The translations under genes and the position numbers were made by a program. From assembly GCA_012519705.1 (NCBI GenBank), contig JAAYPR010000034.1:1-64000 (forward strand): DNA of 64,000 bases, read 5' to 3'. The DNA is from Campylobacteraceae bacterium (GTDB taxonomy: Bacteria > Campylobacterota > Campylobacteria > Campylobacterales > Campylobacteraceae). Shown piece after piece: positions 1 to 64,000 of the stretch; positions within the stretch are counted from its first letter, which is position 1; every line of letters begins with the position of its first letter. The notes under the pieces are model-generated. The model saw nothing but the letters and a program-made list of their open reading frames with translations. It ran no database searches and was not told where the DNA came from.

Positions 1-303
1 ACAGCGAATAAATTTGCGATGACACCAACTATCGTTGATGAACTCCCAACTCTTGATGAGAGACTAAATTTCAACGCTTACTATATAAAAGTCCCTGAAA
101 ATGAGTATTTTATGATAGGGGATAATAGAGACCACTCTGATGATAGCCGTTTTTGGGGAACTGTGGGGTATGAGTTTATAGTTGGAAAACCTTGGTTTAT
201 CTATTTTAGCTGGGACAAGGATAAAAAAGTTAGATGGGAGCGAATCGGTCGCTTTATAGACACAGTAGAAAACAATCCAAAATTTATTTATGAACAACCT
301 TAA
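1..303 (+). CDS. lepB: Signal peptidase I, C-terminal part (cut by window edge)
   Basis: The reading frame is open from base 1 to the TAA at 301-303, so only about 100 C-terminal residues are visible and the start lies outside the window. The conserved signal peptidase I box E, GDNRDHSDDSRFWG, is encoded at about 118-159. The catalytic Ser and Lys boxes would lie upstream and cannot be checked. The enzyme is an inner-membrane serine protease that releases exported proteins from their signal peptides. An ATG at 19 is internal to the frame and is not the gene start. rpiB follows 10 bases after the stop. The family call is firm; completeness is unknown. Confidence 0.93.
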   Translation, partial: TANKFAMTPTIVDELPTLDERLNFNAYYIKVPENEYFMIGDNRDHSDDSRFWGTVGYEFIVGKPWFIYFSWDKDKKVRWERIGRFIDTVENNPKFIYEQP

Positions 304-313
304 AAGGAAAAGT

Positions 314-787
314 ATGCAAGAAAATTGTAAAAATGACAAGAAATTTATAAAAGTTAAAAAAATTTTCATAGCTGGAGATCACTCTTCAGTTGAGATAAAA
401 GGGGCTTGTAAAGAGTTTTTAGAAACTCTTGGCTTTGAAGTTGTTGATTTAGGAACGAACTCAGAGACAAGCGTGGACTACCCTGACTTTGCTTACAAAC
501 TAGCAAAAGAGGTTAAAAAAGATAGCGAGTTTTACGGCGTTTTGATTTGCGGAACGGGTATCGGCATAAGTATAGCAGCAAACAGAGACAAAGATATCAT
601 TTGTGGGCTTTGCCATGATGAAAACACAGCAAAACTTACAAGAGAGCACAACAACGCAAATGTCCTTGCTTTTGGTGCTAGAGTTGTAAGCGTTGAGATG
701 GCAAAAAAGATGTGTGAAGCGTTTTTTAGCACCGAATTTGAAGGTGGTAGACACCAAAGAAGAGTTGATAAATTAAAAGGAGTTTGA
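314..787 (+). CDS. rpiB: Ribose-5-phosphate isomerase B
   Basis: Interconverts ribose 5-phosphate and ribulose 5-phosphate in the pentose phosphate pathway. The RpiB/LacAB fold is shown by GDHSS near residue 21, the catalytic Cys79 in the [14 protein letters not shown] stretch, [12 protein letters not shown], and the C-terminal [10 protein letters not shown]. The ATG at 314 is chosen because AAAAGGA lies just upstream. An in-frame ATG at 290 would overlap lepB and has no ribosome binding site. The protein is 157 aa, a little longer than the usual ~145, because of a short Lys-rich N-terminus. It is co-oriented with lepB and apt and very likely co-transcribed. Confidence 0.95.
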
Positions 788-789
788 AA

Positions 790-1341
790 ATGGTTGAACT
801 AACAAATGATGAGAAAAAATATTTACTAGATTCCATTAGATGCATAAAAGACTTCCCAAAACCAGGGGTTTTGTTTAGAGATATCACAACTCTTTTAAAC
901 AACAAAGAGGCATTTAACTTTTTGATGAACCACTTAGAAGAGCGTTATAAAAGCTATGATTTAGACTTTATAACAGGCATTGAAAGTCGTGGGTTTATCT
1001 TTGGAGCAGCTCTAAGTGCAAAGCTTGGAGTGCCGTTTGTGCCGATTAGAAAACCTGGAAAACTTCCACATATGACTATTTCACAAAAATATACTCTTGA
1101 GTATGGTATTGATGAAGTTGAAATTCACGTGGACGCGTTTTTACATAAAAAAGATGCAAAAGTTCTACTAGTAGATGACTTAATCGCAACTGGCGGAACG
1201 GCAAAAGCTTCGGTTGAGCTGATAAAAGAGCTTAAAGCAACTTGTGTTGAAGCTTGTTTTTTGATAGATTTAGTTAGTGAGTTTGACGGTAGTAAAGTCA
1301 TCTCTGAGATGACAAAAGTTTATTCTATTTTAGAGGTTTGA
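790..1341 (+). CDS. apt: Adenine phosphoribosyltransferase
   Basis: Salvages adenine to AMP using PRPP, in the cytoplasm. The type I phosphoribosyltransferase PRPP loop ([14 protein letters not shown], about residues 124-137) and the Apt-typical [14 protein letters not shown] and [10 protein letters not shown] segments are all present. The ATG at 790 is preferred over the in-frame TTG at 784 because AAAGGAG ends about 6 bases before 790 but would abut 784. The protein is 183 aa, normal for the family. It begins two bases after the rpiB stop codon, so the two are probably translated from one mRNA. Confidence 0.95.
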
Positions 1342-1342
1342 T

Positions 1343-1936
1343 TTGGAAGAGCTCTTAAAAGGCTTAATGCTTGAGTATCACGAGTATGTTTATATCTTTC
1401 TTTTTATCTGGTGCTTGATAGAGGGAGAGCTTGGACTTGTTTTTGCTGGGATTATGGCTCATCAAGGGCTTATGAGCATACCTGTTGCTTCAGTTGTTGC
1501 AAGTTTTGGGGCGTTTTTAGGAGATCAGTTTTACTTCTCAGTTGGAAGATATAATAAAAAATTTATAACCAAAAAACTCAACTCTCAAAAAAGAAAATTT
1601 GCTATAGCTCATCTACTACTACAAAGATACGGCTGGCCGATTATCTTTTTTCAGCGTTTTATCTATGGCTTTAGAGCGATTATCCCTATGAGTATCGGTA
1701 TAACTAGATATGACGCTAGGAAATTTGCTATTATAAATATCATCAGTTGTCTTGCTTGGTCTTTGGTGGTTATTTACACAGCGTGGTATTTTGGAGAGGA
1801 AATTTGGGACTTTATAGCGTGGATTGAAAAGCGTTGGTATATCGCAATCCCCGTGATAGTTCTGTTTTTTGGGCTTATAATTTACGGCTTTAAAAGCCTT
1901 GAAAATAAATTTTTAAACAAGAAAGGAAAAGAATGA
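1343..1936 (+). CDS. DedA family inner-membrane protein
   Basis: A polytopic inner-membrane protein of the DedA/SNARE-associated family. Bacterial members have been linked to undecaprenyl-phosphate or phospholipid translocation and membrane homeostasis. Visible features are the early EGELGLVFAGIMAHQG segment, the GDQFYFSVGR motif, the FFQRFIYGFRAIIPMSIG arginine-containing motif typical of DedA proteins, and a C-terminal membrane segment followed by a Lys-rich tail. The start is TTG 1343 behind AGAGG; an ATG at 1367 with AAAAGG close by is a possible alternative. The stop overlaps the pepA start by 4 nt. The exact substrate cannot be read from the sequence. Confidence 0.88.
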   Translation: MEELLKGLMLEYHEYVYIFLFIWCLIEGELGLVFAGIMAHQGLMSIPVASVVASFGAFLGDQFYFSVGRYNKKFITKKLNSQKRKFAIAHLLLQRYGWPIIFFQRFIYGFRAIIPMSIGITRYDARKFAIINIISCLAWSLVVIYTAWYFGEEIWDFIAWIEKRWYIAIPVIVLFFGLIIYGFKSLENKFLNKKGKE

Positions 1937-3408
1937 AATTAGAGTCTATAGAAAAAAACATAACTGAAATTTCAGCTGATTTTGAAGCGATTTTAGTTGT
2001 TGACAAAAACTTAAATCACAAATTTATAAAAGATAGTGAGAAATTTGAACTACTTAACTACAAAGGCGACACTGTTTTGGTGCTACCTGAGAGCAAAAGA
2101 GTTTATATCCCTATAAAAGAGCTTGAGTATGATAAGCTAAGAGTTGCTATGAGTGGGATTTACAACTCACTTAAAAACTATAATATCCAAAGTGTAAAAC
2201 TTGCTACTTATTTGGCAGGTTGCACCAAAAAAACTTTCCAAGCTATCGCTGAAGGTTTTATCTTAGGCTCTTATGAGTTTGATAAATACAAAAGCGAGAA
2301 AAAAGAGTATAAACTAAAAGAAATTTATATCTCAAATGATGAGTTTAACGCTAAAGAAGTGGACGCTAAAAAAGCAAACCTAGGACTTAAAAACGGCGAT
2401 ATCATCGCAAGAGCAACGAACTATGTTAAAAGAGGTGTAAATGAAATTCCTGAAATTTACACCCCAGTTAAAATGGCAGAAGAAGCTGAAATTTTAGCTA
2501 GTAGATATGAAAGAGTTGAGTGTAAAGTCCATGATGCAAATTTCTTAAAAAAAGAGAAAATGAATGCCTTTCTAGCGGTAAATAGAGCTAGTGTTCATGA
2601 GCCAAGACTTATACACTTAAAATACACACCAAAGGTAGAGAGCAAAAAAAGAGTTATTTTTGTTGGTAAGGGCTTAACTTATGATAGCGGCGGACTAAGC
2701 TTAAAACCAAGTGATTATATGCTTACGATGAAGTCTGATAAAAGCGGTGCTTTGGCTGTTATGGGTATCATAAAAGGTGCGGCTGAGCTTGAGCTTCCTT
2801 TTGAAATTCACGCCATCATCGGAGCAACTGAAAATATGATAGGCGGAAATGCTTACAAGCCTGATGATGTGCTAACTACAAGAAGTGGTGTAACAGTAGA
2901 AGTTAGAAACACAGATGCTGAAGGTAGGCTTGTGCTTGCAGACTGCTTAAGCTATGCACAAGATTTTGAGCCCGACCTACTAATAGACATGGCAACTCTA
3001 ACTGGTGCTTGCGTAGTGGGACTTGGTGAGTACACCATAGGACTTTTAGGAAACAACGAAGAGCTAAAAAGCAAATATAAAGCTGATACAAAAGATAGTG
3101 GCGAGCTAATGACTATCTTAGAGTTTAATGACTACTTAAGAGAACTAGTAAAAAGCCAAATCGCCGACATCAGTAACACCGCAACTAGCAGATATGGTGG
3201 TACTACAACGGCAGGAATTTTCCTAGATAAATTTATAAAAGATGAGTATAAAGATAAGTGGATGCACTTAGATATCGCAGGTCCAGCTTATGTAGAGAAA
3301 GCGTGGGGATACAACGCCTTTGGTGCAACTGGAGCTGGGGTTAGAGCGAATTTATACTTTTTGCAAAATTTAGAAAAAGAACTTAGTAAATGTGAGGAAA
3401 GTAAATGA
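1933..3408 (+). CDS. pepA: Leucyl (cytosol) aminopeptidase, M17 family
   Basis: A cytoplasmic di-metal exopeptidase that removes N-terminal residues, notably Leu. The M17 signature NTDAEGRL sits at 326-333. The metal and active-site Lys/Asp segment VGKGLTYDSGGLSLKP has K246 and D251. The protein is 491 aa with the expected two-domain layout: a variable N-terminal domain to about 170, then the catalytic domain. Its start overlaps the dedA stop (ATGA) and its own stop overlaps the ychF start (ATGA), so the three genes look translationally coupled. This matches the C. jejuni dedA-pepA-ychF order as I remember it. Confidence 0.96.
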   Translation: MKLESIEKNITEISADFEAILVVDKNLNHKFIKDSEKFELLNYKGDTVLVLPESKRVYIPIKELEYDKLRVAMSGIYNSLKNYNIQSVKLATYLAGCTKKTFQAIAEGFILGSYEFDKYKSEKKEYKLKEIYISNDEFNAKEVDAKKANLGLKNGDIIARATNYVKRGVNEIPEIYTPVKMAEEAEILASRYERVECKVHDANFLKKEKMNAFLAVNRASVHEPRLIHLKYTPKVESKKRVIFVGKGLTYDSGGLSLKPSDYMLTMKSDKSGALAVMGIIKGAAELELPFEIHAIIGATENMIGGNAYKPDDVLTTRSGVTVEVRNTDAEGRLVLADCLSYAQDFEPDLLIDMATLTGACVVGLGEYTIGLLGNNEELKSKYKADTKDSGELMTILEFNDYLRELVKSQIADISNTATSRYGGTTTAGIFLDKFIKDEYKDKWMHLDIAGPAYVEKAWGYNAFGATGAGVRANLYFLQNLEKELSKCEESK

Positions 3409-4502
3409 GAGTTGGCATAGTAGGACTTCCAAACGTTGGTAAATCAACGACTTTTAACGCCCTAACCAAGGCACAAAACGCTGAAGCTCAAAACTACCCA
3501 TTTTGCACCATCGAGCCAAATAAAGCTATCGTTCCAGTACCTGATAAAAGACTAAACGAACTAGCTAAAATCGTAAATCCTAACAAAATCCAATACTCAA
3601 CGATTGAGTTTATAGATATCGCCGGACTTGTAAAAGGTGCAAGCAAAGGCGAGGGACTGGGAAATAAGTTTTTAGCAAACATAAGAGAAACAGAGCTAAT
3701 CTTACATATAGTAAGATGCTTTGATGATGAAAACATCACTCACGTTGAGGGTGGAATCGACCCGATAAGAGATATAGAAATCATCGAGATGGAGCTAGCT
3801 TTAGCCGATATCGAGCAGATAAATAAAAAAGTTGAGCGTCTAGCAAGAGAGATAAAGGCTAACAAAAAAGGCGCAAAAGAGATGCTAGAGATCGCAAATG
3901 AACTCTTAGAGCACCTAAACGAAGGCAAAAATGCAAGAAGTTTTGATAAATTTGACGATGAAGCGTTTATAGAGCTAAACAAAGAACTAAGACTTCTATC
4001 AGCAAAAGATGTGATTTACGGTGCAAACGTCGATGAAGACGGCATCGCTGAAGATAACGACTACGTCAAAGCTTTAAGAAAGTACGCCAAAGAAAACGGC
4101 TCAGAAGTTATAAAACTCTGCTCTAAAATAGAAGAAGAGCTAATCGGACTTGACGACGAAGAAGCTAAAGAAATGTTAGAAAGCCTTGGAGCAAGTGAAA
4201 GCGGGCTTGATAAAATCATAAGAACTGCTTTTGCTAAGTTAAATTTAATAAGCTACTTTACAGCTGGTGTTGTGGAAGTTAGAGCGTGGACTATCACAAA
4301 AGGGTGGAAAGCACCAAAAGCAGCGAGCGTTATACACAACGACTTTGAAAAAGGCTTCATCAGAGCTGAAGTTATAAGCTATGATGATTATATAGAGTGC
4401 GGCGGCGAAACAGCGGCGAAAGAAGCTGGAAAAATGAGACTTGAAGGAAAAGAGTACATCGTCCAAGACGGCGATGTAATGCACTTTAGGTTTAATGTAT
4501 GA
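3405..4502 (+). CDS. ychF: Redox-regulated ATPase/GTPase YchF (Obg family)
   Basis: An Obg-type P-loop NTPase. The family usually prefers ATP and associates with ribosomes and stress responses. Walker A GLPNVGKST is at residues 7-15, the G3 region is FIDIAGLVKGASKGEGLG, and a C-terminal TGS-like domain ends in GKEYIVQDGDVMHFRFNV. The length, 365 aa, is standard. It is the last gene of the lepB-ychF run; a strong hairpin terminator begins three bases after the stop codon. Function beyond NTPase activity is not well defined in the family. Confidence 0.96.
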   Translation: MRVGIVGLPNVGKSTTFNALTKAQNAEAQNYPFCTIEPNKAIVPVPDKRLNELAKIVNPNKIQYSTIEFIDIAGLVKGASKGEGLGNKFLANIRETELILHIVRCFDDENITHVEGGIDPIRDIEIIEMELALADIEQINKKVERLAREIKANKKGAKEMLEIANELLEHLNEGKNARSFDKFDDEAFIELNKELRLLSAKDVIYGANVDEDGIAEDNDYVKALRKYAKENGSEVIKLCSKIEEELIGLDDEEAKEMLESLGASESGLDKIIRTAFAKLNLISYFTAGVVEVRAWTITKGWKAPKAASVIHNDFEKGFIRAEVISYDDYIECGGETAAKEAGKMRLEGKEYIVQDGDVMHFRFNV

Positions 4503-4504
4503 TA

Positions 4505-4535
4505 GAATAAAAAGAGCTTTTGGCTCTTTTTATTC
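4505..4535. terminator. Bidirectional rho-independent terminator between ychF and the AraC gene
   Basis: A perfect 13-bp stem (GAATAAAAAGAGC / GCTCTTTTTATTC) closes a 5-base loop. The A-rich left arm and T-rich right arm give a U-run for transcripts from either side. It lies between two converging genes, 3 bases after ychF. Confidence 0.9.
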
Positions 4536-4593
4536 TTACCATTATGAAATTTGAAAAGTAAATTTTTAAAAAATAATAGTGTTTTATTCTCAC

Positions 4594-5502
4594 TTATTTT
4601 TTCCTAATCCAGCTAGGAAATACCCCAAATCTCTCCTTAAATATCTTGCTAAAATGTGACATACTAGCATATCCTACTAAATTTGCAGCCTCTTTTATAC
4701 TTATATCATTCATTTCTAATAAAACTTTAGATTTTTCTAATCTTTTTTCTTGAAGCAAACCATAAATTGTATTTCCAAAATACTCTTTAAACTCCTTTTT
4801 TAGTTTATATTCATTTGTAGCACACATTTTAGCAAGTTGTTTGATAGATGGTGGGTTTTGCATATTTGTGGTTATTATATCTTTTGCTTTGTTTAAAGTT
4901 TTTATTTCATCGTTACTTAAAGAAGTTACTTCTAGGCTATTATCATCACATATATAGTAAATTAACTCAAGTATTTTTGCCTCTAAAAAGAGCCCTTGAA
5001 ACTCTGAGTTTAGTAAATTTACTCTAGATAATTCGTGAAAAATTTGTCTCTGTTTAAGCGTGATATTAGTTGTTCCAAACTCGAATTTAGTGATAAGTTT
5101 AGATATATTTAGCCTGTCTGCCAAATTTTTATCTATTACAATAGTTTGAGTATTATACTCTGCTCCACTTTTATAATAGCGTGATATATCATATCTTGGA
5201 GCAGAACTTATACACATCTGACCTTCGTTTAAAATAAAAGTCTTATCCTTGCTTTTTATAACATTTGGACTTCCTTTGTGATTAAAAAATATAGAGTAAT
5301 AATCCCGCTCTCCCCTAGCCACTTTAAGCTTAAGCTCATTATTACACTTAGTTGTGTGAGCACAATACGAAAGCCCATTTCCAGAGTTAAAGAAGTTAAC
5401 CTCATATGAAATATAGTTGTTTTTAAAACCGATATTCCCGTGATTATTGCTATTTATATGACTTCTAGTTGCTACAAAATCTTTAAATAAGTCATTTTTC
5501 AT
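4594..5502 (-). CDS. AraC family transcriptional regulator, probable siderophore-responsive (PchR/YbtA type)
   Basis: 302 aa. The C-terminal ~100 residues carry the two AraC helix-turn-helix units: SIKQLAKMCATNEYKLKKEF, then SIKEAANLVGYASMSHFSKI followed by the conserved FKERFGVFPS. The N-terminal two thirds have no clear motif and would be the effector domain. The gene is divergent from a yersiniabactin-receptor-like TonB receptor, the layout in which PchR and YbtA respond to an iron-siderophore and switch on uptake. By family analogy it probably activates 5617-8971 and represses itself. The DNA-binding class is certain; the siderophore role is inferred from context. The start is ATG 5502 with AAGGG and AGG just upstream. 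Confidence 0.85.
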   Translation of the reverse strand: MKNDLFKDFVATRSHINSNNHGNIGFKNNYISYEVNFFNSGNGLSYCAHTTKCNNELKLKVARGERDYYSIFFNHKGSPNVIKSKDKTFILNEGQMCISSAPRYDISRYYKSGAEYNTQTIVIDKNLADRLNISKLITKFEFGTTNITLKQRQIFHELSRVNLLNSEFQGLFLEAKILELIYYICDDNSLEVTSLSNDEIKTLNKAKDIITTNMQNPPSIKQLAKMCATNEYKLKKEFKEYFGNTIYGLLQEKRLEKSKVLLEMNDISIKEAANLVGYASMSHFSKIFKERFGVFPSWIRKK

Positions 5503-5552
5503 CCTATTTATCCCTTTAGAGCTAAATTTAATCCATCTAGCATTATATTTAT

Positions 5553-5584
5553 ATTGATATCAATTATTGATTATAATATAATCA
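5553..5584. promoter_or_regulatory. Double palindromic operator over the TonB-receptor promoter (Fur-box-like)
   Basis: Two palindromes lie side by side in the 114-bp divergent gap. One is the perfect 12-mer ATTGATATCAAT (5553-5564). The other is TGATTATA-A-TATAATCA (5568-5584), an 8-1-8 inverted repeat with the spacing of a Fur box. The second contains TATAAT (5572-5577), a good -10 element for the receptor gene starting at 5617, so a protein bound there would block RNA polymerase. Fur or the divergent AraC protein are the candidates; the sequence alone does not choose between them. Confidence 0.65.
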
Positions 5585-5616
5585 GGATTAAAAATTTATA
5601 AATGCAAGGATAAGAG

Positions 5617-7743
5617 ATGAGATATTTACCACTTAGTATGATATTAACTTCCTACATACTGGCTAATCACATAACCTTAGATGATATCACGGTTACAGCA
5701 AGTAAGATGGAAGAAGATATTAAAAATGTTCCTCAAAGTATCACCGTTCTTGATGATATTTATATCGAAGAGAGGCGAATTCACCGTGTTAGTCAAGCCG
5801 TTAGAGATGTGCCAAATATGCACGCCATTAACTCTATCGCTAAAACTATGGTAAATTTTAGAGGTATAAATATGTCAAAATTTACCGATATCAATACCGT
5901 AACTCTCTATATAGATGGAGTTCCACAAAGCGACATACAAGCAAACTACAACGCTTTTTTAGGCGATGTAGAAAGGATAGAGATACTTAGAGGTCCACAA
6001 TCATCACTATATGGGATGGATAGCATCGGCGGAGTTATAAATGTCAAAACCAAAGCCCCAAGCAATGAGTGGCACGGTCAAGTAGGACAAGAGCTTGGCA
6101 ATAACCGCTACTCTCAAACTAGCTTAAGTGCCAGAGGTGCTTTAATAGACGATAAGTTGTTTTTAAACTTAAGCGGAGTTTACGATAGGGATGATGGTTG
6201 GATAACAAATCATTATAATGGACAAAATGATAAAAAAGCAAATTTTGGAAAACATTATAGATTTAACACTATCTTAACAGCCAAGCCGACCGATAAATTT
6301 ACAGCAAGTCTTTCATTTAGTGCTGATAAGTCAAAAGATGGATTTTTCAAAGGCGGGGTTGGAAGGCTAAAAGAGATGAGTCCTAAAAAGGCTAAACACG
6401 CTAACTATGATGTTCCGTCTCAAGCCAAAGTTGAAACTAAATCAAGTGCTTTAAATTTAGAGTATGAGTTTGACGCTATGAAATTAACCTCACTTACTAC
6501 ATATAAACGCTCATCCATCCAAAATATCCATGACTTAGACTTTTTAAGTGGAAACAAAGTCTCTATCAATCACCCAGTTCTTGGAAAAAGACTAATGTTT
6601 GCAGACGGTGAAACTAGAGAAAGAGACTTTAATCTTCAAACTTGGACGCAAGAAGTTAGACTAAATAGTATAAATAACAAAGACTCTATGTTTGACTGGG
6701 TAGCTGGATTATACTACGATAACACAAAACAGGATAGAAGAAAATTTGGCGGTGTTAGGGCGATGCCAAATCAAAAAATAGCACCATTTCCTAGTAAATT
6801 TGACTATTTTTACTTAAACGAGCCATCTATTGGCAAAACTAATACCATAGCAGCCTTTGGTCAGTTAAACATCACCCCTATGGATAATCTTACATTTAAC
6901 ATAGGTGGTAGGCTTCAAAGATATGAAGCAAAAACCGACTATAAAAACCGTCTACCAGATAGAGAAGATAGCTGGAACAAATTCCTGCCTAAACTTGGAG
7001 TTATTTACAATATAAATGATGATTTAAGCGTATTTGCTAACTACTCCATGGGATATTTAGCTGGAGGTCATAACTACTTTGCCAAAGCAGGAGATAAAAT
7101 AGTTACTTTTGAACCACAAACCAGCGATAACTACGAAATAGGACTTCGCTATATCGGAAGTGATTTAAAAGCTAGTGTAACAGCTTTTTATATGGATATA
7201 GATGACATTCATACTTTTGATAATATCCAAGTGATTGGCTCTCAAGATATCAGAGTTGTAAGCAATGCTGGTAAAGCTAGATCTTATGGATTAGAAGTTG
7301 AGGCTAGCTATGCACTAACCAACAATCTCTATCTAAACGGTTCTTTTGGCTATGTAAATGCAGAATATAGACAAGATAATAAAGCTGAAAATGTAAAAAA
7401 AGGTAACAAAATATCATATACACCTAACTGGAACGCAAGCCTAGGTTTAAGCTATGCTCATCCAACAGGACTTTATGGTAGAGTTGATTTAAACGCATTG
7501 GGCGATATCTACTGGGATAACTCAAATGACGATGAGAAAAAAACAAGCTCATATTTAACGGCTGATGTTAGACTTGGCTATATGTTTGATAACGGACTAG
7601 ATATTTATGGCTTTGTTACAAATATAACTGATAAAGATGCTCCAACTCTGTATATGCCCTATGCAGATGTGATAGGTGACTACTCTCTTGTAGAGTATGG
7701 AAATACTAGAAGATTTGGTGTAGGATTTTCTTACACTTTTTAA
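5617..7743 (+). CDS. TonB-dependent outer-membrane siderophore receptor, FyuA-like
   Basis: 708 aa. There is a signal peptide of about 16 residues, then a TonB box (DDITVTAS, about residues 22-29), then a plug domain with RGPQSSLYGMDSIGGVINV, typical of TonB receptors. The long beta-rich barrel ends in GFSYTF with the terminal Phe expected of outer-membrane proteins. Overall layout and C-terminal motifs (NYEIGLRY, SNAGKARSYGLEVEASY) resemble the yersiniabactin/pesticin receptor FyuA group, so a ferric catecholate or phenolate siderophore is the likely ligand. No siderophore biosynthesis gene lies nearby, suggesting use of foreign siderophores. The start is ATG 5617 behind AAGGA. Expression is probably iron-controlled through the palindromes just upstream. 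Confidence 0.88.
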   Translation: MRYLPLSMILTSYILANHITLDDITVTASKMEEDIKNVPQSITVLDDIYIEERRIHRVSQAVRDVPNMHAINSIAKTMVNFRGINMSKFTDINTVTLYIDGVPQSDIQANYNAFLGDVERIEILRGPQSSLYGMDSIGGVINVKTKAPSNEWHGQVGQELGNNRYSQTSLSARGALIDDKLFLNLSGVYDRDDGWITNHYNGQNDKKANFGKHYRFNTILTAKPTDKFTASLSFSADKSKDGFFKGGVGRLKEMSPKKAKHANYDVPSQAKVETKSSALNLEYEFDAMKLTSLTTYKRSSIQNIHDLDFLSGNKVSINHPVLGKRLMFADGETRERDFNLQTWTQEVRLNSINNKDSMFDWVAGLYYDNTKQDRRKFGGVRAMPNQKIAPFPSKFDYFYLNEPSIGKTNTIAAFGQLNITPMDNLTFNIGGRLQRYEAKTDYKNRLPDREDSWNKFLPKLGVIYNINDDLSVFANYSMGYLAGGHNYFAKAGDKIVTFEPQTSDNYEIGLRYIGSDLKASVTAFYMDIDDIHTFDNIQVIGSQDIRVVSNAGKARSYGLEVEASYALTNNLYLNGSFGYVNAEYRQDNKAENVKKGNKISYTPNWNASLGLSYAHPTGLYGRVDLNALGDIYWDNSNDDEKKTSSYLTADVRLGYMFDNGLDIYGFVTNITDKDAPTLYMPYADVIGDYSLVEYGNTRRFGVGFSYTF

Positions 7744-7792
7744 AAAGATATAGATACACGGCTTTGATATATAATAAATTTAGGAGTAAACT

Positions 7793-8971
7793 TTGAAACT
7801 TTTTAAGAAAAATAAATTCTGGTTTAACCTGCATCTGATTTTAACACTTATTTTTCTAATCCCACTTATGATTATCGCATTAAGTGGGGCAATAATCTCT
7901 TATCACGATGAGATAATAGATGCTATAAATGGCGATATTACGCATATTAGTAAAATAAATCGGGACGCAAAAAGGATAGAAACGGATAAAATTTTATCTA
8001 AAATAAGTCAAGATTTACCAAATTTTAAACTTGCTAGTTATCAAATTTCTAGCGATGAAAATAAAGCATTTATGGTGGCTGGAGCCGTGCAAGATGATGG
8101 GAAAATGCAGATGAAGTCATTTTTTATAAATCCATACACAGGAGAAATCATCGGTGAAAACAGAGCAAATGGTTTTATATCAATAGTTTTAAATTTACAC
8201 TCAAATTTAGGATTTGCATTTTTTGGTAAAAATGGTGCATTCATCGGTAAGCAAATTGTAGCTTTTAGCACGGTAGCGTTGATTTTACTACTAATTTCTG
8301 GAGTAGTTTTATACTATCCAAAAATAAAAAGAAGATTTTTTTCATCACTTAAGATTAATTTTAAAAAACATGGATATGCTTTTTTATACTCACTTCATAG
8401 TGTTGTTGGGATGTGGGCATTTCTGTTTTTATTTATTATTAGTTCTACAGGGCTTTATTTTTCATATGATTTTATTATGAGTGGAGTAAACAAAGCATTT
8501 GGAGAGAAAGAAATTTTTAGAAAAAACTTGTTTGATGTTCGTCCGATTTTATTAAATGAACAAAATATAGCTAAGCTTAGCTCTGCTGTAGAAATTTTTA
8601 GAAAAGATAGAAATCACAACTATGAATTTGGAGCATTTACACCAACCACTAAAGGTTTTGTTGTTTTTTACATAGATAAAAATAGCGATGAAACTAAAGC
8701 AAATTTAATGACAATAGATGTAGAAAACAAAGAAATTACCGCAAATATCCGTGCAGAAAATGGAGTATTTGCAAATTTTAAAACTAAAAATAAGGTTAAC
8801 GATAAAGAGCAATCTTATGCGTTTTTAATCACAGGCTTTATGCTAAATTTACACTCTGGCTATATTTTCGGTGAGATTGGCAAATTTCTGTTTTTCATCT
8901 CATCACTTTCGGTGCTTTTGTTTACAATAACTGGACTTATGATGAGCATTAAAAGAGTTTTTCGTAAGTGA
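7793..8971 (+). CDS. PepSY-associated transmembrane protein (possible ferri-siderophore reductase)
   Basis: 392 aa with an N-terminal membrane anchor (FWFNLHLILTLIFLIPLMIIAL is cut by only a few polar residues), a PepSY-type periplasmic segment, central membrane helices near residues 155-175 and 200-225, and a last helix near 360-385. Conserved His residues sit in helix contexts (NLHLIL, LHSNLGF, LHSVVGMW, NLHSGY), as in PepSY_TM/PiuB proteins that may bind heme and reduce iron in siderophores. The start is TTG 7793 behind AGGAG. It lies 49 bases after the receptor gene and is presumably co-transcribed with it. The family is well supported; reductase activity is inferred. Confidence 0.83.
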   Translation: MKLFKKNKFWFNLHLILTLIFLIPLMIIALSGAIISYHDEIIDAINGDITHISKINRDAKRIETDKILSKISQDLPNFKLASYQISSDENKAFMVAGAVQDDGKMQMKSFFINPYTGEIIGENRANGFISIVLNLHSNLGFAFFGKNGAFIGKQIVAFSTVALILLLISGVVLYYPKIKRRFFSSLKINFKKHGYAFLYSLHSVVGMWAFLFLFIISSTGLYFSYDFIMSGVNKAFGEKEIFRKNLFDVRPILLNEQNIAKLSSAVEIFRKDRNHNYEFGAFTPTTKGFVVFYIDKNSDETKANLMTIDVENKEITANIRAENGVFANFKTKNKVNDKEQSYAFLITGFMLNLHSGYIFGEIGKFLFFISSLSVLLFTITGLMMSIKRVFRK

Positions 8972-9100
8972 TTCCTATAATTTAGATATCAAATTTAAGG
9001 TCTAGATTACTTTAGCCTAAAAGTTTCATAATGATGAATGAAAAATTGTTTTCACTTCTTATGTTAACGCGTAAAAAGTAAACTTACTTTAATAAAATTT

Positions 9101-10078
9101 CTAAAAATCAAACAAACTAGCTTCTTTTTTAGGGCTATTTAGGCTAGCTAAAATTTCATCTTTGTCGCCTAAGATTAAGGCGTAATGAAAATCATAAGTT
9201 ACTTTTATCTCATCTAAATTTGCAAATTTTATATCGGTTTTTAAGTTTGAGTTAGCAGGTGACATTGTGATAATTCCACTCCTAAATTTAGAGTTCAAAA
9301 ACTCGCTCGCTCTTATAAAAAGTGCCTCATCACTCTCAACTATAAAAGCTCTATAGCTCTCTCCAAATCCTTTAACTTGATAGAATTTATCCACAAAAAT
9401 AGGTTCAAAATGCCCTATCCCCCTAAAATCTCTAAATTTAATCTCCAAACCATTTTTATCCATAAACTCCAAAATAGCCCAAATTTCAGGCATAAAAATT
9501 TGAGGTAAATTTAGAGTGTAGTTTTCATCTTTGTATCTAAATTTAGAAAAAAACAAAGAGCCACTATTTTCAAAGGAAGCGTCAAATTTAGGCTCTAAAA
9601 CACTAAAATTTAGAGTTATTTTTTCTATCAGCTCCCTATCATCACTAAAAAACAGCTCCCCGCTTTTAGCCTTCATAACATCTATAAAAAGCTCTTCAGT
9701 AGAACTATCCACAAATTTAACGCTAGGTGAAATTTTAGAGTGTCTTAAAACTTTCATCATCAAAGGGGTTACGTAGATAAATTTTAAAGCATTCAAAGTT
9801 GCCATAAAACGCATAAGTTTAAACATAGCGTTTTTTAAGTTTTCAACTTTTATATAAGCGATTTCACTATTTTTAACTTCAAATTTGTTATCAAAGATGA
9901 TAGCATAAGCCCCTTTTTCTATGGCAGTTTGCACGTCATCATCACTTGCATTTACCGCTAAAAAGGCACTTCCAAGGCTAACGTCTTTTAAGTTAAACGT
10001 AAAACTCTCTACACTACTAATTTGCGGTGAGTTTAGTAAAGTTCCGTGCATTAGCCTTGTAAGGTTGTCGATTCTCAT
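9101..10078 (-). CDS. Conserved Campylobacter protein with a Mur-ligase-like N-terminal domain
   Basis: 325 aa. The N-terminal segment (SLGSAFLAVNASDDDV, then AIEKGAYAIIFD, about residues 34-62) resembles the UDP-sugar-binding N-terminal domain of MurE/MurF. However, no GTNGKTT-type ATP loop follows, so ligase activity is doubtful. The stop region overlaps nothing downstream, and the start overlaps the metG stop by 4 nt, so it is co-translated with metG. A gene at the same place next to metG exists in C. jejuni as far as I recall. I do not know its function; the Mur resemblance is by eye only. Confidence 0.6.
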   Translation of the reverse strand: MRIDNLTRLMHGTLLNSPQISSVESFTFNLKDVSLGSAFLAVNASDDDVQTAIEKGAYAIIFDNKFEVKNSEIAYIKVENLKNAMFKLMRFMATLNALKFIYVTPLMMKVLRHSKISPSVKFVDSSTEELFIDVMKAKSGELFFSDDRELIEKITLNFSVLEPKFDASFENSGSLFFSKFRYKDENYTLNLPQIFMPEIWAILEFMDKNGLEIKFRDFRGIGHFEPIFVDKFYQVKGFGESYRAFIVESDEALFIRASEFLNSKFRSGIITMSPANSNLKTDIKFANLDEIKVTYDFHYALILGDKDEILASLNSPKKEASLFDF

Positions 10079-11964
10079 CCAACAATCGCCCCGTTTTTAA
10101 CTTCACTCATCGGATTTAGCAGCGTTAAGCTTCCATCTTCAGCACTCAAAATCATCCCTTGACTTAAGTGTTTGAAAATCGTAGCTGGTTTTAAGTTCGC
10201 TAAAACACAAACTTGTTTGCCGACTAAATCCTTTGGGTTGTAGTATTTTGCGATACCTGAGATTATCTGTCTTGGTGTGTCTTCGCCTAAATCTATCTTA
10301 AATTTCAGTAGTTTATCGCTTCCCTCGATATTTTCACACTCTAGCACTTCGCCTACTTTTATAACTATGTTTTTAAAGTCATCTATTGTGATGGTATCTT
10401 CGGTTTTATCCTCCTTGCTATCCACCGCAACAGGGCTATCAAGAAGCTGGTTTTCAACCTTTACAAAAAGCGGCTCTGTATCTTTTGCTACGAAATCTAA
10501 AAGCTCGTTTTCAACTATGATTTTATTATAAGTTTCAGTATTTATTTCAAAACTTAGAGCTTCTGCGATTTTCTCAGCTGTTTTTGGCATAGCAGGACTT
10601 AGCAAAATAGTCGCTTTTGCAAGCAAATTTGTTACCATCGCCACTAAAGCAAGAGCTTTTTTCTCATCGCCATTTTTTATCAAATTCCACGGTTCATATT
10701 TTGCAACACTTGCATTTGCAAGATATAAAATTTTCCAAATTTCTTCTAAACACTTGCTAGTTGCAACCTCTTCTATCTCTTTTAAAGCGTTATCTATATA
10801 GGTTTTAGCAAGTTCTAACTCCTCGCTAAAATACTCTTTTACATCACCGCTTTCTATCTTATAGTCTGAATATTTTTTACTCATACCGATGATTCTGTTT
10901 AGTAGGTTTCCTAAGTCGTTACTTAACTCGCTGTTGATTCTAGCGATTAGTGCTTTTTGTGAAAAGTCGCCGTCTTGTCCAAATGGCACTTCTCTAAGTA
11001 AGAAGTATCTAAACTGCTCTAATCCATAAGCCTGTGCAACTTCTCTTGGATTTACCACGTTTCCTAAAGATTTACTCATCTTTCTGCCATCTCTTGTCCA
11101 CCAGCCGTGAGCCGCGATAGTTTTAGGAAGTGGAAGCCCTAAACTTAGCAAAAACGCCGGCCAATAAACTGCGTGAAATCTTAAAATATCTTTTCCAACT
11201 AAATGAGTTGTATTTTCCCAGTAGCTCATATTTTCAGCATCTCTTAAATACCCTAAAGATGATGGGTAGATAAGCAGAGCATCAAGCCAAACATACATTA
11301 TATGATCAGGCTCATTGATATGCTCTGGAAGTTTTACACCCCAACTAAAGCCCGTTCTTGTAACAGAGAGGTCTCTAAGTCCGTTTTTTACAAAATTTAT
11401 AACTTCGTTTTTTCTACCTTTTGGAAGGATAGACTCATCACTTTCATACCATTTTAAAAGCTCTTTTTCATAGTTTGAGAGTTTGAAAAAGTAGCTTTCT
11501 TCTTTTAACATTCTTGTAGGTTTTCCACAGTCTGGGCAGTACTCATCATCTATTAGCTGAGTTTCAGGGAAAAAGCTCTCACAACTTACACAGTAGTGCC
11601 CCTCATACTCGCCTTTGTAAATATCGCCCTTTTCATACATGATAGAAAATGCTTTTTGCACGGTTTTCACATGCTCTTCATCAGTAGTTCTAAAGTATCT
11701 ATCATAGCTTATTTCAAACTCATCCCAAAGGCTCTTAAACTCGGCACTTACCTTATCAGCATACTCTTTTGGTGAGTAGCCTCTACTTTTTGCTGCTTCT
11801 TCTATCTTTTGCCCATGCTCATCAGTCCCAGTCATAAAAAACACATCATCGCCCCTTAGCCTATAAAATCTAGCCAAAGTATCAGCGATAATGGTTGTAT
11901 ATGCATGCCCGATATGCGGGATGTCATTTACGTAATAAATCGGTGTAGTTATAAATTTTTTCAT
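10075..11964 (-). CDS. metG: Methionyl-tRNA synthetase
   Basis: Charges tRNA-Met. It is a class I synthetase with the HIGH motif HIGH at 17-20 and KMSKS at 295-299. A zinc knuckle of the two-CxxC type (C125, C128, C143, C146) and a C-terminal EMAP-II/Arc1p-like tRNA-binding domain from about residue 525 (KVGEVLECENIEGSDKLLKF) complete it. At 629 aa it matches the long, dimeric bacterial form. It is followed by the Mur-like gene (4-nt overlap) and preceded by a 61-codon ORF and fbp on the same strand. Confidence 0.97.
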   Translation of the reverse strand: MKKFITTPIYYVNDIPHIGHAYTTIIADTLARFYRLRGDDVFFMTGTDEHGQKIEEAAKSRGYSPKEYADKVSAEFKSLWDEFEISYDRYFRTTDEEHVKTVQKAFSIMYEKGDIYKGEYEGHYCVSCESFFPETQLIDDEYCPDCGKPTRMLKEESYFFKLSNYEKELLKWYESDESILPKGRKNEVINFVKNGLRDLSVTRTGFSWGVKLPEHINEPDHIMYVWLDALLIYPSSLGYLRDAENMSYWENTTHLVGKDILRFHAVYWPAFLLSLGLPLPKTIAAHGWWTRDGRKMSKSLGNVVNPREVAQAYGLEQFRYFLLREVPFGQDGDFSQKALIARINSELSNDLGNLLNRIIGMSKKYSDYKIESGDVKEYFSEELELAKTYIDNALKEIEEVATSKCLEEIWKILYLANASVAKYEPWNLIKNGDEKKALALVAMVTNLLAKATILLSPAMPKTAEKIAEALSFEINTETYNKIIVENELLDFVAKDTEPLFVKVENQLLDSPVAVDSKEDKTEDTITIDDFKNIVIKVGEVLECENIEGSDKLLKFKIDLGEDTPRQIISGIAKYYNPKDLVGKQVCVLANLKPATIFKHLSQGMILSAEDGSLTLLNPMSEVKNGAIVG

Positions 11965-11996
11965 CTTTGTCCTTTTGTTCCTTTTTTGTTTAAATT

Positions 11997-12182
11997 TTAA
12001 AAATCAAATCCGCCGGTTTTGCCCTTGCTCATGCTCTCATAAGCTGCTTTTACATACTCATCTCTTAGCTCACACTCTAGGAATTTATCGCACTCTGAGC
12101 AGGTTTTTAAAGAGTGGCTTTCTTGGCAATCTTTTAGCTTCAAAGTCATCTCATCAAGATAAATTTCAAATCTATCTTTCAT
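11997..12182 (-). CDS. Small cysteine-rich protein, conserved position between fbp and metG
   Basis: 61 aa with four cysteines (C19, C28, C31, C37), two of them in a CSEC motif that could bind zinc or another metal. It starts 3 bases after the fbp stop, with AAAGG 7 bases before the ATG. This tight coupling supports a real gene, and a small ORF occupies the same slot in C. jejuni by memory. There is no signal peptide or membrane segment; the protein is acidic with a Lys/Gly-containing tail. The function is unknown. Confidence 0.75.
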   Translation of the reverse strand: MKDRFEIYLDEMTLKLKDCQESHSLKTCSECDKFLECELRDEYVKAAYESMSKGKTGGFDF

Positions 12183-12185
12183 CTT

Positions 12186-13040
12186 TTAACCTTTATAAAA
12201 AGTTTTTAGTTTTTCTATCTCATACTTTGAGCCAAAGAAACACGGGCTTGTTTGGTGAGTCTCTTTTACCTCGATATCTAAAAGTGAGTTAAATTTGCCA
12301 TTTTCAAATTTGCCATCCGTTGTTGCCCCACCTGCTTTTTCATAAATATATGCAAAAGGTAGAACCTCAAAAACAACTCTTAGTTTTCCGTTTACATTAT
12401 CACTCGTTGCTGGGTAACTAAAGAGTCCGCCACCTTTTAGTAAAATTTGATGCAAATCCGCAACCATCGCTCCGCTATATCTAAGCCTATATTTCTCATC
12501 AAAAAGGCTTTTTATAAGCTCTCTATGAGTTTCACTCCAGCCCCACTGGCTTGCTCCTGTTGCGTTAAGTTTGCCTTTTTCGTTAAGTTTTAAAACTTTT
12601 ATCTCTTTAAACTCACCGTTTCTATCAGCTCTGTAAAGAACTGGCTCATCTTTGCAAACCACAAGTTCAAGGCGAGGTCCATAAACTGAGTAAACACTCA
12701 TAACTAAGTTTTTAGCACTAACTTCGTTCTCATAAATAGCAAAGATTGAACCAACTGATAAGTTTACATCAACTAAGCTTGAGCCATCAAGTGGATCATA
12801 AGCTATGATGAATTTAGCACTCTCGTTTAAATTTAACGGCTCATCTTTTTCTTCGCTTATTAGAGCTTTAATATCTAGTTTTGAAAGCTCTTCTGTGATA
12901 ATCTCATCGCTTAAAACATCTAGCTTTAGCTGAGTGTCGCCTGTGTGGTTTTGAGCGTCCGTATAGCCTAAATCAGCGTATTTAACAGCCTCACTTATAC
13001 GTAAAACTGCTTTTTTTATACTACTTAAAATTTCATCCAT
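12186..13040 (-). CDS. fbp: Fructose-1,6-bisphosphatase class 1
   Basis: Hydrolyses fructose 1,6-bisphosphate to fructose 6-phosphate, the committed step of gluconeogenesis. Campylobacters depend on it because most lack a complete catabolic glycolysis. The metal-binding motifs SEEKDE (62-67) and DPLDGSS (82-88) are intact, and the sugar-phosphate-binding [13 protein letters not shown] segment is present. At 284 aa it is shorter than the E. coli enzyme (332 aa) but of the size I expect in Campylobacter. It sits between mobB and the 61-aa gene and is co-directional with both. Confidence 0.95.
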
Positions 13041-13061
13041 TTCTAACCTCTTCTATAATTT

Positions 13062-13541
13062 TTATAACTTTTTGGCATTTTCTATAACCCACTCACAGAT
13101 ACTTTTAGCATCGTTTATATCGTAGTGTGGCAGGTTTCCGCTATATTCTAGCCCATCCGTTGCTATAGCGTCTGATACTTCAAAATACTCTTCATCAAGT
13201 TTACCTCTAAAAAGGCTCATCCTTGGAAGTGGCAGAGTTTTAAGCCCTTCAACTATGAGTAAATCAAACTCGCCTATCATAGCAACTATCTCATCTAAAC
13301 TTTTTGTCTCTTTGCTAAAATATGTCGTTCTTGTAGGGCTTGCTACGACAACATCCGCCCCAATTTCACTAAATTTATAACTATCTTTTCCTTCAACATC
13401 AAACTCAGCTTTATCGCTTGGGTCGTGTTTCATAATAACAACTTTAAGCCCATCGTCTATAAACTTTTTAGCTACTTTTACAATAAGCGTTGTTTTGCCT
13501 GTATTTGATGGTCCAGAAAACGCAACAGCTAATCTTTTCAT
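13062..13541 (-). CDS. mobB: Molybdopterin-guanine dinucleotide biosynthesis protein B
   Basis: A GTP-binding accessory protein that assists MobA in attaching GMP to molybdopterin, needed for formate dehydrogenase, nitrate and TMAO/DMSO reductases. The P-loop GPSNTGKTT is at 10-18. The conserved KHD (VVIMKHD) and the late LLIVEGLK segment are seen. The length of 159 aa fits. It lies 21 bases upstream of fbp on the same strand. Confidence 0.92.
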   Translation of the reverse strand: MKRLAVAFSGPSNTGKTTLIVKVAKKFIDDGLKVVIMKHDPSDKAEFDVEGKDSYKFSEIGADVVVASPTRTTYFSKETKSLDEIVAMIGEFDLLIVEGLKTLPLPRMSLFRGKLDEEYFEVSDAIATDGLEYSGNLPHYDINDAKSICEWVIENAKKL

Positions 13542-13636
13542 CTTTTTCCTTAAATAAATTTGCTGATTATACCTATTTTAGCCTATAAAAAGGCTAAATT
13601 TGATAAAATACTTGAAAATTTATCTAAGGTAAAAAT

Positions 13637-14122
13637 ATGAAAAAACTTTATTTAGCTCTTATCTTTCTAGCACTTCTTACGGGTTGCTCAACAAAAGAGT
13701 CAAAACACGAACCTTTTCAAAACGAACTTTTAGCCTATACACAAAAATTTGAAAGAGTAAATAGAAGCGATAGATACTTAGCTGTTGCTACCTATATAAA
13801 CCCTGTTTTAAAGACAGAAGATTTAAGGGAAAGATTTGTTCTCTCATCATATCCGGTTGAAGAAGAGATTGTTCTAGGCTCTATAAAAGTAAACGGTGGT
13901 GCAAATTTAAGCGTTAGAGAGCTTAGTCATGATGACGAGCTTTTAGAACTAGCCAATATCAAACTTCCTTGGAGTAAGCATTATGAGATAATCAGCCCTG
14001 AAAAAAAGGCTGACTATCTAACACTAACTTATGAAACCTCTAGAAAAACAAAAGTAAATTTAAGATTTCTAAAAGTTTCAAAGTCAATGTATTGGAACCC
14101 TAAAGTAGAGCTGGATGATTAG
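13637..14122 (+). CDS. Lipoprotein of unknown function
   Basis: 161 aa with a clear type II signal peptide: MKKLYLALIFLALLTGC gives the lipobox LLTGC with Cys17 as the lipidation site. The mature part is hydrophilic and rich in beta-type sequence, with no recognised domain. It is transcribed alone on the plus strand, divergent from mobB and convergent with slt. A lipoprotein gene holds the same place in C. jejuni between mobB and slt, as I recall. An AT-only perfect palindrome at 14124-14141 follows the stop and might act as a weak terminator. Confidence 0.8.
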   Translation: MKKLYLALIFLALLTGCSTKESKHEPFQNELLAYTQKFERVNRSDRYLAVATYINPVLKTEDLRERFVLSSYPVEEEIVLGSIKVNGGANLSVRELSHDDELLELANIKLPWSKHYEIISPEKKADYLTLTYETSRKTKVNLRFLKVSKSMYWNPKVELDD

Positions 14123-14161
14123 TTTTTTATTTAAATAAAAACGGCTTTAAAGATTTAAAAA

Positions 14162-14203
14162 ACTAGATTGCCACGCCGGACAACGTCTAGCTTGCAATGA
14201 CGG
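14162..14203. repeat. Nested palindromic repeat, copy 1
   Basis: Reads ACTAGATTGCCACG ... GCAATGACG on the plus strand, the same outer arms as the copies at 21.2-21.8 kb and 44.0-44.4 kb. The inner hairpin is imperfect: on the minus strand GCTAGAC-GTT-GTCCGGC has one mismatch and one G-T pair. It sits between the converging lipoprotein and slt genes. Confidence 0.8.
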
Positions 14204-14216
14204 GTAGGAAAAAATC

Positions 14217-15863
14217 CTACCTATAGCTATCACTTCTAGACGGTACTAAGGTATCGCCTAAAAGCTCACTTATAGAGATCTCGCGTCCTAAAATTTGAGA
14301 GTATACTATATAGTTTGATAATACTTTTTTAGCATACTCTCTACTTTCTGCGTAAGTCACTAACTCCATCGATAAAAATGGCTCAAATTTAGAGTATTCA
14401 GCGTTTGCAAACAAATCCCCTCTAGTTATCAACTTTTTTGTAAATCCAATCCCTCCGTTATAGGCATAAGCTACAAAAATCGGACTTTGAAGGTATTTTT
14501 CTAGCCAGTCAAGGTGGATATTTGCCATAGTATAAGCTGTTTTTGGGTTAAAAACATCATCTTGGTCAAAGTTTTTAAAAGTCTCTTTGTTTTTCGCCGC
14601 CCAGTCGTTCGCAACAAAAGGCATAAACTGCATAGTTCCTAAAGCATAAGAGATAGATATCGCACTTTGGACAAACCTACTCTCTTGCCTTGCAAGTGCT
14701 AAGATAAGGGCTTTTCTATGGATATCATCAGTGCCAATATGCTCCATAAAAGCAAGCGGATAGAAGTTATCTTGATACCCTGAGAGGATATTTGAGATAT
14801 AAATATACTCCCCTGGAGTTTCCTTAGTGTCAAATTTAGTGGCATACTCTTTTAAAGTAGCACTGTCTAAAGTTTTAACTTTTTCTCTTAAATTTACCCA
14901 GTGAAATGGATTTTGCGGGTCATAGCCAGCGACTTTTTCTTTAGTTGGCTTTGGGATAACGATATTAAAAACCTTATCTAGTCCAGTAAGCTCTTTTGCA
15001 TAGATAGAGTACATATTTATGCTACTGCTAGTTGCGACTTTTAGTAGAGCTTCCTCGCTGTTTGACGCTAGATAAATCCATAAATTTGCTTTGTCTTTAT
15101 CATCTTGTTTTTTATAAGTGTCAACGGCTCTTTTAAAAAACTTAACAGAGTCACTGTATTTATGCCATTTTATAGCATTTATTCCTAGATAAAACGCCCC
15201 ATGTTCGCTAAAACTGCTTGAGTCAATGTCTATCAAGCTTTTTCTTAAAGTTGCGTTAGTTCTGTTAATAACCGCATCCGTGATAAAAGTGTTAAAATAC
15301 TTGTCATTTCCTAAAAGCGAGGCAAACTCAGGAGTTAGAGCGAAATTAAACTTACTATTTCTCTCCGTTCCGCTCAAGCTTTTGTAATAGCTAAAAAAGT
15401 TCTCCACGTGAAAGGTATCAGCGTAGTATTTAGCAGGGTTTTTTGTGTTAAACCCTTTTAGTAGATTCACTTTGTCAGGCGTTCCTGCTAATTCGGTTAT
15501 TAAACGGTTTCTTACATCAGATGAGAGGTTTTTTATAAAGCTTGGATTCATCCTTTGGATTTTACAGCTTAAGTTTGCATCCAAAATATTATTAGTCCAA
15601 ACACCCTTACATCTATCGTATGGAACAGGTTTTCCAAACAGCTTATCAAGCTCAGTTGCAAGTTTTCCTCTTCTTCTAAAAACATCTTTGCTTAGTTCTT
15701 TAACTTCGGCTTTGTTGTAGTTTGTCTCAGTTATAAGTCTGTGGATATAGTAGTCTTTCGCCAAAGATTTTGGCTCATTTTTTAACTCTTCATAACTTCT
15801 TACTTCAGCGTTTGCCAAGCTTACAAAGCAAACTAAAAGTAAAAACTTAAATACGTGACGCAT
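14217..15863 (-). CDS. slt: Soluble-type lytic murein transglycosylase (Slt70-like)
   Basis: Cleaves peptidoglycan glycan strands, forming 1,6-anhydro ends. A signal peptide ([18 protein letters not shown]) sends it to the periplasm. A long helical superhelix-type region is followed by a C-terminal GH23 domain with catalytic Glu394 in ARQESRFVQSAIS, then GTMQFMP and AYNGG. The ATG at 15863 is preferred to an in-frame TTG six bases earlier because of the GGTGG spacing. It overlaps the end of the YggT gene by 17 nt. A short hairpin (GTAGGA / TCCTAC, 14204-14220) straddles the stop codon. Confidence 0.93.
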   Translation of the reverse strand: MRHVFKFLLLVCFVSLANAEVRSYEELKNEPKSLAKDYYIHRLITETNYNKAEVKELSKDVFRRRGKLATELDKLFGKPVPYDRCKGVWTNNILDANLSCKIQRMNPSFIKNLSSDVRNRLITELAGTPDKVNLLKGFNTKNPAKYYADTFHVENFFSYYKSLSGTERNSKFNFALTPEFASLLGNDKYFNTFITDAVINRTNATLRKSLIDIDSSSFSEHGAFYLGINAIKWHKYSDSVKFFKRAVDTYKKQDDKDKANLWIYLASNSEEALLKVATSSSINMYSIYAKELTGLDKVFNIVIPKPTKEKVAGYDPQNPFHWVNLREKVKTLDSATLKEYATKFDTKETPGEYIYISNILSGYQDNFYPLAFMEHIGTDDIHRKALILALARQESRFVQSAISISYALGTMQFMPFVANDWAAKNKETFKNFDQDDVFNPKTAYTMANIHLDWLEKYLQSPIFVAYAYNGGIGFTKKLITRGDLFANAEYSKFEPFLSMELVTYAESREYAKKVLSNYIVYSQILGREISISELLGDTLVPSRSDSYR

Positions 15864-16143
15864 AAGCAACCACCAAATTTACAAAAAACTCATCTATAAA
15901 AACAAGGGCCAAAAGCACTATCATCGGAGCAAAGTCAAGTCCGCCGTAAGCTGTGGGAATCCTTCTTCTTATGAAGCTATAAACCGGCTCTGTTAATCTA
16001 TAAACTATCTGAACAAGTTTATTATACGGGTCTGGATTTACAAAGCTAAACACCGCCCCAGCGATGATAATTAATGTATAAACGAAAATCAAAATGTGCA
16101 AAATTTGTGCTACAGCCATCAAAAACATTTTTAAAACTAACAA
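15847..16143 (-). CDS. YggT family membrane protein
   Basis: 98 aa with two hydrophobic segments (about 8-34 and 70-95) around a short loop containing the YggT-typical [16 protein letters not shown] and [12 protein letters not shown] motifs. In other bacteria the family is linked to envelope integrity and cell-shape or division factors, but no activity is proven. The start is TTG 16143, placed 5 bases after AAAGGAG inside the end of gltX; an ATG at 16128 is possible. It is coupled to both gltX (7-nt overlap) and slt. Confidence 0.86.
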
Positions 16144-17432
16144 ATTATCTCCTTTATATCATCTTTTATAAGTGGGTATAACGCCCCAAGCTCAGGACCG
16201 TGAGGCTCATTTGTAAGAAGTAGTCTAAGAGGCATAAAAAACCCTTTTCCTTTAAGCCCTGTCCTACTCATAAGCTCTTTTTTAAACTCATCAAAACTCT
16301 CAAATTTAGGCATCTCTAAAATAGCTTTTTTTATTAAATTTGCATTTTCTTTAAACTCATCAGGCAGAGTTTTTGAGCTATAAATTTGCTCAATTTTAGC
16401 TTTTATTTCAGGTATCAAACTCCCCTCTTCTGTGTAGAATTTAATCAAATCCGCAAATTTCACGTCCATCTCAAAAAGCTCGCCAAGTCTTTCGCTACTT
16501 GCAAGGCGGATATGCTCCCTGTTAAGCTGGGTAAGTCTATCTATGTCAAATTTAGCTGGACTTTTTGAGAGATTTTCTATATCAAACCACTCTATTGCTT
16601 CACTCAGAGTAAAAACTTCTTTTGGAGTTTTGTTTCCTAGTAAAACTAGATAGTTTAAAATCGCCTCTGGCAGATACCCAGCCTCAAGCAGATATTTTAC
16701 AGATGAGTCATTTTCTCTTTTGCTCATCTTTTTACCCTCGATGTTTAGGATGATTGGCAGATGTGCATAACCTAGCTTTTTATCGTATCCTAGACACTCT
16801 CTTATCCACTCTTGTTTTGGAGTGTTGCTAACGTGATCTTCGCCCCTTATAACGTAACTTATATCCATAAGCATATCATCCACGGCACATGCGAAGTTGT
16901 AAGTTGGGGTTTTATCAGCTCTCATTATGACAAAACTATCTATATTTTCAGGCTCAAAGCTTAAGCTTCCCTTTATGCCATCACTAAACTCTATGCTTTT
17001 TGGTGGTTTTTTCATCCTAATTACAAAAGGCTTAAGCGAGTCTAGAACTTCGTAGTCACTTAATCTCTCACAAGTGCCATCATAGCGGTAAGCCACGCCC
17101 TCGCTTTTTGCTTTTTCTTTTTTGGCTTCAAGTTCTTCTTCAGTACAAAAACAGCAAAACGCTTTGCCGTCAAGTAGTAACTTGTTTGCAAACTGTCTGT
17201 GGAATTTGAGATTTTCACTTTGGTAGTAAATAGCGTCCCACTTAAGTCCAAATTTAGTTAAAATCTCCTTTATCTCCTCATCTTTTCCCTCGATATTTCT
17301 CTCTTTATCAGTGTCTTCTATCCTTAAAATAAAACCATCATTTTTCTGTTTAGCAACTATGTAGTTTAAAATCGCTGCTCTTAAATTTCCTATATGCATA
17401 TCCCCTGTTGGCGATGGTGCAAAACGATACAT
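16137..17432 (-). CDS. gltX: Glutamyl-tRNA synthetase
   Basis: A class I synthetase that charges tRNA with glutamate. [12 protein letters not shown] at 5-16 carries the HIGH motif as HIGN, and KMSKREN is the KMSKS loop. There is also a Cys cluster (CFCTEEE followed by YDGTC). The start at 17432 is chosen because AAAAGGA lies 5 bases upstream, while an in-frame ATG at 17462 overlaps the promoter -10. The protein is 431 aa. Campylobacters often carry two GltX paralogs and make Gln-tRNA indirectly through GatCAB, so this copy could be the one acting on tRNA-Glu or on tRNA-Gln; the sequence alone does not tell me. Confidence 0.93.
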
Positions 17433-17460
17433 AAGCTTCCTTTTGTCAAATTTAAATGCC

Positions 17461-17466
17461 ATTATA
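17461..17466 (-). promoter_or_regulatory. -10 element (TATAAT) for the gltX-yggT-slt transcript
   Basis: On the minus strand TATAAT lies 28 bases before the chosen gltX start and overlaps an upstream in-frame ATG, which helps reject that ATG as the start codon. Confidence 0.6.
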
Positions 17467-17628
17467 CAGTATTAGAACTAACAAAAAGAGGACTAGGCTT
17501 AAATTTAAACTATTTCATTAAAATAATGTAACTTATTAAAAATATCCATAAAAAAAATAGATATTTCTTAAAACTAAGTTAAAGCTAATATTTAGTTTAT
17601 TTTGCTAAGATTATGGAACTTTATTACC

Positions 17629-17644
17629 AAAAAAAGGGGGGGGG
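17629..17644 (+). repeat. A7-G9 homopolymer tract at the ribosome binding site of a regulator gene
   Basis: Seven A (17629-17635) then nine G (17636-17644), ending 7 bases before the ATG at 17652. Poly-G tracts of about 8-11 are the classical slipped-strand phase-variation switches of Campylobacter. It is the only long G tract I found in the window. Its length would alter the translation-initiation region of the Crp/Fnr gene, or the frame from an ATG at 17613. Confidence 0.85.
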
Positions 17645-17651
17645 AACCTGT

Positions 17652-18290
17652 ATGGTCTCAACTATTCCTATTTTTAAAAACTTAAATTTAGAAGAGTTAA
17701 ACAAACTAAGAGATATGAGCACTCTTAAAAAATATAACAAAGGTGAAATCTTTTTTTATGAAGGTGAAGAACCAAAAACACTAGACATTTTAGTAAAAGG
17801 CAGGCTAAAACTTTATAAAACTAGCCCAAAAGGAAAAGAGGTTTTTCTTCACGATATTAAACCTATAAACCTCATCGCCGAACTTACATATATAGAAAAC
17901 ATTCCTTATCCAGCAAGCTCTGTTTTTTTAGAAAATAGCGAGGTTCTTAGGATAAATAGCTCTGAGTTTAGAAAAGAGTTTTCAAACCATCATGAGATAA
18001 CTTCTGGGCTTTTAAGATCAGTCTCACAAAAACTAAAAACTATGAACCAAGCTTTTAGAAGAGAGGCAGTTTTAGACAGCGAGAGTAAAGTTGCACACTT
18101 TATATGTGAAAATTTTGAAGCTTTTATATCTCTTAAATACTCTCAAATAGCTGATATGCTAAATTTAACCCCAGAGACATTTTCAAGAACTATAACTAAG
18201 TTCAAAAAATCAAATCTTTTGATAACCAACCTTGAGGGCAAAATAATAGGCTTTGACGAAGAAGGTCTGAAAGAGTATTTTATCGCTTAA
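17652..18290 (+). CDS. Crp/Fnr family transcriptional regulator
   Basis: 212 aa. An N-terminal cyclic-nucleotide-binding-type beta barrel (IFFYEGEEPKTLDILVKGRLK) is followed by a long helix and a C-terminal winged helix-turn-helix (YSQIADMLNLTPETFSRTIT, about 164-183). No cysteine cluster is present, so it is not an Fe-S FNR protein and probably senses a small ligand or heme. The ATG at 17652 uses the G9 tract as its Shine-Dalgarno. An alternative ATG at 17613 reads through the tract and would make expression frame-dependent. It is a single gene, divergent from gltX. Target genes are unknown. Confidence 0.86.
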   Translation: MVSTIPIFKNLNLEELNKLRDMSTLKKYNKGEIFFYEGEEPKTLDILVKGRLKLYKTSPKGKEVFLHDIKPINLIAELTYIENIPYPASSVFLENSEVLRINSSEFRKEFSNHHEITSGLLRSVSQKLKTMNQAFRREAVLDSESKVAHFICENFEAFISLKYSQIADMLNLTPETFSRTITKFKKSNLLITNLEGKIIGFDEEGLKEYFIA

Positions 18291-18350
18291 AGCTTTTTAA
18301 ATAAAAATTATGATATAAAACCTTTTTATTTTAAAAAAAGGAAAGTATTC

Positions 18351-18803
18351 ATGAATAAAAAAGCTTTTACAATGGTTGAGCTAATTTTTATCATAGTTAT
18401 TTTGGGTATTTTAGCAATTGTTGCTGTGCCTAGACTAATGGCAACTAGAGATGATGCTGAAATTTCACTATTTGCACAAAACTTTGCAACACTGATTACC
18501 GATGTTGCAGCCTATCAAACATCTAGAGCAGAGTATAGTAAAAAAATTTCTGATATGACAAATGTAAATGTTATAGATATTATGGATTACAAGGCTGAAC
18601 TTCAGATAAGAAATAGTCCTTGCGTTGAAATAATAGCTTACGAAGAAGATGATAAAGCCAGCGGAATAAGAGCTGGGATGTTTGAGGTAAAAATTACTCA
18701 AACCCCTAGTGCTTTATGTCAAAAAGCGATGGAAATTCCATCTATTCAAAACCTTATGAGAGATGGAAAATACCTGTTTTTAGGCGAGCACATAAGCTAT
18801 TAG
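18351..18803 (+). CDS. Type II secretion/competence pseudopilin, first copy
   Basis: 150 aa with a textbook prepilin peptidase site and hydrophobic helix: AFTMVELIFIIVILGILAIV after a short Lys-rich leader, with Glu at the +5-type position. Two cysteines (SPCVEI and ALCQKA) in the C-terminal half may form a disulfide. It is similar in the first 35 residues to the protein at 18865 but diverges afterwards. In Campylobacter such proteins belong to the Cts DNA-uptake system or a T2SS-like machine. No secretion ATPase or inner-membrane gene lies in the window. The start is ATG behind AAAAAAGG. Confidence 0.85.
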   Translation: MNKKAFTMVELIFIIVILGILAIVAVPRLMATRDDAEISLFAQNFATLITDVAAYQTSRAEYSKKISDMTNVNVIDIMDYKAELQIRNSPCVEIIAYEEDDKASGIRAGMFEVKITQTPSALCQKAMEIPSIQNLMRDGKYLFLGEHISY

Positions 18804-18814
18804 AAAATTTTTGC

Positions 18815-18820
18815 TATAAT
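18815..18820 (+). promoter_or_regulatory. -10 element for the second pseudopilin
   Basis: TTTTTGCTATAAT is the usual Campylobacter sigma-70 -10 with a T-rich upstream block. It ends 44 bases before the ATG at 18865, so the second pseudopilin (and perhaps priA) can be transcribed separately from the first. Confidence 0.6.
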
Positions 18821-18864
18821 TTAAGAATTCATAGATGTATGAAAATAAAACAAAAGGATTTAAA

Positions 18865-19308
18865 ATGTTAAAATCTGCTTTTACAATGATAGAACTTGTT
18901 TTTATCATAGTTGTTCTTGGAATTTTAGCTGGAGTTGCTGTGCCAAGACTAGCAGTCACTAGAGATGACGCTACTATAACTAAACTTAGAGCTGATGTTG
19001 CGTCAATAAGAAGTGGAATTGGGCTAGAGAGAAGTAAGGCTATGATGGAAGGAAATCTTCCTGCTTGGAATGCAAAAACTGCTACTGAAAAACTTGGCGT
19101 TAGATTTAGTAATGTTTTGCAAGGTCCAGTAGCTGTGGGAAATGATAGAAATGGCTGGACTTTCAATGATGATGGAACTTTTACAGCTTGTGCTGGTGGC
19201 AGATGTGCTACATTTAGGTTTTTAAATGCAGATGAAACCATAAACGGTATTGAATATAAAAGAAATAGCTTTGTTTGTGTAAGTGGTGATTGCACTCTTT
19301 TTGAATAA
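18865..19308 (+). CDS. Type II secretion/competence pseudopilin, second copy
   Basis: 147 aa. The leader MLKS is followed by AFTMIELVFIIVVLGILAGV, the prepilin cleavage and membrane segment. The C-terminal domain holds four cysteines (TACAGGRCA, then VCVSGDCTLFE), enough for two disulfides and unusual for a minor pseudopilin. The ATG at 18865 with AAAAGGA upstream is chosen over ATG 18835. The tandem arrangement with the 18351 gene suggests duplication and divergence. priA starts only 8 bases later, so the second pseudopilin and the replication-restart helicase share a transcript. Confidence 0.84.
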   Translation: MLKSAFTMIELVFIIVVLGILAGVAVPRLAVTRDDATITKLRADVASIRSGIGLERSKAMMEGNLPAWNAKTATEKLGVRFSNVLQGPVAVGNDRNGWTFNDDGTFTACAGGRCATFRFLNADETINGIEYKRNSFVCVSGDCTLFE

Positions 19309-19316
19309 AAGTTTAA

Positions 19317-21149
19317 ATGTATTTCTACGAACTCTCTATTTTAGGGCTAAATTTAAAGCCCCTAACCTACTCATCTAAAACTAAGCTTGATGATTTTAGC
19401 TTGGTTTTAGTGAGTGTCTCAAACAAACCTAGAAAAGCTATAGTTTTAAATGAAGCTAAAAAACCAGAGTTTAAAACTATAGAGATTTTAGAAACTTTAG
19501 ATGAAAAGTTTAGTGAAACTCAGATAACTTTAGCAAATTTTATAAGTTACTACTATATCTGTCAACCATCAATCGCTTTTGATATATTTACTCCTTATAA
19601 ATTCAGAAACTTCATAGAAGCTAAATTTGATAAAACTCCAAATTTAAGCTCTAAACAAAAAGAGGCTTTTGAGTTTGCCAAATCACACAAAACAAGCTTG
19701 ATTTTTGGAGATACAGGAAGTGGAAAAAGCGAAATCTACATCTCACTCATAGTTGAAACTCTAAATTTAGGAAAACAAGCTCTTTTTTTAATGCCTGAAA
19801 TTTCCCTTACTCCTCAAATGGAAAAAAGACTCAAAGATTACTTTGGTGACTCAGTTGGGGTGTGGCACTCTAAAATCTCACCTAAGAAAAAAAGTGAGCT
19901 TTTAGAAAACTTTCAAAATGGTAAAATCAAGCTAATAGCAGGAGCTAGGTCAGCTCTATTTCTACCTTTTACAAACTTAGGGCTTATAGTTGTCGATGAA
20001 GAGCATGATGATAGCTATAAATCAAACCAAAAACCACGCTATAACGCTAGAGATTTAGCCATTTTCCTAGCTTCTAAATTTGATATAAAAGTTGTTTTAG
20101 GTTCAGCAACGCCCTCTTTAACCACCATAGAAAAACAGCCAACTTTTCGCTTAAAAGGAACATTTTTTGAAAGCAAAAAAGAGATAATTTATGATGAAAA
20201 TGAAACCTTTATCTCCCCACTTATCATAAAAGAGCTAAAAGAGTGTATGAATGAGGGAAAGCAAGCCATAATTTTCCTACCAACTAGAGCAAATTTCAAG
20301 TTTTTTTTATGTACAAAGTGTCACTCCATTGTAAAATGTCCATTTTGTAGCGTTGGGATGAGCTTTCATAAAAACAAAAATGCCCTGTCTTGTCACTACT
20401 GTGGATATAGCTCTTACTTTAAAACTCCGTGTGCTGTTTGTGGGGGCGAGGTTATGGAGCCAAAAAGAATGGGCACAAGCGAAGTTGCCGCTAAAATAAG
20501 TGAAGTTTTTAGTGACAAAGTTGTAGCTAAATTTGATAGAGATGAGATAACCACTCAAAGAAAGCTAGTTGCCACTCTAAAAGAGTTCAATGACGCTAAA
20601 ATTGACATCTTGGTTGGAACACAGATGCTTAGCAAAGGACATGACTATCACAACGTCTCACTTGCTATCATCATGGGGATTGACAACTCTTTGGGTTACG
20701 CTGATTATAAAGCTAGGGAAAAAACTTTGGCATTAGCAATGCAGTTAAGTGGCAGAACTGGGCGAAGCGGAAAAGGAAAAGTTATAATCCAAACTTTACA
20801 AAAAGAGTTTTTTAATGAGTTTATGGGAAATTATGACGAGTTTATAAAAGATGAGCTTTTTTTAAGAGAGCCTTTATATCCGCCATTTACTAGGCTTTTA
20901 AGAGTGCTAATCTCTCATAAAAATGAAAAAAATGCTGTTAGCTTGATGCACTCTTGCCTAGACAAACTAAAAACCGCTAAAAACATCGAAATCATCGGCT
21001 ACGGCAAAGCAAATATAGAGTATATCGCCTCTAAATTTCGCTATGAAATCTTAATCCGCTCAACATCTCATAACGCACTGATTTTAGCTGGCAAGATGTG
21101 CGATATGCCAAATGTTGAGGTTGATATGGATGCGGTAAGTTTTAGTTAA
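19317..21149 (+). CDS. priA: Primosomal protein N' (replication restart helicase PriA)
   Basis: A superfamily 2 helicase that reloads the replisome at collapsed forks. Walker A GDTGSGKSE is at 131-139, the DEAH-type box is VDEEHDD, and motif III GSATPS follows. An eight-cysteine zinc domain (CTKCH, CPFC, CHYC, CAVC) sits at about 335-380, and the C-terminal helicase motifs VGTQMLSKGHDY and SGRTGRSGKG are intact. At 610 aa it is about 120 residues shorter than E. coli PriA, with a reduced N-terminal DNA-binding region, as is usual in Campylobacterota. It is convergent with queC across a repeat-rich gap. Confidence 0.95.
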   Translation: MYFYELSILGLNLKPLTYSSKTKLDDFSLVLVSVSNKPRKAIVLNEAKKPEFKTIEILETLDEKFSETQITLANFISYYYICQPSIAFDIFTPYKFRNFIEAKFDKTPNLSSKQKEAFEFAKSHKTSLIFGDTGSGKSEIYISLIVETLNLGKQALFLMPEISLTPQMEKRLKDYFGDSVGVWHSKISPKKKSELLENFQNGKIKLIAGARSALFLPFTNLGLIVVDEEHDDSYKSNQKPRYNARDLAIFLASKFDIKVVLGSATPSLTTIEKQPTFRLKGTFFESKKEIIYDENETFISPLIIKELKECMNEGKQAIIFLPTRANFKFFLCTKCHSIVKCPFCSVGMSFHKNKNALSCHYCGYSSYFKTPCAVCGGEVMEPKRMGTSEVAAKISEVFSDKVVAKFDRDEITTQRKLVATLKEFNDAKIDILVGTQMLSKGHDYHNVSLAIIMGIDNSLGYADYKAREKTLALAMQLSGRTGRSGKGKVIIQTLQKEFFNEFMGNYDEFIKDELFLREPLYPPFTRLLRVLISHKNEKNAVSLMHSCLDKLKTAKNIEIIGYGKANIEYIASKFRYEILIRSTSHNALILAGKMCDMPNVEVDMDAVSFS

Positions 21150-21198
21150 ATTTAAAATCTTATCATCAAAACAGGTACTAGGAAAAATACTCTATAAC

Positions 21199-21240
21199 GG
21201 TCATTGCGAGACGGACGAAGTCCGGCGTGGCAATCTAGAT
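21199..21240. repeat. Nested palindromic repeat, copy 2
   Basis: Outer arms GTCATTGCGAG and CGTGGCAATCTAGAT enclose an inner perfect hairpin CGGAC-GAA-GTCCG (21212-21224). Plus orientation. Confidence 0.85.
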
Positions 21241-21310
21241 ATTGAATTTAGAAAGTGACTTTTAGCAAATTTAGTTTTATAAATTTCTTACAACAATATA
21301 TCTACTAACG

Positions 21311-21351
21311 TCGTCATTGCGAGATTTTCGTAGAAAATCATGGCAATCCAT
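21311..21351. repeat. Nested palindromic repeat, copy 3
   Basis: Outer arms CGTCATTGCGAG and ATGGCAATCCAT enclose the inner hairpin GATTTTC-GTA-GAAAATC (21323-21339), a 7-bp perfect stem unrelated in sequence to copy 2. Plus orientation. Confidence 0.85.
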
Positions 21352-21495
21352 TTGGATAAATTTTGAGTTAAATTTAAGTGTTTTTTTATTAAATCTAGAG
21401 TTAAGATTTTGGTTAAATTTAAAGGTTTTTCTTTTGTGAATTTCTTTATAAAATTTTCTTAAGTAAAAAACTTATAAATTATTTAAAATGTCTTT

Positions 21496-21535
21496 GATGG
21501 GTTGCTTCGTTTGTTTCACAAACTCGCAATGACGG
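21496..21535. repeat. Nested palindromic repeat, copy 4
   Basis: Minus orientation: GGGTTGCTTC ... CTCGCAATGACGG on the plus strand, with inner hairpin GTTTGT-TTC-ACAAAC (21509-21523), i.e. a GAA loop when read on the minus strand. Confidence 0.85.
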
Positions 21536-21639
21536 AGTGGAGCGTTTTTTAGTAAATTTGGTTTTAAAGGTTTGTTTTTAAATTTATAGATAAAAATTTT
21601 CTTAAATAGAAATCTTATAAATTTATCAAGCTTTCATTT

Positions 21640-21678
21640 GATGGATTGCTTCGTCGCTTTGCTCCTCGCAATGACGAC
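21640..21678. repeat. Nested palindromic repeat, copy 5
   Basis: Minus orientation: GGATTGCTTCGTCGC ... CTCGCAATGACGAC. The inner stem is short and imperfect around an AAA/TTT loop, the weakest of the series. Confidence 0.75.
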
Positions 21679-21750
21679 TCTGGTGGATTTGGTGAACTTA
21701 GGTTTTAGGTTTTTCTGAATTTGGCTTTAAGTCTCTTTTCAAGTTCAAAG

Positions 21751-21789
21751 TCTAGATTGCCACGGCATTTTTAATGCCTAGCAACGACT
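21751..21789. repeat. Nested palindromic repeat, copy 6
   Basis: Minus orientation: TCTAGATTGCCACG ... TAGCAACGACT, with inner hairpin GGCATT-TTT-AATGCC (21764-21778). The distal arm has drifted (GCAACGAC for GCAATGAC). Confidence 0.8.
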
Positions 21790-21864
21790 GATAAAGGTAA
21801 ATTTATAATGACAGATGGAAAACATAAATTTTAAAACACAATAAATATATCAAAAAGTAACTAT

Positions 21865-22530
21865 TTAAACATAAGGAATTTTATCCTCTACTCCAGCTTC
21901 TTTAAAACCTTCTAGTCTTAATCTACAGCTATCACAAAGCCCGCACGCTTTGTCGCTTCTCTCATAGCAACTCCAAGTTTTATGAAGTGGGACGTTTAAC
22001 TCAACTGCTTTTTTAACGATTTCTGCCTTGCTTAAATCAACCAAAGGCGTAACAATTTTACTCTTTTTAACTCTACCTAAATTTATAGAGTTTTCCATAG
22101 AGTTTATAAACTCATTTGTGCAGTCAGGATACCCACTACTACTCTCAACTCCGATATAGATGGCTTCACAACTCTCTTTTTCAGCTAGAGCCGCTGCGAT
22201 ACTTAGAAAGATGCCATTTCTAAAAGGAACATAAGTTATAGGAACTTCTTTTTTCATACCTGTATCGCCAACTCCGCTTTTTGGAACTTCCAAACTCATA
22301 TCAGTTAAAGCATTTGCCCCGATTTGCGAGATAAAACTAACATCTATTATCTCACGTTCTAAAACTCCTAAATCATCACAAATCTCGTTAAAACACTCTC
22401 TTTCTTTTTCCATAGTTCGCTGGTTGTAGTCAAAATGAAGTGCGACTATCTCATAGCCATTATTTTTAGCCATATATGCACAAAGAGTGCTATCCATCCC
22501 GCCACTTATGATACAGAGTGCTTTTTTCAT
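21865..22530 (-). CDS. queC: 7-cyano-7-deazaguanine synthase
   Basis: Converts 7-carboxy-7-deazaguanine to preQ0 with ATP and ammonia, a step in queuosine synthesis for tRNA. The ATP pyrophosphatase loop SGGMDS is at 9-14. The C-terminal zinc site is present (C-x-8-CGLCDSC pattern in [16 protein letters not shown]), and the SYVPFRN-type motif appears as TYVPFRNG. The length of 221 aa is normal. It is divergent from ybeY with a 59-bp gap and convergent with priA. No preQ1 riboswitch is evident in the short leader. Confidence 0.95.
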
Positions 22531-22552
22531 AACTTATCCTTTTAAATTTTGC

Positions 22553-22558
22553 TATAAT
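22553..22558 (+). promoter_or_regulatory. -10 element for ybeY
   Basis: TTTTGCTATAAT precedes ybeY. The TATAAT ends 31 bases before the TTG start, in the 59-bp gap shared with queC. Confidence 0.55.
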
Positions 22559-22589
22559 TTTATCAAATTTTATTTAAAGGTGTTTAAAT

Positions 22590-22994
22590 TTGATAAGTTG
22601 CGAAGAGAGTTATCCTAAAATTTTAGATGAAATTTCTGATTTTTTAAAAGCTGATGAAGTTGAACTTGTTTTTGTAAGTAGCGATGAGATGAGAGCTATA
22701 AACAAAAGTGAGCGTGGCATTGATAAAACAACAGATGTTTTAAGCTTCCCATATCAAAAAATGCCAAATTTCCCAATCGGCTCGGTGGTTATAAACTTAG
22801 ACTTGGCAAAAGAGATGGCGACAAACTTAAACCACTCAACAGAAGATGAGATAGCCCTACTTTTTATCCACGGACTTTTGCATATCTTAGGTTACGACCA
22901 CGAAGTTGATAACGGAGAGATGAGAGAGATGGAAGAGAAAATCATTTCTAAGTTTTCCCTTCCAAAGAGTTTAATCGTTAGAAACTCTATCTAA
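22590..22994 (+). CDS. ybeY: Endoribonuclease YbeY
   Basis: A zinc-dependent single-strand endoribonuclease involved in 16S rRNA 3'-end maturation and ribosome quality control. The family signature [12 protein letters not shown] supplies the three zinc histidines H94, H98 and H104. The length is 134 aa. The start is TTG 22590 with AAAGG nine bases upstream; no closer ATG exists. Its 3' end overlaps by 8 nt the 3' end of a small gene on the other strand (22987-23160). Confidence 0.94.
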
Positions 22995-23160
22995 TGGAGC
23001 ATCTATTTAAGAAGTAGCACGCTGGGCAGAAACCTGTTGCACCTACGATAAGTGGAACTAAGCCAACTAATGCCCACCAGCTTTGAAAACCAAATGCAAA
23101 CACTAAAATCCAAAGAATTCCTACAATCACTCTAATGATTCTACTTTTTTTACTTACCAT
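22987..23160 (-). CDS. 57-aa DUF2892 (YgaP-like) inner-membrane protein
   Basis: Translation gives [17 protein letters not shown]... ending in [16 protein letters not shown], with two hydrophobic helices (about 8-25 and 29-42). The pattern of a basic start, two helices and a GFCPxC-type end is that of the DUF2892 membrane domain found fused to rhodanese in E. coli YgaP. AAGGAAAG precedes the ATG, and the ATG overlaps the preceding gene's stop as TAATG. It is the third gene of the sqr transcript. The cysteines (C45, C48, C54) could take part in sulfane-sulfur handling, which is inference. Confidence 0.85.
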
Positions 23161-23324
23161 TACTTTCCTTTTCCTATGATTTTATACAGTGGACACCATC
23201 CGTAGTATCCAGTTAATAAAGGTATAAGACCTATAGTCCACAACCAACTAGGAATAAGAAACGCAAATAGGAAAAATATAATTCCCGCTATTATTAATCT
23301 TATAGTTTTATCTAAATTACTCAT
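23160..23324 (-). CDS. 54-aa DUF2892 (YgaP-like) inner-membrane protein
   Basis: Translation begins MSNLDKTIRLIIAGIIFFL and ends TGYYGWCPLYKIIGKGK, again two short helices and the family's GWCPLYKxxG end. It overlaps the sqr stop as ATGA and the next gene as TAATG, so sqr and the two DUF2892 genes are translationally coupled. The two small proteins are related to each other in layout but share few residues, so they may work as a heteromer. A membrane partner for the exported SQR or for sulfur transfer is the contextual guess; no activity is proven. Confidence 0.87.
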   Translation of the reverse strand: MSNLDKTIRLIIAGIIFFLFAFLIPSWLWTIGLIPLLTGYYGWCPLYKIIGKGK

Positions 23325-24664
23325 ACTAGACCTTTCATCATACCTTTCATAATCATCGGTTTAAACCCATAAACTTTAGCTAACCAGTTGATATAACTCT
23401 CTCTAGTTTTACCAAAAGCTTCCATACTTGAAGCTGTTCCTTCCCAGTTAAACTCAACCATTATCGCTTTTCCATATCTTGTTAAAAACGGACAAGCAGT
23501 GTAGCCGTCATATCCATCAACTAGCGGTTTTCCCTCTGCGTGATTTACAATGTTTTGGAAAACTGTTGGATACATTTTTCTAACACTTGCACCGGTTTTA
23601 CCCATAGGGATACCAAGTATATCTCCTATACCAAAGATGTTTTCATACTTTGTGCTTTGAAGTGTTTGTTTGTTTACAGCTAACCAGTTGAACTTATCGC
23701 CCTCTTTTGTAAGTCCAGCGTCAGCTAAAAACTGAAAACCAACTTGTTTAGGTGGCAAGTGAAACCAGTCATACTCAACTTCAACTAACTCAGTTGCTAT
23801 CTTATCCTCGCCATTTTCCTTATACGGCATCCAGTGTTCAAAAGTTGCTACATTTCTAGACTGATCAACTTCGACAATTTGGTGTCTAAAGGTGTATTTT
23901 ATATCTCTTTCAACCATTATTTGCGACATAACTGCTGCGTAAGTTGGATCACCAAATAGCGTTCCACCGCCGATATAGAGATGAACATCACCTTTTTTTC
24001 TATTTTTAGCTCTTCTTAGTCTATCTTCACTCATACAGACCATTTTTTTGTTTGCACCACTACATTTCATAGCACTTTTTTGGTCAGCAAAGATAGCTTT
24101 TCCACCTTTGTTTGCAAACTCTTCCATAAGTTTGTTTGTTTTAACCGCACCATCAAGAGTATAGATAGATGAGATATTTGTATTTGGGTTATTTATATCG
24201 TCTAGAGTTAGTCCCTTAACCGCTTCAAACTCATACTGAAGTCCAGTAGCTACAACCAAATAGTCATAACTTAAGCTCTCTCCATTTGCTAAAACTACTG
24301 AGTTTTGTTCAGGCTTTATAGCATTAACGTGCTGTTTAACCCACTCTACGCCTTTAGGCATGATGGTATTTTTATCAAAGATAACGTCTTCTTTTTGGTA
24401 AAAGCCGATACCAATAAGCGTAAATCCTGGTTGATAATAAAACGTCTCATCGCCATCAACGATAACGATATCTGAGTTTGGTAAGTCTCTGTTAAGTTTA
24501 GCTGCTAGGCTAATGCCTCCAAGACCACCGCCTAAGATAACGATTTTTTTATTTATCTTTTTGTATTTTTTAGCTTCTGCCTCTGTTGGAACTGCTACGC
24601 TTCCAAGTAGAGCTGCTGAGCCGAAAAGTTTTAGAGCGTCTCTCCTACTCATTACATCTGACAT
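23321..24664 (-). CDS. Tat-exported sulfide:quinone oxidoreductase / flavocytochrome c FAD-subunit-like flavoprotein
   Basis: 447 aa. A twin-arginine leader (SRRDALKLFG, cleavage near residue 31 after AEA) directs it out of the cytoplasm folded. The FAD fold follows with VILGGGLGGISLAAKL at 42-57. Further FAD/NAD-family signatures are VVATGLQYE near 137 and IFGIGDILGIP near 343. Cysteines C201, C210 and C391 (the last in TACPFLTRYGKA) match the redox-active cysteines of SQR/FccB proteins. Expected role: oxidise sulfide to polysulfide and pass electrons to quinone. No FccA cytochrome gene is present. The start is ATG 24664 behind AAGGAG. It is headed by a shared operator (24722-24736). Confidence 0.85.
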   Translation of the reverse strand: MSDVMSRRDALKLFGSAALLGSVAVPTEAEAKKYKKINKKIVILGGGLGGISLAAKLNRDLPNSDIVIVDGDETFYYQPGFTLIGIGFYQKEDVIFDKNTIMPKGVEWVKQHVNAIKPEQNSVVLANGESLSYDYLVVATGLQYEFEAVKGLTLDDINNPNTNISSIYTLDGAVKTNKLMEEFANKGGKAIFADQKSAMKCSGANKKMVCMSEDRLRRAKNRKKGDVHLYIGGGTLFGDPTYAAVMSQIMVERDIKYTFRHQIVEVDQSRNVATFEHWMPYKENGEDKIATELVEVEYDWFHLPPKQVGFQFLADAGLTKEGDKFNWLAVNKQTLQSTKYENIFGIGDILGIPMGKTGASVRKMYPTVFQNIVNHAEGKPLVDGYDGYTACPFLTRYGKAIMVEFNWEGTASSMEAFGKTRESYINWLAKVYGFKPMIMKGMMKGLV

Positions 24665-24721
24665 AACATACTCCTTATTTTTTGTTATGATGAGATTGTA
24701 GCGGGTTTTTATAAATGATTG

Positions 24722-24736
24722 TGTGATAATGTTACA
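24722..24736. promoter_or_regulatory. Operator in front of the SQR gene (Crp/Fnr-type)
   Basis: TGTGATAATGTTACA, a TGT-N9-ACA imperfect palindrome. It differs at one base of 15 from the site at 25423-25437 read on the other strand. It lies 58 bases before the sqr start and overlaps the last codons of the regulator gene. Confidence 0.7.
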
Positions 24737-25379
24737 TAGATAAATTCATTACTTTTATGTCACCTTTGCTCTGTAGAATTTCACCGCTGTTTTGCATCTC
24801 TTTTAACACTCTTGAAACTGCTTCTCTAGCAGAGCCAAGATTCATAGCGATTTCTTGATGGGTAATTTTTACACTTCCGTCTTTAGCATTTTCTTGTAGA
24901 AAATTTCTAATCCTATCGGTTAGTGGCATAAAAAGAGCTTGTTCCATAACTTTTATCGAAGATGAAAACCGCATAGAGACAAGGGTTAAGATATGGTTTT
25001 GCAAAGTTTGATATCTGTTTTTTAAGTCATAAAAAAGATCAATTGGGATAACTAAAATTTCACTATCTTCTGTGGCACTAAGGTTGATGTTGGAACTAAA
25101 GTTTTCTAAAAAGCAGTTATTGCAGATAATGCACTCTTCCCCGTCTTTTAATGTAAAGATGGTTATCTCTCTTAAGGTATCAGAGACTAAATACGCCCTA
25201 ATAGCTCCGCTTTTTAAAAAAGCATATCCGTAACACACATCATTAAAGTATAAAAACTCGCCTTTTTTTAAAGACTTTGTGTAACTTCTTTCTAAAACTA
25301 AATTTGCGTCATCTTTTGATAAGCCAAATTTATCTATAAAGTTCTCTTTTAAAATTCTCTCATTATTAATGTAAGTCAT
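24732..25379 (-). CDS. Crp/Fnr family regulator, probable regulator of the sulfide module
   Basis: 215 aa from the ATG at 25379 (GAGAGA just upstream). An in-frame GTG at 25436 lies inside the operator and is rejected. The sensor domain carries CIICNNCFL, three cysteines close together, which could sense redox state, sulfide or an Fe-S cluster. The C-terminal winged helix has THQEIAMNLGSAREAVSRVL, a typical Crp/Fnr recognition helix. It is flanked by two near-identical TGT-N9-ACA sites, one before itself and one before sqr, so autoregulation and control of sqr are likely. Its exact signal is unknown. Confidence 0.84.
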   Translation of the reverse strand: MTYINNERILKENFIDKFGLSKDDANLVLERSYTKSLKKGEFLYFNDVCYGYAFLKSGAIRAYLVSDTLREITIFTLKDGEECIICNNCFLENFSSNINLSATEDSEILVIPIDLFYDLKNRYQTLQNHILTLVSMRFSSSIKVMEQALFMPLTDRIRNFLQENAKDGSVKITHQEIAMNLGSAREAVSRVLKEMQNSGEILQSKGDIKVMNLSM

Positions 25380-25422
25380 TATCTCTCTTTTTTGTTTTTT
25401 GCTGTTTATTTTATCTAATGTT

Positions 25423-25437
25423 TGTAACAATATCACA
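25423..25437. promoter_or_regulatory. Operator in the regulator/TDT divergent gap (Crp/Fnr-type)
   Basis: TGTGATATTGTTACA on the minus strand, a one-base variant of the sqr-proximal site. It lies 44 bases before the regulator start and 70 bases before the divergent transporter start, so it could govern both. A separate inverted repeat TTTGAT-N7-ATCAAA follows at 25464-25482. Confidence 0.7.
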
Positions 25438-25506
25438 TATAGAAATTAAATTTTCTTGTATGATTTGATACTTAAAATCAAAAAATAGAATAAATAAGGA
25501 GAATTT

Positions 25507-26439
25507 GTGAGTAGGTTACAAAACTTTCATGTTATGTTTTTTGCCATCACTATGGGGCTAAGTGGGTTTGTGATAGCGTATGAGAAGATAAATGCGATAT
25601 TTCAAATTTCAGATTTTTTGTTTGTCGTTTTAAGGCTTTTGGTTAGTGCTATTTTTATAGTGATAGTTACACTCTACACCACTAAAGTTTTGAAATTTAA
25701 AGAGGCTTTTAAAAAAGAGATAAGCCACCCAATCAAAATAAACTTTTTTGCTACCATTCCGATTTCATCGCTACTTTTGTCGATAGTTTGGAAAGGCACA
25801 GCTTTATATATGCCATTATATGTTTTTGGTATAGTAGTTTTAACTTTTGCTACGTTTTATACCATCTCGTTTTGGATTAAAAATAGTATTTTAATCAACC
25901 ACTCAAACCCAGCTTGGTTCATCCCGATAGTTGGAAATTTAATCGTCGTCATAGCTGCTAAGGAAAACGCAGGATATCTGTGGTACTACCTGTCTATCGG
26001 GGTGTTTTTCTATATAGTTTTGTTTGGGATTATTTTTTATAGAATACTATTTCACGACCAACTTCCAAGCAAATTTATACCAACAATGTTTATCATGATA
26101 GCCCCGCCTGCTGTGGGGTTTTTGGGCTATGTAAAAATGACAGGAAACTTTGATCCTTTTGCTCATGTTTTGATTAGCTTAACTATCTTTTTTACGCTTT
26201 TACTAATTTTTATGTATAAAAGCTTTTTAAAACTAAAGTTTTTCCTCTCTTGGTGGGCGTTTACATTTCCGGTTGCGGCCGCTACGATAGCGTTTTTAAA
26301 AGCTTATGAACTTGTAGGTGCAAACTTCTTTTTATACATAGGAGTAGCGACTTTTATAGGGCTGATTGTGATACTTTCAATCGTTAGTTACTTTACTATC
26401 ATAAATATCTCAAAAAAAGAAATTTGTGTTGAAGAGTAG
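25507..26439 (+). CDS. TDT/SLAC1-TehA family membrane transporter
   Basis: 310 aa with about ten hydrophobic segments from residue 8 to the C-terminus. The ordering and motifs (NPAWFIPIVGNLIVV, IAPPAVGFLGYV, FFLSWWAFTFPVAA) match tellurite-resistance/dicarboxylate (TDT) channels. Family members move small anions: TehA/SLAC1 channels, and fungal Ssu1 exports sulfite. Next to an SQR and its regulator, export or uptake of a sulfur oxyanion is plausible but inferred. The start is GTG 25507 behind AAGGAG. A perfect terminator overlaps its stop codon. Confidence 0.83.
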   Translation: MSRLQNFHVMFFAITMGLSGFVIAYEKINAIFQISDFLFVVLRLLVSAIFIVIVTLYTTKVLKFKEAFKKEISHPIKINFFATIPISSLLLSIVWKGTALYMPLYVFGIVVLTFATFYTISFWIKNSILINHSNPAWFIPIVGNLIVVIAAKENAGYLWYYLSIGVFFYIVLFGIIFYRILFHDQLPSKFIPTMFIMIAPPAVGFLGYVKMTGNFDPFAHVLISLTIFFTLLLIFMYKSFLKLKFFLSWWAFTFPVAAATIAFLKAYELVGANFFLYIGVATFIGLIVILSIVSYFTIINISKKEICVEE

Positions 26440-26454
26440 TTTAAACTACTCTTC
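26431..26454 (+). terminator. Rho-independent terminator of the TDT gene
   Basis: A perfect 10-bp stem GAAGAGTAGT / ACTACTCTTC around TTAA is followed by TTTTATTTT. The stop codon TAG at 26437-26439 lies inside the left arm. Confidence 0.9.
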
Positions 26455-26508
26455 TTTTATTTTAATTTTCCTATAAATTTCATAAGTTTAATTTAACTCT
26501 AAATTTCA

Positions 26509-26514
26509 TATAAT
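26509..26514 (+). promoter_or_regulatory. -10 element for the rarD-like gene
   Basis: TATAAT in ATTTCATATAATCGC, 27 bases before the ATG at 26542, directly after the preceding terminator. Confidence 0.5.
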
Positions 26515-26541
26515 CGCTTTAAATTTTACAAAGAGAGTTTT

Positions 26542-27399
26542 ATGTCTAAGGGTTTGATTTATGGAATTTCCTCATTTGTTATGTGGGGGCTTTTTCCACT
26601 CTATTTTAAAAGTATAAACGCTGGTGCTGTAGAGATGCTTGCATATAGGGTTATTTTTGCAAGTGTTTTTGGTCTTATTTTTATAGTTATCTCTGGTAGA
26701 ACAGCTAGCTTAAAAAGGCTCATTTCAAACAAAGAAATTTTTAAAACTCTTAGCTTAGCTGGTCTTTTTGTCACCTTAAACTGGGGAGTATTTATTTATG
26801 CGGTGGCGAATAATCAAATTCTTGAAGCCAGTATGGGGCAACTTATAAATCCTTTGTTTTTCATGCTTTTAGGAGCTATTTTTCTAAAAGAAAAAATCTC
26901 AAATTTAGTCAAATTTGCGATATTTTTAGTCTTTTTAGCCATACTCATTCAAGTTATTTATCACGGCTCTTTGCCTGTGGTTTCCATAGTTTTACCAGCA
27001 GCATTTGCTATCTATGGACTTATTAAAAAAAGAGCTCACGCACCAGTGATAGAGAGTCTTTTTATAGAGACTCTTTGGATAGTGCCTTTTTTTATAATTT
27101 ATCTATTTTTTATAGAGTTTAAGGGTCTTGGAAACTTTGGGTTTAATTTAAACGGGCTTTTGCTTATAGGGGCTGGGCTTGCGACACTTTTGCCACTTAT
27201 AACTTTCAACGCCGCTGCAAATGAGCTAAAACTAACGACTATTGGATTTTTGCACTATATTACCCCAACAATGACTATATTTTTTGGGGCTTGTGTTTAT
27301 GGCGAAGAGATTGATTTAATAAAAATTATTAGTTTTATAATTATTTGGGTAGCGGTTTTAATCACAACTTATGATGGTATTAAACGCTCTACTTCGTAG
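26542..27399 (+). CDS. rarD: EamA family transporter, RarD type
   Basis: 285 aa with ten predicted membrane helices in two EamA repeats. The opening KGLIYGISSFVMWGLFPLYF and the LNWGVFIYAVANNQILEASMG segment are characteristic of the RarD branch of the drug/metabolite transporter superfamily. Substrates are not firmly known. The start is ATG with AAAGAGAG upstream. Its last 11 bases overlap the 3' end of mrdA on the opposite strand, so no terminator separates them. Confidence 0.87.
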   Translation: MSKGLIYGISSFVMWGLFPLYFKSINAGAVEMLAYRVIFASVFGLIFIVISGRTASLKRLISNKEIFKTLSLAGLFVTLNWGVFIYAVANNQILEASMGQLINPLFFMLLGAIFLKEKISNLVKFAIFLVFLAILIQVIYHGSLPVVSIVLPAAFAIYGLIKKRAHAPVIESLFIETLWIVPFFIIYLFFIEFKGLGNFGFNLNGLLLIGAGLATLLPLITFNAAANELKLTTIGFLHYITPTMTIFFGACVYGEEIDLIKIISFIIIWVAVLITTYDGIKRSTS

Positions 27400-29179
27400 C
27401 ATTTAAGTCAATATACTCCATCTCTACAAGTTTTTCAAAAATTTGTCTAAGAATAGGTCCACCTATGCTACTTCCGCCACCTCCGTGTTCCACTAATACA
27501 ACTGCGGCGTATTTTGGGTTTTTATACGGAGCGTAACCTACTATCCACGCATGAGAACGGTGATAATACTCCATATCTTTTTCCTTCATTCTAACTATAA
27601 CGTTTTGAGGAATTCCCACAACTTGAGCGGTTCCGGTTTTTGCTGCTATTTTAACACTGCTGTCTTTTAGGTGTTGGTAAGCGGTCCCATTTTGATGATT
27701 TGCCACTTCATACATCGCTTTTCTAATGTATGGGAGTTGCTCTTTTTCAAAAGGGGTAAAAATTTCATAAGTTTGAAACTCCACCTCTTCCCCGTCAATA
27801 CTTTTTAAAAAGTGCGGAGTTAAGCCCTTGCCACTTGCAATCTCTGCTGTGTTTTTCACCACCTGAATAGGCGTAACTAAAAAACTTCCCTGTCCGATAG
27901 ATGTGTTAACAGTCTCTCCCATATACCAAGGTTTACCATATTTCTCCATTTTCCATGCTTTACTTGGAACAGTTCCAACAAACTCATTAGGAAGATCAAT
28001 ACCTGTTTTTCTTCCAAACCCATGCCTTTCTAAACTTGCTGATAAAAAGTCAATCCCAACTTCTAAACTCCCCTCATAGTAGTAAACGTCACAACTCTCT
28101 CTAATAGCTTGATTCATACTAACTGTTCCATGCCCCCAACGCTTCCAACATCTAAAACTATGATTTCCAAGCTGCATAGCTCCATTACAAAAGTAAGTTT
28201 TATCTCTTGAAATTCTACCACTATTTAAAAATGCCATTGACATTGACATCTTAATAACAGATCCTGGAGGATAGAGTCCATTTACCATTTTATTTGTGAA
28301 AGGATAGTCTAAATCTTCAATCAACTCTTTCCACTCGGCTGAACTAATGCCTGTTACAAAAGGGTTTGGATCAAACTCAGGATAGCTTCCAGCCCCTATT
28401 ATCGCACCTGTATAAACGTCCATTACAACAACAGCTCCAGCCTTGTCATCATATAGGTTTCTCAAATACTCTTGAAGCTCCATATCAATATGAAGTTCTA
28501 TATCTTTACTTGTTGGCTTAGTGTAAGAAACCTCTTCTACTACTTGATTAAGAGCTGTAACCTTTGTAGTTCGCTCCCCTTTTTCGCCTTGCAAGATATC
28601 ATTATAATAAGCTTCAATCCCGCTTCTCCCCATTACATTTGTAAGTTTTGAGAGTGGATTTATCTCTATATCTCTTGTGTTTGCCCTGCCTACATAGCCG
28701 ATTATATGAGAACCTAGTTTGCCGTAAGGATAGTGTCTAAGAGACGATGGTAGAACTTCTAAATTTGGGTTTAAGTTCAACTTTGAAAAATGTGGCACAA
28801 CCAAATCATACTCTAAGAAATCAACCACCTTTATAAACTCTTGGTTATAAGCTGAGTTTTGTTTTTTATACTCTCTTTGTAGTAAAGTAGCATTTAAATC
28901 ATAAAATAGGCTTTCTAAAGCCTCTGTTTCAGCTATAACAATCTCTTCTTTTAAATGAGGTTTTAAAGAGATGGAGTATCCTAGGTGATTAATCGCAACT
29001 GGATTTTTCTTAGAGTCAAAAATTTGACCCCTAGTTGGAGCGATATCTCTTGACTTATAGGCATTTTGCAAAGCTACCTCTTCATAGAAATCACTTGATT
29101 TTACACTCAAAAAATAAACCCTACCAATCAATACTAGCCAGACAGAGAGAATGAAAAAAAGAGCTATCTTAAATCTCAT
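27389..29179 (-). CDS. mrdA: Penicillin-binding protein 2 (transpeptidase of the elongasome)
   Basis: 596 aa. An N-terminal membrane anchor (about 5-24) precedes the PBP dimerisation domain and a transpeptidase domain with the catalytic SVIK motif at S307-K310, an SxD-type second motif in ESCDVYYYE, and KTGTAQV near the C-terminus. It cross-links peptidoglycan during side-wall growth with RodA, whose gene is at 62181. Unlike many genomes, mrdA and mrdB are far apart here. The start overlaps the stop of the upstream membrane-protein gene (ATGA), which may be the local MreD equivalent. Confidence 0.94.
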   Translation of the reverse strand: MRFKIALFFILSVWLVLIGRVYFLSVKSSDFYEEVALQNAYKSRDIAPTRGQIFDSKKNPVAINHLGYSISLKPHLKEEIVIAETEALESLFYDLNATLLQREYKKQNSAYNQEFIKVVDFLEYDLVVPHFSKLNLNPNLEVLPSSLRHYPYGKLGSHIIGYVGRANTRDIEINPLSKLTNVMGRSGIEAYYNDILQGEKGERTTKVTALNQVVEEVSYTKPTSKDIELHIDMELQEYLRNLYDDKAGAVVVMDVYTGAIIGAGSYPEFDPNPFVTGISSAEWKELIEDLDYPFTNKMVNGLYPPGSVIKMSMSMAFLNSGRISRDKTYFCNGAMQLGNHSFRCWKRWGHGTVSMNQAIRESCDVYYYEGSLEVGIDFLSASLERHGFGRKTGIDLPNEFVGTVPSKAWKMEKYGKPWYMGETVNTSIGQGSFLVTPIQVVKNTAEIASGKGLTPHFLKSIDGEEVEFQTYEIFTPFEKEQLPYIRKAMYEVANHQNGTAYQHLKDSSVKIAAKTGTAQVVGIPQNVIVRMKEKDMEYYHRSHAWIVGYAPYKNPKYAAVVLVEHGGGGSSIGGPILRQIFEKLVEMEYIDLNATK

Positions 29180-29682
29180 AAAATTCGCCCTTTGAAGAAA
29201 AATAACACCAAAAGACTCTCAACAACCATATAAGCTAAATACTCTACACCAAAGTTTAGATACTCAGCATCTTTAAAGTAAGAAAGAGTGTTGCTTACTA
29301 AAAAAACTGACAGATAGCCCATGATTGTCAGGTAGATTAAAAACAGAGTTTTAAACCTTATCCTATCTAAGCTAAACTCAAAAAAAATATAATAAAATAG
29401 CCCAAATGCAATCGCTGCAGAAAAAAGCTCAAACCCATGCATCTGCTCAGCTATAAAAAGATACAAAATTACTTGATACCACTCGTGAGTATAGTCTTGA
29501 TAGCTTCTCTCTTTTTCATAGTTAAGCACTACCGCATAGACAAAAAAGAGCCCAATCAGCGGCGGGATAGTCGCATAAATCGACGATAAAAGCTGGTAAA
29601 AAAGTATAGAGATAAAAAAAACTATACTTTTTACAATGTATATATCACGGCTATTTCGTTGCATACTGGAAAATGTTTGCAT
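29176..29682 (-). CDS. Integral membrane protein upstream of PBP2 (MreD position)
   Basis: 168 aa with about five hydrophobic helices. Size, topology and its place directly before mrdA are what one expects of MreD, but no MreD motif is convincing by eye, so I leave it unnamed. The start is uncertain: ATG 29682 or ATG 29664, both inside the preceding acetyltransferase gene and both with poor ribosome binding sites, implying translational coupling. It is co-transcribed with mrdA. Confidence 0.72.
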   Translation of the reverse strand: MQTFSSMQRNSRDIYIVKSIVFFISILFYQLLSSIYATIPPLIGLFFVYAVVLNYEKERSYQDYTHEWYQVILYLFIAEQMHGFELFSAAIAFGLFYYIFFEFSLDRIRFKTLFLIYLTIMGYLSVFLVSNTLSYFKDAEYLNFGVEYLAYMVVESLLVLFFFKGRIL

Positions 29683-30089
29683 TTAATACAATCTGCCCAA
29701 ATTTTTTGATCTGGAAGCTCTTCTTTTGAAATTTCCTTAAAACCAAGTCTTTTAAAAAAGCTATCTCTATAGGTTAAAGCAAAAACTTTGTTTATCTCTT
29801 GATATCTAGCCTCTTCTAAAAGTCTCTCTATTAACCCACTTCCAATGCCCTTGCCTCTGTGTCCATCTTTTATAACAAGGCTTCTAATTTCAGCAAGCTC
29901 TACAGAGTAAATATGAAGCGAAGCATATCCAACTAACTCGCCCTCGTAAAAAGCAAGAGTATATGAGCGAATCGCATTTGCTACTTCACTATCACTTCTT
30001 GGTAGGATTACTCCTTTTTGAATCTCTTCTTTTACCATCTCTTGCATAGATTTTATATCACTAAGTTTTGCAGTTCTAAACTTTAACAT
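29631..30089 (-). CDS. GNAT N-acetyltransferase, short N-acetylglutamate-synthase-like
   Basis: 152 aa with the acetyl-CoA loop RGKGIGSGLIERLL (about 81-94) after EIRSLVI, and the FALTYRDSFFKRLGFKEI motif typical of stand-alone ArgA-like GNATs. The C-terminal DCIKCKHFPVC has three cysteines spaced like those in short bacterial N-acetylglutamate synthases. It would make N-acetylglutamate, the first step of arginine synthesis, if that reading is right. It overlaps engB by 7 nt and the MreD-position gene by about 50 nt. Confidence 0.78.
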   Translation of the reverse strand: MLKFRTAKLSDIKSMQEMVKEEIQKGVILPRSDSEVANAIRSYTLAFYEGELVGYASLHIYSVELAEIRSLVIKDGHRGKGIGSGLIERLLEEARYQEINKVFALTYRDSFFKRLGFKEISKEELPDQKIWADCIKCKHFPVCNEIAVIYTL

Positions 30090-30682
30090 ATCCCCAATGC
30101 TCCATTTATTATTAACTCTCTTGCTTCTTCTATGCCTAAATTTTTAGTAGTTGAGATAAATTTAGCATTTTTATCAAATTTAAGCACTTTTGATTTCTCG
30201 CTTTGATTTAGTTTATCAGCTTTTGTGTAGAAATTTAAAATTTTTTGATCATTTCTTAAAAAGCTTTTTAGATACTCGTTCACGTTTTTATCAATGTCTA
30301 AATCAAACTGTCTTGAGTCTCTTAAATGCACAAAAAGCCTGATAGATGAGCGGTTTTTTAGATACTCATCCAAAGCTTTTGACCAAATTTCATGAGTTGA
30401 TTTTGAAACTTTTGCATATCCATATCCAGGCAGGTCTACTAACATCAAGCTTATATCATCATCTTCTTTTCTAAAAGTAACTTCAAAGAAGTTTATGAGC
30501 CTAGTTTTGCCCGGAGTTGCACTACTTTTTGCTAAGCTTTTTTGATTTACCAAAGCGTTTATAAAGCTACTCTTTCCAACGTTTGAACGCCCTATAAAAG
30601 CAATTTCGCTTATATTATAGCTATCACAACTATCTAAATTTGGACTTGAAGTTATAAATTTAGCACTTATAGGCTTTATCAA
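30083..30682 (-). CDS. engB: Ribosome biogenesis GTPase EngB/YsxC
   Basis: A TrmE-Era-EngA-EngB family GTPase needed for large-subunit assembly. G1 is GRSNVGKS near 31-38. The DLPGYGYA G3 motif, TKAD G4 motif and STT G5-like motif are visible. It is 199 aa, normal length. The start is TTG at 30682, overlapping the lptA stop as TTGA with GGAT upstream. It belongs to the mrdA-kdsC minus-strand run. Confidence 0.94.
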   Translation of the reverse strand: MIKPISAKFITSSPNLDSCDSYNISEIAFIGRSNVGKSSFINALVNQKSLAKSSATPGKTRLINFFEVTFRKEDDDISLMLVDLPGYGYAKVSKSTHEIWSKALDEYLKNRSSIRLFVHLRDSRQFDLDIDKNVNEYLKSFLRNDQKILNFYTKADKLNQSEKSKVLKFDKNAKFISTTKNLGIEEARELIINGALGIC

Positions 30683-31173
30683 TTTTTATCCTCAACTTGG
30701 AAAATAAGTCTAGCTGGTTTTTTATCTGGAGCTTGTCTATTTCTAAAGCTTTCAACCTCATATTTTCCATCAAGTTGACTTATTCTAATAATGTCTCCAA
30801 AAACTTCTCTTTTAGTTTCAACTTCTTCTATCCAGGCATTTCCTGTTAAAATATACCTATCCTCATTTGGAATGTAAGTAAGCTCATCGCCTTTGCCGTT
30901 ATAGTGGCTTTCATTTATAAGAATTTTAAATCTAGCATTTCCAGTTGCTATGTATTTAGTAGGTTGTTTTTCAGCATCAAAATAAATTGTTATTTTATCA
31001 CTATCAAGAGTGTCAAAAGAGCCTTTTTTGACATTAACATTACCGGTTAAAACACTCTCAAGTTTTATCTCATCAGCAAAAAAATTATCAGCTGTAACCA
31101 CAACCTGCTCAGCAAACAGAGGCAGAGCTAAAAAAACCAAAAAGAAAGTTATTTTTCTTGTAAATTGTACCAT
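30679..31173 (-). CDS. lptA: Lipopolysaccharide transport periplasmic protein LptA
   Basis: 164 aa with a signal peptide (RKITFFLVFLALPLFA) and an OstA/LptA beta-jellyroll domain (VTADNFFADEIKLESVLTGNVNVKKG, shown here only in parts, then ATGNARFKI and LTGNAWIEE). It forms the periplasmic bridge that carries LPS or LOS to the outer membrane. It overlaps lptC by 25 nt and engB by 4 nt. The lptA-lptC-kdsC grouping, all in one transcript, supports the call. Confidence 0.9.
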   Translation of the reverse strand: MVQFTRKITFFLVFLALPLFAEQVVVTADNFFADEIKLESVLTGNVNVKKGSFDTLDSDKITIYFDAEKQPTKYIATGNARFKILINESHYNGKGDELTYIPNEDRYILTGNAWIEEVETKREVFGDIIRISQLDGKYEVESFRNRQAPDKKPARLIFQVEDKN

Positions 31174-31673
31174 CCATGGACTCCTGTTGCAAAAGTTTGT
31201 TTTGTTTTTAAATCGTGTTTTATCGTTAAGCCTGTAACGTTGTTTTCATACTGCCAAAGTGTAAAAGGCTTATTGCTAGTGACTATTTTGGTGACTCTAT
31301 TATAAACTATCTCATCTGAAATGTAGTTAAAAGCATCACTGCTACTATACCTAGCATCATCTATAAACCAAACCTCATCGCCTTGTAAAACAGCGATATT
31401 TGACGACATTGTATGGTTTACATCATCATCTATAGTATGTCCAACAAAGTTTATAAACTCATCTTTGTTGCTATATCTTACCCCTTTTTTAGCCTCGTAT
31501 TTACTTGTAATTTTAGCAGGAGTTACTTCATAGTCAATGATTTTTTCCATCTCTAAACTAGCAATATCAAGTTCTTCTTTAAAAAAATCACCAAAATAAG
31601 GAGTTTGAACTGCTAAAATAACCATGGCAACGCTAAAAATAGCGATACCAAAATAAAATACCCTTAAAGCCAT
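31149..31673 (-). CDS. lptC: LPS export protein LptC
   Basis: 174 aa with one N-terminal membrane helix (VFYFGIAIFSVAMVILAV) and a periplasmic domain of the LptC/OstA-like kind. It anchors the LPS transport bridge to the LptBFG transporter. It is called mainly from size, topology and position between kdsC and lptA, with weak sequence motifs. It starts at an ATG inside the last codons of kdsC (10-nt overlap). Confidence 0.82.
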   Translation of the reverse strand: MALRVFYFGIAIFSVAMVILAVQTPYFGDFFKEELDIASLEMEKIIDYEVTPAKITSKYEAKKGVRYSNKDEFINFVGHTIDDDVNHTMSSNIAVLQGDEVWFIDDARYSSSDAFNYISDEIVYNRVTKIVTSNKPFTLWQYENNVTGLTIKHDLKTKQTFATGVHGWYNLQEK

Positions 31674-32152
31674 TGTTTAAGCCACTGCTCTTGTAAGTTC
31701 TCTTTTTCTATAATGAGTTCTATCATCTCTCTAACAGCACCTTTTCCGCCATCTTTTGATAGAGTTATATCAGTTTTTAGTAAACTCATAGCACCACTTG
31801 GCTTAAAACTTAGCCCAACGGCATTTAAAAGCTTCATGTCGTTATAGTCATCACCAATAGCAGCGACATTTTCAAAGCTTAAATTCTCTTTTTTTAAAAT
31901 TTCACTAGCGACTTGAAATTTATCACTCACACCTTGAAAAAGATATTTTATACCAAGTTCTTTAGCTCTTTTTTCAACTAACTTAGACTCTCTTCCTGTA
32001 ATAATAGCCGAAAGTTTTCCCATTTTATTCCACTGATAAATGGCAAAACCATCTTTTACATCAAACCTTTTAAGCTCATCGCCCGAGTTTGTGTAGTAAA
32101 TCCCACCATCAGTTAAACAACCATCAACATCTAGGAAAAGTATCTCTATCAT
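31664..32152 (-). CDS. kdsC: 3-deoxy-D-manno-octulosonate 8-phosphate phosphatase
   Basis: A HAD-superfamily phosphatase in Kdo synthesis for the lipid A core. DVDGCLTDG at 7-15 contains the nucleophile and acid-base Asp. IITGR, LFQGVSDK and the C-terminal GDDYNDM motif complete the C0 HAD set. It has the expected short length (162 aa) of a tetrameric KdsC. It overlaps hisB by ATGA and lptC by 10 nt. Confidence 0.94.
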   Translation of the reverse strand: MIEILFLDVDGCLTDGGIYYTNSGDELKRFDVKDGFAIYQWNKMGKLSAIITGRESKLVEKRAKELGIKYLFQGVSDKFQVASEILKKENLSFENVAAIGDDYNDMKLLNAVGLSFKPSGAMSLLKTDITLSKDGGKGAVREMIELIIEKENLQEQWLKQWL

Positions 32153-32715
32153 AAAACGCCTTTTGTGCTTGGAATTCCCATCTTTTCATTTTTAGTAAGA
32201 GCTCTTCTAAGTGCTACTGCAAAGGCCTTAAAGGTTGCTTCTGCAATATGGTGTTTGTTTTGTCCTCTGATTTTTGTTAAATGAAGCGTAATACCAGCAT
32301 TAAATGCAACTGCTCTAAAAAACTCTTCAATTAACTCAGAGTCAAATTTACCAATATAGCCCTCTTTTATACTCTCATAAACTAAAAAAGCCCTATTTGA
32401 CAAGTCTAAATCGCAAGCAACCGCTGCCTCGTCCATCACAACAACAGCGTTACCGTATCTCTCAACATTTTTTATAGGATAAATTTGCTCTCTTAAAGCT
32501 GTCCCTAAAACAATGCCCACATCTTCAACACTGTGATGGTCATCAACGTGTAAATCCCCATCGCATTTAACTTTTAAATCCATTAAAGAGTGTTTTGAAA
32601 GAGCTTCTAGCATATGGTCAAAAAACCCAATTCCTGTGCAAATTTCACTTTTGCCACTTCCATAAATTTCTAAATTAAGCTCTATTTTTGTCTCTTTTGT
32701 CTCTCTTTTTATCAT
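32149..32715 (-). CDS. hisB: Imidazoleglycerol-phosphate dehydratase
   Basis: The sixth step of histidine synthesis. It is the monofunctional IGPD form (188 aa), without the phosphatase domain of the E. coli bifunctional enzyme. The two duplicated metal-binding motifs are FFDHMLEALSKHS with DDHHSVED, and later FRAVAFNAGITLHL with NKHHIAEATFKA. It is an isolated his gene inside a cell-envelope cluster, co-directional and overlapping kdsC. Confidence 0.95.
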   Translation of the reverse strand: MIKRETKETKIELNLEIYGSGKSEICTGIGFFDHMLEALSKHSLMDLKVKCDGDLHVDDHHSVEDVGIVLGTALREQIYPIKNVERYGNAVVVMDEAAVACDLDLSNRAFLVYESIKEGYIGKFDSELIEEFFRAVAFNAGITLHLTKIRGQNKHHIAEATFKAFAVALRRALTKNEKMGIPSTKGVL

Positions 32716-32725
32716 CTTTTTACCC

Positions 32726-33466
32726 TTACTGTCTAACTATAAAAGCACCGTCAATGTGATAAATGCTTTGTGCCACGTCTCTTGCCTCATCTTCACTTCT
32801 AAACCCAGTTAAGAAAACTCTATAAAGCCCGTCGTGTTCAAACTCTCTTACGATTGCTTTATATCCGCCTTTTCCGTCATACTGTCTTTGATAAACCTCA
32901 GCCCCGCTTTTGTTTCTAAATGCCCCAACTTGAACCATAAATGTCCCGCCACTTACGACTCTTTCGCTAACTGGTGCGTCTTTGCTAATAGTATGTCCGT
33001 GAAAGCCAACAACTTCGATTTTTACAGGAGCTGTTCCTTTTGCAACTACCCCGATATCATTAGCCGACTTTTTTGATAAGTCTATTATCCTGCCACTTAC
33101 AAATGGACCTCTATCATTTATCCTAACTGTTGTGATTTTTCCGTTATCTAAGTTTGTAACTTTCACCATAGTATTCATAGGATATGTTTTATGAGCAGCG
33201 GTTTGTGCGTACATATTATAAGTTTCGCCATTTGAGGTTTTTTTGCCATGGAAAGTTGGCCCATACCAACTAGCAATGCCTTTTTGTGTATCCCCAACAG
33301 AAACTTGAGCTGGATAGTAGGTTTTACCATTTATGGTATATGGTCTCATTGTAGCAGGAGTTCCTTTTCTGGGAGCTTCTTTTGGTGCTACAACAGCTGG
33401 CTTTGATGAACATCCATAGATGAAAAACAGTGCAAAAAGCAGCAGTAAAACTTTACGGTAAAACAA
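32726..33466 (-). CDS. rlpA: RlpA-like lipoprotein: double-psi beta-barrel plus SPOR domain
   Basis: About 246 aa. A lipobox FFIYGC predicts an outer-membrane lipoprotein. The RlpA double-psi barrel is seen as GIASWYGPTFHGKKTSNGE and VRINDRGPFVSGRIIDLS, and the C-terminus has a SPOR domain (FMVQVGAFRNKSGAE onward) that binds denuded glycan at septa. Active RlpA is a lytic transglycosylase on such strands. The start is TTG 33466, set 5-6 bases after GGAGA; an upstream in-frame TTG at 33478 is poorer. It overlaps the MltD-like gene by 14 nt. Confidence 0.9.
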   Translation of the reverse strand: MFYRKVLLLLFALFFIYGCSSKPAVVAPKEAPRKGTPATMRPYTINGKTYYPAQVSVGDTQKGIASWYGPTFHGKKTSNGETYNMYAQTAAHKTYPMNTMVKVTNLDNGKITTVRINDRGPFVSGRIIDLSKKSANDIGVVAKGTAPVKIEVVGFHGHTISKDAPVSERVVSGGTFMVQVGAFRNKSGAEVYQRQYDGKGGYKAIVREFEHDGLYRVFLTGFRSEDEARDVAQSIYHIDGAFIVRQ

Positions 33467-34652
33467 TCGTCTCTCCAACTTTTATATTTTTATGATCTTT
33501 TATATCATTTAATGCAACTATCTCTTTTACCTCTACATCAAATTTCTTAGAAATTCCTAACAGTGTGTCGCCATTTTTTATAGTATACTCTTTGCTATCC
33601 GTTAAAGCAATCTGAGTTTTTTCAATTGGGATTTTAAGCTCATCTCCAACTCTTATTTTATCCACTTTTTCAATCTCATTCATAGCAACTATCTCAGAAA
33701 CATTTGAATCCCACTTCTTGGCTATCATATCAAGAGTTTCACCTTTTGCAACGATGTGAACGCCGTATCCAAGTCTTAAGCTATCATCACCTCTTATAAG
33801 TCTACCTATATAATTAAGTGCGTATAAGTTTAACTTCTCTTCAGGGATATAGAAGTGATACCCTTCTTTTCTGTTTGGAGCAACTTCGTTTTTAATATGC
33901 GGATTAAATCTCTTCATCTCATCAACACTTAGTCCGATGCTCGCCCCAACAGTTGCAAGTTTTGTTCCAGAGCTAACTTTAATTTTCTCTACTTTTACCG
34001 CTGGTTCAACACTGTTTAAAAACTTCTCTTGCTCTTTAGAGATAGCTGTGTATTTAATGATTTTTTTAATAAAGTTTTTTGTCTCTTTTGGGGTTGCCGA
34101 ACTCTTTAAAAGCGTAGCAAAATCATCGCTTCCGCTATTTCTGATAGCTTTACCCATACATCCATCACCGCAGTTATAAGCCATTAGCGAAAGATACCAT
34201 TTATCAAATTTTTCGTTTAAAAAATCTAAATATTTAAACGCTGTATCAGTTGAGAGAAATGGATCTCTTCTCTCATCAACTTGTTCGTTTACATCAAGCC
34301 CAAAAGCTCTAGCAGTACCTGGCATAAACTGCCACATCCCGCCAGCTCTTTTTGATGAGGTTGCTCTGTTTTGAAACTTTGACTCAGTCATCGCAAGATA
34401 GAGTAGGAAATGCGGTGCATCTATAGCTTCAAGCTCACTTTTTACCATAGTTGCGTTATGTGAAGCATCTAAAATAATCTTTTTAAAATCCTCCACATCT
34501 CTTTGACTTATGCTGTTTTCAATGCTAGCAATTATAGCTCTATTTGCTTCTGTGTCCTTTATACCAAACTCATTTAAAATTTCCGTTGTAGTATCTGCTG
34601 ATAAATTCAGAAAAAATAGTGATACTAAAACAAATTTAATTAGAACTCTCAA
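33453..34652 (-). CDS. Membrane-bound-type lytic transglycosylase with LysM domains (MltD-like)
   Basis: 399 aa with a signal peptide (IKFVLVSLFFLNLSA), a GH23 catalytic domain with Glu in AMTESKFQNRATSSKRAGGMW (read in two pieces: AMTESKFQ and KRAGGMWQFMPGTAR), and AYNCGDG. Two C-terminal LysM repeats (VAKGETLDMIAKKWDSNVSE; IKNGDTLLGISKKFDVEVKE) bind peptidoglycan. It would release anhydro-muropeptides during wall turnover. The start is TTG 34652 behind AAGGAG. It pairs with rlpA, also a septal wall enzyme. Confidence 0.9.
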   Translation of the reverse strand: MRVLIKFVLVSLFFLNLSADTTTEILNEFGIKDTEANRAIIASIENSISQRDVEDFKKIILDASHNATMVKSELEAIDAPHFLLYLAMTESKFQNRATSSKRAGGMWQFMPGTARAFGLDVNEQVDERRDPFLSTDTAFKYLDFLNEKFDKWYLSLMAYNCGDGCMGKAIRNSGSDDFATLLKSSATPKETKNFIKKIIKYTAISKEQEKFLNSVEPAVKVEKIKVSSGTKLATVGASIGLSVDEMKRFNPHIKNEVAPNRKEGYHFYIPEEKLNLYALNYIGRLIRGDDSLRLGYGVHIVAKGETLDMIAKKWDSNVSEIVAMNEIEKVDKIRVGDELKIPIEKTQIALTDSKEYTIKNGDTLLGISKKFDVEVKEIVALNDIKDHKNIKVGETIVLP

Positions 34653-34661
34653 ATTTACTCC

Positions 34662-35444
34662 TTAAATTCCAAAAAGCTTCTTGGCATTATTTGTCGTAAT
34701 CTCTTCTATCTCTTCTATTCTTAAACTTAGAAGCTCCGAGATTTTCTCTACAACAAATTTAGTATATGAAGGCTCATTTCTTTTACCTCTATGAGGCGTC
34801 GGAGAAAGATAAGGTGCGTCAGTTTCTATAAGAAGTTTATCAAGTGGGATATCTTTTAATATCTCCACCAAATTTTTGGCATTTTGAAAGGTTATGACCC
34901 CACCAACACCAAAGTAAAACCCGCTATCTTTAAGCTCTAGCAAAAGTCTGCTTGCATTAAAACAGTGAAGCACTCCACCAACCAAACTATCAGCACTCTG
35001 TTTTAGAATAGTATAAATGTCCTCATTTGAGTCTCTAGAGTGAACAATTAGTGGTTTTTGAAGCTTAGAGGCAAGAGAAATTTGAGCTTTAAAAACCTCT
35101 TTTTGAAGTTTTTTGTTCTCTATTATTTTCTCATCACTATCAAAATGCTCTTTCATCCTATAGTAATCAAGCCCACACTCGCCTATAGCTACACATCTGT
35201 TATCATTAGCCATCTCTTCAACATAAGCTAAATCAAACTCGTCAGCATGATAAGGGTGAACTCCTGATGCAAAATATATGTCATCATAAGCGTAAGATAT
35301 CTCTCTTGCTCTTTTTAGATCTTTTATATCAGCACCGGGAATGATGATGTTTGTAACGCCACTTTCTCTAGCTCTTACTATAACATCATCTAAGTCACTC
35401 TTAAACCGCTTATCGTCCAAATGACAATGCGTATCTATAATCAT
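34662..35444 (-). CDS. tatD: TatD family metal-dependent hydrolase/DNase
   Basis: An amidohydrolase-fold enzyme. DTHCHLDD at 3-10 supplies the first metal His pair. GECGLDYY (about residue 92), the HSRD motif, HCFN and ETDAPYLSP follow in the expected order. It is 260 aa. Bacterial TatD proteins act as 3'-5' exonucleases in DNA repair or fragmentation. It is the first gene after an intergenic gap of about 100 bases and leads the rlpA/mltD-like operon. Confidence 0.94.
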   Translation of the reverse strand: MIIDTHCHLDDKRFKSDLDDVIVRARESGVTNIIIPGADIKDLKRAREISYAYDDIYFASGVHPYHADEFDLAYVEEMANDNRCVAIGECGLDYYRMKEHFDSDEKIIENKKLQKEVFKAQISLASKLQKPLIVHSRDSNEDIYTILKQSADSLVGGVLHCFNASRLLLELKDSGFYFGVGGVITFQNAKNLVEILKDIPLDKLLIETDAPYLSPTPHRGKRNEPSYTKFVVEKISELLSLRIEEIEEITTNNAKKLFGI

Positions 35445-35541
35445 ATACAGCTTTACCTAAATAAATTTTCTGCTCTTAAATTTACAGAATTCGAAAATTG
35501 TAGCAAAAAACGGACAACAAAAGCTTAAAATAAACAAAATT

Positions 35542-37065
35542 TTAGCTATTTTTTAGTTTTTCAGCAAAATTTAGGGCTTCCTCTGAGATATTTTCCCCAC
35601 TTATCATCCTAGCAAGTTCGGTAATTTTTTCATCTTCGCTAAGTTTTTTAACAGTTGAGATATCATTTTCTTTTGTGATTAAAAAGTGCGAATCAGCTCT
35701 TGAACTAAGCTGTGGAAGGTGAGAGATGGCAAAAATTTGGTAGTGCTTTGAGACTTTTAAAAGCACATCTGCTATACTCATCGCTTCTTTTCCGCTTAAA
35801 TTTGCATCTATTTCATCTAATATCAAAACTCCATTTGCAAAGCCAACTATATCTATAGTAGTGGCGATAAATGCAAGTCTTAATCTATTTAGCTCTCCAG
35901 AGCTTAAATTTTTTAAATTTGTATCTGATATAACAAACTCTATTTTGTCTCCGCCTAAACTATCTATCTCTTTTTCTAAAAACAAAACTTCAATGTCACG
36001 CATAAAAAGCTCTTTTAGATATAAGTTCATCATATTCTCAAAGCTTTTTTTTACACTTTTTCTTGAACTGCTTACTAAATTTGAAGCCTCTTCAAGCTCT
36101 AAACTTAACTTACTAAATTTCTTTTTTAGTTCGCTTTTTTCAAACTCTCTGTTTTCATAACTAGCCAACTCTTTTTTTCTAACTTCAAGCGTCTTTAGGG
36201 CTTCTTCTATACTTCCGTAACGCCTATCAAGCCCGCTTAAAGCCTCTATCCTATCAAGAGTTGCTTCTATATCGATGCTTTCTAAATCCTCCATATTAAG
36301 GCTTTCTTTTTTAGCCCTAAGTTCATTCATAGCATCATCAAAAAACGCACTCTCAATATCGCTAATATTTAAAGCCTCCATCACGGCTGACTCTATCTCA
36401 AAGATGGCATCTGCTTTGCTCCAAGCTTCATTTATCTTATCAAGCTTACTAAGTCTTTTTTTAAGCTCCATAAGCTCTTCAAACTCGCCTCTTTTTGGGT
36501 TAATGCTCTCTATTTTATCTATCTCAAATTTAGCAAACTCTTTTAACTCCTCTAAACTTCTCTCTTCTTTTTCTATTTTTTCAAGCTCTTTTTTTACCCT
36601 ACTAAACTCAGTATAAGTTTCATTCAGCTTTCTTAAATTTAAGATATGCTTTTTATCATTTTTAAAAACAAGCTGGTCAAATAGAGCTATTAATCTCTCA
36701 TTTTCAAACTCATTTATCTCTCTAACGCTTAAGTATTTTATATGCGAGTCTGCGATGGTTTGCAAGTTTTTCTTAGAGATAAACTGACTGTTTATAAAAT
36801 ACCTTGTGGTTTTTTCTTTAACCATTCTAAAGTTATTTATCTCTTCGCTTTCAATGCCGTATTCGCTCATGTCAAATTTAAACTCAACATCAGCTTCTAT
36901 CAGGCTTGCCCCACTCTCACCAAGCCCAAACACGGCCAAAATCGCATTCATTAAAACACTCTTTCCAGCCCCACTCACACCTGTAAAAACACTCAAACCT
37001 TTATCAAACTTAAGCTCTACCTCTTTAAAACTTAGGTGGTTTTTAATATATAGTCTATTTATCAA
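35542..37065 (-). CDS. recN: DNA repair protein RecN
   Basis: An SMC-like ATPase for double-strand break repair. Walker A is GVSGAGKS near 30. A long coiled-coil middle (about 150-340) is rich in Lys, Glu and Leu. The C-terminal half has the signature LSSGELNRLRLAF, Walker B LILDEIDANLSG and the H-loop ISHLPQL. At 507 aa it is about 50 residues shorter than E. coli RecN. The start is TTG 37065 behind GGAGG, overlapping the nadK stop (TTGA). Confidence 0.94.
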   Translation of the reverse strand: MINRLYIKNHLSFKEVELKFDKGLSVFTGVSGAGKSVLMNAILAVFGLGESGASLIEADVEFKFDMSEYGIESEEINNFRMVKEKTTRYFINSQFISKKNLQTIADSHIKYLSVREINEFENERLIALFDQLVFKNDKKHILNLRKLNETYTEFSRVKKELEKIEKEERSLEELKEFAKFEIDKIESINPKRGEFEELMELKKRLSKLDKINEAWSKADAIFEIESAVMEALNISDIESAFFDDAMNELRAKKESLNMEDLESIDIEATLDRIEALSGLDRRYGSIEEALKTLEVRKKELASYENREFEKSELKKKFSKLSLELEEASNLVSSSRKSVKKSFENMMNLYLKELFMRDIEVLFLEKEIDSLGGDKIEFVISDTNLKNLSSGELNRLRLAFIATTIDIVGFANGVLILDEIDANLSGKEAMSIADVLLKVSKHYQIFAISHLPQLSSRADSHFLITKENDISTVKKLSEDEKITELARMISGENISEEALNFAEKLKNS

Positions 37066-37943
37066 GCTTTGCCTCCATTATGTCCCCAATGAAGCTTCTC
37101 TTTTAAAACATCAAAATAGTCTCTATCTAGGTGTCTGATTAAATTTGCATGAGTGCTACCTATAGTTATAAACACTTCATCAAACTCACTCATATCAAAA
37201 CTATCTTGCCCATCTATCACTATACTTACGTTACTTGAGCCCATGTTTTTAAAACTAAGTTTATACTCACTTGGAAGCACAACAGGGCGTTGTGTTAAAG
37301 AGTGAGAGCAAATAGGAGTTATACAAAAAGTCTTACTAAGCGGGTAGATGATAGGTCCATTTGCACTCATATTATAAGCAGTTGAGCCAACAGGAGAGCT
37401 AACTATCACTCCGTCTCCGTAGTAGGTGTTAAAATACTTTCCATTTAAATACGCATCAACTTTGCTCATAGAGATAACCGCACTTCTAGTTAGAACTATA
37501 TCGTTAAACGCTATTTTATTTATATCTTTTTTGCCCTGTTTTTTTAGAGTTATTTCTAGCATTAAAGGTCGCTCAACGTCGTATTTACCCTCTAAAAACT
37601 CATCAAAAAACTGCTCTAACTCATTTAAATCAATATCAGTTAAAAACCCCAAAGTTCCATCGTAAATTCCCAAGACATGAACGTCTTTATAGCCCTTTCT
37701 AGCTATTTTCCTACAAGTACTAATAAGCGTTCCATCCCCGCCAAGACTTATGATTAAATTTGTTTTTTCACAAATTTCATCTAAACTAAAGCCTTCAATG
37801 CCTAAATTTGAAGCGGTCCTTTTCCCAAACATAACTTCAATGCCGTGCTTAGAGAAAAAATCCACTAAACCAAGAGCATTTTTAGGATTTTTAGCAACAA
37901 TTCCGATAGTTTTTAAGTTCTTATGCACATTTGCTCTTTTCAT
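37062..37943 (-). CDS. nadK: NAD kinase
   Basis: Phosphorylates NAD to NADP, the only route to NADP(H). The GGDGT catalytic motif (SLGGDGTLIS) is near residues 71-80. The NE/D-type second motif and the conserved SSPVGSTAYNMSANGPIIYP segment are clear. It is 293 aa. It is coupled to recN, as in C. jejuni by memory, and divergent from aspS. Confidence 0.95.
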   Translation of the reverse strand: MKRANVHKNLKTIGIVAKNPKNALGLVDFFSKHGIEVMFGKRTASNLGIEGFSLDEICEKTNLIISLGGDGTLISTCRKIARKGYKDVHVLGIYDGTLGFLTDIDLNELEQFFDEFLEGKYDVERPLMLEITLKKQGKKDINKIAFNDIVLTRSAVISMSKVDAYLNGKYFNTYYGDGVIVSSPVGSTAYNMSANGPIIYPLSKTFCITPICSHSLTQRPVVLPSEYKLSFKNMGSSNVSIVIDGQDSFDMSEFDEVFITIGSTHANLIRHLDRDYFDVLKEKLHWGHNGGKA

Positions 37944-37989
37944 AAGCTATATTTTAGTCAAAATTAGCTTTATAAAAGCAAAATTTAGA

Positions 37990-37995
37990 TACAAT
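37990..37995 (+). promoter_or_regulatory. -10 element for aspS-adk-ppa
   Basis: TTTAGATACAATGCA places TACAAT 33 bases before the aspS TTG start in the gap divergent from nadK. Confidence 0.5.
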
Positions 37996-38028
37996 GCATT
38001 TTTAATTGTTTAAAAAAGGGAGTAAAAT

Positions 38029-39780
38029 TTGAGAACTCATTATGCAACCTCACTATCAAAAGATGATATAGGAAAAGAGATAAGAGTATGTGGCTGGGTC
38101 AACTCATATAGAGACCACGGCGGAGTTATATTTTTAGATTTAAGAGATAGAACTGGGCTTATTCAGATAGTTTGTGACCCAGCGGACAATCAAAAAGCTT
38201 ACGATTTAGCAAACGAAGTTAGAAACGAGTTTGTTTTAACAGTAACCGGAAAAGTTAGAGCTAGAGGCGAAGGACTTACAAACCCAAAACTTAAAACAGG
38301 TGAAATTGAAATAGTAGTAAGTGATTTAGTTATAGAAAACAGAAGTGCTGCTCTACCGTTTGTTATAGGCGATAAAGAAGTCGGCGAAGAGACTAGACTA
38401 AAATATAGATTTTTAGACTTAAGAACAAATGAGAGTTTTACTAAATTTCAGATGCGCTCACGTGCCGCACTTGCTGCTAGAAATGCACTAGATAAAATGG
38501 GCTTTATAGATGTTGAAACACCTATTTTAACAAGAGCTACACCTGAAGGTGCAAGAGACTACTTAGTTCCAAGTAGAGTTCATAACGGCGAGTTTTATGC
38601 ACTGCCACAAAGCCCACAACTTTTCAAACAACTTTTAATGTGTGCTGGCTTTGATAAATACTACCAAATAGCAAAATGCTTTAGAGATGAAGACTTAAGA
38701 GCTGATAGACAGCCTGAGTTTACTCAGATAGATATCGAGATGAGCTTTTGCCAAAGAGACGACATCATAAATGTAGCAGAAACTATGCTAAAAGATATCT
38801 TTAAAGCGTGTGGCTATGACATCCAAACACCTTTTAGAAGAATGAGCTATAACGAAGCGACTGAAGTTTATGGAAGTGATAAGCCAGACCTTAGATATGA
38901 CCTAAAAATGGTAGATGTGGATGATATCTTTGAAAAATGCTCAAATGAAATTTTTACAAAAATAGCAAGTGATAAAAAGAAAAATAGAATCAAAGCTTTA
39001 AAAGTTCCAAACGGAGATAATATCTTTAGTAAAAGACAGATGAAAAGCTTTGAGGATTTTGTTAGAAAATTTGGAGCAAGTGGACTAGCGTTTATCCAAG
39101 TAAAAGAAGATGGACTAAAAGGACCTTTAGTTAAATTCTTTGAAGAAGCTGACCTTGACGAGCTAGTAAAAAGATGTGAACTTGAAGTTGGAGACGTGGT
39201 ATTTTTTGGTGCTGGAAAGAAAAAAACAGTACTTGACTATATGGGAAGATTTAGAATATTCCTAGCAAATGAGATGGGTATCATCGACGCTGATAAGATG
39301 GAGTTTTTATGGGTAGTAGACTTCCCAATGTTTGAAGAAAATGATGATGGAACTTACTCAGCTATGCACCACCCATTTACTTCGCCAAACAACATAGATG
39401 ATGATATAGATGATATAACTTCAAACGCTTATGACGTTGTTCTAAACGGAGTTGAGCTAGGTGGTGGAAGTATAAGAATTCACAAAGCCGACCTTCAACA
39501 AAAAGTATTTGATAGACTTAAAATTTCTCCAAGCGAGCAAAGAGATAAATTTGGCTTCTTGCTTGATGCACTAAGCTTTGGTGCACCACCACACGGTGGA
39601 ATTGCGATAGGTTTTGATAGACTTATGATGCTAGCTACAAAATCAAGTAGCATTAGAGAAGTAATCGCATTTCCAAAAACTCAAAAAGCACAATGCATGC
39701 TTACAAAGGCACCAAGTGAGGCAAGCACAGAGCAGTTAAGAGAACTTGGAATTAGAGTTGTAAAAAAAGAAAATCACTAA
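38029..39780 (+). CDS. aspS: Aspartyl-tRNA synthetase
   Basis: A class IIb synthetase of bacterial size (583 aa) with an N-terminal OB-fold anticodon domain, motif 2 ([20 protein letters not shown]), the bacterial-specific GAD insertion in the middle, and motif 3 ([12 protein letters not shown]). Campylobacters generally lack AsnRS, so this is probably a non-discriminating enzyme that also charges tRNA-Asn for GatCAB. The start is TTG 38029 behind AAAAGGGAG. adk follows 14 bases after its stop. Confidence 0.96.
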
Positions 39781-39794
39781 AAAAGGATGAGAGA

Positions 39795-40379
39795 ATGAAG
39801 AATTTATTTTTGATTATAGGAGCACCCGGGAGTGGTAAAACAACTGATGCAAGCTTGATTGCTGAGATGAACCAAAGCGTAGCACACTTTTCAACTGGAG
39901 ATATGCTTAGAGCTGAAGTTGCAAAAGGAAGCGAGCTAGGCGAAGAGATAAATAGTTATATCTCTGCTGGAAATTTAGTCCCGCTAAATATCGTTATTGA
40001 CACCATTATCTCAGCTATAGAAGATGCTGATTTAGACTTTATCATCATAGATGGTTTCCCAAGAAGCACTGAACAGATGAAGAGATTTGACGAAGTTTTA
40101 AAAGATAATGATGAGATAAATTTAGTCTCTGTTATCGAAGTAGTTGTTAGCGAAGAAGTAGCAAAAGAAAGGGTCCTTGGAAGAAACAGAGGTGCAGATG
40201 ATAATGAAGAGGTTTTCTACAACAGAATGAAAGTTTTCCTAGAGCCAATCGAAGAAATCCGCAAATTCTACACAAACAAAGGGCTATATCAGTCAATCAA
40301 TGGCGAGAGAACTATCGAAGAGATAGTTGCTGAGATGAATGAAATCATCGTTAAAGAAATTATGAAAAGCTTACAATAA
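39795..40379 (+). CDS. adk: Adenylate kinase
   Basis: Balances ATP, ADP and AMP. P-loop GAPGSGKTT is at 8-16, with the NMP-binding STGDMLR and the DGFPR motif. The LID is short ([17 protein letters not shown]) with no zinc cysteines. Its 194 aa length is typical of Campylobacterota. The start is ATG with AAAGGATGAG upstream. It sits between aspS and ppa in one operon. Confidence 0.95.
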
Positions 40380-40390
40380 AGGAGACTTTT

Positions 40391-40909
40391 ATGGATATAT
40401 CTAAAATCAAAGCAGGCTCAAACCCTGATAAAGTAAACGCAGTTGTTGAGATACCTTACGGCTCAAACGTGAAGTATGAGATAGATAAAGACAGCGGTGC
40501 TGTGGTGGTTGATAGAGTTTTATACTCAGCTATGTTTTACCCAGCAAACTACGGCTTTGTGCCAAGCACTTTAGCAGCTGACGGCGACCCAGCTGACGTT
40601 TTAGTACTAAATGAATACCCACTTCAAGCAGGAAGCGTGATAACTTGTAGATTAATCGGGGTGCTTGTTATGGAAGATGAAGCTGGAATGGATGAGAAGC
40701 TTTTAGCTGTTCCAGTTAGTAAAATCGACCCAAGATATGATGAGATAAAAACTATCGACGACCTTCCAAAAGCAACTTTAAATAAAATCAAAAATTTCTT
40801 TGAAACTTATAAAATGCTTGAGCCAAACAAATGGGTAAAAGTTAAAGATTTTGCCGGCAAAGACGAAGCCCAAAAAATCTTAGAAGATGCGATTAAAAAC
40901 TATAAATAA
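40391..40909 (+). CDS. ppa: Inorganic pyrophosphatase, family I
   Basis: Hydrolyses pyrophosphate released by synthetases and polymerases, fitting its place after aspS and adk. The family I signature DGDPADVLVL contains the metal Asp residues. The PYGSNVKYE substrate segment, YPANYGFVP and the late FFETYKMLEPNKWV motif are intact. It is 172 aa, a hexameric bacterial type. The start is ATG with AAAGGAG upstream. A hairpin follows the stop. Confidence 0.96.
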   Translation: MDISKIKAGSNPDKVNAVVEIPYGSNVKYEIDKDSGAVVVDRVLYSAMFYPANYGFVPSTLAADGDPADVLVLNEYPLQAGSVITCRLIGVLVMEDEAGMDEKLLAVPVSKIDPRYDEIKTIDDLPKATLNKIKNFFETYKMLEPNKWVKVKDFAGKDEAQKILEDAIKNYK

Positions 40910-40917
40910 TCCTATAT

Positions 40918-40951
40918 GCTAAATTTCAGCCAAAAATGGTTGGAATTTAGC
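40918..40951 (+). terminator. Hairpin after ppa, possible terminator
   Basis: Arms at 40918-40932 and 40937-40951 pair over 15 bp, two of them G-U, around an AAAA loop. The T-run after it is weak, so termination strength is uncertain. Confidence 0.6.
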
Positions 40952-41265
40952 TAAGTAAAAACTGTTATTTAAAATCTTATCACTATACTAAAAACAATTT
41001 TAATATCTAAATTTAGAAAAAATTTTAAACCATGCTTTATCTCTATTTATTTAAATTCTCTCAAACAAAAAGAGATATTTTAGTCACAATTTAAGCATAT
41101 ATAAAGGTATAAAAAGAGATAATTTTACTTATTATTTAATAGGTGTGAGCTGTGCGGTATCAAAAAATGGTATCAAAATCTCTAAACACTTATACAAATA
41201 TTAGAAATTAAAAAATGTTCTTAAAAACTCACTATAATAACCAAAGACCGCTTTGCTCTGAAAAT

Positions 41266-41302
41266 TTAAGATAAAATTAAAATAAGACTAATCTTATCTT
41301 AA
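41266..41302 (+). promoter_or_regulatory. Inverted repeat upstream of the bd-like oxidase operon
   Basis: TTAAGATAA (41266-41274) and TTATCTTAA (41294-41302) are perfect complements separated by 19 bases, 36 bases before the oxidase start. A second AT-rich palindrome (AGTTTTTT with AAAAAACT) follows. They are candidate regulator sites; the binding protein is unknown. Confidence 0.4.
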
Positions 41303-41337
41303 GTTTTTTAAAAAAACTAATTTTTCAAAAGGAGAAA

Positions 41338-42684
41338 ATGATGGAATACATTGGGATGTTTCCACTGTTTTACTTCCCTGAAATCGGCTCTGCTTGGATT
41401 ATGGGGATAACAGGAACTATTCACATTTTGGCGTCTCACACTTCTGTTGGTGCTGCAATGCTGTTTGCTTTACTAGCACACAAAGCCTACAAAGAAGATA
41501 GACCAGAACTTTATGAGTATATGAAAAAATATGGTATGTTTTTACTTATATTCTCATACGTTATAGGCTCGATTACAGGACCTGGGATTTGGTACACTGC
41601 TACAGCTGCAAGCCCGAGAGGGATTAGTGCTTTAATTCACAACTTTGTTTGGGTGTGGGCGACTGAGTGGGTGTTTTTTGTGTTTGAAGTTATTGGGGTT
41701 TTTGCGCTTGTTTATTTTATCGGTAAAATCGATAGAAGAACTCACTTAAAACTAACTTATGCTTTCGCACTTGCATCTCTTGGAACTCTATTTTTAATCA
41801 TCGGAATTATAAGCTTCATGATGTGGCCAGGAAACGACGCTTTCTACCAAACAGGTTCAGTTAGTGATGCGTTCTTTGGGCTTACAACCTTCCCACATAT
41901 GTTCTTAAGAATCGGCTTTATGATTATCATGGCAGGGGTTATCGGACTTATAATAACTTCAGCTTTAAAAGATAGAGAACTAAGAATTGAGCTTGGTAGA
42001 AAAATGGGCATTATAAGTATGATTGGTGGGTTTATCACCCTACTTTGCTTTATGTGGTATATCACAACTATGCCAGAAAACGCAAAAATTCTTTCAGATA
42101 TGTATATGCCAGACATCCTTAAAACAAGAGCCATTATAGTAGTAGTTTTTGGTCTTTATTTCTTACTAGCTATCGTAAGACCAACTCTAATCAACGTGCC
42201 TGTGGCTGTTGTGATGATGCTTATCATAGCTATCTTTGGGCTATGGCCAGGTGAAAAACTAAGAGAGAGCATCAGAAAACCATACGTAGTTGGTCAGTAT
42301 GTTTATAGTAACCAAATCATGGCAAGAGATGTTCCAGGTAAAAACATCAAAAACGAAGTTGATCTTTTAGAACAACACGGTATGCTAAAACTAAACCCTT
42401 GGATTCCAGATAGACTGAGAACCATCACAGATGAAAACAGACTAGAAGTTGGACAGCTTCTAACTAAAATCAGCTGTTCAAACTGTCACTCGCTTGAACC
42501 AACTGGAAAGTATAGACCGCTACTTGACAAATTTGAAGGTCAAGATAGAGAGATGATAAAAACATATATGCAGTATACTATAGGAACTGGTGCTATCCCT
42601 TATATGCCAAAAATCAGCCTTCCAGAAGAAGAGTTTGATGCAATGGCAGCTTGGATTGAATCAGAATTATTAAAGGAGAAGTAA
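41338..42684 (+). CDS. Cytochrome bd-type oxidase subunit I with C-terminal cytochrome c domain
   Basis: 448 aa, about nine membrane helices then a soluble tail. The first helices resemble CydA (TGTIHILASHTSVGAAML holds a heme-ligand-like His29, and FPHMFLR a second). Acidic residues in ATEWVFFVFE are placed like the CydA proton-path glutamates. The quinol-binding Q loop with GRQPW is absent. The tail has a heme c site CSNCH (C380, C383, H384) and a likely Met ligand at M423 in IPYMPKI. This matches the heme-c-bearing branch of the bd superfamily, in which the electron donor may not be quinol. The start is ATG behind AAGGAG, with a second ATG next to it. Confidence 0.8.
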   Translation: MMEYIGMFPLFYFPEIGSAWIMGITGTIHILASHTSVGAAMLFALLAHKAYKEDRPELYEYMKKYGMFLLIFSYVIGSITGPGIWYTATAASPRGISALIHNFVWVWATEWVFFVFEVIGVFALVYFIGKIDRRTHLKLTYAFALASLGTLFLIIGIISFMMWPGNDAFYQTGSVSDAFFGLTTFPHMFLRIGFMIIMAGVIGLIITSALKDRELRIELGRKMGIISMIGGFITLLCFMWYITTMPENAKILSDMYMPDILKTRAIIVVVFGLYFLLAIVRPTLINVPVAVVMMLIIAIFGLWPGEKLRESIRKPYVVGQYVYSNQIMARDVPGKNIKNEVDLLEQHGMLKLNPWIPDRLRTITDENRLEVGQLLTKISCSNCHSLEPTGKYRPLLDKFEGQDREMIKTYMQYTIGTGAIPYMPKISLPEEEFDAMAAWIESELLKEK

Positions 42685-43880
42685 TGGAATTAGAAATTTT
42701 ACACGCTCTTAGAGACCCAGCAGGAGTTCCATTTTATCCTGTTGTGTTTCAAGGCTTATATATATTAACCTGGGCTTTACACGCTCTATTTGTATTTTTA
42801 TCGTTAGGGGCTATGGGTGCGTCTTTATGCATCGGAATCAAACATAAAAACGATGGCGAAAACTGGCAAACATTAAGAGCACACTTAATCCAAGTAGGAA
42901 AAATAAGCGTATCTTTACTTATAGTTTTAGGAGTTGCTCCGCTACTGTTTGTTCAGGTAATTTATGATCCAAACTGGTATACGATTAACACTCTATCAGG
43001 AGTTTGGATTGTTGCGTTTATCTACTCATTATTGGTTGCGTATATTATGTTTTATTGGTATTACTTTGCAAACAAAAAAACAGGCTCTAGCGGTAACGTT
43101 ATAGGAACTATCTCTTTTGTGCTTCTAATAGCTTGTGCTCTTATGATGCACGTGTTTTCAGTTGAGGGAATTCAACCTGAGATGTGGAAAGAGTGGTATG
43201 CACCAAACGGTGTAGTTGACACTTCTGGAACAAACTTCCACACAGAGCCACTTAGATACATCTTCCTTATGTTGCTAGCTGTTCCGGCTGTGGGGCTGTT
43301 TTTACAAAACTATGGTGACTTTATAAAAACAGGTAGTCACTATGATGGCTCTCTTTCAGCTTTAGCAAAAGAAAAAGGTGCTAAAGTTACAAACATCGGA
43401 CTGATTTTAAGCTTAGTTGCTTTTTTTGTTTGGGCACTTTCAATAGGTAAAATGTTTGATATTTTCTCTATTGTGATTTACGCTCTTTTTGGTGCTGTGA
43501 TACTACTTTCACAAAGAACTAAAAACAGCTATATCTCTTCAATCGCATTTTTTGTTCTTCTACTTGCGATTTCGGGCTTTAGAGAGTATCTAAGATATAA
43601 AATTATGTTTAATTTAGGCTATGATGTTTACGCTTATCCAGTAGATTTAGAGTGGCCTTCAATCATAATGTTCCTACTAACATTCCTCTCTTTAGGTGGT
43701 GTTGGAGTTAGTTTCCTAGCAACTCTTGCTTGGAAAGTTGGAAAAGGTGGCGGGTACTTTGATGCTTCAAAAGACAAAACAGTCTCTAGACTAGCAAGTG
43801 CTACTGTGTGGATTTTAGTTATTTGGTGTGTTGTTTACTTTATTTGGGGATTTTTCTACCTATTTAAAAATACACTATAA
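42684..43880 (+). CDS. Partner membrane subunit of the bd-like oxidase (CydA'-like)
   Basis: 398 aa with about nine helices, overlapping the previous gene by one base (TAATG). It does not look like CydB: instead its second segment, WALHALFVFLSLGAMGASLC, copies the CydA first-helix pattern including the His (H33). That suggests a CydA paralog, as in the CydAA' pairs described in archaea. A later MMHVFSVEGIQPEMW segment and a C-terminal helix follow. It probably forms a heterodimer with the heme-c subunit. The homology judgement is by eye. Confidence 0.7.
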   Translation: MELEILHALRDPAGVPFYPVVFQGLYILTWALHALFVFLSLGAMGASLCIGIKHKNDGENWQTLRAHLIQVGKISVSLLIVLGVAPLLFVQVIYDPNWYTINTLSGVWIVAFIYSLLVAYIMFYWYYFANKKTGSSGNVIGTISFVLLIACALMMHVFSVEGIQPEMWKEWYAPNGVVDTSGTNFHTEPLRYIFLMLLAVPAVGLFLQNYGDFIKTGSHYDGSLSALAKEKGAKVTNIGLILSLVAFFVWALSIGKMFDIFSIVIYALFGAVILLSQRTKNSYISSIAFFVLLLAISGFREYLRYKIMFNLGYDVYAYPVDLEWPSIIMFLLTFLSLGGVGVSFLATLAWKVGKGGGYFDASKDKTVSRLASATVWILVIWCVVYFIWGFFYLFKNTL

Positions 43881-43884
43881 AAAT

Positions 43885-43908
43885 AAGGGGGCTTTTTAGC
43901 CTCCTTTT
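43885..43908 (+). terminator. Terminator of the bd-like oxidase operon
   Basis: AAGGGGGCT / AGCCTCCTT with one G-U pair and a TTTT loop, followed by a T-rich stretch, four bases after the stop codon. Confidence 0.85.
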
Positions 43909-43999
43909 CTTCTGTTTTCTTTTTTAAATTTAATCAATTTTTTTATAAAAACTAAACTATTTTAAACTGATATAAACAACATATCTACCAATCTCTTTG

Positions 44000-44079
44000 T
44001 TGCGGGATTTTATAGAAACATCGGTTAACGCCGAGTGATTCTCTTGTTTTGAGTGAAGTGAAAAACCGTGGCAATCCAT
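44000..44079. repeat. Nested palindromic repeat, copy 7 (long, degenerate)
   Basis: Begins GTTGCGGGATTTTATAGAAA, ends ACCGTGGCAATCCAT, and is about twice the normal length. An internal TCGG-TTAACG-CCGA hairpin and a GAGTGAAGTG stretch suggest an element inserted into or recombined with another. Confidence 0.6.
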
Positions 44080-44090
44080 ACTCTCCACAC

Positions 44091-44204
44091 CGTCATTGCG
44101 AGATTTACGAAGTAAATCGTGGCGTCTGCAGCAAAGCGTCTCGGCAGTCTTTAGTTGCGAGGCGAAGCCGTGGCAATCTGAGTGCGAAGCACGAAGTAAA
44201 ATCT
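44091..44204. repeat. Nested palindromic repeats, copy 8 (composite)
   Basis: Starts CGTCATTGCGAG with inner hairpin GATTTAC-GAA-GTAAATC, loses the far arm (GTGGCGTCTGC), then resumes as TTGCGAGGC-GAA-GCCGTGGCAATCTGAG and a third small hairpin GTGC-GAA-GCAC. At least two fused members. Confidence 0.7.
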
Positions 44205-44257
44205 AGACTTTGAATTTAAAAAGAGATTTAAAGCCAAATTTAAAAGAACTCTCCACG

Positions 44258-44295
44258 CGTCACTCCGAGTTTGTGAAACAAACGAAGCAATCTAA
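44258..44295. repeat. Nested palindromic repeat, copy 9
   Basis: GTCACTCCGAG ... CGAAGCAATCTAA with a perfect inner hairpin GTTTGT-GAA-ACAAAC (44269-44283), the same inner stem as copy 4. The left arm has mutated (ACTCC for ATTGC), so only the inner stem still pairs. Confidence 0.8.
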
Positions 44296-44391
44296 TAATT
44301 AAGCCATAAAACACATTAGAACCAAATTTAAATAAACAAAAGAAATTTTTTAAAAACTAGATTTGCCAAATCTCACTCTAGAATTTCATAA

Positions 44392-44432
44392 ACTAGATTG
44401 CCGCGCTTGCTAACGCAAGCTCGCAATGACGC
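44392..44432. repeat. Nested palindromic repeat, copy 10, inside the yjbR 3' end
   Basis: ACTAGATTGCCGCG ... CTCGCAATGACGC with a perfect inner hairpin GCTTGC-TAAC-GCAAGC (44405-44420). It supplies the last codons and the stop of the truncated gene on the minus strand. Confidence 0.85.
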
Positions 44433-44712
44433 ATGAAGAGTGCTTTTTATTCATATGATAAGCTGGGAAAATCTCTTTGCTATCTATCAAAATATTTACT
44501 AAGTTTGGGTCGCATTTTAAATTAAGTATAAGTTTTTTACCACCTTCAAGCCCAAACTTAGAAGCGTCTAAATCCATCAAGAGAGCAAGCCATTTCTCAC
44601 TTCTTTTTTCTCTAAAAATAGCATTTGTAGGAGTTGTAGCAAATGGAAACTCAGGTTTTACACTAAAATTTTTATCTATAAATTTATAAATTTCAGCTCT
44701 TTTTATACTCAT
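44410..44712 (-). pseudogene. MmcQ/YjbR family protein, 3' end replaced by a palindromic repeat
   Basis: 100 aa. The body is typical of the small MmcQ/YjbR (CyaY-like fold) proteins: EKWLALLMDLD, LILNLKCDP, then FPAYHMNKKH. In the family a Trp and about 15-25 more residues follow HMNKKH. Here the frame runs into copy 10 of the palindromic repeat and ends SSCVIASLR, the reading of the repeat itself, stopping in its inner loop. The lost C-terminal strands make function doubtful. These proteins are thought to bind DNA but are poorly known. No remnant of the missing end is seen beyond the repeat. Confidence 0.75.
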
Positions 44713-44780
44713 TTTAACTCTTAAAAAATAGTTTGCTTATTTATATATTTTCTTATGTAAATTTTAAATATCTAAGCTTA

Positions 44781-46382
44781 CTACTCTTTTCTAACCTTGC
44801 TTTTTATAAAACTACTCTCTATTTCAAACCTATCGCCACTCATCGTCTCAATATACCAGTATTTTCCAAGAGTTGAAATAGCTTTTATATTATAAAGTTT
44901 AGTAGCGTTATTTTCTAATTCTTCCATATATGTTAAGCAAGTCTCTGGCGTTGTTATGGCTTTAATCTTTTCTTTAGGCTTATCTTCACCATCCTTATTT
45001 ATAAATGTTAAATTACCTTCTATAAATTTTATCTTTTTACCTTTTGTATCTATTTTTGTATTATTTTCATCTACAAATTTAATACATCTCTTACTAATGT
45101 CACTTAAAGAATGTTTTTTATCTGTATCTTTTTTATATGCATATGTTAAATTTCCATCCACATAAGAAATTATTTCTATATCAAGATTTTTACAGATGAT
45201 TTTGTCGTTCTCATCAATCCAGCATGAAAAATTACCACAGTCTGTTTCACATATTATATCTCTTGGAAGATGCTCTTTTGCTTCTTTGCTAAGAGTTATG
45301 GAACTATAGTTAATATTTCCAAAATTTAGTTTTTTTACAATTTCTAAATTTAGAACCGGCAATAAAATAAAAAAATTAAACAATGTAAATAAAAATACTA
45401 CTACTCTAAATACATATATATTCTTAATTATCGTTAAAACAATATATATAAAAATTAGTAAGCTAAAATAAACAACTAAAACCACTAAGCGTAATTCGCT
45501 ATCCTGTAGACTTACCATTAGAACATCGTAACTAAAAAGAAATGCGAATACCAATATTAAAAAAGCTAAAATAAAGTATAGAGATGATGCAATAATAATC
45601 TCGAATTTTTCATCGATTTTTATCTTATTTTTTAAAAAAATAGGTATCAAAAAAGCTAAAATAATTAATAAAATAGCTATATTTAATATATTATTAATAT
45701 GTTTGCTATCAGCTGCCACATAAACAATGAATACAATAATAACAGTTGCAATTATTGTTAGCATAACAAAATAGTCTTTTTTTATTATTTTTTGCCCGTA
45801 TAATATAAAAAACATCTCTATAAATCCAAAACAAGCAAAAGGAAGTAATAAAAACAAGAATAAGTAAGTTGCACCAGCTATTCCAAGCATAACAATCAAA
45901 TAAAATATTTCAAGACCTTGTATTTGCGGTATATATTGATATTTCTTAAAAAAATATGGAATAAAAATCATAAATCCTGCGAAGAAAGATATAGATATAA
46001 CAAGAAACTGATTTTGAAATAATTTAGTTGCTTTTTTAAAAGTATTTTTAGTAAAATTTGAAAATTCTCTATCTCTTATTTTTTTTATGTACTTATCAAA
46101 GTGTTCTTTTAGCAATGATTTTCTAATTTTATTGTTTTTTTCTAGAATTTTGATTTGATGATAAATTTCTTGATTAGTCTGCTGTAAACTTAAGCTAATT
46201 TTTTTATAATTATAGTATTGTAAATTTTCATATAACCCTATCTTTTTCTTCAGTATAGAAACTAAAATATCTTTGTTCTTAGAATCTACAACATAATCCA
46301 AACTATTATTAAGACACTCAATTAATTCTCTACACTCTTTTATTTCTTTATCTCTGTTTATTAAAATTTCTTCAAAATCCAT
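44781..46382 (-). CDS. Large membrane protein of unknown function
   Basis: 533 aa from the ATG at 46382 (AAAAGGAA eight bases upstream); an in-frame upstream start would overlap the next gene and is rejected. A Lys/Glu-rich, helical N-terminal domain (1-110) is followed by about seven to eight hydrophobic helices (about 120-340) and a C-terminal domain of about 190 residues with short repeated phrases (SYVDGNLTYAYKK, KFIEGNLTFINK) and several Cys (CETDCGNFSCW). I recognise no family. Base composition looks even more AT-rich than its neighbours, consistent with an accessory gene inserted beside the conserved mnmC block. Confidence 0.7.
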   Translation of the reverse strand: MDFEEILINRDKEIKECRELIECLNNSLDYVVDSKNKDILVSILKKKIGLYENLQYYNYKKISLSLQQTNQEIYHQIKILEKNNKIRKSLLKEHFDKYIKKIRDREFSNFTKNTFKKATKLFQNQFLVISISFFAGFMIFIPYFFKKYQYIPQIQGLEIFYLIVMLGIAGATYLFLFLLLPFACFGFIEMFFILYGQKIIKKDYFVMLTIIATVIIVFIVYVAADSKHINNILNIAILLIILAFLIPIFLKNKIKIDEKFEIIIASSLYFILAFLILVFAFLFSYDVLMVSLQDSELRLVVLVVYFSLLIFIYIVLTIIKNIYVFRVVVFLFTLFNFFILLPVLNLEIVKKLNFGNINYSSITLSKEAKEHLPRDIICETDCGNFSCWIDENDKIICKNLDIEIISYVDGNLTYAYKKDTDKKHSLSDISKRCIKFVDENNTKIDTKGKKIKFIEGNLTFINKDGEDKPKEKIKAITTPETCLTYMEELENNATKLYNIKAISTLGKYWYIETMSGDRFEIESSFIKSKVRKE

Positions 46383-46416
46383 AAAAATTCCTTTTTTAGC
46401 TACTTCCCAAAATATT

Positions 46417-46743
46417 CTACAACAACACCCCAACCCCAAGAGTTAGGCTAAGTGAGATTATCGAAGAGAGAAGTCCTAGATATAGGCTTTCGCTATTTAT
46501 GATTCCATGATATAAAAAGTGAGTAAAAACCCCTGAGATAAAAGCAACTAGAATTATTAAAGCTCTTGATAGAACCGGATGATGGATAGTTTTATAAATG
46601 CTTACGAGTGTAAGAACTGAGAGAAAAAACCAAAAAAGAGCTGTAAAAGCCTCATCAAAAACCCTGCCGTTAAGATAAGCATAGATGTTTAAAACAAGGC
46701 AAACAGCCCAAATTATTACGACATTAATCTGCCAGTTTTTCAT
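46417..46743 (-). CDS. Small membrane protein of unknown function (108 aa)
   Basis: Three to four hydrophobic segments spread over 108 residues, with no charged domain of note. The ATG at 46743 lies 20 bases inside the end of the upstream gene, with a weak ribosome binding site, implying coupling. It ends 34 bases before the large membrane protein, so all three genes of this patch probably share a transcript. No family is recognised. Confidence 0.65.
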   Translation of the reverse strand: MKNWQINVVIIWAVCLVLNIYAYLNGRVFDEAFTALFWFFLSVLTLVSIYKTIHHPVLSRALIILVAFISGVFTHFLYHGIINSESLYLGLLSSIISLSLTLGVGVLL

Positions 46744-47140
46744 CGCTGTTTTCTAAGCTATTTTCTAAACCAGCCTCTAAATTTGAATTATTTTTATACT
46801 TTTTATTTGTAAAAGTTTCAAATTTATACTGTAAAAACACTACAAGACCTGCAAAAACTAGCATGGTTAAAAAAATTAAAATAGTGTTTTTAAATATTAG
46901 TGAGCCGTTTATAAACCCAACTACAAAAGAAATCCCTAAAGCTACTGCAAAAGGGTGCTTTACAACATTTTTTTCGCCAATCCCAATAACCACCAAAGAG
47001 ATGATATAAACAACCAAAATAAGCCCTAAAACTATAATCTTAACATCTCTTAAAAACTCACTACTTGACTTTCCAAAAAGTGTCCAAACAGCCATAAAAA
47101 CTAAAAATAAGACTGAAATTATCAACAAATTTTTCTTCAT
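46724..47140 (-). CDS. Small membrane protein of unknown function (138 aa)
   Basis: Four hydrophobic helices (about 5-20, 33-52, 63-78, 84-104) followed by a hydrophilic tail rich in Asn, Glu and Lys. It overlaps the mnmC stop by 4 nt (ATGA), so it is an appended member of the conserved mnmC-amiA operon. No family is recognised. The pattern of overlapping small membrane genes suggests that they act together with the 533-aa protein. Confidence 0.68.
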   Translation of the reverse strand: MKKNLLIISVLFLVFMAVWTLFGKSSSEFLRDVKIIVLGLILVVYIISLVVIGIGEKNVVKHPFAVALGISFVVGFINGSLIFKNTILIFLTMLVFAGLVVFLQYKFETFTNKKYKNNSNLEAGLENSLENSDEKLAD

Positions 47141-48981
47141 ACTAAACCTTTTTTTAACTTTCTTACTAAAAACCGAGCCGGATTTAGAGCGTCTAAAATA
47201 TCTTTACTAACGCAAAATGGTCTATTTAAAATCATATCAGTTAAAATTTCAGCTCCCATTATAGCAGTTCCAAGCCCCCTAGCCCCGTGAGCTGTATTTA
47301 TATAAACATGCTCTAAATGCTTTGGATAAAGGCTTGAGTTTTTACTCCAAAAAACGTCTTTATAGTTTTCTCTAAACCACTTCTCATCATGCAAAGCCCC
47401 AATTAGTGGAAACCTATCTCCGCTATATGAGCGAAAACCAACTTTTGAGCCAACTATCTTAGCCTTTTTACCACCTAAAAACTCCTCGATACTTTCTAGG
47501 TTTTTAACATCGTCAATGAAGCGTGGCTCCATAGCGTAATCTTTCCTATCATAAGTTGCACCGATGAGCTGGATGCCTTCTACTTCTGGGCAGATATACC
47601 CTTTAGCACTTAGTGAAAACTCGGTTTTAATCTGCGGTTTTATCCACGTAACCTGCCCTCTAACTGAGCTTATCTGCATACTCTCATCTAAACTTAGCCT
47701 TGGCTCAAGCCCTGAATTAAACAGCTCTTCGCTATAACTTCCCATAGCAAAAACTATAGCGTCAGTGGCTATCATCTCGCCATTTTTAAAAGCAACCTCA
47801 TAACCACTATCTACTTTTGTAAAGCTCATAAACTCATAGCCAAGTAAGACATTTAGTTTTTTAGCTAGTTTTTGGCAGAGTTTTTTAGGTCTTATAGTTG
47901 CACCATTTTTTATAAAAACGCTTGGATATGGCGTATCATCTTCTAAAGTGAAATTTGAGTTTTGGTATCTTTGAGCTAGCTTTTCATCATGAGCAAAAAC
48001 TTTTGCGCCGCTGAAATTTGAGTGTTTTTTAGCATGTTTTTTATAAAACTTTACTGCTAAATTAAAAGCACTCTCGTGCATTTCACCTAACAAAACGCCT
48101 TTTTGAGTGATGAGTGGAAGCAAAGCGCCGATTAAATTCCCGCTTCCATTTGTGGCAACTTTACTGTTTTTCTCAGCTACTACAACTTCAAGTCCTGCTT
48201 TTTGAAGCTTTAAAGCAGTCACCAACCCAGCAATCCCAGCTCCAATAACTAGAACTTTTTTGGGTCTGTTTTTAAATTTAGGTCGGCTATAAAAAATCTC
48301 TTTTTTTACATCTTCAAATTTAGTGGTTAAAACAGCCCTTGTCATCTCTCTTTTAGTGCCGTAACCTTCTAAAATTTCTACTTCAAACCCACTCTCTTGT
48401 AAGTTTTTATGAAATGCTTTTGTGCTTGAATAGGTGGCTATTATAGTTCCCGCTCTGCTTAAACTTGCAATGCCTTGTATGGTTTCTAAGTCCCACATAT
48501 CAGGGTTTTTGCTTGGTGCAAACCCATCCATAAACCACACATCAGCTTCAAAATCTAAATTTACCAAAGCCTCTTTTATATCGCCAATATAAAGGTCTAG
48601 GATGATGTTTTTTGAAAAATAAATTCTATTTAGACCAACGGTTAGGTTCTTTAATTTTTTAATGAGTTTTTTAGATGAGCCTTCAAAAGCACCTAAGTTT
48701 TTATAAAACTCTCTTAAAACTTTTTTTGGTAGTGGGTTTTTCTCTATGCTTACAAAGTGTAAAAACTTCTCACTTTTTTTAAATTTATCAGCTAAATTTA
48801 AAAAATTTAACCCCGCACCAAATCCAGCCTCAGCAACTATAAAATAACTCTGTCTATCCCAAATTTCATCCACCGCACTTTCAAATACAAATTTACTCTC
48901 CTCCAGTGGTGAAACCTTGCTAAAATAGACATCGTCAAACTCATGGTTATACAAAATACTCTCTTTAAATGAAACTTCCAT
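47137..48981 (-). CDS. mnmC: tRNA 5-methylaminomethyl-2-thiouridine biosynthesis bifunctional protein MnmC
   Basis: 614 aa with two domains. The N-terminal SAM-dependent methyltransferase (about 1-225) contains EAGFGAGLNFL and VWFMDGFAPSKNPDMW. The C-terminal FAD oxidase (about 237-614) contains VLVIGAGIAGLVTALKL and RGLGTAIMGAEIL. The two finish the mnm5s2U wobble modification from the cmnm5 intermediate. ATG 48981 is preferred over TTG 48987, though both lack a strong ribosome binding site. It begins inside or next to the amiA stop. Confidence 0.93.
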   Translation of the reverse strand: MEVSFKESILYNHEFDDVYFSKVSPLEESKFVFESAVDEIWDRQSYFIVAEAGFGAGLNFLNLADKFKKSEKFLHFVSIEKNPLPKKVLREFYKNLGAFEGSSKKLIKKLKNLTVGLNRIYFSKNIILDLYIGDIKEALVNLDFEADVWFMDGFAPSKNPDMWDLETIQGIASLSRAGTIIATYSSTKAFHKNLQESGFEVEILEGYGTKREMTRAVLTTKFEDVKKEIFYSRPKFKNRPKKVLVIGAGIAGLVTALKLQKAGLEVVVAEKNSKVATNGSGNLIGALLPLITQKGVLLGEMHESAFNLAVKFYKKHAKKHSNFSGAKVFAHDEKLAQRYQNSNFTLEDDTPYPSVFIKNGATIRPKKLCQKLAKKLNVLLGYEFMSFTKVDSGYEVAFKNGEMIATDAIVFAMGSYSEELFNSGLEPRLSLDESMQISSVRGQVTWIKPQIKTEFSLSAKGYICPEVEGIQLIGATYDRKDYAMEPRFIDDVKNLESIEEFLGGKKAKIVGSKVGFRSYSGDRFPLIGALHDEKWFRENYKDVFWSKNSSLYPKHLEHVYINTAHGARGLGTAIMGAEILTDMILNRPFCVSKDILDALNPARFLVRKLKKGLV

Positions 48982-48983
48982 AA

Positions 48984-50600
48984 TCAATTCTTTAAAAAAT
49001 AGGCATCAATGCCGTCTGCTATGCCTTTAGCAACTGCGTTTTGATACTCTTTTTTAGCTAAGTTTTTTCTATCGCTACTATTTGAGATATATCCAACTTC
49101 AACTAAAACCGCAGGCATAGTCGCCCCAACTAACACCCAAAATGGTGCTTCTCTAACTCCGCCATCTTTTACACTATATTTTTTCTGAGTTTGGTTTAAC
49201 ATATGCTTTTGGATGTCGATAGCAAGCTTGTTTGAAGCGATGATTTTTTCTCTATTTAAGAAATTTAGATAAGTCTCTTTTGAGAAATAGTTCATATCCT
49301 CAATGTCCCCTTTGTTCTCAAGAGCGGCTGCGTTTTTGCTTCTCTCGCTTCTTGCTGGACTTAAAAAAAATGTCTCAATTCCTGATAATTTTCTCCCAGC
49401 ACTTGTTGATGGGCCTGCATTTACGTGAATAGAGATAAACATATCAGCCTCTTGCTTGTTAGCATAGGCAGTTCTGCTTTTTAAGTTTATAAACTTATCC
49501 GCACTTCTTGTATATAAAACTTTATATCCTCTGCCTTTTAAATCATCTCCCAATTTCTTAGCTATATATAAAACTATATCTTTCTCTCTAAGCCCACCGC
49601 CAACTGCCCCTGGGTCTTTGCCGCCATGTCCTGGGTCTAAAACTATGATTTTAGACTTTTTAATTGTTTTTATAGGAACTGGCTCTAGTTTTTGAGCTGT
49701 TTTTTTAGAGTCTGTCTTTTTAACTTCAGCTTTTTTTGAGTCTGTTTTTTGTGCAGTCTTAGTAGGTGCTTCATAGCTTCCTTTGATGCTAACTATTACA
49801 CTATTTTCGCTGCTTTGCAACTCTATATCAAATTTATCATCTTTTGCAACAACAAAGCGTGAAGTAGTTTTATCAAACTGTGCTACTCTTATCTCTTTAC
49901 TTAAATGGTCGTTTATCCTAGTTGTTTTTGATAAATTTTCAGCTTTAAAATCAACTACATTTCTATACAAGTCACCTTTTAAAGCAAACTGCTTTATTTC
50001 GCTTTCCATTACTGGACGGTTGAAATTTAAGATAACTCCATCATCTGTTTGTTGAACCCCTAAAAGTTTAAGCTTAGTGTCGTATGAAACCTGCTTTTTG
50101 GGCTCTTCTTTAGCTTTTTGCTCATTTTGTGAGACTTTTTTTGCTTCTTGACTGGATTCTTTTTTAACTACAGTAACTTTTGGCTCTTCTTTTTTAGTGT
50201 CTTTTTTGATAGTTTCTTGTTTTTTTGCTTCTTTTGGTGTGCTTGAGCTTTGTTGTATCTCTTTTTTAGAAACTGGCTTTAAATTATCCAAATCGACAGT
50301 TTTTAGCTTGTAGTTTTTAGAGCTATCCCCTAAGGAGTTAAGCTCATTTTCATATCCGGCGTAATTTAAACCAAGTGCTTTTGATGAATAAACAAGCCTC
50401 TTTAATGCACTTATTCTATTATCTTTGTTGCCACTAATAGTTGCATCAAGATAGATATCTTTTATCTCATTATGAAGACTCTGTTTTACCTGTTTGCTTG
50501 AACCATCGAAGCTATTGTCAAATTTTTGAAAACTTATATGTGTAGCATTCAAGCAAACAAAAGTAAAAAAAATAAAAAAAACCTTAGCAATTCTCGCCAT
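48984..50600 (-). CDS. amiA: N-acetylmuramoyl-L-alanine amidase (Amidase_3)
   Basis: 538 aa. A signal peptide (VFFIFFTFVCLNA) is followed by a helical region, a low-complexity Lys/Glu/Ser linker (about 110-175), an AMIN-like domain (about 178-275, LGVQQTDDGVILNF) and a zinc amidase domain from about 315 with VLDPGHGGKDPG, the REKDIVLYIA helix and FISIHVNA. The last part has VEVGYISN. It splits stem peptides from MurNAc to separate daughter cells. An envC-like gene and ftsEX, its likely activators, are in the same gene run. It overlaps the NMO gene by 17 nt. Confidence 0.93.
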   Translation of the reverse strand: MARIAKVFFIFFTFVCLNATHISFQKFDNSFDGSSKQVKQSLHNEIKDIYLDATISGNKDNRISALKRLVYSSKALGLNYAGYENELNSLGDSSKNYKLKTVDLDNLKPVSKKEIQQSSSTPKEAKKQETIKKDTKKEEPKVTVVKKESSQEAKKVSQNEQKAKEEPKKQVSYDTKLKLLGVQQTDDGVILNFNRPVMESEIKQFALKGDLYRNVVDFKAENLSKTTRINDHLSKEIRVAQFDKTTSRFVVAKDDKFDIELQSSENSVIVSIKGSYEAPTKTAQKTDSKKAEVKKTDSKKTAQKLEPVPIKTIKKSKIIVLDPGHGGKDPGAVGGGLREKDIVLYIAKKLGDDLKGRGYKVLYTRSADKFINLKSRTAYANKQEADMFISIHVNAGPSTSAGRKLSGIETFFLSPARSERSKNAAALENKGDIEDMNYFSKETYLNFLNREKIIASNKLAIDIQKHMLNQTQKKYSVKDGGVREAPFWVLVGATMPAVLVEVGYISNSSDRKNLAKKEYQNAVAKGIADGIDAYFLKN

Positions 50601-51675
50601 TTACTAACTTCTCTACTAGTTCTTTAACGCTTATTAATTTATCTAGTTTGTATCCATTTGCACCGCTAAAAAATAGTCCTGTTTCAGTAACTCCAGTGTA
50701 AGCATCATAAAGCCTATCGGCGATGCAATACCCTACTTCTTTTGCACCTTTTCCTCTATTACACGGTGCTACACAGTTGCTAATACACTGAATTTTTGGA
50801 CCTTCTCTTCTCTCAACTAAACCGATTAAATTCGTCTCTATCCCTCTTGCTGGGTACCCAACAGGAGAGCCGATAAGTTTAATATCATCTTTTTTAGCTT
50901 TTAATAAAACTTCTTTAAACTCAGGTGCGGCGTCACACTCAAACGTTCCTATAAATCTAGTTCCCATCTGAACACCGTTTGCTCCTAGGGATATCATTTT
51001 CTTAATATCATCATTATCCCAAACTCCGCCAGCTACGATTAGCGGGAAATCTCCCCAATTTGAAATTTCTTCTTTTACTTCAGGGATTAGGTTTTCTAAA
51101 GCATACGCAGGATCTAAACACTGCTCATAAGTAAAGCCTTGGTGTCCGCCACTGAGCGGCCCTTCAAGAACAACTGCGTCTGGAAGTCTGTCATATCTTT
51201 GTTTCCATCTTTTACAGATGATTTTTAGAGCTTTTGCAGATGAAACGATAGGAACTAAAGCTACATCATCAAACCCTTGCGTAAACTCAGGCAGGTTTGT
51301 AGGAAGCCCAGCTCCGCTTATGATGATGTTAAATCCAGCTTCACAGGCATCTTTTACCATTCTGCCGTAGTCATTACACGCACACATGATATTTACACCA
51401 AGTGGAGCATCACCACAAATTTTTCTAGCGTTAGTGATAATCGCATTTAGTCCCTCGGTTGAGTAGAAATTTTCGCTCCCCAAAGGCTTTGAGTTTATCT
51501 CTTTTTTGGAGTATTTCAAATTCTCATAATACCCAGTTCCAACCGAACTTATCACGCCTAAACAGCCATTTAAACTAACGTTTCCAGCTAGTTTGTCCCA
51601 GCTAATACCTAGCCCCATTCCACCTTGAACAATAGGGTGTTTTATCTCATGTTTTCCTATTTTTAAACTTTTCAT
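50584..51675 (-). CDS. Nitronate monooxygenase / 2-nitropropane dioxygenase-like flavoprotein
   Basis: 363 aa. An FMN TIM-barrel with HPIVQGGMGLGIS at the start, the catalytic His region LSGGHQG and the phosphate-binding PLIVAGGVWD plus GANGVQMGTRF. The family includes nitronate monooxygenase and FabK enoyl-ACP reductase; the role here is unresolved. A Campylobacter-type insertion near residues 293-316 has four close cysteines (CISNCVAPCNRGKG...YC), suggestive of an Fe-S or metal site. The ATG at 51675 overlaps the tyrS stop by one base; AAAGG lies 7 bases upstream. Confidence 0.86.
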   Translation of the reverse strand: MKSLKIGKHEIKHPIVQGGMGLGISWDKLAGNVSLNGCLGVISSVGTGYYENLKYSKKEINSKPLGSENFYSTEGLNAIITNARKICGDAPLGVNIMCACNDYGRMVKDACEAGFNIIISGAGLPTNLPEFTQGFDDVALVPIVSSAKALKIICKRWKQRYDRLPDAVVLEGPLSGGHQGFTYEQCLDPAYALENLIPEVKEEISNWGDFPLIVAGGVWDNDDIKKMISLGANGVQMGTRFIGTFECDAAPEFKEVLLKAKKDDIKLIGSPVGYPARGIETNLIGLVERREGPKIQCISNCVAPCNRGKGAKEVGYCIADRLYDAYTGVTETGLFFSGANGYKLDKLISVKELVEKLVNGENC

Positions 51676-52880
51676 CACGTTACCTTTAACTTTGCAAATT
51701 TTCTTTTGCCAATCTGAAGAACATGCTCGCCTTTTTGTAAACTCAGCTGTTCGTCATCGCATTTTTCTTGATTTAAACTAAAAGCATTTGCTTTTATATG
51801 GCGTCTTGCTTCGCTGTTTGAACTAGCAAGTCCGCATTTAACTATCGCCTCAACCACCCAAATTTCACCATTTATTTCAAACTCTTCTATATCTGTTGGA
51901 AGCTGATTTTTAGAGTGAATTTTATCAAACTCAGCTTTTGCATTCTTAGCTGCTTCTGCGTCGTGAAATCTCTCAACTATCTCAAGTCCAAGATTTTCTT
52001 TTGCAGTTTTTGGATGAACTTCGCCTTTTTCTACAGCCTCTTTAAGCTTAGCTACCTCTTCAAGAGATTTTTTGCTGAGTAACTCATACCAATCCCACAT
52101 CAACTCATCACTTATGCTTAGAGTCTTAGCATACATATCGTTAGCATTTTCAGTTACGCCGATGTAGTTATTTAGCGATTTACTCATTTTATTTACACCA
52201 TCAAGCCCAACTAAAAGTGGCATTGTGATAACGGCTTGTTCTTTGCCGACATTATAAACTCTTTGAAGATGTCTTCCCATAAGTAGGTTAAACTTCTGAT
52301 CTGTCCCACCCATCTCGATATCGCATTTCATCTCAACGCTATCATAACCTTGCATTAATGGATACAAAAACTCACTTATTGAGATGGGAGTTTCATTTTT
52401 ATATCTTTTCTCAAAATCATCTCTCTCTAGCATCCTAGCAACACTATATGTGCTTGCTATCTCTATCATCTCAATAGCTGTTAGGTTGTTCGCCCACTCC
52501 GAGTTAAACATAATGATAGTTTTTTCTGGATCTAATACTTTAAAAACTTGCTCTTCATAAGTTTTAGCGTTTTGTAAAACTACATCTTTGCTAAGCTTTT
52601 TTCTAGTTTCACTTTTACCAGTTGGATCGCCAATTTGAGCTGTGAAATCGCCTATTAAAAACTGGATAATAGCACCGTGCTCTTGCAAAAATGCCATCTT
52701 TTGAAGTGTGACAGTATGACCTAAGTGTAAATCTGGTGCGGTTGGATCCATACCGATTTTAACATAAAAGTTTTTGCCATTTTCATAATAATCTTTAATA
52801 AGAGATTTAACCTTTTCTTCATCTATAATCTCGGCAATCCCACGCTTTAACTCTTTATAAATACTCTCTAAATTTACCAC
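51675..52880 (-). CDS. tyrS: Tyrosyl-tRNA synthetase
   Basis: Class I synthetase, 401 aa. The HIGH motif reads HLGH ([10 protein letters not shown]), and KMSKS is in [10 protein letters not shown]. The C-terminal S4 RNA-binding domain covers about 335-401 and ends [15 protein letters not shown]. The start is GTG 52880, 5 bases after AGGAG. It sits between spoT and the NMO gene in the long minus-strand run, as in C. jejuni by memory. Confidence 0.96.
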
Positions 52881-52892
52881 TATTTCTCCTAT

Positions 52893-55103
52893 CTAAGATT
52901 TGTATGCATCATCAAACGATGCAAACTCTACTATTTTATATCTCTCTTTTAACCTAGTTTTTATATCTTGAGCATTGACATTTTCGCCAAACTCTATAAC
53001 CATCTCAAAAAAGTCTGACTTTGTCTCATCATTTTCATTTAAAGTAATTGATGATAAATCAACTTGAAGCCTTGCAAGATAGCTTAAAAATGCAGCTAAA
53101 GAGCCTCTTTTATTTTCTAAATTTAAAATAACTTTATACCTATGAGGTGCATTTCTAGTCCATTTTACAAAGATAACCTCTTTGCCCTCTTTTATCAAAT
53201 CAGCCGCTCTATCGCAGAATTTATGGTGAACTGTAACGTTTGCACCATTTCTAAAACCTAAGATATTATCCCCTCTTTTTGGGTTACAGCAGTAGTCAAA
53301 CTCAGCGTCATTTACTTTGTGATTTGAGTAAACTACAATGTTTTCAAATTTTTGTTTTTTAACTGTGTATTTGTCTGCAAAATTTAGAGTAAAAACTTTA
53401 TCTTTTTTTGGATATTTTTTTAAGATATTTGCAACTTCTTGCAAGAAAATGGAGTTATAGGCTATCTTATCTACTTTTTTATGTAAATTTTCAGCCTCAA
53501 GCCACGATAAAATCGTCACATCTTTTTCACCAAAAGTAGCTGAGAGAATTTTTATCCCAATGGTTGTATTTAACTCTCTTAGTTTTTGCTTACAAAAGGT
53601 TTTAATCGCCGCTTTTGCTTTGCCAGTTTTAACTGAGTTTAGCCAGCTACATCTGTAATGTGCTTCATTTCCTGTGATGATATGAACTATATCTCCGTTG
53701 TGAAGCTCTGTTAAAAGTGGAACTTTTACTCTATTTACATAAGCTTCAGTTGCTTTTAGTCCAACTTGAGAGTGAATTTCATAGGCATAGTCTAGTGCCG
53801 TCGCACCCCTTGGAAGTGTAAAAATTCCGCCTTTTGGAGAGTAAACTGCGATATCTTCAGCATACAAACTATCTTTTGCATACTCATACATCTCCTCAGT
53901 TGTGTCATCGTTTTTACTATCTTCGATATCTTCGTTGCTTGCTATATCGCTAAGCCAGTCAAGTCTAGGGTTGATTGAGCCACCTTGTTTGTATTTCCAG
54001 TGGGCTGCGACTCCGTACTCAGCGGTGTTGTGCATATCAAGAGTTCTTATTTGAGCCTCTATAATCATACTTTCGTTAAATACAGTTGTGTGGATTGTTT
54101 GGTATCCGTTTTGTTTTGGAAGTGCGATATAGTCTTTAAACCTTGAGATTAAGGGGTTAAATTTGGTGTGAATAATTCCAAGTGCTAGGTAGCAGTCCTT
54201 TACATCTCTAACTATCACTCTAACAGCTAAGAGATCTAGAACTTCTTGGATAGAAATCCCTTTTCTTTGCATTTTAAGATAGGTTGAGTAGTAGTGCTTT
54301 ACTCTTTTTTGTATCTCAAAACTATCTTCACTAAAACCATTTGTAAGCAAAAGCTCTGTTATTTTTAGGCTAAATTTATTTAAGTTCATCTGAAGTTGCT
54401 GTTTATGCTCGTTGATATATGAGTCTATCATCTCATACTCTTTTGGCATAACATATTTAAAACTTAAATCTTCTAGAATGTTTTTGATGGAAGCAATTCC
54501 TAGTCTATGGGCGATTGGGGCATAAACAACTAAAGTCTCTTCAGCGATTCTTTTTTGTTTATCCTCCCTCAAAGCTTCCAAAGTTAGCATATTGTGAAGT
54601 CTATCACAAAGCTTTATAACCAGAACTCTAACGTCTTCAATAGAGACAAGTAGCATTCTTCTAAAGCTAAGTGCTGAGGCTCTAAGTTTAGCATCTTTCT
54701 CACTTGATGGGATAAGTTTATCTTCCCTAATAGTTACGATTTTCGTAAGTCCCTCAACAAGCTTAGCAACCCCATCATCAAATTTCTCTCTAACTTCTTC
54801 AACAGTATACTCTGTATCTTCAACCACGTCATGAAGTAAAGCGGCTATTACCATATCATCATCACCGCCCATAAAAGCCACTATACAAGCAACTAAAATG
54901 GGGTGAACAGCATATGGCTCTCCGCTTTTTCTAAACTGACCATCATGCTCTTCTATACAGAGCTTTACAGCCTTTTCGATGTTTTCATTTGGTTCTTTAA
55001 ATTCATAAAAGAGCTCTTTAGAAGCTTCGATTGTACTTGTATTTACAATTTCTTCTAAAAAACTCTCTATGCTTATATCAGTCCTCTGTTTTAACAATGC
55101 CAT
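52893..55103 (-). CDS. spoT: Bifunctional (p)ppGpp synthetase/hydrolase
   Basis: The sole RelA/SpoT homolog expected in Campylobacter, running the stringent response. At 736 aa it shows the HD hydrolase domain ([10 protein letters not shown] and LLHDVVEDT near 62-95), the synthetase domain ([20 protein letters not shown] near 320), TGS ([20 protein letters not shown]) and a C-terminal ACT domain. Both enzymatic halves keep key motifs, so it should make and degrade (p)ppGpp. The start at ATG 55103 lies 26 bases inside rpoZ with no clear Shine-Dalgarno, so the exact start is uncertain. Confidence 0.94.
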
Positions 55104-55302
55104 CTAGGGTTATTTTTCCTTCTGCTATTTCTAAAAGTGCGATATCTGCAAATTTCATATCTCTTATTTCGTTTTTATCAACCAAAACCTTAGCTCCATC
55201 GTGAAGCTCATTTGCTCTTTTTGCAACCATTAAAGAGAGTTTATATCTATCTCCGTTTACGCTTTTTAGTGCCTTTGCTATAACTTCTTCTGATCTTTTC
55301 AT
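55078..55302 (-). CDS. rpoZ: RNA polymerase omega subunit
   Basis: 74 aa, the small RNA polymerase assembly subunit. The sequence [19 protein letters not shown] followed by [11 protein letters not shown] matches the omega core. It is located between pyrH and spoT, a widely conserved pairing with spoT. The ATG has AAGGATTTAG upstream. Omega is needed for ppGpp response in many bacteria, which fits its link to spoT. Confidence 0.93.
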
Positions 55303-55324
55303 CTAAATCCTTCTAATAAATTTA

Positions 55325-56056
<732 letters not shown>

Positions 56057-56101
56057 TTAAAATTTCTAATTCTATCATAAAACACTTTAATTTTTCATAA
56101 C

Positions 56102-57403
56102 TTATTTTAAAGATATCATCTCCAAAGGATTTATATGGTAGTTTTTCTGCGTAACTTCAAAAGTTAAATCTTTCTCAACCCTACCTATCGCATACCCTTT
56201 CTTAATAACACTTCCATTTTTTATAGTTGGGGCGATTTGACTTAAATTTGCATAAATTGTATGAATGCCACTACTACTCTCAACTATGATGACGTTATCT
56301 AAAACTGGAGTTTTTTTAGCAAAGATGACTTTTCCATCTAGCACATTATAGACTTGAGCATTGTATGTATCTGATGTTAAAATAACAGACTCATTAAATA
56401 TCTTTATCCCATAAACCGGGTCTGTGAAATTTCCAAATTTACGTTTAACTATGGCGTTTTTAAGCGGTGAAATGGTCTTTGAGCCACTATATTTCCTAAC
56501 TCTGCTCTCTTGGTAGCTTGAGCCGTAAAGTTTAACTTTTTTATCTATATCATCAACTCTTTGGTCTCTTACCACAACAGGCTCTTCTACTACACTCTCT
56601 TTTTTTGCTGTTTTTTTCTTACTAGCTTCTTTTTTTCTTTTTTCTTCTTCAGCTTTTACCCTCTTCTCTTCAGCAAGACGGGCTTTTTCTCTCTCTTCTT
56701 TATCATTTATGATATTTAGTTCGGCTAGCGTTTTAGCTAAAGCTTCACTCTCTCTTTGGTTCTTTTCTAGCCTTGAGATATAGGACTCTCTATTTTTACT
56801 TAAATTTGCAACTAAGGTCTCTTTTTTCTTCTTTTCATTTGAGAGTTCAATTTTTTTAGCACTATACTCTTTTAAATTTGACTCGATTTTTGCTATCTCT
56901 TTGGACTTTATCTCTATCTCTTTTGTTGTTTTTTCATACTCTTTAAGTAAATTTGCTAGTTCGTCGTTTAAAACTATATTTAAACTAGCAAAAATTTCAT
57001 TTGATAGAACACTTTCAGCTGTTTTTATATCATTATCTTGGATTAAGTTAAAAGAAAAATCATTTGCTATCATATCAACGATTTTCTCTTCTAGCTCTTT
57101 TTTTAAGTCAGCAAGAGCTATTGTTTGGATGTTTAAATTATCAAGCTGCTCTTCTTCAAGTTTATGTTTTTCAGATAAATTTACAACAAGCCCTGTTATT
57201 TCATCTATCTTTTTATCAGTATCTTTTAAGTTTTTACTCTCTTTTAAAATTTGATTTCCTAGCTCATCAACCTTTAAAGAGAGGGTTTTTTGCTCTTTTT
57301 CTTTCGTGCCAATCTCTTTAGATGTTGCATCAATTTTCTCTTTGGTTGTTTGAGAAAAAAGTAGAGTTATGCTAATAAAAACTAAAAAAGCTACTCTTTT
57401 CAC
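56102..57403 (-). CDS. EnvC-like murein hydrolase activator, degenerate LytM domain
   Basis: 433 aa with a signal peptide (VAFLVFISITLLFS), a very long coiled coil (about 20-255, Lys/Glu/Leu-rich) and a C-terminal LytM/M23 fold (about 310-433). The metal-binding His/Asp of active M23 enzymes are missing: where HKGID would be it reads YGIKIFNES, and the HxH is replaced by GIHTIYANL with no second His pattern. That is the hallmark of EnvC, which activates amidases instead of cutting the wall. The GTG start overlaps the ftsX stop (GTGA), which fits EnvC recruitment by FtsEX. Confidence 0.87.
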   Translation of the reverse strand: MKRVAFLVFISITLLFSQTTKEKIDATSKEIGTKEKEQKTLSLKVDELGNQILKESKNLKDTDKKIDEITGLVVNLSEKHKLEEEQLDNLNIQTIALADLKKELEEKIVDMIANDFSFNLIQDNDIKTAESVLSNEIFASLNIVLNDELANLLKEYEKTTKEIEIKSKEIAKIESNLKEYSAKKIELSNEKKKKETLVANLSKNRESYISRLEKNQRESEALAKTLAELNIINDKEEREKARLAEEKRVKAEEEKRKKEASKKKTAKKESVVEEPVVVRDQRVDDIDKKVKLYGSSYQESRVRKYSGSKTISPLKNAIVKRKFGNFTDPVYGIKIFNESVILTSDTYNAQVYNVLDGKVIFAKKTPVLDNVIIVESSSGIHTIYANLSQIAPTIKNGSVIKKGYAIGRVEKDLTFEVTQKNYHINPLEMISLK

Positions 57404-58209
57404 AAACTATCCTCATTTATACTAAGCATAACAAAAGTTACGGCAAGAATTGATACTATAAGTGACACTCCAAAAAGATAAACCCCTTGATCTGGTAAAA
57501 TGATAGGATTTACCATAATGCCAAGAGAGCTTAAAGCATTGGAATAAAGGTCAAAATTTGGTAAGAATTTATAGAACAAAACCACGATAATGGTTGCTAT
57601 AAGACTATCTAAAACAACCATCTTATAAAGCACAAAGCTTTTTATCATATATGGAGCACCAAAAAGTATCATTATTTCAACTCTTTTTCTATGCTCAAAA
57701 AGCCAAATTCTCATCTGTTTTAGCATGAGCATTAAACTTAATATAAAAGTTAAAATTGAAAAAATATAAACTATCTTTTTTAGCATCAAAAGTATGTTAT
57801 ATATGCTGTTGTGGGACTTTGCAAAAACTTCAACCCTGCTTACTCCATCAACTTTTTTGAGATTTTCAGAAACTGCTTTTAACTCATCTGAGTTTGGAAA
57901 AAAACTAAGAGTTACATCATAGAACTTAGGCAAAGTCTCTACAAGCTTTTCCATACTAGTGGGCGAAATTTTACTCTTTAGTTTTTGAAGCATCTCTTCT
58001 GGGTTGATATTTCGTAAATTTGAAACCTCTTTTAGGTTTACACTCTCTAAACTAAGCTCTTTAGTTGAAACTATAACTATACTATACTCATCTTTCATAA
58101 CATTTTCATAGCTTTTTATAATACTGTTTATTAAAAAACTAAATTGCACGGAAAAAAGTAGTGCAACAAGGGATATAATAACGCCAAAATGCATCTTAAT
58201 TTTTCTCAA
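57400..58209 (-). CDS. ftsX: Cell division ABC transporter permease FtsX
   Basis: A membrane protein with four helices: one near the N-terminus (HFGVIISLVALLFSVQFSFL), a large periplasmic loop (the EnvC-contacting part), then three C-terminal helices. With FtsE it passes cytoplasmic ATP hydrolysis to the EnvC-like activator. The start is not certain: TTG 58209 behind GGGGAAGAG is chosen, with ATG 58194 and TTG 58233 possible. It overlaps the ftsE stop. The FtsX sequence is weakly conserved, so the call rests largely on topology and on ftsE. Confidence 0.86.
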   Translation of the reverse strand: MRKIKMHFGVIISLVALLFSVQFSFLINSIIKSYENVMKDEYSIVIVSTKELSLESVNLKEVSNLRNINPEEMLQKLKSKISPTSMEKLVETLPKFYDVTLSFFPNSDELKAVSENLKKVDGVSRVEVFAKSHNSIYNILLMLKKIVYIFSILTFILSLMLMLKQMRIWLFEHRKRVEIMILFGAPYMIKSFVLYKMVVLDSLIATIIVVLFYKFLPNFDLYSNALSSLGIMVNPIILPDQGVYLFGVSLIVSILAVTFVMLSINEDSL

Positions 58210-58867
58210 TGACTCTTCCCCCTGCAATTTCAAAATGTCTAAAGTTGAACTTAAGTGTTGATGGAGCTCTGTGAGTTACAACTACAACACAAGCCCCCCA
58301 AGAGTCTCTTGCTGATCTTAAAAATCTCCAAACCATCTCACTTGAAACCTCATCTAAGTTTCCAGTTGGCTCATCACAAAGAAGAAGTTGTGGGTTGTGT
58401 GCCATAGCCCTTGCAACCGCAACACGTTGTTGCTCACCACCGCTTATTTCCATAGGATATTTGCCGATTTTATGTCCTAGTTTTACATATTTTAATAAAT
58501 TCTCAGACTGTTTTTTACAAGTTGTTTTATCATATCCAGCAATTATGAGTGGAAGCATAACGTTTTTTTCTATAGTCCACTCGTTTATTAGGCGGTAGTC
58601 TTGAAAAACGATGCCTATTTTTTGCCTAAGAGATCTTAAGTTCTTACTTGTTGTATCATTTAGGTTATGAAAACAGACATCAAGCTCTCCACCTGCTAGC
58701 TTAATGCCTCCATAAAAAGATTTAAGAAGGGTTGATTTACCACTTCCACTCTCTCCTGTGATGACTATAAAATCATTTGCTTTTATGCTAAAACTTGCAC
58801 TGTTTATAACTGGATTTGAGTTCGGGTATCCAAGAGTTATGTCGTTTGCTGTTATGATATCTACCAT
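58196..58867 (-). CDS. ftsE: Cell division ATP-binding protein FtsE
   Basis: A 223-aa ABC ATPase. Walker A GESGSGKSTL (about 38-47), Q-loop QDYRLINEWT, signature ISGGEQQRVAVARAM, Walker B LLLCDEPTGNLDE and the H-loop VVVTHR are all intact. It couples ATP use to septal wall hydrolysis through FtsX and the EnvC-like protein. It overlaps trmB by 7 nt and ftsX by about 14 nt. Confidence 0.94.
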   Translation of the reverse strand: MVDIITANDITLGYPNSNPVINSASFSIKANDFIVITGESGSGKSTLLKSFYGGIKLAGGELDVCFHNLNDTTSKNLRSLRQKIGIVFQDYRLINEWTIEKNVMLPLIIAGYDKTTCKKQSENLLKYVKLGHKIGKYPMEISGGEQQRVAVARAMAHNPQLLLCDEPTGNLDEVSSEMVWRFLRSARDSWGACVVVVTHRAPSTLKFNFRHFEIAGGRVIEKN

Positions 58868-60027
58868 TGTAAAAGTAACTCTCCTATCTTTTTATGTGCT
58901 TTTTGGTTTTTGATGGTTTTTAAAGGCTCGTTTATAAAATACTTGGTCTCATTATCTGAAATCAAAATAAAACAGTTTTGTGCTACGTCAAAGTCTCCAA
59001 ATGAGAGCTTTAAAAGCACATTTTTGCTACTAAATTTATAAACCTCTTCAAAATTTAGAAAAAAGTCATCAAATTTAAGTCTCTCTCTTCTAAAGTTTTT
59101 ATAAACTCTCTCAGGGTTTAGCTTTGAAAAGCTAAACTTACTATCTCTATCATTTAAAGGCTCTGAAATTTTGTAGTTTTTAACGATGATATCATAGATA
59201 TCTTTTTCCTGTTTCTTCCATCTATCTTCATATTTGCTGGAAACTTCAATATCCCTATTCTTAAAAACCTCTAAATTCACAAAATCCATATCCAAAAATT
59301 TTAACATAGAAAAGTCAACATACGCCCTACTATCGCTTCTAAGTTCAAATGTTCCACCATTTTTTAAAACTCTTTGAACTTCACTCATAAACTCAGTTGA
59401 AATCACTCTTCTATGAGGTGCATCATCCCACGGAACTGGGAAGTGGAGATAGATGGTATCAACGCTATTTGACTGGACTAAATTTAAGAAATTTCTTGCA
59501 TCTGTATTAACTAAACAGAGATTTGAAATTTCACTTTTAAGGGCTTGTTTTGCAACTTGCTCTACGCCTGGTTTGTAAATTTCAATTCCAAGATGAAAAA
59601 CATCTTTTTTCTCACCTGCTTGAAATAGCAGATGTCTACCTGAACCAAAACCTATCTCAATGGCTACTTTATCATGGTTTTTTAGTTCATTTAGGGCTGA
59701 AATTTCATCTTTTATAATCTCACTATTTTTAGTTAATGAGTTTTTTTTAAAATTAATTGAGTTTGATACTAACTCATCGCAAAACTCATCTCTATAAATT
59801 TCCAACGCCTTTTGCAAAAGCCCAACTTTAGCAGGTCTTGTAAGCTTCTCACCTTTTATAACAAAAAGCTCTTTACTAGGCTTTATAGTTATAAAAAACC
59901 TCTCCCCGCCCGCCTCAACTAAGAGTAGGTCAACAACCCTGCCCTTAGCGATGTCTATAAACTTAACTCCATCTTTTTCAAATGGAAATTTTGGCTCTTT
60001 TAGCTTTTTTACTCTAAAATTTGGCAT
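58861..60027 (-). CDS. trmB: tRNA (guanine-N7-)-methyltransferase
   Basis: Makes m7G46 in tRNA. The SAM motif EIGFGSGRHLL begins near residue 140, followed by GIEIYKPGVEQ and the substrate motif YLHFPVPWDDAPHRR. The protein is 388 aa, much longer than the ~240 aa of E. coli TrmB, because it has an N-terminal extension of about 120 residues and a C-terminal one of about 70, as I recall for Campylobacter TrmB. The ATG overlaps the flpA stop by one base (TAATG). Confidence 0.9.
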   Translation of the reverse strand: MPNFRVKKLKEPKFPFEKDGVKFIDIAKGRVVDLLLVEAGGERFFITIKPSKELFVIKGEKLTRPAKVGLLQKALEIYRDEFCDELVSNSINFKKNSLTKNSEIIKDEISALNELKNHDKVAIEIGFGSGRHLLFQAGEKKDVFHLGIEIYKPGVEQVAKQALKSEISNLCLVNTDARNFLNLVQSNSVDTIYLHFPVPWDDAPHRRVISTEFMSEVQRVLKNGGTFELRSDSRAYVDFSMLKFLDMDFVNLEVFKNRDIEVSSKYEDRWKKQEKDIYDIIVKNYKISEPLNDRDSKFSFSKLNPERVYKNFRRERLKFDDFFLNFEEVYKFSSKNVLLKLSFGDFDVAQNCFILISDNETKYFINEPLKTIKNQKAHKKIGELLLQW

Positions 60028-61235
60028 TAAAACTGAACGCTTACTCTATTTGATTTAGATGAGTTAATGCCGTATTTATCAACGCTGTGAACTTGATATG
60101 TATATTTTACACCTTTTTTAACATCGCTGTCTACAAAAGGGCTTCTAGCGATATTGTCAATAGTTCTATCACTTCCCCCGCCACTTCTTACAAGAGTAAA
60201 TTTCTCTACTTCTGCTCCTGTGCTCCAGTTTAAAACAATAGTATTGTTATTTATAATCGGTTCAGCCATTACAGGTGCTGGGTCTGAGTCAAGAGTTTGA
60301 CCAATTACAGGACTGCTTTGAGCTTCACTTTCAAGCCCGTCTTTGTCTACAAAAGTAACTTTATAGTATCTTCTTGCACCATTTGTATTTATCAAGTCTT
60401 CATAACTATTTGTGTTAGTTTGAGCAAGCGGGAGTGCTGGCAAAAACTCAGCTCTTGAGCTATAAATTTGATAGTGTGAAAAGTTCTCATTCATAGGGCT
60501 ATCCCATGTTAGAATAATCTTTTTTGGCTGATCGACTGTAGCACGTAAGTTTATAACTGACTCTGGTAAAGGCTTGGTTTTTGAAGTTAGAATTTGTGAT
60601 GGCTCTGAAATTTCCCCGTCTAGAGTTTTAACTCTTATTCTATATTGATAAGTTGTGTTGCTAGTAACTCCGGTGTCGATATATTCAGCATTTAGTCTAC
60701 CTTTAACTTCTGCTCTTGTTGACCAACTTCCAGTGTCGCCTTTTCTTCTCTCAATTATATATGAGCCAACTTTTAAGTTAGAGTGTGGTCTCCAGATAAG
60801 CTTAACTCTCTCAGGAAGCCCATAAAGTGCTTGTGCAAAAGAGACTGAGTCAATCGCCTTAGATGTTGTAGCAGTTACGATAACACCTTCTCTTGAAATT
60901 CCACTATCCCCATAAGTTCTCATCATATATCTATACGCCGTTCCTGGCTCTAAGCCCTCATCAGCGTAGTGAGTTGAGTACCTATCGGTGATTTTAGCTA
61001 TGTTTTTCATAGGCTCGTTTAGTTTTGAGCGGTAGATGTAATACCCCTTAACATCTAAATTTTTTGAGTCATCCCACTCAAGTCCGATTGCCTTTGTAGA
61101 GCTAACAGTTCTAATGCTGTTAACCGTTGGCAAACTGCTATCTTGTACTCCTGATGGACTAGGTGTTGCCATAGAGCATCCAGCTATCAACGCTCCTAAA
61201 ATCATCGCTGATACGATCTTGTAAAATCTTTTCAT
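60027..61235 (-). CDS. flpA: Fibronectin type III lipoprotein (FlpA-like adhesin)
   Basis: 402 aa. The lipobox LIAGC gives Cys20, so this is an outer-membrane lipoprotein, with four predicted FN3 repeats (about 35-125, 130-225, 230-310, 315-402). Its place between trmB and rluD is that of C. jejuni FlpA, which binds host fibronectin. The second repeat reads WRPHSNLKV at 148-156, close to the fibronectin-binding motif described for C. jejuni FlpA (WRPHPDFRV as I recall). The start ATG has AAGGAG upstream. Its first 77 bases overlap the end of rluD. Confidence 0.88.
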   Translation of the reverse strand: MKRFYKIVSAMILGALIAGCSMATPSPSGVQDSSLPTVNSIRTVSSTKAIGLEWDDSKNLDVKGYYIYRSKLNEPMKNIAKITDRYSTHYADEGLEPGTAYRYMMRTYGDSGISREGVIVTATTSKAIDSVSFAQALYGLPERVKLIWRPHSNLKVGSYIIERRKGDTGSWSTRAEVKGRLNAEYIDTGVTSNTTYQYRIRVKTLDGEISEPSQILTSKTKPLPESVINLRATVDQPKKIILTWDSPMNENFSHYQIYSSRAEFLPALPLAQTNTNSYEDLINTNGARRYYKVTFVDKDGLESEAQSSPVIGQTLDSDPAPVMAEPIINNNTIVLNWSTGAEVEKFTLVRSGGGSDRTIDNIARSPFVDSDVKKGVKYTYQVHSVDKYGINSSKSNRVSVQF

Positions 61236-62127
61236 CTATTATCTCCTTGTTTTTTATAAATTCTAAAAACTCACTGTCTAAATTTGCTATAAATCTAAGA
61301 TTTTCCCCACTTCTTGGATGTGTGATTTCTAGCATAAATGCGTGTAACATTAAGCGTTTAATTCTATCATCTTGCCTCTTAAATCCATATAAATCATCGC
61401 CCAATATATATCTACTTATGCTTGAGAGATGGACTCTTATCTGATGAGTTCTGCCGGTAAAAAGTTTAGCTATGGCTAAGTTTATCTCGCCATCGCTATG
61501 CAGATTTAAAAACGCTGTTTTTGACTCTCTACCACCATCTACGATGGCGTTTTTAAGTCTATTTTTAGGGTTTCTGCCAATGGGTCTATCTATAATGATA
61601 TTTTCCCTAAGTGGTAAATTTAGAGCTAAAATATAGTATCTCCCAACGCTTTGGTTTTTAAACTGCTTTGCTAAGTTTAAATGAGCCTCGTTGTTTTTAG
61701 CTATGATTAAAGCCCCGCTTGTTGGCTTATCAAGTCTATGAATAATTCCAGGTCTTGAAGCATCATCAAAACTTGAAAGTTTATAGTTTTTATCTAGCAA
61801 CCACTCAACTAAGCTTGGCTCTTTTAGGCTTTTGGCTGGGTGAACGGCTAAATTTACAGGCTTGTTTAAAACTAAGATATCATCATCTTCATATATGACT
61901 TCTATATCAAAGTCTAAGCACTGCTCTATAACTTCAGCTTCTTTTTCTTTTTTTATCTTTACAACGTCCCCTATTTTTGGGATAAAAGATGGTTTTTCCA
62001 CTAAATTTGAGTCTATAAAAACGGCTCTGTTTTTAACTAAATTTAGAGCTTGATTTCTTGAAATTTGAAGTTTTTTGCTGATAAGTTGGTCTATCCTCAA
62101 CTCAATATCTACTAAAATTTCATCCAA
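61159..62127 (-). CDS. rluD: RluD/RluA family rRNA pseudouridine synthase
   Basis: 322 aa. An N-terminal S4 domain (ISRNQALNLVKNRAVFIDSN) and a RluA catalytic domain with the Asp motif HRLDKPTSG (about 139-147), plus GRTHQIRVHL. It converts uridines of 23S rRNA (RluD class) to pseudouridine. About 25 C-terminal residues are read in a different frame through the flpA start and signal peptide (77-nt overlap), longer than any other overlap here. The exact rRNA target is not readable from the sequence. Confidence 0.87.
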   Translation of the reverse strand: MDEILVDIELRIDQLISKKLQISRNQALNLVKNRAVFIDSNLVEKPSFIPKIGDVVKIKKEKEAEVIEQCLDFDIEVIYEDDDILVLNKPVNLAVHPAKSLKEPSLVEWLLDKNYKLSSFDDASRPGIIHRLDKPTSGALIIAKNNEAHLNLAKQFKNQSVGRYYILALNLPLRENIIIDRPIGRNPKNRLKNAIVDGGRESKTAFLNLHSDGEINLAIAKLFTGRTHQIRVHLSSISRYILGDDLYGFKRQDDRIKRLMLHAFMLEITHPRSGENLRFIANLDSEFLEFIKNKEIIDEKILQDRISDDFRSVDSWMLYGNT

Positions 62128-62180
62128 ATTGATACCTTTTCTTGATATAATTTCTTTTTATTTTTCATCCGGAGCAGTCT

Positions 62181-63266
62181 TTGATACTTTTTGATAAGCG
62201 TATTTTATCACATTTTGACTATATTCAGCCAATTCTTGTTTTGCCGATTATCATTTTATCACATATTTTAATCTTTGAAGCAAACGAGACACTCGCAACA
62301 AAGCAACTCATCTATTTTGGAGTTGGGCTTTTAGCGTTTTTAGTTTTTTTCATGCTTCCGCTTAGAAAGCTTGACTGGACGATTCCGATAATTTACTGGA
62401 TAGGTATCGCTCTGCTTTTAGGGGTTGAGTTTTTTGGAGTTTCAAAAATGGGGGCAAAGAGATGGATAGAGCTATTTGGAGTCTCCATTCAGCCAAGTGA
62501 GATTATAAAACCAGCGTTTATTTTAATGCTTGCATATATGATTAAAAAAAATCCACCACCCGAGGAAGGCTACAACCTAAAAGAGTTTTTAAAATTTAGC
62601 TTTATAATTTTGCTTCCTTTTATCTTGATTCTAAAAGAACCAGACCTTGGAACGGCTTTGATACTGCTTTTATGTGGGTTTGGGATACTTTTTATCATAG
62701 GAGTTGATAGGAAAATTTGGATAGTTTTAGCAACTTCTGTTGCTCTCATCTCACCCCTGATGTATCAGAACCTACACGACTATCAGAAAAAAAGGATAAC
62801 CGATTTTATCTCAGATGAGCCAAGCTACCACGTAAAACAGTCCATTATCGCCATAGGAAATGGCGGTATGAATGGTAAACCAAAAAATGAAGCAACCCAA
62901 ACTCACTTTAAGTTTTTGCCGATTGCAACGAGTGACTTTATATTTTCATACAACAGCGAGAGATTTGGCTTCATAGGAAATGTCTTTTTAATGAGCTTAT
63001 ATCTTTTTTTAATCCTACATCTCTTAGCACTAAATTTTAAGCTCAAAGATGACTATTTTAGCCGGGTCGTCGCAACTGGAATCGGACTTTTAATTTTCAT
63101 CTATGCCTCGATAAATATCGCTATGACGATAGGCTTAGCCCCTGTTGTTGGGATACCGTTACCGTTTTTTAGCTATGGGGGGAGTAGTTTTATAACATTT
63201 ATGTGTCTTTTTGGGATACTTCAGAACTTAATGACCTTTAAATTTAGAGATAGTTATAAAGTTTAG
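62181..63266 (+). CDS. mrdB: Rod shape-determining peptidoglycan polymerase RodA
   Basis: 361 aa, a SEDS-family glycosyltransferase with about ten helices. Conserved SEDS segments are SKMGAKRWIELFGVSIQPSE, KEPDLGTALI with the essential Asp, and the closing VVGIPLPFFSYGGSSF. It partners with PBP2 (mrdA at 27389) in the elongasome; the two genes are 33 kb apart. The start is TTG 62181 six bases after GGAG. It is divergent from rluD with a 53-bp gap. Confidence 0.95.
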   Translation: MILFDKRILSHFDYIQPILVLPIIILSHILIFEANETLATKQLIYFGVGLLAFLVFFMLPLRKLDWTIPIIYWIGIALLLGVEFFGVSKMGAKRWIELFGVSIQPSEIIKPAFILMLAYMIKKNPPPEEGYNLKEFLKFSFIILLPFILILKEPDLGTALILLLCGFGILFIIGVDRKIWIVLATSVALISPLMYQNLHDYQKKRITDFISDEPSYHVKQSIIAIGNGGMNGKPKNEATQTHFKFLPIATSDFIFSYNSERFGFIGNVFLMSLYLFLILHLLALNFKLKDDYFSRVVATGIGLLIFIYASINIAMTIGLAPVVGIPLPFFSYGGSSFITFMCLFGILQNLMTFKFRDSYKV

Positions 63267-63309
63267 ATATACTCATCTAGTTTTATAAATTTATCTTCTA
63301 AAGGTTAAA

Positions 63310-64000
63310 ATGTTTAAAAATATCAATATCGGTATAGTTTATATGCTTATTTCTGCACTTTGCTTTGCTACCATGGGAGTTTTTACTAAGCTTTTAAGTT
63401 CAAATTTAAGCTCTTTGGAGGTTGTGTTTTTTAGAAATCTTATAGGAATAATTCTAATCTACATAAGCGTTTTGAAATCCCCTTTAAAAAACATCGGCGG
63501 TAAGCCACTTCTACTATTTTTTAGAGGTTTTATAGGGTTTTTAGCCCTATTAGCATTTTTTTACAACATCGCAAATATCCCGCTTGCAAACGCTATGATA
63601 TTTTCTCAAACTTCGCCTATATTTACCGCATTTTTTGCATATATTTTCCTAAAAGAAAAAATCGGTAAAATCGGCTGGAGTGCGATATTTATAGGGTTTT
63701 TTGGGCTAATTTTATTTATAAAACCAGAGATTGGCTTTAGTAAAACCGATATTTTAGGTATATTTAGTGGGCTTGGTGGCGGGCTTGCTTATACTAGCAT
63801 TAGGGAACTTAGAAAGTATTATGACACCCGTTCAATCGTGCTATCCTTCATGATAGTTGGGACGGTTTTCCCAATTATTTTGATGGGGATTGCTCCGTTT
63901 TATCAAAACCCAAATTTAGACTTTATGCTCTCTCCTTTTATAATGCCAAGTGGGCTTGACTTTGTCTATATCGCAGGGATGGGGCTTTTTGCCACTATCG
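63310..64000 (+). CDS. EamA family transporter, N-terminal part (cut by window edge)
   Basis: The frame is open from ATG 63310 (AAAGG upstream) to the end of the window, giving about 230 residues, so the C-terminus is missing. Hydrophobic helices and EamA motifs (MLISALCFATMGVFTK, EVVFFRNLIG, NAMIFSQTSPIFTAFFAY, EKIGKIGW) show a drug/metabolite-superfamily exporter of the S-adenosylmethionine/riboflavin-type EamA group. The substrate is unknown. It follows mrdB by 43 bases. Confidence 0.85.
   Translation, partial: MFKNINIGIVYMLISALCFATMGVFTKLLSSNLSSLEVVFFRNLIGIILIYISVLKSPLKNIGGKPLLLFFRGFIGFLALLAFFYNIANIPLANAMIFSQTSPIFTAFFAYIFLKEKIGKIGWSAIFIGFFGLILFIKPEIGFSKTDILGIFSGLGGGLAYTSIRELRKYYDTRSIVLSFMIVGTVFPIILMGIAPFYQNPNLDFMLSPFIMPSGLDFVYIAGMGLFATI

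Follow-up and report, generated by a model that had tools for sequence, protein, structure and literature searches.

A palindromic repeat family resembling CGTC-tagged REPs, with hypervariable inner hairpins that appear to be exchanged as whole blocks at orthologous sites

The window, i.e. the whole stretch of 64,000 nucleotides that was analysed, contains an intergenic array of 715 bp (21150..21864) between the convergent genes priA (19317-21149, + strand) and queC (21865-22530, - strand). Five copies of a palindromic repeat are found in this array. Two of them lie on the + strand: the copy at 21199..21235 consists of the arm GTCATTGCGAG, the inner palindrome ACGGAC-GAA-GTCCGG, the connector CGTG and the arm GCAATC, and the copy at 21312..21348 has the inner ATTTTC-GTA-GAAAAT and the connector CATG. 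The - strand carries a copy at 21500..21534 (inner TTTGT-GAA-ACAAA, connector CGAA), a cosmopolitan-type copy at 21644..21676 (inner GA-GC-AAA-GC-GA with tandem G.A pairs, connector CGAA) and a degenerate copy at 21755..21789 (arm GTCGTTGCTAG, inner GCATT-AAA-AATGC). In relatives the priA-queC gap measures about 12 bp (G001), 34 bp (G013), 203 bp (G006) or 5 bp (G008/G009); much of the surplus length of this gap (715 bp versus about 5-200 bp) is due to the repeats.

Four further copies lie elsewhere in the window. Degenerate copies are located at 14166..14202 (- strand, arm GTCATTGCAAG, inner CTAGAC-GTT-GTCCGG) and at 44258..44292 (+ strand, arm GTCACTCCGAG, inner TTTGT-GAA-ACAAA). The copy at 44396..44431 (- strand, inner CTTGC-GTTA-GCAAG) supplies the last residues, VIASLR, and the stop codon of a 100-aa ORF (44410-44712, - strand). 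A chimeric copy at 44091..44123 (+ strand) combines an intact 5' arm and the hairpin GATTTAC-GAA-GTAAATC with GTCTGCAGC... in place of the 3' arm. The same chimera (window 44091-44160) recurs at L004, L024, L037, L042 and L048 of the source genome; in such copies the 3' arm is swapped for GTCTGCAGC(A/G)AAGCGTCTCGGCAGT, itself a recurring repeat, while the 5' arm and hairpin are intact. This brings the window to nine copies, with additional fragments near 44.03 and 44.15 kb. The 'at least ten' of the earlier note was roughly right, and the six inner stems it quoted are all present in the sequence.

A window search with the bare 11-mer and 2 mismatches gave 15 matches versus 7.95 expected. This is a modest excess over chance; the decisive evidence for a family is the genome-wide count of exact GTCATTGCGAG arms, which amounts to 149 in the 1.72-Mb genome versus 0 for the reversed control, with both strands equally represented. 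Copies were parsed from genome stretches covering 145 of the 149 exact arms. They are dispersed and intergenic, and they share the layout (C)GTCATTGCGAG, a self-complementary inner, CG followed by TG or AA, GCAAT, and C[CT]A, the constant arms being about 11 and 10 nt long. The predicted fold of the single-stranded DNA comprises an outer stem of 5 bp (ATTGC/GCAAT), a small internal loop with GA opposite GTG or GAA, a constant G-C pair and a variable inner stem of 5-10 bp closed by a loop of 3-4 nt. For the cosmopolitan GGAGCGAAGCGAC type the nested fold was not predicted under standard energy rules, which treat tandem G.A poorly. No discussion of the exact repeat arm was found in the literature searched.

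The inner hairpins are highly diverse, with 64-66 distinct inners among 116-119 complete copies of the source genome and 194 across five related genomes, and an explanation by a few clonal copies fails. Their self-complementarity is far above chance. When 5' and 3' halves were reassigned among copies of equal length, Watson-Crick cells in the distinct inners of the source genome fell from 85.5% to a shuffled mean of 57.5% (maximum 63.5%); for the pooled Campylobacterales, pairing was 81% versus 54% (maximum 61%). Two gap-free alignments of distinct inners were prepared, A1 with 52 sequences of 33 nt and A2 with 23 sequences of 35 nt. Paired cells made up 93-98% versus 77-80% in shuffles, and the covariation score was 0.417 for A1 (shuffled mean 0.121) and 0.431 for A2 (shuffled mean 0.089); for each of these measures values as high were reached in 0 of 500 shuffles. 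The covariation signal was lost once partners were slid by 1-3 columns, and two-sided changes were seen at all 11 variable inner pairs of A1 and A2. It is important to note that the outer arms are fixed by the search pattern and are uninformative in this test. The notion, put forward from the initial reading of the window, that inner pairing is kept while the sequence changes is hence borne out by significant inner-stem covariation.

Three features point to DNA as the folded molecule, and to the strand beginning with GTCATTGCGAG: GNA/GNNA loops abound, tandem G.A mismatches are confined to one strand, and few G.T wobbles occur. Among 84 perfect distinct stems, cGNNAg was found in 21 of 30 tetraloops and cGNAg in 24 of 54 triloops, versus only 7 GNRA loops. 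GNA/GNNA loops are reported to render DNA mini-hairpins extraordinarily stable and nuclease-resistant, and d(GCGAAGC) itself lies within the common variant GGAGCGAAGCGAC (PMC4686876). There are 34 tandem 5'-GA/3'-AG mismatches and 0 of the complementary kind; G.T cells number 16 and A.C cells 10, compared with 906 Watson-Crick cells. These observations support the option of the earlier note that structure is selected, specifically at the DNA level, and we infer that selection acts on the folding of the DNA itself. On the other hand, orientation tracks transcription (49:24 in favour of the transcribed direction in tandem gene contexts) and divergent gaps are avoided, which leaves room for an RNA role: the 62 repeat-bearing gaps are 26 convergent, 35 tandem and 1 divergent, whereas all gaps of these stretches taken together give 33/122/18.

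The CGTC-tagged REP superfamily, as the text of Di Nocera, De Gregorio and Rocco 2013 describes it (PMC3733652; with Rickettsia RPE-4/RPE-6 and Neisseria dRS3 among its members), accommodates the element, except for the nested, hypervariable inner hairpin. The assignment is based on the CGTC tag, the AT-starting stem, the C[CT]A tail and the heterotypic inverted dimers. CGTC is present in 93 of 116 complete copies (80%) and TGTC in 6; in the text of that paper the tag is a terminal CGTC, with TGTC and CCTC as variants (PMC3733652). The stem starts with complementary A/T (ATTGC/GCAAT outer stem), partly by construction, as it forms part of the search pattern. The unpaired tail reads CTA in 61 and CCA in 53 of the 116 copies (C[CT]A, 98%), in keeping with the CCA tail. 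Seventeen +- neighbour pairs form outward-tagged dimers, identical inners being found in 0 of 17; ++ neighbour pairs are also common (14). In the source-genome stretches these dimers tend to unite an AA-type with a TG-type connector (GAAGCAATC vs GTGGCAATC), as seen in 13 of 17. According to the same text, the two groups further share an intergenic 3' location, inverted and often hetero-dimeric arrangement, occurrence in many phyla, and the lack of a known dedicated transposase (PMC3733652). Going by its text descriptions, however, the published families 1-4 have a stem of 8-9 bp and a loop of 4-5 nt, unlike the 5-bp outer stem, G.A-type internal loop and variable 5-10 bp inner hairpin of the repeat described here. 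Campylobacter is not named in the main text of PMC3733652, and Figure 2 of that paper possibly holds a precedent for the nested architecture.

Other known systems are similar in part. GTAG REPs and REPINs, which are mobilised by RAYT (TnpA_REP), are likewise short strand-asymmetric palindromes with high copy number, inverted pairs and sporadic amplification, but the repeat studied here lacks the GTAG tag (its flanks are CGTC and C[CT]A), its inner stem is variable, and the source genome and most repeat-rich relatives have no Y1 transposase. Fungal and sponge mitochondrial repetitive or double-hairpin elements (PMC2800124) likewise have the look of mobile hairpin repeats between genes, with no enzyme known for them; in the sponge elements the stems are conserved and the loops vary, whereas here the inner stems vary.

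The distribution of the family is sporadic. Five of the 14 species of the source genus have 46-160 exact arms and the others 0-5, and among 298 genomes of the phylum a few contain hundreds (813, 279, 209) and many 0-2. Complete copies occur, among the matches listed, in alphaproteobacteria, Bacteroidota, Chloroflexota, Rickettsia, Legionellales, candidate phyla and others, so the suspicion that the family is widespread proved correct. Dozens of Helicobacter cinaedi prophage records have a repeat-like copy inside or beside the prophage (e.g. BK070065.1:5705-5744), all alike among the matches listed; the family may spread horizontally by way of prophages. Loss of the hairpin nuclease SbcCD was considered as the cause of the bursts and rejected: SbcD gave no match over the cut-off in 38 of 38 Campylobacterales, repeat-rich or repeat-free, and does not discriminate the two groups. 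SbcD scores below the cut-off may mean that hairpins are tolerable in the order, without explaining the bursts.

To see how inner hairpins change at orthologous sites, two near-relative pairs were compared: G008 with G009, which share about 93-97% identity at most loci, and G010 with G011 (about 93-95%). In 6 of about 18 clean orthologous comparisons the whole inner hairpin was replaced between unchanged arms and flanks, a proportion that is not a rate, as the sites were picked where both genomes carried copies. Block exchange was seen in copy 2 of L209/L228 (TGAGCGTTAGCGA vs ACGGCAACGCCGT), at L206/L219, in copy 1 of L269/L300, at L241/L242 and at L258/L286, where two adjacent copies were both exchanged and the intervening spacer is nearly identical; L268/L298 is a weaker additional case. 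Several exchanged-in hairpins are found elsewhere in the same genome (TGAGCGTTAGCGA in 5 copies, GCGATTTATCGC in 3, AAAACGAAGTTTT in 8), others have no second copy among the stretches examined. No change, or a change of one base, was seen in the inner hairpin at L172/L234, L179/L215 (two copies), L190/L221, L195/L214, L203/L232, L269/L300 (two copies), L270/L305 and L266/L292, and copy 1 of L209/L228 differs in the loop only (GAAA vs GTTA). At L183/L211 the loop is exactly inverted (TTTTTTC-GCA-GAAAAAA vs TTTTTTC-TGC-GAAAAAA) with arms and left flank conserved. The arms also recombine as short direct repeats, as seen from a 38-bp difference at L179/L215 and a duplicated 67-bp unit at L292/L266. 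Further palindromic families lie alongside in the L171-L236 flanks of G008/G009; examples are GTCATTCTGAGCG...GAAGAATCT and another, longer palindrome centred on the region of AAGATAAGACTTATTT.

From the block exchanges at orthologous sites it appears that pairing persists mainly through exchange, and not through base-by-base compensation. To our knowledge, it has not been observed before that whole inner hairpins are exchanged in place. The earlier proposal that one arm is rewritten from the other does not hold as the main route, as both arms of the inner stem and the loop are replaced together; still, the loop inversion at L183/L211 carries the signature of template switching at a hairpin and, as far as sequence comparison can tell, shows that it does occur, in one case. 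Loop inversion has been described as resulting when a polymerase switches between the arms of an inverted repeat (PMC8604942), template switching is known to create and repair stems (PMC8794818), and arm homogenisation and spacer inversion are described template-switch products (PMC8604942, PMC8794818). Quasipalindrome template-switch mutations resemble the changes in the repeats in that they give perfect stems, alter several bases at once and invert loops, but they act inside one hairpin, whereas most changes here swap the whole hairpin.

On balance we lean towards the view that the family represents CGTC-tagged REP-like palindromes forming a nested single-stranded DNA hairpin, with exchange by arm-mediated template switching or short gene conversion. 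The strand CGTCATTGCGAG would fold into a nested hairpin, in which the ATTGC/GCAAT stem and the G.A-rich internal loop are constant and the mini-hairpin is variable, and the constant arms would serve as short homologies. A nascent end held up at the hairpin during replication or repair could switch via the arms to another dispersed copy, copy the donor's whole inner hairpin and then return. Exchanged as intact blocks, inner hairpins would remain paired while their sequence changes; a switch within one hairpin would invert the loop and could restore the stem. Hairpins with cGNAg and cGNNAg loops, which fold well on this strand, would be the ones to persist. The most likely route runs through the arms, by replicative template switching or by gene conversion over short tracts, because block exchange calls for the constant arms and for nothing else that is visible. 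A point against this route is that homologies of about 10 nt are shorter than RecA normally uses. Copies must also insert to spread, yet an automatic scan found no clean empty sites or target duplications, and the best insertion candidate (L176/L311) is not clean.

The main rival, above all for G010/G011, is differential loss, in which ancestral tandem copies with different inners were reduced to one per lineage by arm-arm deletions. In that pair, with its tandem units of copies, a duplication and later losses that differ between the lineages could look like an exchange. The 38-bp and 67-bp length differences noted above, as well as the many G011 copies spaced in tandem at roughly 67 bp, agree with such a process. 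However, L258/L286 would require two losses, as both adjacent hairpins differ while the spacer is kept, and L209/L228 and L206/L219 lie outside tandem arrays of like units. We consider differential loss unlikely. Next in order, and somewhat less probable, is a hidden strand-specific HUH transposase (RAYT or IS200-IS605-like) acting in trans, whereby an inserting copy replaces the old one. TnpA_REP binds the folded top strand only and requires loop or bulge features (PMC8266576); the strand-specific hairpins, tetranucleotide tag and internal irregularity of the repeat resemble its substrates, and bursts such as 813 exact copies in one genome, next to about 0 in many relatives, would be in line with its activity. 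Nevertheless, the Y1 transposase domain (Y1_Tnp, PF01797), for which the earlier note had suggested looking, gave 0 matches in the source genome and was present in 2 of 20 repeat-rich Campylobacterales, which are not the richest. Moreover, CGTC repeats have already been reported, in the text of PMC3733652, without a dedicated transposase. A RAYT/Y1 transposase was accordingly rejected as the mover.

Two further readings seem more doubtful still. The repeats might be RNA elements (3'-UTR stabilisers or terminators) whose covariation is ordinary RNA compensatory evolution; their position downstream of genes and their orientation with transcription would suit such a function. Yet G.T is rare and not clearly commoner than A.C, the tetraloops are GNNA and not GNRA, and whole blocks are replaced in about a third of the clean orthologous comparisons. 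A curated RNA family was rejected, as no Rfam family scored above the gathering score in the 64-kb window. Equally improbable in our estimation, the arms could be recognised by a candidate single-strand recombinase, or by enzymes of the replication fork, through which dispersed copies exchange their hairpin cassettes and a large hypervariable repertoire is maintained in the genome; folded integron attC sites may be compared with this in spirit.

Students of RNA and DNA evolution have long asked how palindromes can change in sequence and still pair. The repeats offer many natural replicates in species about 5% apart, in which pairing appears to be kept mainly by whole-hairpin exchange, with little sign of the wobble intermediates expected under step-by-step compensation. 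Found in many phyla and lacking any known transposase, the family provides a testable system for the enzyme-poor spread of folded DNA.
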